Of a DNA stretch of 27,859 nucleotides, positions 1 to 27,859 are shown piece after piece. The notes beneath the pieces were generated by a model. That model was given only the letters and a program-made list of their open reading frames with translations. It was not told the DNA's origin and searched no databases. The stretch is taken from IMG/VR virus record IMGVR_UViG_3300042879_003490, positions 1 through 27,859 of that record. The stretch is one strand, 5' to 3'. Each line of letters starts with the position of its first letter. Within the stretch, counting starts at the first letter, position 1. This stretch comes from a virus. The position numbers and the translations under genes were made by a program.

Positions 1-359
1 TACCAAGAAAACTTTCCATTAGATAAAACCATAAGAGCACCAGTGGTGTTTTTTTGTCCTGCTAATAATCCACCTTGAGTTACAGGGTAAGAGTTTATTC
101 GTGTCCATATTTCCAATGTTCTATCGGCTGTGGGTAATAAATACAACCCAGTATTTGTTATGGTGGCGTATTGGTCAGTTCCATTAAATCCTAAATAATT
201 ACTATCAGCGGTTGGTGTATTAATTAAAGACCAATTATAAGAATTCCCACTTAAATCCTGCCAAGTAGTACTGCCACTTATATAGGATGTAGGATTAGCA
301 GCATCCAATGCTAAAACTAACCCGTCAGTAACTACATTTGGTCCTCTATAAAATCCCAT
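1..359 (-). CDS. LamG/ConA-lectin-type tail adhesin, C-terminus cut by window edge
   Basis: An open frame starts at the ATG at 359 and runs without a stop off the left edge, giving about 119 residues. The N-terminus (GPNVVTDGLVLALDAANP, then TTWQDLSGN) is the opening typical of LamG/concanavalin-A-like modules in phage tail proteins; a segment with FNGTDQYATI and LEIWTRI follows, as expected for the jelly-roll strands. Such proteins usually bind cell-surface glycans. The start lies four bases after the stop of the neighbouring fibre gene, so the two are probably co-transcribed. No strong ribosome binding site is visible. The family is recognised from motifs; the receptor-binding role is inferred from family and position among fibre genes. 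Confidence 0.8.
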   Translation of the reverse strand, partial: MGFYRGPNVVTDGLVLALDAANPTSYISGSTTWQDLSGNSYNWSLINTPTADSNYLGFNGTDQYATITNTGLYLLPTADRTLEIWTRINSYPVTQGGLLAGQKNTTGALMVLSNGKFSW

Positions 360-363
360 AATA

Positions 364-1134
364 TTATATCATTCTTGATAATGCTTTTACAGACCAGTCG
401 TTGGTGGATGAAGATGCATATAATATAATATTTGAACCACTTAATGCAACTGAAAGGTTTATTTCTGCGGTATTTCCTATATCGTTTGTTGATACATCGT
501 TCCATTCCACCGAAGTTCCGTTCCAAACCGAAAATACAGTGCCCGCTCTTGCATTAGTTGATTTATTCAATACATAATCAAAGAATGCTGCCCGGTATGA
601 ACCCGTAGATACACTCATCACAGTTCTGATCGAACCACTATCTATATCGGTATTTTGTCCATAAGTGTATAGTGAGCCTGTTGATATTTGAAAATTACCT
701 TCAACATGCAATGATGCGGATGGGGTAGTTGTGCCTATGCCTACATTACCGTTATCTAAAACTACTAAACTTGCACTTGCATTGCTGTTTTCAACTCTAA
801 GTGCTGTCGTTGCGGATGTTGCTCCGCTGCCTCTGACCTGTAAACGCGATGTTGGGGAAGTTGTCCCAATACCTATGTTTCCACTACTTTCATATATTGA
901 TGATGTGGTGATTGTTGTACCACCACTCCAACGAGTTATGTAATTTGCTGTTCCACTTCCACCAATAAGTGAACCACCACTTACTAACGAAGAGGTTGAA
1001 AAATAAGTGAATGTTCCTGATGTGGTGTTATAACCTATTACATTAGGTTGAGATACATTTGGTAGTGAACTTGCGGTTATGTTTAGGACATGAACTGCAC
1101 TACCAGATTGTAATATCTTTTTCCATGAAGGCAT
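364..1134 (-). CDS. Tail fibre protein, short paralogue with GIGTTxP repeats
   Basis: This 256-residue protein is probably a trimeric fibre or fibre-tip component. It has no catalytic motif. Residues 1-50 (WKK, SGS, ITAS, GYNTTSG, YFSTSS) match the N-terminus of the 778-residue fibre at 1295-3631, suggesting a shared adaptor that docks on the same partner. Two copies of a G-I-G-T-T-x-P unit followed by a short hydrophobic strand lie near residues 92 and 136, a pattern common in uncultured phage fibres. The last ~90 residues differ from the paralogue and may be the exposed tip. A 160-base gap separates it from the upstream gene, so it may have its own promoter. The structural role is inferred from composition and repeats. 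Confidence 0.75.
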   Translation of the reverse strand: MPSWKKILQSGSAVHVLNITASSLPNVSQPNVIGYNTTSGTFTYFSTSSLVSGGSLIGGSGTANYITRWSGGTTITTSSIYESSGNIGIGTTSPTSRLQVRGSGATSATTALRVENSNASASLVVLDNGNVGIGTTTPSASLHVEGNFQISTGSLYTYGQNTDIDSGSIRTVMSVSTGSYRAAFFDYVLNKSTNARAGTVFSVWNGTSVEWNDVSTNDIGNTAEINLSVALSGSNIILYASSSTNDWSVKALSRMI

Positions 1135-1181
1135 ACACTCACTCTTTTTTTAACTATACAATATGGTTGGATACACATACT

Positions 1182-1206
1182 AAGTGAGTAGTATATGGGC
1201 CCACTT
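1182..1206 (-). repeat. Inverted repeat in the longest intergenic gap (1135-1294)
   Basis: On the minus strand AAGTGGG (1206-1200) can pair with CTCACTT (1188-1182), giving a 7-bp stem with one G-U pair and an 11-base loop. No U-run follows, so it is not a standard intrinsic terminator. The rest of the 160-base gap holds one TATTTATA octamer (1261-1254) and an ATATTGTATA stretch (about 1162-1153) resembling the -10 region of promoters elsewhere in the window. It may be an mRNA-stability or regulatory hairpin. Confidence 0.35.
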
Positions 1207-1253
1207 CCTTGTTCAGGCCAATATTGTACTTTTTGGTTTATACTCTAATATAG

Positions 1254-1261
1254 TATAAATA
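1254..1261 (-). promoter_or_regulatory. TATTTATA octamer, intergenic
   Basis: The sense (minus) strand reads TATTTATA here, 119 bases before the ATG at 1134. It is one of five copies in the window and the only one not within about 30 bases of a start codon. It may be a promoter -10 giving a longer leader that contains the hairpin at 1182-1206, or a chance AT-rich match. Confidence 0.25.
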
Positions 1262-1294
1262 TATAAAAAAAATTAATTAGTGTTTATTTCCAAA

Positions 1295-3631
1295 TTAAAC
1301 ATATATCCAAATTTCACCATCGGTAGTGTTTATATGCATATTACCATATCCAAAAGAAGAACTACCAAAAGTTGGTGCGTTTGAATCGGTTGGAGATACT
1401 CCTGATGATGAAACCGTTACCATAAAATCAGTTGGGGTTACATTCATTGAAGCCGTTCCTACACCCAATGCTACACCCCATCTGTTTGCTAAACCATTCG
1501 CTCCACCACTACCACTATTGAATACGAAAGCAGAGCCACTACCAGCAGCACCTTCAATAATTATACCACCTTCGGATGCGGGTGCTTGAGAACCTGAACT
1601 TCTTCCTAAAACGATAAACTTATCTTCTATTGATAAGGTAGATGTGTTGATTATTGTTGTTTCTCCATTTACTGTTAGGTCACCACCAACGACAACATTT
1701 CCTGTTGTGGTTATAGCAGCAGCCCCAACTGTTCCCGTAAATGTTGGTGAAGATGAGAATACCAAATTACCTGTTCCAGTTTCATCCGTTACTGCGGCTG
1801 CTAAGTTGGCTGATGATGGTATGTTTAAGAATGTTGCTACACCCGTACCTAATGTTTGAGTTGCCACCCTATTTGAAGATGTGATAACCAGCATGGTGCT
1901 TGAAAGTGCAGTTGCGGGTAATTGGTTAGCTAACGTAATGGTTTGTGCGTTTACAGTTACACTATCACCAATTGCATCCCCTAATGTAGTATTACCTGCT
2001 ATTGCAACAGTTCCATTGGTAGCACCCATATTAATACTAGCTGCTCCACCAAAGTTAATTGTAGTTGTAGTTCCGTTTAATAAGTTAACGGTAGTGTTAG
2101 TTGATGTTATATCACCACCATTTGCTGCTAAAGTACCGCCAACAGTAGCATTCCCACTCGTTGTAAGTGCTTGACCAAATAACCCAGCAGAAGAACTTAT
2201 ATTAGATGATGCGGTTATATTTACTGCGGTTATACCACCACCTACTTGAAGAGTGTTTGTTGGGGTAGCCGTATTTATACCGACTAAAGTAGCACCATTA
2301 CTTGCGGATATTTTTAAATCGGGTCTATTAGAACCACTATAACTAAATAAAATACCTCCACTTAAAACATGAGACCCTGTTGTAAAAGCTTCAAACCTTA
2401 AAGCCTGGTTATAAGCGCCTATTTGGGCCCAACTTGCGGATAATGGTGTTGTTGTTGCACCTGTGGTATAAGAACCGAATCCAATTTTAGGTCCTTCGGT
2501 ATCGGAAAATACATAAGTCCCGTATGAGTTTACATCGGTACTTACTCTACTTCCAACAACTATACCTTCATTCCCACCCGAACCAGAAACATTTAATCTT
2601 CCCGCAAATATTGGTGATGATCCTGTATCTGTATATCCAACTATAAATCTAGGATTAGCTTCGGTGGTCATAACAATTGAAGAGGTTGTTATTGTATTAT
2701 TATCAGACCACATGGTTAAACGTTGGCCTACACCAACACCATCTATTGTTGTTGGTAGTGCAATAGATGATGTATTGAATTTAGTGATGTTACCACTAGA
2801 ATCAATACCAAGAACTTGTACTTGTGCAAGTGTTGGTAATGCACTCGCGGTTAGATTTGTTGTTGAAATACCAGTCCCGCCTACTTGAAGAGTATTTGTT
2901 GGGGTTGTTGTACCTATACCTACATTACCTGTAGATGTTATTCTCATTCGTTCAGTAACTAACGAACCACTTTGATTTGTTCCAAATGCAAGGAAAGCAT
3001 CGGGAGTAGCATCTTCAGAAACGGCTTCTATAAAAGCTTTGGTTGTACCAGAGCCAGTAGTATCCGTATCATTGGAACTAAATATAATTCTTCCAATAGG
3101 TTGATCGGTAGTCGAGGTGGTGTCTGCGTCTAATAGCTGTATAAAATTAAGAGAATCACTACCCCCAACCGAATTGTAGGTTTTTTGATTACCACCTGCA
3201 CCACCGTTACTTGATCTTACAATTATAGATGCAGTAGTACCTACATTAGATGCATTAATATATAAACTGGGATTTGTTATTGTATTTGATGAATTAAGTT
3301 GGAGTAGCCCTAATGTTGGAGTTGTTGTACCTATGCCTATAGCACCACTACTACTAATAGTCATTGCTACCGAGCCACTTGTTTCAAATTGTAAATTTTG
3401 GTTATCGTTAGTACCTAAAACAGCAGCAGCACCAAATGAGTTGCCACCTTGTACAAATGCATTTGGGTTTACTATGGAAGATGTATTAAAATATGATAAC
3501 ACACCCGTTGTTGGGTCATAACCAACAATTTGCCCTGTGGGTACAGCAGTATTATTTGTTAGATTACTAGCAGTTATACCTTGTAAATGGGCCTGCGAAC
3601 CAGATACTATTACTTTTTTCCATGTTGCCAT
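1295..3631 (-). CDS. Large tail fibre protein with GIGTTxP/LQV repeats
   Basis: A 778-residue protein rich in Ser, Thr, Gly and Asn, of the kind that folds as a trimeric beta-rich fibre. The N-terminal ~55 residues (ATWKKVIVSGS, ITAS, GYDPTTGVLSYF) match the shorter fibre downstream and probably form the attachment domain. Repeat units A/N-I/V-G-I-G-T-T-T-P followed by LQL or LQV occur near residues 100 and 240, with a variant GINTATPTNTLQV near 455. The C-terminal ~100 residues (DKFIVLGRS, then NAPTFGSSSFGYGNMHINTTDGE) look like a terminal head domain. A strong ribosome binding site, TTAGGAGAG, precedes the ATG. No intramolecular chaperone or enzyme motif is seen. The host-recognition role is inferred. 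Confidence 0.8.
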   Translation of the reverse strand: MATWKKVIVSGSQAHLQGITASNLTNNTAVPTGQIVGYDPTTGVLSYFNTSSIVNPNAFVQGGNSFGAAAVLGTNDNQNLQFETSGSVAMTISSSGAIGIGTTTPTLGLLQLNSSNTITNPSLYINASNVGTTASIIVRSSNGGAGGNQKTYNSVGGSDSLNFIQLLDADTTSTTDQPIGRIIFSSNDTDTTGSGTTKAFIEAVSEDATPDAFLAFGTNQSGSLVTERMRITSTGNVGIGTTTPTNTLQVGGTGISTTNLTASALPTLAQVQVLGIDSSGNITKFNTSSIALPTTIDGVGVGQRLTMWSDNNTITTSSIVMTTEANPRFIVGYTDTGSSPIFAGRLNVSGSGGNEGIVVGSRVSTDVNSYGTYVFSDTEGPKIGFGSYTTGATTTPLSASWAQIGAYNQALRFEAFTTGSHVLSGGILFSYSGSNRPDLKISASNGATLVGINTATPTNTLQVGGGITAVNITASSNISSSAGLFGQALTTSGNATVGGTLAANGGDITSTNTTVNLLNGTTTTINFGGAASINMGATNGTVAIAGNTTLGDAIGDSVTVNAQTITLANQLPATALSSTMLVITSSNRVATQTLGTGVATFLNIPSSANLAAAVTDETGTGNLVFSSSPTFTGTVGAAAITTTGNVVVGGDLTVNGETTIINTSTLSIEDKFIVLGRSSGSQAPASEGGIIIEGAAGSGSAFVFNSGSGGANGLANRWGVALGVGTASMNVTPTDFMVTVSSSGVSPTDSNAPTFGSSSFGYGNMHINTTDGEIWIYV
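2242..2267 (-). repeat. 26-bp direct repeat inside the large fibre gene, copy 1
   Basis: These 26 bases recur at 2880-2905 with a single mismatch. They encode the PTNTLQVGG part of the fibre's repeat unit. Near-identity at the DNA level points to recent duplication or gene conversion between repeat modules. Confidence 0.6.
2880..2905 (-). repeat. 26-bp direct repeat inside the large fibre gene, copy 2
   Basis: Partner of 2242-2267, one mismatch over 26 bases and same orientation. Recombination between the copies would delete or duplicate about 638 bases. That is not a multiple of three, so a simple crossover would shift the reading frame; gene conversion is more likely than viable deletion. 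Confidence 0.6.
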
Positions 3632-3657
3632 ATTACTCTCCTAATGTAATTAAATTA

Positions 3658-3897
3658 TTATTTTTTTTGGTTTTGGTTTTCTTTCAGTTGTAAAAATTGG
3701 TTTTGAAGTTTAATGATTGTATTATAAACTAATTCAACATCACCAACAGTAAAAGTTAAATCTTTTAATGATGTCAATAAAAAAGTTATTTCATCAAAAT
3801 TTAAATCATTTTTATCTCCACTTTTTATATATTCAACAGTCTCAGGTTGATTAGAATCTGGTTGTTGTTTTACTCTTAGTTTGTCAAGTATGGACAT
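3658..3897 (-). CDS. Small helical protein of unknown function in fibre cluster
   Basis: A 79-residue polar protein that I do not recognise. The N-terminus (SILDKLRVKQQ) is followed by a charged segment and then predicted helices (FDEITFLLTSLKDLTF and VELVYNTIIKLQNQFLQL), ending in a Lys/Gln/Asn tail. There is no signal peptide or membrane segment. It has its own intergenic region with a palindromic TATTTATAAATA element and a TGAGG ribosome binding site, and is followed by the large fibre gene. Position between fibre genes suggests a fibre assembly or connector role, but nothing in the sequence proves this. Confidence 0.7.
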   Translation of the reverse strand: MSILDKLRVKQQPDSNQPETVEYIKSGDKNDLNFDEITFLLTSLKDLTFTVGDVELVYNTIIKLQNQFLQLKENQNQKK

Positions 3898-3924
3898 TTT
3901 GAAACCTCATATTATAGTTTAACT

Positions 3925-3936
3925 TATTTATAAATA
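3925..3936 (-). promoter_or_regulatory. Candidate T4-type late promoter, palindromic TATTTATAAATA
   Basis: The 12-base palindrome holds the T4 late -10 element TATAAATA on the sense strand (3932-3925), 27 bases before the ATG at 3897, with a TGAGG ribosome binding site between. It also contains TATTTATA (3936-3929). Because it is palindromic it could fire in both directions, but only minus-strand genes are nearby. The gp55-like sigma at 23298-24029 is the expected reader. Confidence 0.55.
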
Positions 3937-3956
3937 GTATTTATTTTTTTTATGTG

Positions 3957-4595
3957 TTACATTCCCAAGTAAAAATTTCCATCCGATGAATAATACATCC
4001 CACCAGTTATAGGGGTTGGTGGTGTATCAAATTTACCCAATACCATAACACCCTCTGAATTGATTTGTGCTGCAACGAAACTTCCCGATTTAATGATAAA
4101 GAAATCAGGCATTTCCGATGATATCTTTGTTTGGATTTGATTTGATTGATTATATATTACTACACTTGATGTGTTTATTCTTACATTTCCCAATTGGATG
4201 TATTCATCTCCCCCAAAAACTTCTGCAACTACACCAGTACTATCTACAAAACTCAAACTCCGACTCACATAAACATCACTCCAAGCAGCGGTGGCGCTAC
4301 CAACGGAGTGTATAGATGTATTTCCCGAAACAACATGTGGAATTAAAGAACCTGAAAAGTTTACTGAGCCTGAAAATGAACTTCTACCAATTATTAGGAG
4401 ATTTCCTAAAAGGTTTACCGAACCAGTTGTGGTTGTATTGGTAGTAACAGCCGCTTCAATTGATTGACCCGAACTACCTGATTTTTTTAGGAATATTTTA
4501 CCATCAGCAGTATTTACAGCTAACTCACCCAATTCTAATGAGGATGTGGTTGGTACATTTCCACTTCCAAGGTTTCTTCTAAGTAAAATTGACAT
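3957..4595 (-). CDS. Tail fibre / virion structural protein
   Basis: A 212-residue protein. Near residue 20 it carries LELGELAVNTADGKIFLKK, a motif frequently seen at the N-terminus of phage fibre proteins. The middle is Ser/Gly/Asn-rich (SVNLLGNLLIIGRSSFSGSVNFSGS) and the end (ITGGMYYSSDGNFYLGM) has the aromatic/glycine character of fibre tips. The start overlaps the stop of the 484-residue gene (TAATG) with GGGGGA upstream as ribosome binding site, implying translational coupling. It is probably a fibre component; its partner is unknown. Confidence 0.75.
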   Translation of the reverse strand: MSILLRRNLGSGNVPTTSSLELGELAVNTADGKIFLKKSGSSGQSIEAAVTTNTTTTGSVNLLGNLLIIGRSSFSGSVNFSGSLIPHVVSGNTSIHSVGSATAAWSDVYVSRSLSFVDSTGVVAEVFGGDEYIQLGNVRINTSSVVIYNQSNQIQTKISSEMPDFFIIKSGSFVAAQINSEGVMVLGKFDTPPTPITGGMYYSSDGNFYLGM

Positions 4596-6049
4596 TAGTA
4601 AAATCCCCCATCAACATTTAACGCAAAGGATGCGGTTATAGAATACGAACTACTTATAGGTGTTCCATTTTCCCATACACCTGCATTATATACCAACGCC
4701 TGCCCATTTGTGGGGGATGTAATAGTTACATTTGTTAAATCATCCAAAGTAGTTACAGCGCTTCCACCACCACCAGCTGCACCAACATTATTATAGCCAG
4801 CAAGAAAAGCATCTTTTTCTTCAATAAAATATGGCGATTCATCATTTAGTGAATTTACAAATTCTACTTTTATATCATTTAAATCATTTTCCTTTTCTGC
4901 TTGATACACAAAGGTATGTGTAGACTGTGTAAAATTTGTTGCAATGTTTGAGTAAATATCTGTTATAGATGAACTAATTCTAGAACTTAAAATTTTTGTA
5001 CCAACAAATTTATATTGGTTAGTTGTCTCAAATGATTTTGGTCTAATATAAACATTTATTTTATCAACATTACCAATTATTGGATTAACATCTTTTAAGG
5101 TGATGTGTAAAAGTGATTGTAAAAATTGTGTTTGCGAACCTGTTGTAGGAACTTCTATTGTAAAACTACCTGTTGAAAATGATGTAAATGTTTTTAATAT
5201 AGATTCAAGTTTCGTTGTTACCGATGCGGTTAGTGGATTTGAAACACGCGCTGTTTTACCATCTATCAAAGATTGTACAGAAGCGGTATAATTTATAGGT
5301 TTTAATAATCCAGCCGAAGCTTCTGCGGATGTTATCGTTGGTGATAAAGTTATATTCTGTAAATTAAAATATACTTTATTTCCAGCCAAATTAGAACCAA
5401 AGTTATATGATGATGTTGTTGGTAATCTTAAAAATACATTTTCACCACTAAAATCTGAAGAATATACGATGGTTTCATTTATAGATTCACTAACCAATAA
5501 TAGCTGACCGTTTTCGTCTGCGAAATTTAAATAAGATGAAATAGATTCTGATATTGATATTGTAGGTAATTCATTATTGGAGAATAGAATAGGAGATTCC
5601 GACCTATAATTTCTAGTTATTGGTATTTTTCTTCTCCACCGTATGTTTATAGTATTTTTAAACTCATCAGGTATTTCTTCACCATTTTCAGTTCTATCCG
5701 CAATACCACATATTATTACCTCACCAACCCCATTTGGGGTATTGTACATATCATTTCTTTGACCATACACCCACACCGAAATATAGCGTGATAAATCGCC
5801 CGGCTCATAATCAGGTATTTCATAATAAACCGATTGACCGTTTACATCTAAAATTTCAATAAATAGTTCAGAACCTGGCTGTAGTGTTACTCTGCTTGGT
5901 TTTACCCTAACGCCATTTTTTCCTCTACCAAAAAATTTAGGAAATTCGGTTATACCAAAATATGCTTCAGAAGTTAATGAAGTATCTTCAATATAAACTG
6001 GTACTGATTCTAAATTTTGTTTAAACCGTCTTTTAAGTTCTAATGACAT
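4595..6049 (-). CDS. Proximal tail-fibre or baseplate-to-fibre connector protein (putative)
   Basis: A 484-residue protein that I do not match to a named family. The first ~140 residues (LKRRFKQNLESVPVYIEDTS, FGRGKNGVRVKPSRVTLQPG, then ISVWVYGQ) look like a compact beta domain, perhaps the baseplate-facing part. The central region is long and Ser/Thr/Asn-rich. The C-terminal ~60 residues after a GGGGS linker (TTLDDLTNVTITSPTNGQAL, SSSYSITASFALN) resemble the ends of fibre proteins. It is the first gene of the fibre block, preceded by GGGAGAAATG as ribosome binding site and by a TATAAATA element in the end of the preceding gene. The structural role is inferred. Confidence 0.7.
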   Translation of the reverse strand: MSLELKRRFKQNLESVPVYIEDTSLTSEAYFGITEFPKFFGRGKNGVRVKPSRVTLQPGSELFIEILDVNGQSVYYEIPDYEPGDLSRYISVWVYGQRNDMYNTPNGVGEVIICGIADRTENGEEIPDEFKNTINIRWRRKIPITRNYRSESPILFSNNELPTISISESISSYLNFADENGQLLLVSESINETIVYSSDFSGENVFLRLPTTSSYNFGSNLAGNKVYFNLQNITLSPTITSAEASAGLLKPINYTASVQSLIDGKTARVSNPLTASVTTKLESILKTFTSFSTGSFTIEVPTTGSQTQFLQSLLHITLKDVNPIIGNVDKINVYIRPKSFETTNQYKFVGTKILSSRISSSITDIYSNIATNFTQSTHTFVYQAEKENDLNDIKVEFVNSLNDESPYFIEEKDAFLAGYNNVGAAGGGGSAVTTLDDLTNVTITSPTNGQALVYNAGVWENGTPISSSYSITASFALNVDGGFY

Positions 6050-6064
6050 TCATTTCTCCCATAA

Positions 6065-9000
6065 CTATAAGTATTTTATTGAAGAAAAAGAGTTTATTTT
6101 ATTTATATCAATTATCTGGTCTACCATATCCCTCGTTTTATCTATGTGGGATATCGTAATAATAAAATCAAATTGAGTTTTTAAATAATCAAATAGCAAA
6201 TACAAAGAATTAAAATTATCAGTATCCAGTGAACCAAACCCCTCATCAATAGCGATAAAGTTTGGACGGGGTAGGTTGGATATACTAATTAATGCGGTTC
6301 TGATTGCGATTGAACTCACAAACTTTTCCATACCACTTGTCAACTCTAATGGCCAATACTTATCATCTCCATAGCAAATATATGAGTTGATGTTTTTACC
6401 ATCGGTATCTAATATGATTTGGAAATCCACTATAGGTTGAAGAATATTGTTAATTTCAATCTCCAACGTTGGTAATATTTCTGCTATCAATCCATATGGA
6501 ATACCATCCCGCTTAACTGCTGATAAGTAGTGTTCGTATCCATTATACTTTAATTCCATTTGATTTAATTTTTTTACAGATTCATTTACAGACTCAATTG
6601 TATTTTTTTGAACACGTAACTCACCCAACAAATCTATTAAATCGGTTGTAACCTTATTTAATTCGGATTGAGTTTCCAATCTTTTTTGTTTTAGTGAATT
6701 AATTTCTTCATTAAGTTTGATGTTGAATTCAACCGATTTTTCTTGCTTTTTGGCTTTTTCAATGTTCGCAGATATTTTTTCGTATTGAGATTCGTATTGG
6801 TTATAATCGGATTTAGAATCATTTAATTCAGATAAAAGATTGTAGTATTTGCGGTTTACCTCTTGCTCTTTTTCTTTGACCTGATTTACCTTATCCAACT
6901 CCGTTTTTACATCACACCCCTTTTGTGTTTGAACTTTTTCTGATAGTTCGGTTTCTAATACGGATATCTTTTTAGTTAGTGTTACTATTTTAGTTTCCAA
7001 TTCCAAACTTTGCTTTGCAAATGGAGTGTTTTTATTTTTAACACAATGTTCACAATTATCATCGTATGTAAAAGAACCAATACCATCCAAATGCTTTTTG
7101 GTATGTGATAGTTCAATCTGATACTTTGATATGGTTTGTTTTATTAATGCGATATCCCGCTCTAAAACACGCCATTCATTATCTTTTGCTTTTAATTCAT
7201 CTAAATCATACTCTTTATAGAACTCGCCAATTCTTTCAAGCTTTTCCTCTAATGGTTTTACTTGGGATTGTAACTCCCTTATATTGGATGATATTGTTCC
7301 TATAGAATTCCTACAATCTTTTAATTCGGCATTTAATAACTCTAAGTTCAGATTACCATCCACCACAATTAACTTTGCAGACTTATCCTCAATTTGGTTG
7401 TGTATATTGTTAAGATTAGTTTCAAAATTTATTTTTTTGTTTTCCAAATCAGAAATAGAACCTGTTATAGATTGAGATACTAATTCGGCCTTAGCCAACT
7501 TTGTTGGAAAATCTTGCCCCTTATAATCTTTCAGTAAGGTTGATAACTCCTTTATTTCTTCACTTGCTACTGAATACAATTGCTCAAACACATCCATATC
7601 CAAAAATTGAGCAAGTAACTCTTTTCGTTCTTTTTGTGATTTATCAATAAAACCACTATTGTTAAATTGAGTTGAGAGAGCAGTCAATATGAAATCATCA
7701 TATGTTCCTACATACTGCCTAATAACTGAATTTGTATCTCTTCTTTCATCACCATTCAAACTTTCAATATCACCCATATCATTGAATGTGTAAAATTGAG
7801 TATCAACTTTTACAGTTCCCTTTTTGGTGGATTTATTTGCGGTTCTCTCAATTACATAATCCCTGCCATTTAGTTCAAAGATAAACTTACAATAAAAATT
7901 GTTTTTAGAATAATTCATCACATCAACTGCTTTTGATGTTCGGGAGCACTTATCAAAAATACAAAAGGATAAAGCATCCCACAAAGAAGATTTACCACTT
8001 GCGTTGGGAGCAAATACACCATACGCCCCTTTCATATTTTGAAAGTTTATATAGTTATCTTCCCCATAAGAAAACATATTTGAGAATTGAAATTCTTTTG
8101 GAATCCAAACCGAACTCCGAATTGCATGAGGATTTACAATCTTTGAGTTTATATCAGCGTTTATACCTTTGACAACTTCTAAAGCTTCTGAATCAATACC
8201 AAACTTTTGGGTCAAATAATCTTCCAATAGTTTATTTTGAAATCCAACATCCCTTACATTATGTAGAGTTATATGTTCTCGTTTTCCAACTTCGTTTGTA
8301 GATAAAACTTTCTGAATACTTAACTCTTCTATTTCATATTTCTTTTTTAAAGAAGATACAATTTTATTCAACTGTGATGTGGTTGTATCTTTAACCCTTA
8401 ATCTTAATCTTGGCTTTGGGCAAATGTAATTATTTGATACGATTTTACCATCTTCAATATCAATAGTTCCATACCCATACGCATTCTCAATATGAACGAA
8501 TGTGGAGGACTTTGTTGGTACATCCCATACCAATATCCCATGCTCAGGATAAATTGATTCTGAGTGGTTCTGTGTAATCAGGGAGCCTGGGTACTTTATA
8601 GTATCCACACCTGATACTGAATTATTGGGAACATGGATATCTCCCAAAAGAACAATATCATATCCTTTAAAAGAATCCACCGTAACTTTTTTGTTATCAA
8701 TCTTAAATCCATGCTCAGTTTGTATTCCATCAACGGGTCCGTGATAAAGAGCGATTTTAAAATCCCCATCAACGCCCGAACTATTTGTAAATCCATCCGA
8801 TGAATCGAATACTGATTTGTGTGCGAATACGATGCCACCAAACTCAAAGGTTGTAGTGTTTTTGTAGTAATATAAGTTTGGGTGATTTAAAGCATCAACA
8901 ATTGGTGATAACGCATCTAACCGAGAAGGGTTATTTAGATTTGCATCGTGGTTGCCAGGAATTAAAATGGTGGGCATGATATCCGATAAATTTCTCAAAA

Positions 9001-9205
9001 AGTTTTGAGTCATATGTACCACCTCCGGCGTCATATCGGTTTTAGCGTGAACTATATCCCCAGCTAATACAATAGCAGAGTCTTCAGTTACAACTGATTT
9101 TAAGTAATCATATAAACGATTAAAAACTAAAGAATACTCTTTATGTCTTTTTAAGTTTCGTATATGAACATCAGCAATATGATAAATCTTATTTAACTTT
9201 TTCAT
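6065..9205 (-). CDS. Single-chain Mre11-Rad50 (T4 gp47-gp46 / SbcD-SbcC) fusion
   Basis: In T4 and most organisms the SbcCD/Mre11-Rad50 nuclease-ATPase, used for DNA end processing, recombination-dependent replication and host-DNA degradation, is two proteins; here one 1046-residue frame holds both. Residues 1-~260 are a metallophosphoesterase with D12xH14, GD50, GNHD (84-87), H155 and GDIH (188-191). Residues ~380-1046 are the ATPase: Walker A around 399-407 (APNASGKSS), Q-loop near Q513, coiled coils ~545-700 and ~730-890, zinc hook C718-E-H-C721, signature LTSGME (955-960), Walker B FIAIDE (983-988), D-loop GSLD and H1020. All core residues are present, so both halves look active. Its ATG overlaps the primase stop (ATGA) after a strong AGGAGA site. 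The junction lies near residues 350-380. Confidence 0.93.
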   Translation of the reverse strand: MKKLNKIYHIADVHIRNLKRHKEYSLVFNRLYDYLKSVVTEDSAIVLAGDIVHAKTDMTPEVVHMTQNFLRNLSDIMPTILIPGNHDANLNNPSRLDALSPIVDALNHPNLYYYKNTTTFEFGGIVFAHKSVFDSSDGFTNSSGVDGDFKIALYHGPVDGIQTEHGFKIDNKKVTVDSFKGYDIVLLGDIHVPNNSVSGVDTIKYPGSLITQNHSESIYPEHGILVWDVPTKSSTFVHIENAYGYGTIDIEDGKIVSNNYICPKPRLRLRVKDTTTSQLNKIVSSLKKKYEIEELSIQKVLSTNEVGKREHITLHNVRDVGFQNKLLEDYLTQKFGIDSEALEVVKGINADINSKIVNPHAIRSSVWIPKEFQFSNMFSYGEDNYINFQNMKGAYGVFAPNASGKSSLWDALSFCIFDKCSRTSKAVDVMNYSKNNFYCKFIFELNGRDYVIERTANKSTKKGTVKVDTQFYTFNDMGDIESLNGDERRDTNSVIRQYVGTYDDFILTALSTQFNNSGFIDKSQKERKELLAQFLDMDVFEQLYSVASEEIKELSTLLKDYKGQDFPTKLAKAELVSQSITGSISDLENKKINFETNLNNIHNQIEDKSAKLIVVDGNLNLELLNAELKDCRNSIGTISSNIRELQSQVKPLEEKLERIGEFYKEYDLDELKAKDNEWRVLERDIALIKQTISKYQIELSHTKKHLDGIGSFTYDDNCEHCVKNKNTPFAKQSLELETKIVTLTKKISVLETELSEKVQTQKGCDVKTELDKVNQVKEKEQEVNRKYYNLLSELNDSKSDYNQYESQYEKISANIEKAKKQEKSVEFNIKLNEEINSLKQKRLETQSELNKVTTDLIDLLGELRVQKNTIESVNESVKKLNQMELKYNGYEHYLSAVKRDGIPYGLIAEILPTLEIEINNILQPIVDFQIILDTDGKNINSYICYGDDKYWPLELTSGMEKFVSSIAIRTALISISNLPRPNFIAIDEGFGSLDTDNFNSLYLLFDYLKTQFDFIITISHIDKTRDMVDQIIDINKINSFSSIKYL
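6100..6107 (-). promoter_or_regulatory. Candidate T4-type late promoter before the fibre block
   Basis: The sense strand reads TATAAATA, a perfect match to the T4 late -10 element, inside the final codons of the Mre11-Rad50 gene and 50 bases before the ATG at 6049. The position suits separate late transcription of the fibre block downstream of the DNA-metabolism cassette. Coding constraint (Asp-Ile-Asn-Lys) could also explain it. Confidence 0.4.
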
Positions 9206-10146
9206 TTTCTCCTAAACATTTTATACTCCACTAAACTTAACAAATTCAATTCAGGTGTATTGTATATTTTTGTGTTTATCTTATCGTAACCTAATTCAGA
9301 TGCGTCCTCCGAACCCAACTGAACTAAGTGAACTTTAATCCCCCAACCCATTAGTTTTTCGCATAGTTGGATAGAGTTATTAATAGCATCGGAATCTAAG
9401 CAAACATAGATACGGGACACTTTTTTATCTAAAATTTTCTTTTCTAATTTAGGTGGAATGGTTTTACCAAAAATAGGAATTGCGTTTCTACGAATTGCGA
9501 TTGCATCAAAAACACCCTCACAAATAACAATTGGTTCATTCCAATTCACATACAAATCAAACCCAATAATATCTTTGGATACTTTTGGATTTTTATGCTT
9601 TTGTGGTGTATCATAAAAAGCCCTACTAACAAAGTAATTTAACATACCATCTGAATCGTATGAGGGAATAATAATTTTATTACTATATTCACCCTCAACA
9701 CAATACCCCATTCCATACTTAACAATATCACCAGGTCGGATTCCCCTACCTAAAATGTAATTTAAGGCGTGCGAATAAATAACGGACTTGGATGATTCCC
9801 AAAGAGGAGTAAACTCTTTTGGTAGTTGAACAAATGTTTGTTGTTGTGTTAATTGTTCAGTCGGTTGTGTGTATTTTCCAATGTTTCTGAAAATAGAATT
9901 GTATTCATCCCATATTTGCGAAGATACATTTAGTTTTTTAAAGAGAGAACGAATCGTTTTTCCCTTTTCATCCGATATCCAACAATGCCAAGGGTTATCA
10001 CCAGCAGCCGTTGTTTTTATGTTTATTTCAAGCTTTGGTTTGTAATGTTCGGCAAATGGTGAATAAAAAGCATAGTTATCCCCAGTGGTTTTTTTACTTT
10101 TACCCAAAACCCGTTCTAATAACTCAATCAATCTTTCTTCTACCAT
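9202..10146 (-). CDS. DNA primase, T4 gp61-like TOPRIM enzyme with degenerate zinc ribbon
   Basis: A 314-residue primase that would make RNA primers for lagging-strand synthesis, normally with a hexameric helicase that is not in this window. The TOPRIM core is clear: E210-G211 in VICEGVFDAIAI and D251xD253 in YVCLDSDA. The N-terminal domain (YAFYSPF ... KPKLEINI ... NPWHCWISDEKG, residues 25-62) aligns with phage primase zinc ribbons, but where C-P-F-C and HCW-x-C are expected it has S29, A32 and S58; only C55 remains. Length is close to T4 gp61 (342). The start overlaps the end of the mom-like gene by 23 bases and the stop overlaps the Mre11-Rad50 start. A TATTTATA octamer lies 15 bases before the ATG. 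Confidence 0.85.
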   Translation of the reverse strand: MVEERLIELLERVLGKSKKTTGDNYAFYSPFAEHYKPKLEINIKTTAAGDNPWHCWISDEKGKTIRSLFKKLNVSSQIWDEYNSIFRNIGKYTQPTEQLTQQQTFVQLPKEFTPLWESSKSVIYSHALNYILGRGIRPGDIVKYGMGYCVEGEYSNKIIIPSYDSDGMLNYFVSRAFYDTPQKHKNPKVSKDIIGFDLYVNWNEPIVICEGVFDAIAIRRNAIPIFGKTIPPKLEKKILDKKVSRIYVCLDSDAINNSIQLCEKLMGWGIKVHLVQLGSEDASELGYDKINTKIYNTPELNLLSLVEYKMFRRK

Positions 10147-10738
10147 TTCTTAAATCGTAAGTATAAATATACTTTGGTAAGTTAGTAATTATTTTTACAT
10201 TCTCATCACCCGCTTTGTATCTCCTATTTATTTCAACCCCATAAGGTCTATCCAACATAGAAAGGGTTCTAATGTGAAATGATTTACCATCCACCTCCAA
10301 TGATTTTGATGGAGATGTTTCACCTAAATAATTAAAATTAGAAGCACGATAGATAACCCCCTTATGCCCCTGATTTTGGTCTGCGTAACTTATTATATAT
10401 TCCCAATCGGTATTTTTTTGTAACCACTTGATTGTTTTAGATATAAAATAGGATTCAGCGTTTTTTGGTGTATCATCTACCAAACACAACCTCCGTAACT
10501 CCAAAACCTTATCGGGACGGGATGGGTGATATGTCTGCCCAGCAGATGGACCTGCGGGGCGTGTGTAAATACAAACCCCAATTATTTGGGGCATACCAAA
10601 ATTTCCTTCCCTAAGTAGAATAAATGCGTGTTTTGTTTGTATATTTACATAATCAGAGTAGTGCCACTTTTTCAAAAAGGCACGAATGTTCTCATTAAAT
10701 GTAGTATGTTCTACTGTGTATGTTTTTACTAAACCCAT
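10124..10738 (-). CDS. Mom-like DNA-modification enzyme (GNAT-fold)
   Basis: This resembles the Mu Mom family, GNAT-fold proteins that convert adenine in phage DNA to N6-methylcarbamoyl-adenine and so block restriction. Recognisable blocks are LELRRLCLVDDTPKNAESYF (79-98) and SYADQNQGHKGVIYRASNF (117-135), followed by YLG and a basic C-terminus. I chose the ATG at 10738 (204 residues). A TTG at 10747 would extend it by three residues, but would fall just inside the likely transcript start. A sigma70-like promoter ends only eight bases upstream, so the mRNA may be leaderless; no ribosome binding site is visible. It sits between the endonuclease I and primase genes. The family call is fairly secure; the exact modification is inferred. 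Confidence 0.82.
   Translation of the reverse strand: MGLVKTYTVEHTTFNENIRAFLKKWHYSDYVNIQTKHAFILLREGNFGMPQIIGVCIYTRPAGPSAGQTYHPSRPDKVLELRRLCLVDDTPKNAESYFISKTIKWLQKNTDWEYIISYADQNQGHKGVIYRASNFNYLGETSPSKSLEVDGKSFHIRTLSMLDRPYGVEINRRYKAGDENVKIITNLPKYIYTYDLRNGRRKID
10162..10169 (-). promoter_or_regulatory. TATTTATA octamer before primase
   Basis: The sense strand reads TATTTATA within the longer near-palindrome AGTATATTTATACT, 15 bases before the primase ATG at 10146 and inside the end of the mom-like gene. It is one of four copies placed 15-31 bases before a start codon. Confidence 0.35.
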
Positions 10739-10745
10739 TCTACAC

Positions 10746-10774
10746 AATATACAACATAAAAGTTAATTATCCAA
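10746..10774 (-). promoter_or_regulatory. Sigma70-like promoter of the mom-like gene
   Basis: Sense strand: TTGGAT at 10774-10769, a 17-base spacer, then TATATT at 10751-10746. The sequence TGTTGTATATTGT around the -10 and the TTTGG around the -35 recur with exactly the same spacing before clpP (25795-25767). A start point about seven bases downstream falls at about 10739, next to the ATG at 10738. It lies across the end of the endonuclease I gene. Confidence 0.6.
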
Positions 10775-11186
10775 ATAAAAATGTTTTGGGTTCTTCATTT
10801 ACCCATTCTATTGGAACTTGCTTCGTAGCCCACTTAAAACCATTTTTATCTGCCCACATACCATATGTAGTTTTTGACCTTTTATTTAATTTTGCGTTTG
10901 GGTTCTGAAATACAATTCGTATATCCAAATCAGGCTTTTGGGCTTTTATTAGTAGATGTTTTTTTCTATCCTCTAAAGTAAACCTACCTTTTGTTTCTAT
11001 GAAAATACCATTCGGTAATCTGAAATCAGGTTTGTATGTATGATTTGTTGCGGGTTTAGTGTATTGTATTTGGTGTTTTTCGTATTCACCATCAATACCT
11101 ATTTGTTTTAATTCTTCCGAAACTTTATCCTCTAAACCCGAGCGATGCCCTTTGGTTCTTTGGATGTGACCCCAATTTTTTGGCAT
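10767..11186 (-). CDS. Endonuclease I, T7 gp3-type Holliday-junction resolvase
   Basis: A 139-residue homologue of T7 endonuclease I, which cleaves four-way junctions and branched DNA and, in T7, also breaks down host DNA. The match is close in order and spacing: SGLEDKVS (16-23), NHTYKPDF (48-55), LPNGIFIETKG (57-67) and DRKKHLL (73-79). The catalytic residues of T7 (E20, D55, E65, K67) correspond to E19, D54, E64 and K66. T7's enzyme is 149 residues, so this is essentially full length. It is the first gene of the DNA-metabolism cassette; T4 uses an unrelated resolvase (gp49) for this job, so the gene looks exchanged from a T7-like source. Confidence 0.93.
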   Translation of the reverse strand: MPKNWGHIQRTKGHRSGLEDKVSEELKQIGIDGEYEKHQIQYTKPATNHTYKPDFRLPNGIFIETKGRFTLEDRKKHLLIKAQKPDLDIRIVFQNPNAKLNKRSKTTYGMWADKNGFKWATKQVPIEWVNEEPKTFLFG

Positions 11187-11188
11187 AA

Positions 11189-12073
11189 TTAATCTATATC
11201 AAATTTTACATTTATAAATAAATCCGTAATTGTACTTTTCTTTAACGGAACTCCCAACTTTGCAACAGCCATCATTTCTTCATCATCATTATATAACCCA
11301 ATGGTTGTTATGTAAGGTGAAAATGTAGAAGAGGTTGTAAATCCAGCTCTCGTTCCATATGAGCCGCTGATAATTGATGTTGGGTGGATAGATACATTAA
11401 ATTCATCTTTTCCAATATGACAAAGTAAGCTAACTTCTTCTATTGCTTTAGTTGCTTTATAGTTTACAGTAAACCCTTTATTGGATGTATAATCCCAATT
11501 ACCATTACCCAAAAAGGTGTGTTGATTATTAGAACCAGTATTTGTCATAACAATCAACCCCTGTTTATAAAAAACATAACCATATGTCGCAGATGATGAA
11601 ACTATAGTTCCCCATTCATCTTCTACTTTTACATCCGTATAGTATCTATAATTTGTAGTTGAGCCTGAATAGTTTGTTATGTTTACGGATGATGGTTTTA
11701 TTTCAAACCCGTATCTATAAACAGGAATAGATAAAACTGATGCAGTATCATATAATTTTATCCTAACATCATCTGCAAAGTACAATTGATTAAGGCTTTT
11801 CCATAAACTTTTTTGATAAACACCACTTAACCCATCGTATGTAGAACTTTGTGTTAAATCGGTGGATGTAAATTCAAACGCGCCACTAACAGCAGGTTTT
11901 ATCGCTCTTAATGTGGATACTCCAAATGATGTATAATGGTTTGAATCCGTTACCTCATAGCTTTTATGGGTAATAAACTTACGTTCTTGTGAAAATAATT
12001 GGTCTATTCTTTTAAACCCAATACTAATAGTTTCGGAATCACCACCCCTTAATACAATTTTTTTTTCTGCCAT
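11189..12073 (-). CDS. Virion structural protein, paralogue A
   Basis: A 294-residue protein without catalytic motifs. It shares with its upstream neighbour (12087-13160) an N-terminus of the type K-x-I-x-L-x-x-G and a C-terminus YITTIGLYNDxxExxAVAKL, then a hydrophobic run ending VKFD. The middle is beta-rich and aromatic (YRYGFEIKPSS, YGYVFYKQGLIVMTN). The C-terminal similarity is clear enough to call the pair tandem duplicates. Position after the baseplate genes suggests a baseplate or tail-peripheral component, but I do not recognise the family. The gap from the preceding gene is 13 bases. Confidence 0.7.
   Translation of the reverse strand: MAEKKIVLRGGDSETISIGFKRIDQLFSQERKFITHKSYEVTDSNHYTSFGVSTLRAIKPAVSGAFEFTSTDLTQSSTYDGLSGVYQKSLWKSLNQLYFADDVRIKLYDTASVLSIPVYRYGFEIKPSSVNITNYSGSTTNYRYYTDVKVEDEWGTIVSSSATYGYVFYKQGLIVMTNTGSNNQHTFLGNGNWDYTSNKGFTVNYKATKAIEEVSLLCHIGKDEFNVSIHPTSIISGSYGTRAGFTTSSTFSPYITTIGLYNDDEEMMAVAKLGVPLKKSTITDLFINVKFDID
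11213..11220 (-). promoter_or_regulatory. TATTTATA octamer before endonuclease I
   Basis: The sense strand reads TATTTATAAATG, with TATTTATA ending 26 bases before the ATG at 11186 and lying in the last codons of the upstream structural gene. It overlaps TATAAATG, one mismatch from the T4 late element. No ribosome binding site lies between it and the ATG. Confidence 0.35.
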
Positions 12074-12086
12074 TAATCATTACGAT

Positions 12087-13160
12087 TTAAAAATCTAATT
12101 TTACTTTTAAAAGAATCTCATTAGCAAACGATTTCAAAATAGGTTGCGATAGTTTTGCAACTGCTAATAATTCATTTGGGTCATTATATAATCCAATTGT
12201 AGTAATATATGATTTTGGGTCACTAACAAATGTTGGTTGAGATAATGTGTAAACACCATTTGCCGAAGATGTTACATAAGATGGGTTGTTACTAAAGTTA
12301 AACTTACTGTTTCTAACTCTTAAAAAGTAATAAGTAGATTTAACTTCTTCTTCATTTCTGGCTTTAAATGCGTTATTGGTTGAATCAACTGCCGCTGACC
12401 TACTAATAGCAGAAAATAACTTAAATGAGTTGTTCCCATTTGCATTTGATGCAGTTGCGGTAGTCATTGATGCGGATACATCTAATGCGGTACCTGATAA
12501 TACAATTACACCTCGTTGTGGGTAAACACGCCCATAAGTTAAAGTAGTAGAAGGAACACTTACACCAGATGATAATGAACCTGAAACAACATTATAGTAT
12601 TCTTGTTCAGCGGAATTTAATTGTGCTGTATCATCGGAATCATCTATTAATTTTATTTGCTTACCAGAACCACTCAATGTCAATTCCCAGTTTCCTCTAT
12701 CTAATTTATCCTTTAATCTACTTCTTTTGAAATTGATAACATAAATTGAGTTTTCTTCACCCACACCTGTGAAATTGAATTTTGTGGTTGATGATGGTAA
12801 AAGTGTTTGTTGATATTGTGCATAAATTGCACGAGATGGTGAATCGGCAAATCCAATACCCGCAGCAGTAGAACCAATAGAACCACTACCCAAAGCATGT
12901 CCATAGGCTACTGAAAACTGAACTTCTCTTGTTGAATCACTACCAACTTTATCGTAAACATCATAATAATATTGACCCGATGAAGCGCTTTGTGCGGATG
13001 ATGTAAAGAATGTAGCCAATGATGCGGCATTACCGCTAAATAAACCACGTGTTATTCTTTGTGAACTAGATGCGGTATCATCGGTTGTTATTCGTTCAAA
13101 TGTAAAAAGCGAACTTATTGGGACCACCCCACTTCCCAATTGTATTGTTTTAGTTGCCAT
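12087..13160 (-). CDS. Virion structural protein, paralogue B
   Basis: A 357-residue Ser/Thr-rich beta-type protein and tandem paralogue of 11189-12073. Both end in YITTIGLYND and AVAKL blocks and both have a central strand with YGRVYPQRGVIVLSG here versus YGYVFYKQGLIVMTN there. The N-terminus (TKTIQLGSGVVPISSLFTFE) mirrors KKIVLRGGDSETISIGFKRI in A. This copy is about 60 residues longer, with inserts in the N-terminal half. The upstream sequence has only a weak ribosome binding site (AATAGGAA). It is probably a tail or baseplate accessory protein; whether A and B form a heteromer or are alternative parts cannot be told. Confidence 0.7.
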   Translation of the reverse strand: MATKTIQLGSGVVPISSLFTFERITTDDTASSSQRITRGLFSGNAASLATFFTSSAQSASSGQYYYDVYDKVGSDSTREVQFSVAYGHALGSGSIGSTAAGIGFADSPSRAIYAQYQQTLLPSSTTKFNFTGVGEENSIYVINFKRSRLKDKLDRGNWELTLSGSGKQIKLIDDSDDTAQLNSAEQEYYNVVSGSLSSGVSVPSTTLTYGRVYPQRGVIVLSGTALDVSASMTTATASNANGNNSFKLFSAISRSAAVDSTNNAFKARNEEEVKSTYYFLRVRNSKFNFSNNPSYVTSSANGVYTLSQPTFVSDPKSYITTIGLYNDPNELLAVAKLSQPILKSFANEILLKVKLDF

Positions 13161-13186
13161 CTATTTTATTCCTATTTTTTTATGTA

Positions 13187-13789
13187 TTAAAAACCTCTTA
13201 CTGTTGTAGCTTGTGTTGTTGTAGTGGTTACATTAGGTGTAACTGTTACATTGATATCTACTCTACCGCCAGTTGTATTACCAACCACAATTATTTTTGT
13301 AGATTGGGTTATTTCGGGAACTAACCCGGTTGTAGCCTCAAATTCAAAAGTGTTAGCATTGATTACATTGATTGTTCCCAATCTATCATCCAAAAGAGTT
13401 ACAGTATATTGTTGTGTAGTATCACTAATTTTAAATATAACAGAACCAGCGCCCGTAGGTAACACACTTCGTTGCGGAACACTAATACTTGCAGGAGTAA
13501 CAGAGAAAATTGGAACTGATGTTGTGTTTTTAGGTAAGGTTAATAATTTATACCTTAAAGCAAAATTTTCATCGGTAATAGCCTCTAAAACAGGCATATT
13601 TTCAATTATTTCACCATAATAATCTGAACCTAATGAGTGTGCTGTGTTCCAAAGTGTGTAATCCACCTCATCATCACCCAAAGCAAATTGAGTAATTTCA
13701 AAGTTACCACGACCTGATGCTAAATACTCTCTGCCTTTTTTGGTTAAAATAGCATCAACTGTAACAGATGTATTATCTAAATATCCCAT
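13187..13789 (-). CDS. Tail-associated structural protein of a conserved uncultured-phage family
   Basis: A 200-residue protein. The first ~80 residues (MGYLDNTSVTVDAILTKKGR, FEITQFALGDDEVDYTLWN) follow a pattern I associate with tail proteins in uncultured T4-like phages. The remainder is a beta-rich domain (SVIFKISDTTQQYTVTLLDD), followed by a Thr/Val-rich tail (TVTPNVTTTTTQATTV). It has a TTAGGA ribosome binding site and a TATTTATA octamer 22 bases before the ATG. It follows the giant baseplate gene after a 50-base gap. Its exact place in the virion is unknown; the family impression comes from memory of motifs, not a search. Confidence 0.7.
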   Translation of the reverse strand: MGYLDNTSVTVDAILTKKGREYLASGRGNFEITQFALGDDEVDYTLWNTAHSLGSDYYGEIIENMPVLEAITDENFALRYKLLTLPKNTTSVPIFSVTPASISVPQRSVLPTGAGSVIFKISDTTQQYTVTLLDDRLGTINVINANTFEFEATTGLVPEITQSTKIIVVGNTTGGRVDINVTVTPNVTTTTTQATTVRGF

Positions 13790-13811
13790 ATAATTTCCTA
13801 ATTTTGTTTCT

Positions 13812-13819
13812 TATAAATA
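13812..13819 (-). promoter_or_regulatory. TATTTATA octamer in the 13790-13839 gap
   Basis: The sense strand reads CTATATTTATAAG, ending 22 bases before the ATG at 13789 with a TTAGGA ribosome binding site in between. It is well placed to be a promoter -10 for the 200-residue tail gene and the paralogue pair after it. Confidence 0.4.
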
Positions 13820-13839
13820 TAGATTTTTAAAATTAAATT

Positions 13840-16800
13840 TTAAACCCGTAATCGTCCCGACGAAGCTGCCCCACTTCCAATTCGAGGAGATGTTGTTGGT
13901 GTTGATACTATTGTATCTTGAACGGATACATTTTGAGGTGCGACTCTTAATACAAATGGGTCTGCTACAAATGTTTCAACGCTTGGTAAACCATCAATTG
14001 ATGTAACACCACTATTACAACCATTAAATCTCAAATTTGCTAAACTTAATGGTAATTCATCGGTTTGTGTTGCTACAGGTGTTAATGATGATGAATAGAA
14101 TTTACCCAATGAAGCAGAGAGAGATGATGAATAAAAATAATTAACTATGCTGGCATATGGTGAGAGTCTTTGACCCATAATAGAACTCGTTGGATTGTAT
14201 TGCCATTGCGGGTTACTAACATTTGTGTATAACCCCGTACTCCCACTTAAAATTGGGTAGGTATATTTGTAAATTGAACTCTCATGATAATCTTTTGTAT
14301 CCACTGTAGCCAAGTAATCATTTTTTGTGGCCGTTACACTTTCGGGTAACATAGATATTGTAGTTAAATAATCCACTCTACTATAAGACCATTTATCACC
14401 CCGCTTGTATTTGTTTCTTTCCAAAATATGCGGTTCTAACAATACACCACCAACATACTCACTTCTCGCAGGTATTAATTGTTTTACTTGTTGGAATATG
14501 CTATGGTCATACAATGATAACATATCCAATAAAAGTCCAATCGCAGTTCCACGCTTTTGAGCAGAACCAGAGGGGGCTGTTAAATTAACATACTTTTGAA
14601 AATATACATTTGCCCTATATCTTAATTTAGAATAATCTTCATTGAATCTATCGTCCGGGTCGCCAATTAAATCATCAACTTCAAAGTATCCTTCTGAATT
14701 GTATATATCATTATTTACAACATCCGTTGGTGAGAAATACAATCCAACTAAATTTGAATCGGTTTGGGTATAATCATATTGAGATACTTCAGCGGTTTTT
14801 TCAACATCCAATGAACCACTTAAAACTGAAGATTCTATTCTTACTTTATTGTTATTTAGGTTTAACGCGCCCACCGATGGAACTCTTATAAATTGAGTAT
14901 CCACTTCACCAACCAAATCGGCCGATGTGTGGTTTGGTAATGATGCGGTTAATGGTGCTCCACCCAATGTGGTTTTGAAAAATTGGTTTGGGTGAGATGA
15001 TGAAATAGCTGTTGATATGGTATTAAACCCACTATCAGGAAATATTCTATAAACCAAATCGGTATATGATGATATACTATTTAAATCAGTTGTGTTATCA
15101 TCCGAAAAATACGCTTCAGTATTCAATGCGTGCTCTTTGAATATTTCTTCAGAAAGGGATGATGAATAATATCTAATCTCTTGAATTGATGCAGTTGATG
15201 AATAGTTACCAACACCATCACCAACAATGAATTGAGTTGAACTACCAAGTATACTATTTGGTGCGGAACTTTGAGCGGATAATGAAGATAGGATATTTCC
15301 AAAATCATCTTTGAATGCCGCTCTAATTGTGGTTGAACTACCAGATATAATACCAAACGCACCATCTCTTGCTACTAAGTAGCTCATATAAGATGAACTC
15401 ATAACTGTTGTAGAACCTGTCTTTGCCAATATCCTAGCTTGTCCGCCTGAATAATTCCATTCAAAGTTTAAATCAGTTCCACCCCCCGTTAATCTACCAA
15501 TAGTAAAATCACCCAATGGCATTTTACCAATTACCTCAATGGTGTTTGGCCTACTACCATTAATAGTTCCAAAAGGGTTTCTTATTGGTTTAGAATCCGT
15601 TGTTTCTACTTTATAGATAAATCTTTCATCTTCGTATTTGTTTGGTGAATCAACGATTGTAGGCCCGCCGTATTCTCTTATTTTTAAAAATGTTTCAGGT
15701 ATACCATAACAAGCCAAAAGGGCTTTGATTGAACGAGGCGTACCTTTTGATTTATAGATATATGGTAAGTTGTTCAATACCCTACGCCAAACTTCGGCTC
15801 GTATTTTTTCTTTTGATTTAGTTTCTAATCCACCAGTTGTTACTGACCTGTTTCCCAATGAATCAGTTCCTAAAACATACTCCCAAAGGTTTGATTCACC
15901 CCAACCATTGGATAAATTCCACCCCATTGATTTTGCTACATCGTACAACAAATCATCCGACATACCATCTTCAGGATGCTCTTCTCTTTTATTTACATCT
16001 GTCAGCCCTTTTGTATAAGTCCACAAAATATCAAAATGATGTCCTATCATATTAATGAATAATATGTAATCTTCATTAAGCGGGTCTTCTCTTAAAGCAA
16101 ATGGGATTAGGTTAATTAAAGCTGATTGGTTTTGTGCATCATAAAGTGATGCCGAACTATAGACACCTTCATACCAACTTTCGGCTTGAGAGCTTGTTGT
16201 TGCATAAAATACTGTTGGATATGATGATATTTTTGGATATGGTACAATTGGATTATCAGTTGTTGAGTAATGGGTATATAAAGAACCTGTTACTTTGTTA
16301 TACATCCATTGTTCAAAACCATCAAACCCACCAATTAAGGTGTCTCTTCGTGTGATTGATTGTGATATGTTTGTAAGAGCGTGCGAACCTGAAACCTGTT
16401 GTAGGGTTGCTATTCTACTATTATACCCCTCAATTGTTTGTAATTTACTAAAGAAATTATCAACTCTTTCAGTTGCGGATGAATAGTGAACAAAGTTACT
16501 AAAATCAGAATAATCAATGTTTAATTTTATATTTCCAAACGAACCGCTAAAATATTTATCTATAATTTGCTGAGAGGTAGATAGGTTTGCATCTAACAAA
16601 TCGTTCCATGCTTTAAAATCAGTACCATCTGATTTACCATACTTATCCAACTCAATATTAAAATTCGGCTCTAAAAGTTGTTTTGATGTAATCTCATCTA
16701 ACTGATTATACGATACTATTTTTTCTATATACGATTTTTGCAATCTACCATCAATTGATAAACTTTGCCCAACAGTCACACCACCATCTAAAGGTGATAC

Positions 16801-17802
16801 TAATTTTATGTATAAATCAGTAATATCTACTAATGAACCATTAAGTTGATTTTGTAATCTAACATTTGTAAAGTTTACACCACTTATGGGTGTGGTTGAT
16901 GTAGTATCAGTTTGCGCTGGTATATATACACCCGTTCTAGTGTTGGGTGGTTGTGTACCACCATTCCATAAATAAAATGGTGCTTCTAAAAGATATGATG
17001 GAAATGCTGATGTATAACCAATTGTAAAATCGGTTTCAGTATATTTTTCTTGAACCCATTGTGGTTGGTTATTTTCATTCAGTTCTAATTTAAAGAAAGC
17101 CAGTCTTCCTGTAGTAGTGGTTTGGTTACTTGTAAAAAATTCTCTGAATAAAACACCTCTATTTGATTCTGGAAAGTTTGTAGGTTTCCATATCGTAGAT
17201 TGATTATTATAATTGCCTGTTGGTAATGAAATTGGTGTAATTCCCTCACCAACAAAATTTATATAAGATATATCGGAAATAGTATCATTCCCAAAATTTA
17301 ATAAAAACTCAGGCTTATTATCTACAAATAAAGAACTGGTGTTAAAATTAAACTCTTGAATACTTTTAATTAATTGTAAATTAAAATTATTTGGATTCTC
17401 GATTCGTACTTCAGTTCTATCCGAAGATATTTCCGATATTGTTAAGTCGTACCTCGTAGGTGATTCAATTTCAGTAGAGCCTGCAAAATTATATATAGGA
17501 TTATATACCATTGTATATATCCCACTATCATAACCAAGTTGTCTTAAATCACTTTCAGGAGAAAATCCAAATTTTGTTTTTTGGTTTTGAATGAAAATTC
17601 TTTTATACGATGATTTTACTAAATTATTTTCAGAATCGTATATGTGTAATTCTAATAACGCAGGTCTAGATTTTATGGATATATCAGAATTTGATAGAGA
17701 GCCTGACTGAAATGTGTATCTATCTAATTCGGTAAAGGTTTCTCCATACACAGGCTCTGTGCTTAGTACATCGGTTATATTTGTAAATCTATCTAATGAC
17801 AT
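13840..17802 (-). CDS. Giant baseplate wedge protein (gp7 position) with LamG-like domain
   Basis: A 1320-residue structural protein just after gp25- and gp6-like genes, where T4 has gp7 (1032 residues). Residues ~655-715 contain RAEVWRRVLNNLPYIYKSKG and LLACYGIPETFLKIREYGG, a block seen in large tail proteins and reminiscent of P2 gpI-type baseplate proteins. It is followed (~727-900) by a LamG-like domain ending in EIRYYSSSLSEEIFKEHALN. A further block (~1064-1130, YRANVYFQKYVNL to VGGVLLEPHIL) follows, and the C-terminus is Ser/Thr-rich. The N-terminal 600 residues are long beta-rich sequence without known motifs. Sequence similarity to T4 gp7 is not apparent to me, so gp7 equivalence rests on order and size. 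Confidence 0.72.
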   Translation of the reverse strand: MSLDRFTNITDVLSTEPVYGETFTELDRYTFQSGSLSNSDISIKSRPALLELHIYDSENNLVKSSYKRIFIQNQKTKFGFSPESDLRQLGYDSGIYTMVYNPIYNFAGSTEIESPTRYDLTISEISSDRTEVRIENPNNFNLQLIKSIQEFNFNTSSLFVDNKPEFLLNFGNDTISDISYINFVGEGITPISLPTGNYNNQSTIWKPTNFPESNRGVLFREFFTSNQTTTTGRLAFFKLELNENNQPQWVQEKYTETDFTIGYTSAFPSYLLEAPFYLWNGGTQPPNTRTGVYIPAQTDTTSTTPISGVNFTNVRLQNQLNGSLVDITDLYIKLVSPLDGGVTVGQSLSIDGRLQKSYIEKIVSYNQLDEITSKQLLEPNFNIELDKYGKSDGTDFKAWNDLLDANLSTSQQIIDKYFSGSFGNIKLNIDYSDFSNFVHYSSATERVDNFFSKLQTIEGYNSRIATLQQVSGSHALTNISQSITRRDTLIGGFDGFEQWMYNKVTGSLYTHYSTTDNPIVPYPKISSYPTVFYATTSSQAESWYEGVYSSASLYDAQNQSALINLIPFALREDPLNEDYILFINMIGHHFDILWTYTKGLTDVNKREEHPEDGMSDDLLYDVAKSMGWNLSNGWGESNLWEYVLGTDSLGNRSVTTGGLETKSKEKIRAEVWRRVLNNLPYIYKSKGTPRSIKALLACYGIPETFLKIREYGGPTIVDSPNKYEDERFIYKVETTDSKPIRNPFGTINGSRPNTIEVIGKMPLGDFTIGRLTGGGTDLNFEWNYSGGQARILAKTGSTTVMSSSYMSYLVARDGAFGIISGSSTTIRAAFKDDFGNILSSLSAQSSAPNSILGSSTQFIVGDGVGNYSSTASIQEIRYYSSSLSEEIFKEHALNTEAYFSDDNTTDLNSISSYTDLVYRIFPDSGFNTISTAISSSHPNQFFKTTLGGAPLTASLPNHTSADLVGEVDTQFIRVPSVGALNLNNNKVRIESSVLSGSLDVEKTAEVSQYDYTQTDSNLVGLYFSPTDVVNNDIYNSEGYFEVDDLIGDPDDRFNEDYSKLRYRANVYFQKYVNLTAPSGSAQKRGTAIGLLLDMLSLYDHSIFQQVKQLIPARSEYVGGVLLEPHILERNKYKRGDKWSYSRVDYLTTISMLPESVTATKNDYLATVDTKDYHESSIYKYTYPILSGSTGLYTNVSNPQWQYNPTSSIMGQRLSPYASIVNYFYSSSLSASLGKFYSSSLTPVATQTDELPLSLANLRFNGCNSGVTSIDGLPSVETFVADPFVLRVAPQNVSVQDTIVSTPTTSPRIGSGAASSGRLRV

Positions 17803-17808
17803 ACTATT

Positions 17809-18027
17809 TTATATTACGAACCTATTAACATCGTTACTGTAACCGATTATGGTTGGTGCTTCAATTTCTAACTCAGTTATTTCGGCACTCTGATTTATAT
17901 AAAAAGATTGCGATGTAAATAATTTTACATTTTTTTCCAACGCAATTACACCATAAGTATCAGTTGAATTAACAATCTCATACGATAGTATTCTTCCCTG
18001 TCTATTTCTTTTTATTTCTCTTTCCAT
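17809..18027 (-). CDS. Small protein of unknown function between tail genes
   Basis: A 72-residue protein of mixed charge (EREIKRNRQGRILSYEIVNS, then IALEKNVKLFTSQSFYINQS). No known motif, signal peptide or membrane segment. Its ATG overlaps the stop of the DNRLRE-type gene (TAATG), so it is translationally coupled, and it ends six bases before the giant baseplate gene. Tight packing supports a real gene, probably a minor virion or assembly component. Confidence 0.7.
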   Translation of the reverse strand: MEREIKRNRQGRILSYEIVNSTDTYGVIALEKNVKLFTSQSFYINQSAEITELEIEAPTIIGYSNDVNRFVI

Positions 18028-19121
18028 TATCTAATCACCTTAAAGTAATATTCATTATCGTAATATTTTTCAAGCCCATCAGAATCAACTCTGAATACAA
18101 ATCTATAATACCTTTCAGGTTGTAGTGTATTAAACCACATATCAAAATAGTTTCCATTTGAATCACATTCTATCTTTGTATAAGTAGTGTTAAATGGTAT
18201 AATTTCTAAATTAGTTTCAACATCTCTAACCGACCAATATGATGATGTAGGTAAGTATTTAATGGTTGATAACGCCCCACTATTACTAAATGTTCTTTGC
18301 GGATATCGTTCCCTACCATACACTCTAACTCTATCCTTTGAATTTTGTTTGTATTCCGATTTAAGATTTTTGGTGTATATCAAAATATTTTCAACCGTTA
18401 GAGCTGATAACGAACCTGTCTGAAATTGCGAATCATCCCATCTAACTTCAAAAGTTGGTACATAAATCGTATGAGTTTCTGTTGAAAAGTATTTTGAAAC
18501 TCCAAATTTAACCGAAGATGTTTCATCGGTATTAGACCTTTTAATGATAAATCCGTTATTTGTTCTATTACCACTAAAGATATCATTTACATATTGAGTT
18601 ACTTCAATGTTTATATCAGAAACATTTCTACTGAAAGATTGTGAGTAGGATACACCACTAACAGATGATGTGAACCAAGTTCCACCACCCTGATTAACTG
18701 CCCAATATGAGCCTGAGTTTATAGGTGATGCTACACTCCAACTTACATTTGTACTTCTATAAACCCAATTTGAATCATTTTCATTATGAGGTGTATCGGG
18801 CAAAGAACCCAATCCTTCATTCCAACTTTGCGATATTGGGTAAACATAAAGGTTGTATTCGGATGGAATTTCTCTTTCATCCGATGAAATAAGATTTAAA
18901 TAGTATTTTACACTTCCTGATATTACTCCACTTGCAACCGATTGAGATATAGCAGATAAATCAAACTGAATTAATATTCTACTATTACCAATCAATGTGG
19001 TATCATCGGTATCAAAAAACTTACCTACCTCCAATACTTCATCTTTTCCAACATTTTGAAATTTTCTTGTTGAATCTTCATATATGGTAGTATCTTTTTG
19101 AGGATATATTCTATAAATCAT
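18027..19121 (-). CDS. DNRLRE-type beta-sandwich structural protein in gp8 position
   Basis: A 364-residue protein. Residues ~1-230 have the signature of DNRLRE/CBM-like beta-sandwich domains: IYPQKDTTIYEDS at the start, N-x-G-x-x-x-x-L-x-V-G-K, a conserved SRILIQFDLSAI strand, the YPISQSWNEGLG block, and INIEVTQYVNDI with NNGFIIKRS near the end. The C-terminal ~130 residues form a separate beta domain ending YYRFVFRVDSDG and YYFKVIR. In T4 the neighbourhood of gp6 and gp7 holds gp8, but no gp8 similarity is evident; this may be a replacement wedge component or a surface carbohydrate binder. The ribosome binding site TTAGGAGAAAT is strong. Confidence 0.75.
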   Translation of the reverse strand: MIYRIYPQKDTTIYEDSTRKFQNVGKDEVLEVGKFFDTDDTTLIGNSRILIQFDLSAISQSVASGVISGSVKYYLNLISSDEREIPSEYNLYVYPISQSWNEGLGSLPDTPHNENDSNWVYRSTNVSWSVASPINSGSYWAVNQGGGTWFTSSVSGVSYSQSFSRNVSDINIEVTQYVNDIFSGNRTNNGFIIKRSNTDETSSVKFGVSKYFSTETHTIYVPTFEVRWDDSQFQTGSLSALTVENILIYTKNLKSEYKQNSKDRVRVYGRERYPQRTFSNSGALSTIKYLPTSSYWSVRDVETNLEIIPFNTTYTKIECDSNGNYFDMWFNTLQPERYYRFVFRVDSDGLEKYYDNEYYFKVIR

Positions 19122-19130
19122 TTATTTCTC

Positions 19131-21038
19131 CTAAAATAACGGAACAACCCTGCCTCTAATATCTAAATCAGGAAACTTAACCTCAAAAATAGATGGGTCT
19201 TTTGCTGGGTATATGATACCATTTCGTGTTGCTTTTTTTATATCATAAACATTTGATGAGTATATACCATTATACTTATTAACTATTTGTAATCCACCCT
19301 TACCATTTAAATCGGGTCTAACAACAGTCTGAACACCATCTATTCTATCTAATAAAACATATATATCCGATAATAATATAGGTCTATTTATTTGGCTGTT
19401 TTGTTTATTGAAATATGTTTTTAATTCATTTATACATTTTAATAAAACTTCGTTTGAATTATAGTTTGGTAATACAACTATTTCAAAATCAATACCAATG
19501 TTTATAATATACGCATCTTTGATGTACACCGCATCGGTCAACATTCTATAATATGAAATGTAATTTTTAAGATTTTGTTTGGTTGCCGAATTTAATTGTG
19601 ATATATTTCCACTACCATCATACCCAAGAACATATAAATTTATTGCGAGTGGATTTGGAACTTGGAGAGTTTCAGCCGATGAAGATTTTATTTGATAATC
19701 AGGCGCCACATATGCTTTTGCTACTGCACCAAATTGTGGTGGCATTGCGTACGCCCTTACAACATAATCTTCAGCAGTAACAGTTCGGTTTTGTGCTGCA
19801 AAAAATGCCATAGCACTATTTCTGATATCATCAACCTCTTCGTTTGATTTACCACCCGATGCGGCCTCTTCATTCGTAACTGCAACAGAATTTCTGACTG
19901 TATTTAATTGTTGGGTATTAGACGGGGTTGTTTGATTTTCAAATTCTATATTTGTAATTTGAGTTAAGTCTTTAGATATTACATTATCAATCACACCCTG
20001 CCCAACTCTATAGGTTACAGTTAAGGTTGTATTTGCAGGCGCTACCCCATATGTTTTTGTATATAAAAAGTTTGAAGGGTCTATTGTTTGTGATAAATCA
20101 CCTGTTGCTTTGTATAAATTAGAACCAACATTGTCTGGGTTGGGTAGTATCTCTTCATCAGCATTTGATGATACACCTGCTCCAAATTGAATTGTTATAG
20201 AACCATCTTCATCAGTTCGTGTAATATATCTTTTAGGAACTTTTTTTAATCTTAAAAGGTATGGTGTTTCCGAACCATATTGATTTAAGTTAAGTGTATA
20301 ATCGGATGTATTTTGGATTTGTTCAAAAACAGTATCTTGTGCTAAATAATCTACCTTTGTCCAAACATCTCCATCGGAATCAACTATTTTTACAACATCA
20401 ATAATACCAACATCCTCAATCTTAATTTTATTGTATGGTGTTGGTGAACCAAATATAAATTCAGATGTTTTATCTTCACCACTAACCACAGGAACGCTCT
20501 TTTTGAAAAGATAATAAACAGGTTCATCGGTATTTTCGTTTATTTGATATACTGATATTTCGGTGGGGTCAAAAGATGATGAATATGCAAAATCAACTTT
20601 TCTAGTTGTAGAAAATACCACATTTGGGTTTTGTGTTGATGATACCTGCATACCCTCTTTAATTTTTAGAGTGTAATCCAAGTCGGGTCTAACATTATTG
20701 CCGGAGCCAATAGCAGGGACTAATTGATATACTATTAAATTAGTTGTAGCCGGTGAGTATAATTTTGGGTTATATCCAAGCGATTGTGCTAACTGAAATA
20801 AGTTTGAATTTTCTTTTACTTGAGTAATAATTGATTCTCTTAACTGAGTATCCGTATAATAGGATAGAACATCCCCAACATACGATGCCATTTCTATAAA
20901 CATCATTCCAGGAGATGATTCGTTAAAATCATTATAGGTATTTGGGTAATATTGTTTAGCAAAATCTACAAGATTTTTTCTGAAGCCAGAAAAATCTCTG
21001 CCAATTAAACTAACGTCTTTTTTTTCATCATTTAACAT
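19131..21038 (-). CDS. 6: Baseplate wedge protein gp6-like (baseplate J family)
   Basis: A 635-residue homologue of T4 gp6 (660 residues), which forms the inner ring of the baseplate by joining wedges. Diagnostic are the N-terminal helical region with SSPGMMFIEMASYVGDVLSY (41-60) and TQLRESI, then LAQSLGYNPKLYSPATTN, and the J-family block near residues 390-450 (SNEEVDDIRNSAMAFFAAQN, RTVTAEDYV). The C-terminal part has DIYVLLDRIDGVQTVVRPDL. It follows the gp25-like gene by nine bases with TTAGGAGTAG as ribosome binding site. The gp25-gp6 neighbourhood is conserved in many contractile systems, which supports the call. Confidence 0.9.
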   Translation of the reverse strand: MLNDEKKDVSLIGRDFSGFRKNLVDFAKQYYPNTYNDFNESSPGMMFIEMASYVGDVLSYYTDTQLRESIITQVKENSNLFQLAQSLGYNPKLYSPATTNLIVYQLVPAIGSGNNVRPDLDYTLKIKEGMQVSSTQNPNVVFSTTRKVDFAYSSSFDPTEISVYQINENTDEPVYYLFKKSVPVVSGEDKTSEFIFGSPTPYNKIKIEDVGIIDVVKIVDSDGDVWTKVDYLAQDTVFEQIQNTSDYTLNLNQYGSETPYLLRLKKVPKRYITRTDEDGSITIQFGAGVSSNADEEILPNPDNVGSNLYKATGDLSQTIDPSNFLYTKTYGVAPANTTLTVTYRVGQGVIDNVISKDLTQITNIEFENQTTPSNTQQLNTVRNSVAVTNEEAASGGKSNEEVDDIRNSAMAFFAAQNRTVTAEDYVVRAYAMPPQFGAVAKAYVAPDYQIKSSSAETLQVPNPLAINLYVLGYDGSGNISQLNSATKQNLKNYISYYRMLTDAVYIKDAYIINIGIDFEIVVLPNYNSNEVLLKCINELKTYFNKQNSQINRPILLSDIYVLLDRIDGVQTVVRPDLNGKGGLQIVNKYNGIYSSNVYDIKKATRNGIIYPAKDPSIFEVKFPDLDIRGRVVPLF

Positions 21039-21047
21039 TTACTACTC

Positions 21048-21482
21048 CTAAACTATTGATAATCCACCCTGATTATCAACTTCTAAAATTATTGTTTGGT
21101 TAGCACCTTGAGATGTAACTCTAAAATTTATTTTTATACTAACTTTATTAAAATCCGGCTCCGAATTGACTTCTATCGCATTTAATAAAATATAAGGTAG
21201 CCAAAAACTAATATCGTTTGTAAGGGATTCTTCCAATAAAGAATCTAACTCCGATTGAATATTTTCAAATAGTAATGAATAAATATCCGAACCAAAAAGT
21301 GGTTGAAAAGGCCTTTCACCTTTTGTTGTTAATAATAGGTTTTTAAGATTAGATATAGCCTGTTGTTCGGTTGTGTAACTTGATTTAAACATAGGACTAC
21401 CACCCAATGGCAGCATTACACCAACCGCTTTATTTGGTTTTAAATCAATTGGATTAATCCTATATTGTAATCTCTGAGCCAT
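21048..21482 (-). CDS. 25: Baseplate wedge protein gp25-like
   Basis: A 144-residue member of the GPW/gp25 family, the small wedge protein that contacts the sheath and starts sheath assembly. The diagnostic block NLLLTTKGERPFQPLFGSDI (48-67) is present, preceded by a helix with TTEQQAISNLK and followed by ENIQSELDSLLEESL and a C-terminal beta strand pair. T4 gp25 is 132 residues. It lies directly upstream of gp6, as in related phages and secretion systems, with AAAGG as ribosome binding site. Confidence 0.92.
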   Translation of the reverse strand: MAQRLQYRINPIDLKPNKAVGVMLPLGGSPMFKSSYTTEQQAISNLKNLLLTTKGERPFQPLFGSDIYSLLFENIQSELDSLLEESLTNDISFWLPYILLNAIEVNSEPDFNKVSIKINFRVTSQGANQTIILEVDNQGGLSIV

Positions 21483-21485
21483 TCA

Positions 21486-21983
21486 TTACCTTTTCTTTTT
21501 ATTATTCATTACCTGCATTAACGCAGAATAATCTTTTGTAAGTGCATCTACAACTGCCGCACCTGCATCAGTTTTTGCTAAAGTTTCCATCGGTATTGCT
21601 CTGCCCTCTGAATCTTGAACAACGGATTCTTCCATCATTCCCATTCCCTTCATAGAACCAAATGATTGTGCCATATCAGATGTAAAAGACCTTCCACTAT
21701 TTATATCTCTCCACTCACCGCTTTGATAAGTTTCATTAAGTATAGAAGATATTGGCGAACTATTGTTAAATAGTTTTTTTTGAGTCTGTGGTTTCTTTGT
21801 TTCAAATAAGTGTTCTACATCCAATGGGTCTTTTTCCATCAGTTTTGTAGATTGCTTTATTGGTTGTTGTTTTAGTTCTTTAATAATAGATTCTTTTAAA
21901 AACTTCTTTTCTTCAGCGAATTTTCTTTTAACCTCGCTTTCAACCAACAGTTTAATAGCCTGAATTAGTTTTTTTGTATCCAT
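21486..21983 (-). CDS. Helical protein of unknown function next to gp25
   Basis: A 165-residue protein that I do not recognise. Residues 1-60 are strongly helical and charged (IQAIKLLVESEVKRKFAEEK, FLKESIIKELKQQ), probably coiled coil. The middle is polar and low complexity (SGEWRDINSGRS, SFGSMKGMGMMEE), and the end is helical and basic (ALTKDYSALMQVMNNKKKR). There is no membrane segment. It sits between the gp5-like spike and gp25 genes, so a baseplate or tail-tube assembly role is plausible. The upstream gap of 27 bases is AT-rich with no clear ribosome binding site. Confidence 0.7.
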   Translation of the reverse strand: MDTKKLIQAIKLLVESEVKRKFAEEKKFLKESIIKELKQQPIKQSTKLMEKDPLDVEHLFETKKPQTQKKLFNNSSPISSILNETYQSGEWRDINSGRSFTSDMAQSFGSMKGMGMMEESVVQDSEGRAIPMETLAKTDAGAAVVDALTKDYSALMQVMNNKKKR

Positions 21984-22010
21984 AGTAATAAATATAATGT
22001 TTTGTAATAA

Positions 22011-22952
22011 TTAACCAATACCATTTTTAAGCTTTGATAGTATTGTAGCTAGTTGTGGATGTGGTCCGGTTGGCCCAACCGCAGTTGGAAATGTTCCCTG
22101 TGCTAAAGTTTCTATAGCAGAAATAATTAAATTAATTGTAGTTGTATATTGTGATGTAGATATCGCTACATCCTTTTTTGATGATAGGATAATATTATCA
22201 GATTTACTATTAAATATTAACCTATCTGAGTTAATAATAACTTGTGGTTTATTAAATTGTGATATGTTAGGTATAGATACCCTATTTGCGGTTTTTAAAG
22301 ATACCCGCTGTTTTGTAGTCATCCAAATAGATGAATCATCATCATTTACATTTTCAACTACAAATTTATCGTATCCCTTTTTATTAGTATCGTTTTGAGT
22401 ATTTCTTATAATTGTTATTGGTGCGCCAGAATCAGATGCGTTCCAAGTTGGTAATTTCTGAGCATCGGTTTGTTTGGGTGTATAACCAAATCTAATAGAT
22501 TGACCAAACCTACCTTCAAGTATTGTATCGCCAATATAAGGTTGTAATTGTGATAAAGTGTTTACTTCAGAAAACCCTTTACCAAAATTATTGTTTTTAT
22601 CATTTGTAGATGAAGCATTCGGTATTGGGTTCAAATAAGAACTTACCTCAAATGATTGTGCAGTATTTGTAATTCCTTTTGGAAGGGGGTTGTTATTTAG
22701 CGACCTTTGTAAAAAAGTAGGTGAAATATAATAAAAAGAAAATCCGCCACCAAGAGGAGCGGATATAGAACTTAACGCACTAATTAAATAAACTTGCTCC
22801 CCAATAGTGGGGATTGATTTAATATACGGATTTAAGGGATACGCAAAATCATTTGATGCACCACCAGTAGAGCGTTTAACCGAAACCCCAATTTTGTAAA
22901 TATCATTGGGATTACCATCTTTTAAAAATACTTCAGTTACCTCACCAAGCAT
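22011..22952 (-). CDS. 5: Baseplate central spike gp5-like protein without lysozyme domain
   Basis: A 313-residue protein resembling the short gp5 proteins of aquatic T4-like phages. The N-terminus (LGEVTEVFLKDGNPNDIYKI) is an OB-fold-like start, and residues 141-156 (GDTILEGRFGQSIRFG) with PITIIRNTQ at ~178-186 match the block that precedes the spike helix. Residues ~210-270 (SIWMTTKQRVSL, VIINSDRLIFNSKSDNIILS) are short repeated strands, as in a triple-stranded beta-helix. T4 gp5 is 575 residues with a lysozyme domain; no lysozyme catalytic region exists here. The start overlaps the previous stop (TAATG). It forms the membrane-puncturing tip. Confidence 0.8.
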   Translation of the reverse strand: MLGEVTEVFLKDGNPNDIYKIGVSVKRSTGGASNDFAYPLNPYIKSIPTIGEQVYLISALSSISAPLGGGFSFYYISPTFLQRSLNNNPLPKGITNTAQSFEVSSYLNPIPNASSTNDKNNNFGKGFSEVNTLSQLQPYIGDTILEGRFGQSIRFGYTPKQTDAQKLPTWNASDSGAPITIIRNTQNDTNKKGYDKFVVENVNDDDSSIWMTTKQRVSLKTANRVSIPNISQFNKPQVIINSDRLIFNSKSDNIILSSKKDVAISTSQYTTTINLIISAIETLAQGTFPTAVGPTGPHPQLATILSKLKNGIG

Positions 22953-23311
22953 TATTCATCCTCATCCTGTTTTAGGGATTCCAATTTTTCATCTACATCT
23001 CTACTAGCTTCTAACAACTGCTTCTTTTCTTCTTCTGATAATAACAACCCATCATCAGAACCACCCTTATCTAAAAGTTTTTGTGCGATAGCAGCCAACC
23101 TTACCAATTGGTCATCATTCTTTACTGATACTTCTAAATATTCCTTAATCAAAGGAACTACTACAGATGCATCATTCAAATTTTTAACCAATGGTTCTAA
23201 CTGAGCAATTAGTAATTTTATTTGTCGGTCTTTTTTACGGGAATTATCATAAACATCTTTTAATAAAGATGAAAATGTCGTCCCTTTAAATATATCATCA
23301 TCCTTCGTCAT
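22952..23311 (-). CDS. Small helical acidic-tailed protein beside the sigma factor
   Basis: A 119-residue all-helical protein: FKGTTFSSLLKDVYDNSRKK, a long helix (QIKLLIAQLEPLVKNLND), VVVPLIKEYLEVSVKNDDQL, then an acidic end (LESLKQDEDE). Its start lies inside the end of the sigma gene (14-base overlap) and its stop overlaps the gp5-like start, so it is coupled to both. I recall similar proteins in uncultured T4-like phages but no function. Size, acidity and coupling to a gp55-like gene recall T4 gp33 (112 residues, late co-activator), but no sequence evidence supports that. Confidence 0.75.
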   Translation of the reverse strand: MTKDDDIFKGTTFSSLLKDVYDNSRKKDRQIKLLIAQLEPLVKNLNDASVVVPLIKEYLEVSVKNDDQLVRLAAIAQKLLDKGGSDDGLLLSEEEKKQLLEASRDVDEKLESLKQDEDE

Positions 23312-24029
23312 AATACCTCTCTATGTTATGATTTAATTTTAAAATACCCTTTTTAGTATATTCAGTATTTAATTCTACAAATATTACTTTCATTTTTCCT
23401 ATAACTCTTGTAATATATTGCGTATTTACTCCTGTCCTATCTCTAATAAGTATATAAAGAGCCTTTTTATTGTAAGAGTATAAATCCTTCCGATTACGGA
23501 ATAGTTCATTAACCGAATCAGCTATTCTTCTATCCCTTTCCTTTACAAAAAGTTTATTTAAATTTGAATCTATATAATCCACAAAGAAATCCATAAAATC
23601 TGATTTTTCTTCTACTGCTTCATACTCCGCAACTTCGTTGGGAACATTCCTACCAATATCAACAGCATCCAAATCTTCTTGGATTTTCATTTTTGCGTAA
23701 TTGGCATTATTCTCATTAAATAAAAAATTTCTTGCAATTACAGTGAAATAAGAAAATGCTTTTCCTTTATCACCCTTAAACTTATGCATCTTTTCATTTA
23801 GAAACGCAACCACCGATGCTTTTACATCTTCATACGAATCATCAAAGTAATAGGTTTTATATGTATGTATTACATTTTCTGCTAACTTATCAAACGGATA
23901 TTGTATAAATCTATTGTAGATACGATTTTTTTTATCAATATCATCCAAATTATTATATACATTTATAGCCATTTCAGTTATAGCTGTAAAATACCTATTG
24001 CTCTTCGGTGATTTCGCTTTTCTGCCCAT
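23298..24029 (-). CDS. 55: gp55-like late-transcription sigma factor
   Basis: A 243-residue protein related to T4 gp55 (185 residues), which directs host RNA polymerase to TATAAATA late promoters with the sliding clamp. The region-2-like core is residues ~48-115: LAENVIHTYKTYYFDDSYED, VVAFLNEKMHKFKGDKGKAF, then SYFTVIARNFLFNENNANY, matching gp55's pattern of a helix, a K-F-x-x-x-K/G turn and a Y-F/I-T-x-x-x-x-N-x-F core. Residues ~186-220 (NKKALYILIRDRTGVNTQYI, TRVIGKMKVIF) look like an additional helix-turn-helix, which T4 gp55 lacks. The gene begins 35 bases inside the preceding membrane-protein gene. Candidate target promoters are listed at 3925 and 6100. Confidence 0.78.
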   Translation of the reverse strand: MGRKAKSPKSNRYFTAITEMAINVYNNLDDIDKKNRIYNRFIQYPFDKLAENVIHTYKTYYFDDSYEDVKASVVAFLNEKMHKFKGDKGKAFSYFTVIARNFLFNENNANYAKMKIQEDLDAVDIGRNVPNEVAEYEAVEEKSDFMDFFVDYIDSNLNKLFVKERDRRIADSVNELFRNRKDLYSYNKKALYILIRDRTGVNTQYITRVIGKMKVIFVELNTEYTKKGILKLNHNIERYYDEG

Positions 24030-24309
24030 AATATCCGTCTAATTCTTCTATTATACTATACATTTCTCTAAATACATAACCCGTCTCATCATCGGCTTCA
24101 AACGAACCAATTCTATCTATGGATTTCATTCTATCCATTGCGTTTTGAATTCTCTCTTGCATTGAATCCAAAAGTGTATCTGCCTGAGTGTATTCTTTTT
24201 CTAACTCATCCAAATTTTCTTCAACTGCTTCTAACTTCCGTAATAGATTCCATACAAAGAAACCTAACACTATATCAGTTAAAAACAATATTACTAAAAG
24301 CGTTACCAT
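23995..24309 (-). CDS. Small N-terminally anchored coiled-coil protein
   Basis: A 104-residue protein with one membrane segment at residues ~3-22 (TLLVILFLTDIVLGFFVWNL), a positive patch (LRKLE), a coiled coil (~25-65, EAVEENLDELEKEY and LLDSMQERIQNAMDRMKS) and a conserved-looking acidic end (GSFEADDETGYVFREMYSII). The topology is probably N-out with a cytoplasmic coiled coil. I do not know its function; similar small proteins occur in aquatic myoviruses. It begins one base after the HD-protein stop and overlaps the sigma gene by 35 bases. Confidence 0.75.
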   Translation of the reverse strand: MVTLLVILFLTDIVLGFFVWNLLRKLEAVEENLDELEKEYTQADTLLDSMQERIQNAMDRMKSIDRIGSFEADDETGYVFREMYSIIEELDGYYGQKSEITEEQ

Positions 24310-24310
24310 A

Positions 24311-25117
24311 TTAATCCTCCATTATATCTTTAAACGCATCAAACACCATATCAACTTTTGGTTTATCATCCTCTGATTTTTCAGACACAATTTTTTCAAA
24401 TTTAGATAACCCCGATGGTTTTCCATTTGTACCAATAGTTCCTCTTGTACCTTTTAACTTTTTACCTTCAATTACCCAACGAGTGTATTCATACTTTGAT
24501 GCCATAAAATCTGCCTGGTGTAGAATATGGGGTAAAAATGTTTTTAATTGGTTTTCAGCCTGAAAAGTTTTATAGTAACTTTCGGTGGATGAATCATACA
24601 ACCCATCTGTCAGTCGGATAGCAAGATATTCTTCTTCAGTACATTTTACGCCAAAATGATTTAGTAGAAAGAATGTACGGTCTTGAATTTCCATCCAATG
24701 TAAATTTGGGTTTGATTTATAAATCTTACCCTGATTCTTTACATGCCATTCCGAATCATTCTTTTTATACCAATCATCTTCAACCGAACCCACCTTACCT
24801 AAATCGTGATGTAGTGCTGCAAAGACAACCGATTCTCTTGTAATATCATCAGTAACCATATCCAACTCTTTCCAAAGTTCAAATACCTTTAGAGCATTGC
24901 GAGTTACCCTCATTATATGGTCAATATATCCGCCGGGAAAAGCATTATGAAAATGCTCAAAGGATGAGGCGGGTGTATAGATAATCCTTTCTTCAAAATG
25001 GTCATACATTTTGTTTAGGGCATCTAATCGTTCACCACTAAATTCTTGACTGATAAATTTTCTGAACTTTTTATAATTTTCCAGTAGTTCTTCTGGAGAG
25101 AAAAAATCAAAATACAT
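24311..25117 (-). CDS. HD-domain metal-dependent phosphohydrolase
   Basis: A 268-residue HD-superfamily protein. The metal-binding set is visible: H67 in GGYIDHIMRV, H104-D105 in ALHHDLGKVG, H154 in LLNHFGV and D203 in HQADFMASKYE. The G-G-Y-I-D-H-x-M-R-V-T-R and H-D-L-G-K-V spacing resembles the YhaM-type HD nucleases, but no OB domain precedes it here. Possible activities are phosphodiester or nucleotide hydrolysis during host takeover; the substrate cannot be read from the sequence. The C-terminal ~50 residues are basic, then acidic. It starts two bases after the clpP stop and precedes the small membrane protein by one base. Confidence 0.82.
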   Translation of the reverse strand: MYFDFFSPEELLENYKKFRKFISQEFSGERLDALNKMYDHFEERIIYTPASSFEHFHNAFPGGYIDHIMRVTRNALKVFELWKELDMVTDDITRESVVFAALHHDLGKVGSVEDDWYKKNDSEWHVKNQGKIYKSNPNLHWMEIQDRTFFLLNHFGVKCTEEEYLAIRLTDGLYDSSTESYYKTFQAENQLKTFLPHILHQADFMASKYEYTRWVIEGKKLKGTRGTIGTNGKPSGLSKFEKIVSEKSEDDKPKVDMVFDAFKDIMED

Positions 25118-25119
25118 AA

Positions 25120-25743
25120 TTAAATAATTTTATCAATAATACCCAATTCAAGTGCTTCTGCAGCGGATAAAAATAAATCACTTTGTTGATTTGACTGCCA
25201 CCACTCTTTTGGTTTATTTGTGAATTCAGCCATCATACTATTACACTCATCTTCCAACCTATCCGCAAATTTGGCGTTTGATTTTACATCGCTTAATTTA
25301 CCTGCTGCAAAGGTTGATAGTTGGTGAACCATAATCTTTGAATGCTTTGATGCTGCTCTAACCCCAGTACCTGCTGCGAGTAGAAGAGCCGCTGCTGACA
25401 TTGCGATGCCCCTACAAATGATATTAAATTTCATATCTTTGTTTCCTCTGATATAATCAATAATACCAAGAGTTTCTACAACATCACCTCCGCCCGAATT
25501 TAATAGGATGTTGATTGTGGTTGTTTCGGTATTTACTTTTTTTAGTAGCCGTACTTTAGCAATAAATTCAGGCAGTAATCCCATCTGAATTTCATCGCAG
25601 ATTACAATTACATTATCGGTTAAATCAATACCGTAATCAAACTCCCTAAAAAAATGTTTGTGCGGGTCAGTATCATCACCACTTTCATTTTTGTAATCAA
25701 ATTTTACATTTGAAGGATTGGTATTATAAAGTTCATCTATCAT
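25120..25743 (-). CDS. clpP: ClpP-type serine protease
   Basis: A 207-residue ClpP-fold protease with the catalytic triad in order: S116 in RGIAMSAAALL, H140 in IMVHQLS and D189 in QQSDLFLSAAEALELGIID. Also present are the oxyanion-loop block NSGGGDVVETLGIIDYI (82-98) and an N-terminal extension of ~40 residues, acidic and without a visible signal. Host ClpP works with an AAA+ unfoldase; phage versions serve as prohead proteases or may redirect host proteolysis. No capsid gene lies nearby in this window, so a role in head maturation is not supported by context. The gene heads a small group with its own sigma70-like promoter (25767-25795). The 5' leader has no clear ribosome binding site. Confidence 0.9.
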   Translation of the reverse strand: MIDELYNTNPSNVKFDYKNESGDDTDPHKHFFREFDYGIDLTDNVIVICDEIQMGLLPEFIAKVRLLKKVNTETTTINILLNSGGGDVVETLGIIDYIRGNKDMKFNIICRGIAMSAAALLLAAGTGVRAASKHSKIMVHQLSTFAAGKLSDVKSNAKFADRLEDECNSMMAEFTNKPKEWWQSNQQSDLFLSAAEALELGIIDKII

Positions 25744-25766
25744 AAATTATCGTTTAAATTTTATAC

Positions 25767-25795
25767 AATATACAACAAAAAATGTATATTACCAA
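25767..25795 (-). promoter_or_regulatory. Sigma70-like promoter of the clpP group
   Basis: Sense strand: TTGGTA at 25795-25790, 17-base spacer, TATATT at 25772-25767. The -10 region TGTTGTATATTGT and the TTTGG at the -35 are the same as in the mom-like promoter at 10746-10774. Two tandem TTGTATA units overlap the -10, and AATATAC/GTATATT arms form a perfect 7-bp inverted repeat across the spacer, which could bind a repressor. The predicted leader is about 17 bases. Confidence 0.6.
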
Positions 25796-25813
25796 ATATA
25801 TTTTTAATTATTT

Positions 25814-26821
25814 TTATCTATATCTATCAGCGCCGGTTTTTGCATAAGTGTGTGTTGGTGTTGGTGTTGGTGTTTTTGATTCTTCACTATATAGATTTAA
25901 TGCTTCTTCAGTAGTTGGTTCAAATACTACATCAGGTCTTTCTTCTTTAGTTTCTACAACCGGTTCTTTAATTTCTTCTTTAGAATTGATAACTATTTCT
26001 TCTTTGATTGGTATTTCTTCAATAGGTTTAATTTCCACTATCTTAACTTCTTTTATAAGTTTATTTAGGGCTATAACCATAGAAATTGCTAATGGGTCAA
26101 ATACCAATACAATTAATAATGTAAACCAATTTACAATTCTATCCATACCCCACCCAGTTAATTTATCCAAGTATCTTAACGGACCTATTTCAGCAGCTAC
26201 ATCATTGTTTGACTCCTTATCTAATATTTGTAAATCCAAAGAAGTCAACGAATCATTCAATGATTCTATTTTTAAACTTAAAATATCTCTTTGCTGAACC
26301 GCCATTTTTAATTCACTACTTAAAACCTTTCGTTGGGAGGCAGCACCCCTTTCAGTCTGAGAGTTATTGGTTGCTAACCCACCTCTTAATGATGATATGG
26401 ATGTTTCCAATAATTTTTTTTCAGCGTTTAAATCCACCAATTGCTCTTTGAATCTATTTCGTTTTACATCAACAACACTAACCTCTTTATTAAGGATAGT
26501 AAACTTATCACTCGTTGTTTGGTATGCCGAAGTCAAAAAACCATATATACCCAAAGATGTAATCATCATTAGAATTACAACCGCTGAAACTAAATACCAT
26601 TTTAACCACCCAATTACTTTCCAATAGTTATGAAGGTATGACGCAAGAATTATTTTTGCAAATTCTAATGCCCCCGCCATTATAATAACTTCAGTTCTTG
26701 CTCCAGCGAAAAGTGAACTAAGACCGAATACGGAATAGTATGCAGCTGAACCAGCAAGTGTAAATGTGGATAATATCATTAAGATTATGAAACCATTTTT
26801 TCTCGTAAAAAAATTTTTCAT
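25814..26821 (-). CDS. Polytopic membrane protein with periplasmic or cytoplasmic coiled coil
   Basis: A 335-residue membrane protein of a type I recall in aquatic myoviruses. Likely membrane segments lie at ~11-33, ~43-63, ~75-99 and ~228-253. A long coiled coil (~105-205) sits between the third and fourth, and a hydrophilic Glu/Lys/Ile/Val-rich tail (~255-335) ends in TPTPTPTHTYAKTGADRYR. The block FAGARTEVIIMAGALEFAKI (38-57) is the most distinctive part. No enzyme motif is present. Possible roles are superinfection exclusion, lysis control or membrane reorganisation, none shown by sequence. It follows the 54-residue ORF by three bases and has a 70-base gap before the clpP promoter region. 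Confidence 0.8.
   Translation of the reverse strand: MKNFFTRKNGFIILMILSTFTLAGSAAYYSVFGLSSLFAGARTEVIIMAGALEFAKIILASYLHNYWKVIGWLKWYLVSAVVILMMITSLGIYGFLTSAYQTTSDKFTILNKEVSVVDVKRNRFKEQLVDLNAEKKLLETSISSLRGGLATNNSQTERGAASQRKVLSSELKMAVQQRDILSLKIESLNDSLTSLDLQILDKESNNDVAAEIGPLRYLDKLTGWGMDRIVNWFTLLIVLVFDPLAISMVIALNKLIKEVKIVEIKPIEEIPIKEEIVINSKEEIKEPVVETKEERPDVVFEPTTEEALNLYSEESKTPTPTPTHTYAKTGADRYR
25854..25871 (-). repeat. Six-base tandem repeat coding for Thr-Pro
   Basis: Three perfect copies of GTTGGT (plus-strand view), encoding the Thr-Pro run near the end of the membrane protein. Slippage here would change the length of the Pro-Thr linker in frame. Confidence 0.6.
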
Positions 26822-26824
26822 ATG

Positions 26825-26989
26825 TTATTCCATTTTTTTAACTTTATTAACTTCCTCAGTTGTATTTATTATCAAATCTTTTGATATCAAGCTTGATTGT
26901 AAACAACAAGTAATAACAAGACAAACTTGAAAATATAAAATAAATATCCAAAAATAGATAATAACCTTAAACAGGTTAATTCTGCCCAT
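26825..26989 (-). CDS. Small single-span membrane protein (54 residues)
   Basis: The apparent gap between the UV-endonuclease and the polytopic membrane gene is an open frame of 54 codons. It begins at an ATG overlapping the last 14 bases of the UV-endonuclease gene and stops three bases before the next ATG. Residues ~8-30 form a hydrophobic span (VIIYFWIFILYFQVCLVI), followed by TCCLQSS and a polar, charged end (TTEEVNKVKKME). The cysteines resemble a lipobox only loosely (Thr at -1). No good ribosome binding site is seen. Exact packing between neighbours supports it; the function is unknown. Confidence 0.5.
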   Translation of the reverse strand: MGRINLFKVIIYFWIFILYFQVCLVITCCLQSSLISKDLIINTTEEVNKVKKME

Positions 26990-27859
26990 ACTGATTTAAG
27001 TAATTAAGAACCGCTAATTCTTTCATTTTAGCTTCTACTTCAATATCCAAATCGTAACCATAAGTTTCAATTTTGTTTGAAATAAAATCTGAATGTGCTT
27101 GAGGGATTTTACCTGGTGCTGATTCTGAATAGTGAACTACGGGTTTGATTCCATCGGGCCAAGTTGTCATTGCTAACTCCAAAGCTTCCTGCTCTGATAA
27201 ACCACCTGTACAAAATTTGTGGTGGTGGTAATCAAATACAATTGGGATACCAGTTCTTTGGTGGATATACATCAGGTCTTTTACTGAATACATACTTGCC
27301 TTATCATCGTTTTCTACCGTCAGCCTGGTTTTAACCGATTCAGGCAACCTTTCAAAGTTCCGACAGAATCTATCCATCGCTGATTCTTTATCCCCATAGA
27401 CACCATTACAATGGATATTAATGACATTGTAGGGGGTTCTACTCAACCCCATCAGGTCAAAGACCTCCCCATGCAACGATAAATCGGTTATGGTGTTGTT
27501 TACCACCTTTTCATTGGGTGAAACGAGTACATTAAAGGGGCCAGGATGAGATGTAATCCTTTGTCCATAGTTGGATACCAATACCCCAGCACCCTTCAGG
27601 AGATTGGATATATGAGCAAAATGAGGCATATCTGATAGTGGGTACTCAGATGACCAGGGGAATAGATTGGAGGTGATTCTAAAGAGTTTTATACCCATAT
27701 TTTCATTCCATTTGATAATCTCTATCAGGTCACGAGTGTTTTGCAACCCAAGCTCCGAAGCCCTGCTAATACCTTCCTTTAAAAAGGTTTTTCTAATCAT
27801 ACCCCTATTGGTGGTAATCTTTTTCTTGCCCAAAGTCATATTGATGCAAGCGTATCCTA
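26976..27859 (-). CDS. uvdE: UV-damage endonuclease UvdE, N-terminus cut by window edge
   Basis: UvdE is a TIM-barrel metallo-endonuclease that nicks 5' of UV photoproducts. The frame continues upstream of the first in-window ATG (27839): codons for G-Y-A-C-I-N precede it, matching the usual N-terminal LGYACIN of the family. The true start is therefore outside the window, and at least 293 residues are visible. Numbered from the ATG at 27839, likely metal ligands are H98 (TSHPGPF), H143 (INIHCNG), E176 (TVENDD), D203 and H206 (FDYHHHKF), H236 (VVHYSE), H249 (AHSDF) and E269. The protein looks intact. A phage copy would repair its DNA in sunlight. It is followed by the 54-residue ORF with a 14-base overlap. 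Confidence 0.93.
   Translation of the reverse strand, partial: GYACINMTLGKKKITTNRGMIRKTFLKEGISRASELGLQNTRDLIEIIKWNENMGIKLFRITSNLFPWSSEYPLSDMPHFAHISNLLKGAGVLVSNYGQRITSHPGPFNVLVSPNEKVVNNTITDLSLHGEVFDLMGLSRTPYNVINIHCNGVYGDKESAMDRFCRNFERLPESVKTRLTVENDDKASMYSVKDLMYIHQRTGIPIVFDYHHHKFCTGGLSEQEALELAMTTWPDGIKPVVHYSESAPGKIPQAHSDFISNKIETYGYDLDIEVEAKMKELAVLNYLNQYGQN

Follow-up and report, generated by a model that had tools for sequence, protein, structure and literature searches.

The question raised by this locus is whether the nuclease Mre11 (SbcD) and the ATPase Rad50 (SbcC) are indeed encoded by one gene in the window (viz. the whole stretch of 27,859 nucleotides that was analysed, representing one IMG/VR fragment) and, if this is the case, what role the resulting protein is likely to play. 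The results described below establish that the gene concerned (Table 1) is a real one-gene Mre11-Rad50 fusion. The continuous frame of 1046 codons, which was described in the original prediction without an indication of its strand, is a single ORF on the minus strand, beginning with ATG and lacking any internal stop, and its identity as a genuine fusion is borne out by Pfam, PHROG and motif evidence. The sequence AGGAG is located 3 nt 5' of this ATG, and the start codon overlaps the stop codon of the primase gene as ATGA. The encoded protein begins with the nuclease and the cap, which are followed by the helix-loop-helix and a short joint, and then by two ATPase lobes separated by a coiled coil with the zinc hook.

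Table 1. Location of the fused gene, the parts of its product and the neighbouring genes in the window
Feature	Positions	Strand	Basis
Whole fused Mre11-Rad50 gene, 1046 aa	6065..9205	-	ORF, Pfam, PHROG; intact in relatives
Residues 1-242, Mre11/SbcD phosphodiesterase	8480..9205	-	Pfam Metallophos, 7dog_B structural match, invariance
Residues 243-300, Mre11 capping domain (strand-strand-helix-strand)	8306..8479	-	AlphaFold model; SbcD nuclease-plus-cap structure match up to residue 300
Residues 320-356, helix pair (probable helix-loop-helix for binding of Rad50)	8138..8248	-	AlphaFold model, 6s6v_B alignment
Residues 357-366, joint of ~10 residues (8 if Rad50 starts at 365)	8108..8137	-	Helix end at 356; SbcC alignment start
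Residues 367-560, Rad50 N-lobe	7526..8107	-	7yzo_D structural match
P-loop APNASGKS, residues 399-406	7988-8011	-	Sequence motif
Residues 561-897, coiled coil around zinc hook	6515..7525	-	Model helices
Zinc hook CEHC, residues 718-721	7043..7054	-	Both Cys invariant 45/45, between long helices
Residues 898-1046, Rad50 C-lobe	6068..6514	-	Structural match, invariance
ABC signature TSGME, residues 956-960	6326-6340	-	Sequence motif
Walker B FIAIDE, residues 983-988	6242-6259	-	Sequence motif
DNA primase (TOPRIM), overlaps fusion start (ATGA)	9202..10146	-	phrog_47, E 2.9e-34
T7-type endonuclease I (family of Holliday-junction resolvases)	10767..11186	-	PF05367, E 2.7e-55

Domain organization of the fused protein

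In the N-terminal half, residues 6-193 are matched by the Pfam Metallophos model (E 2.7e-9; 38.2 bits against a cut-off of 21.5), and S. aureus SbcD (7dog_B) aligns with residues 5-300 of the structural model (Z 25.1, rmsd 3.4, 275 aligned residues). The residues D12/H14, D50/H53, N85/H86, H155 and D189/H191 are read from the sequence itself, and we take them to be those of the Mre11 motifs DxH, GDxxD, GNHD, H and GHxH. The motifs are present, but the claim that all metallophosphoesterase motifs are contained in this protein is not exact, as at two of the metal-ligand positions the canonical residue is substituted, with H53 in place of the usual Asp and D189 in place of the usual His. These two departures, together with a distant locus without the nuclease part (L106, see below), are what could be expected if the fusion were real but its nuclease inactive or altered, the protein acting mainly as an SMC-like DNA tether. 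However, this explanation is unlikely, as D12, H14, D50, N85, H86, H155, D189 and H191 are invariant in all 45 aligned homologues, Asp and His are both able to bind metal, and at the positions of H53 and D189 the T5-like D12 protein of Proteus phage Stubb agrees with the fusion (GDxxH and GDxH). The T4 gp47 protein differs from the fusion in having GDIFD and GHFH, and its match to the Mre11 half by hhalign reached a probability of only 52%.

It was also proposed originally that a short linker had taken the place of the capping and Rad50-binding parts of Mre11. This proposal is not supported, as residues 243-300 fold as a cap in the AlphaFold model, residues 320-356 form a helix-loop-helix, and the joint that follows is only about 10 residues long. 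The model thus indicates that the cap, and probably also the Rad50-binding part, was kept in the fusion rather than squeezed out. For the helix-loop-helix, the pLDDT is 86-91 at residues 321-350 and 72 at residues 351-360; E. coli SbcD from its complex (6s6v_B) aligns over residues 5-357, but with an rmsd of 8.9, and this region shows a weak alignment with the C-terminus of T4 gp47. A comparison of the linker region alone by hhalign gave nothing useful. Residue 1 of E. coli SbcC (7yzo_D) aligns to model residue 367 and the alignments of 3av0_B and 5dny_B begin at 365, while the spacing between W227 and W367 is 141-144 aa in 45/45 homologues.

In the remainder of the protein, the PHROG family of SbcC (phrog_77) matches residues 345-1045 (E 5.9e-53), and E. 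coli SbcC in its DNA-bound complex (7yzo_D) aligns with the model over the range 367-1046 (Z 31.8, rmsd 3.8, 350 aligned residues), in accordance with a bipartite ABC head carrying Walker A, signature, Walker B and an H-loop residue, H1020. The Walker A, CxxC zinc hook, ABC signature and Walker B elements noted in the original prediction are all present, and G404/K405, C718/C721, S957-E960, D987/E988 and H1020 are invariant in 45/45 aligned homologues. The head shows two departures, viz. Ala at the first Gly of the P-loop and TSGME as the signature. The coiled-coil helices in the model extend over residues 566-609, 621-663, 668-709, 728-763, 767-820 and 822-897, and the zinc-hook model PF04423 did not reach E 0.01 on the window protein. 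A first structure model had a pLDDT of 73 and a poor C-lobe, and a more diverse alignment raised the pLDDT to 82.1; the AlphaFold model is that of a monomer, with a pTM of 0.47.

Among the 50 rows listed from the structural search, the best ten are all Rad50/SbcC (Z 29.2-31.8). JetABC and Lamassu chains occur among the Foldseek matches, as any SMC/Rad50 head would give, and it may be asked if the protein, instead of serving replication or recombination, is of an SMC type functioning in defence or counter-defence, as are Wadjet JetC and Lamassu. The absence of JetC and Lamassu from the 50 listed rows is no test by itself. However, in view of the identity of the best ten rows, the recurrence of primase and endonuclease I as neighbours (homologues of which occur in 93 and 87 of 97 distinct loci, respectively), and the absence of any other strong Rad50-type match from seven relatives that encode RecA, a defence role is highly improbable.

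Integrity and recurrence of the fusion in related viruses

In related operons the two genes overlap tightly (by 14 bp in T5-like D12/D13 and by 1 bp in the pair of Vibrio phage VP06), so that one indel could join them, and in a single fragment such as the window an assembly or sequencing error that conceals a frameshift or stop between two adjacent genes could make them appear as one. However, of 118 distinct IMG/VR contigs, 117 have the same open frame across the junction (the remaining one ends earlier) and the fusion is also found in named phages, viz. Microcystis phage Mel-JY01 and, in a distant version, Tenacibaculum phage PTm1. Further, dN/dS at residues 350-380 is low in all three completed pairs (0.07, 0.03 and 0.08 against L013, L015 and L010), in which it ranges from 0.02 to 0.2 across seven regions; in a fourth, very close pair (L003) the value of 0.27 for the region 317-368 derives from very few changes. 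The probability of an artefact is therefore negligible. The expectation that no frameshift would be present near residues 350-380 is supported by these results, and the fusion recurs in many aquatic phage contigs.

Seven relatives are represented by large records of 162-190 kb. In each of these, phrog_77 has one strong match, which is the fusion itself, and matches to Metallophos are restricted to the fusion in six, the seventh having two further small metallophosphoesterases. RecA and a gp23-type capsid are present in all seven. Weak extra matches to phrog_77 are seen in Mel-JY01 (E 7e-6 and 1.8e-4). The SbcD family phrog_100 overlooks the fusion itself in 3/7 of these relatives, and due to this its silence elsewhere constitutes weak evidence. 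A 735-kb relative has, besides its fusion, another SbcC-like match and three additional matches to Metallophos, indicating that the two forms, fused and unfused, can occur together. In L106, a distant phage-like locus, the match to the window begins at residue 299 and covers the helix-loop-helix and Rad50 but not the nuclease. No photosystem gene was detected in the seven large relatives, so that a cyanobacterial host has no support beyond the record of Mel-JY01. A plasmid search with the fusion gave 25 records, all of which covered less than 80% of the query, and the C. kluyveri fusion of PMC3175470 was thus not recovered. At gathering thresholds, Rfam identified nothing in the window or in L020-L022, and the L021 insert gave only a sub-threshold snoRNA match and no group I intron.

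Proposed function

Based on these results, it is very probable that a natural SbcD-SbcC fusion replaces the separate gp47 and gp46 proteins in an aquatic clade of T4-like phages. Its most likely function is that of phage gp46/gp47, i.e. an ATP-gated nuclease which would ready DNA ends for recombination-dependent replication. Two fusion chains may dimerise by contacts of their nucleases and heads to give the usual M2R2 globule, with the helix-loop-helix binding the coiled-coil root, either in the same chain or in its partner. On binding of ATP the heads would close and cover the nuclease, which hydrolysis would expose to DNA ends or hairpins, while the zinc hook could join coiled coils or tether DNA. 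During infection, the fusion would process DNA ends, from which RecA could start recombination-dependent replication, and endonuclease I would resolve the branches.

Fusion would set a 1:1 ratio and assembly in cis, leaving the chemistry unchanged. Separate Mre11 and Rad50 proteins already form M2R2, and hence the 1:1 stoichiometry should not be interpreted as a change, as was originally done, since the fusion merely fixes a ratio that exists. It is possible, but doubtful, that through obligate cis-linkage the nuclease of a chain works with the ATPase head of that chain, so that the MR machine would be simpler and its cycle would differ from that of the two-protein enzyme. Each of the seven large relatives has its strong Rad50-type match in the fusion and nowhere else; the fusion is no curiosity accompanying a conventional pair there. 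Further, a single-chain MR enzyme of ~1050 aa, due to its fixed stoichiometry, would be handy for structural and single-molecule work on the gating of Mre11 by Rad50.

Comparison with known fusions and two-protein systems

The original prediction knew of no characterised example of such a protein. This cannot be maintained, as thirteen Mre11/Rad50 fusions were described in 2011 by Yoshida, Claverie and Ogata from Mimivirus (R555), Bacillus phage 0305phi8-36, plasmids, bacteria and eukaryotes (PMC3175470); in the biochemical sense it may hold, as literature searches of open-licence papers found no bench study of a natural Mre11-Rad50 fusion. A literature search likewise found no publication on phage Mel-JY01, and in the available part of a jumbo-phage review SbcC and SbcD are handled as partners, with no mention of their fusion (PMC7824862). 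In the 2011 work, the linker was estimated at 9-12 residues and the same domain logic was argued; R555-like genes were abundant in ocean metagenomes, and some aquatic ones were suspected to be phage-borne, their scaffolds carrying phage primases and endonucleases (PMC3175470). The window fusion, a single frame of the order N-Mre11-Rad50-C with a joint of ~8-10 residues, fits this suspected phage origin, and a concrete T4-like phage group (long contigs and a named phage) can now be proposed to have contributed R555-like genes to those metagenomes. That among phages such fusions reside mainly in this clade, and that the giant-virus genes descend from a fusion of this kind (or both from one fused T5 D12/D13-like pair), is possible but doubtful. 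In the Rad50 tree, 17 rows, viz. the fused ones together with the nuclease-less L106, form a group (99/99) apart from seven unfused phage rows, and in the Mre11 tree the unfused Stubb D12 lies inside the window clade; terminal branches in these trees reach 7.7 changes per site, making long-branch joins a risk.

T4 gp47/gp46 and T5-type D12/D13 are pairs of the same function and gene order (nuclease, then ATPase), but are made as two polypeptides whereas the window encodes one. The Mel-JY01 protein, WWT39521.1, is a single fusion of 1066 aa, ~41% identical over its whole length and annotated as 'AAA domain containing protein', with the fusion unnamed. Upstream of it lies a primase-like gene with one small ORF between, similar to the window's primase; however, unlike the window, a GIY-YIG gene and no endonuclease I homologue is found there. 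Tenacibaculum phages PTm1 (1318 aa) and pT24 (1310 aa) have longer and distant proteins (15-17% identity in BFVD matches), annotated as metallo-phosphoesterase or DNA repair proteins and not as fusions. In PTm1, as in the window, a single frame has a start of the metallophosphoesterase type and also encodes a Rad50 head and a zinc hook; pT24 is likened to it by structural match only. Of the 50 BFVD matches listed, 16 align over at least 1100 columns, and of the best nine, seven bear the names of proteins from giant viruses or large algal viruses, the other two being unnamed. The best structural match there, Tupanvirus A0A6N1NVE8 (E 3.1e-76; 26% identity across 1306 columns of the alignment), is a longer protein (1379 aa) from a eukaryotic virus, and is probably fused, judging from the length of the alignment. 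The Bacillus phage fusion is incomplete, lacking the cap/helix-loop-helix part and one P-loop segment (PMC3175470), whereas the window fusion has all parts. Most of the 2011 fusions, as in the window, keep the length of the cap plus helix-loop-helix, and Mimivirus R555 and the others similarly consist of one protein with Mre11 followed by Rad50 and a short linker. R555, although it is a protein of 1351 aa from a giant virus and the window fusion one of 1046 aa from a T4-like phage, also shares with the latter His in place of the Asp of the third motif and Asp at the position of P. furiosus His206.

The fused gene and its conservation

The gene in the window, a 27.9-kb IMG/VR record, is a single frame of 1046 codons, the ATG of which (at 9205) shares the sequence ATGA with the primase stop codon and has AGGAG 3 nt ahead of it. 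Its product matches Metallophos (Pfam) at residues 6-193 and then phrog_77 (the SbcC family of PHROGs) at residues 345-1045, which bears out the original prediction that Mre11 and Rad50 are carried by one polypeptide. The top PDB matches in a phmmer search are SbcC and Rad50 chains, and a profile of 45 homologues also matches SbcD and Mre11 chains, over residues 4-219 at the longest. The fusion is real, well supported and ordinary in its group.

Relatives were collected by scanning IMG/VR with the window protein (18 loci), by an alignment-based scan (the best 80 of at least 572 relatives) and with three further fusions (1, 10 and 20 loci), giving, after removal of 11 same-contig repeats, 118 distinct contigs, which are not all independent phages and one of which is Tenacibaculum phage PTm1 itself. 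When the junction was counted as spanned if one frame covers window residues 230 to 560, the same domain order, for which a search of viral metagenomes had been proposed, was found in one frame in 117 of the 118 contigs, the exception being a contig that ends at residue 137 (L019). A single frame aligns from residue 20 or earlier to residue 990 or later in 106/118. Of the remaining 11, four (L016, L065, L066, L067) are truncated by contig ends, five (L115, L120, L121, L123, L124) are long single frames (1243-1257 aa) with a BLAST alignment that ends early, one (L038) is interrupted by a stop codon at ~830, within the coil, and in L144 the nuclease is split at ~200-212 with the junction still in frame. 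Between the window and three relatives (L013, L015, L010), dN/dS lies between 0.02 and 0.2 in each of the seven regions and is 0.07, 0.03 and 0.08, respectively, at residues 350-380, synonymous changes in these pairs being heavy (0.36-0.67 per site, uncorrected). For a fourth pair (L003; three regions computed), region 317-368 has a value of 0.27, based on a very small number of changes.

Coordinates of the fused gene and of other features in the window and related records
Feature	Record	Position	Match
Mre11-Rad50 fusion (minus strand)	window	6065-9205	
Mom-like DNA modification gene	window	10124-10747	PF25680, E 3.3e-34
Gene adjoining the ClpP-like protease	window	24311-25117	weak HD-domain match
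ClpP-like protease	window	25120-25743	E 3.4e-32
UvdE UV-damage endonuclease	window	26976-27839	PF03851, E 7.9e-63
Second SbcC-like match	LR756501.1 (735 kb)	670999-672753	E 3.7e-74
Interrupted fusion gene	L021 (LR756508.1, 484-kb phage)	2953-7178	
Split nuclease	L144	2983-6223	
809-aa ORF without nuclease	L106 (5-kb contig)	1524-3953	

Genomic setting

Neighbouring genes were counted in the 97 distinct loci left when 9 repeats were taken out of 106. These include the window's own copy, contig-cut loci, the distant loci L022 and L104-L106, and the unfused pair of Vibrio phage VP06. Homologues of the window primase and of T7-type endonuclease I are present in 93/97 and 87/97 loci, and the order endonuclease I, primase, fusion was seen in loci whose coordinates were inspected (e.g. 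L031). The Mom-like gene lies between endonuclease I and primase in the window; as its homologue occurs in just 20 of the 97 loci, it appears to be a variable part of the cassette. The phage-borne UvdE gene lies elsewhere in the window, and the nearest PHROGs families of the ClpP-like protein are head maturation proteases. One contig with this clade's fusion, primase and endonuclease I (L104) was assigned to a bin of the ammonia-oxidising archaeon Nitrosopelagicus, which may reflect either a host link or a binning error.

In seven large records (Microcystis phage Mel-JY01, 190 kb, and six possibly incomplete IMG/VR contigs of 162-187 kb), phrog_77 has one strong match per record, namely the fusion; Mel-JY01 has two weak ones in addition. 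Metallophos is confined to the fusion in six, the other having two further small proteins, and phrog_100 (SbcD family) is matched in four, always within the fusion, missing even the fusion in three. RecA and a gp23-type capsid protein are present in 7/7 and a photosystem reaction-centre protein in 0/7. In the more distant LR756508 and PTm1, phrog_77 matches occur at the fusion only.

Anatomy of the joint and active sites

In the better AlphaFold model (50 sequences, pLDDT 82.1, pTM 0.47) the nuclease core extends to ~242 and is followed by a strand-strand-helix-strand unit (243-300) and two helices (320-334, 339-356); Rad50 has its first strand at 366. The nuclease and capping domain of S. aureus SbcD aligns to 5-300 (VIA-align, first model; Z 25.1, rmsd 3.4, 275 aligned), and E. 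coli SbcC of the DNA-bound SbcCD head aligns, from its residue 1, to 367-1046 (second model; Z 31.8, rmsd 3.8, 350 aligned). Because of these matches and the positions of the helices, the models indicate that the cap is present, followed by a helix-loop-helix and a joint of only ~8-10 residues, which does not support the earlier view that a short linker replaces the capping and Rad50-binding parts. The W227-W367 spacing is 141-144 residues in 45/45 homologues. Since T4 gp47 has 339 aa, the Mre11 half is of ordinary phage length; in hhalign, residues 6-343 match gp47 2-325 with a probability of only 52%.

All 45 homologues retain D12, H14, D50, H53, N85, H86, D87, H155, D189 and H191 in the Mre11 half, and G404, K405, C718, C721, S957, G958, M959, E960, D987, E988 and H1020 in the Rad50 half. 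The claim that all metallophosphoesterase motifs are present needs correction at two positions: H53 and D189 depart from T4 gp47, which has Asp (GDIFD) and His (GHFH) at these sites. Both departures are also seen in Mimivirus R555, according to Yoshida et al. (PMC3175470). They should not be interpreted as a mark of fusion, as the unfused D12 of the T5-like Proteus phage Stubb has the same residues (GDVFH and GDLH), whereas GDIH is retained in the fused proteins of both PTm1 and the 735-kb phage, with position 53 occupied by other residues.

Fusions in named phages and interrupted copies

The GenBank phage collection has 648 matching records, and query coverage reaches at least 80% in 4, namely Mel-JY01 (one 1066-aa frame) and three uncultured huge-phage records. 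The LR756501 fusion, from one of these three, is one 1202-aa frame; the same genome also has another SbcC-like match, which is stronger than that of the fusion and has one TAG and three TAA codons within it that were read through. For PTm1 the tblastn coverage is only 23%, but its 1318-aa gene holds both parts.

The LR756508 fusion, from another of the huge-phage records, is broken just past its GDIH metal motif. The intervening ORF (305 aa) matches a TnsA-like endonuclease domain (PF08722, E 5.8e-6); half of the nuclease is left in one ORF, and its remainder lies with Rad50 in the other. This looks like a homing-endonuclease insertion or a gene in pieces. In L144 the break in the nuclease falls at almost the same place, behind GDIHKMQYM; the two resulting ORFs overlap, additional residues are present on either side, and no endonuclease lies between them. 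This may be a nuclease that is naturally in two pieces, or an error in the assembly of this single contig. In L106 (Paludibacteraceae bin), which has a primase-like ORF upstream, the match begins at residue 299, just ahead of the helix-loop-helix, and extends through Rad50.

Comparison with known systems

The window fusion is most likely a single-chain form of an ordinary phage MR enzyme, which would work with the RecA of the phage in recombination-dependent replication, the role of gp46/gp47 in T4, with the dimer geometry, ATP gating and substrate expected from the family. Its nuclease-then-ATPase order is common to the two-gene operons of T4 (47, two small genes, 46), D12/D13 (14-bp overlap) and VP06 (1-bp overlap), and due to this shared order a small indel at a gene overlap could have created the fusion.

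Among the nine best BFVD matches of the model, seven bear the names of giant or large algal virus proteins (top, Tupanvirus, E 3.1e-76, 26% identity) and two are without a name; phages pT24 and PTm1 follow and, lower, Listeria phage LMTA-57. The original prediction knew of no characterised example, and searches of the open-licence literature yielded no experiments on a natural fusion; however, fusions of this kind, which the window fits, have been described since 2011. Yoshida et al. (PMC3175470) report them from Mimivirus and from twelve other sequences; one of these is from Bacillus phage 0305phi8-36, the copy of which is without the cap/helix-loop-helix part and one P-loop segment. Their conclusion that some R555-like genes may be phage genes, with the full fusion confirmed in just a few long environmental sequences, agrees with the window and its relatives, through which genes abundant in metagenomes are tied to a clade of phages that has a named member.
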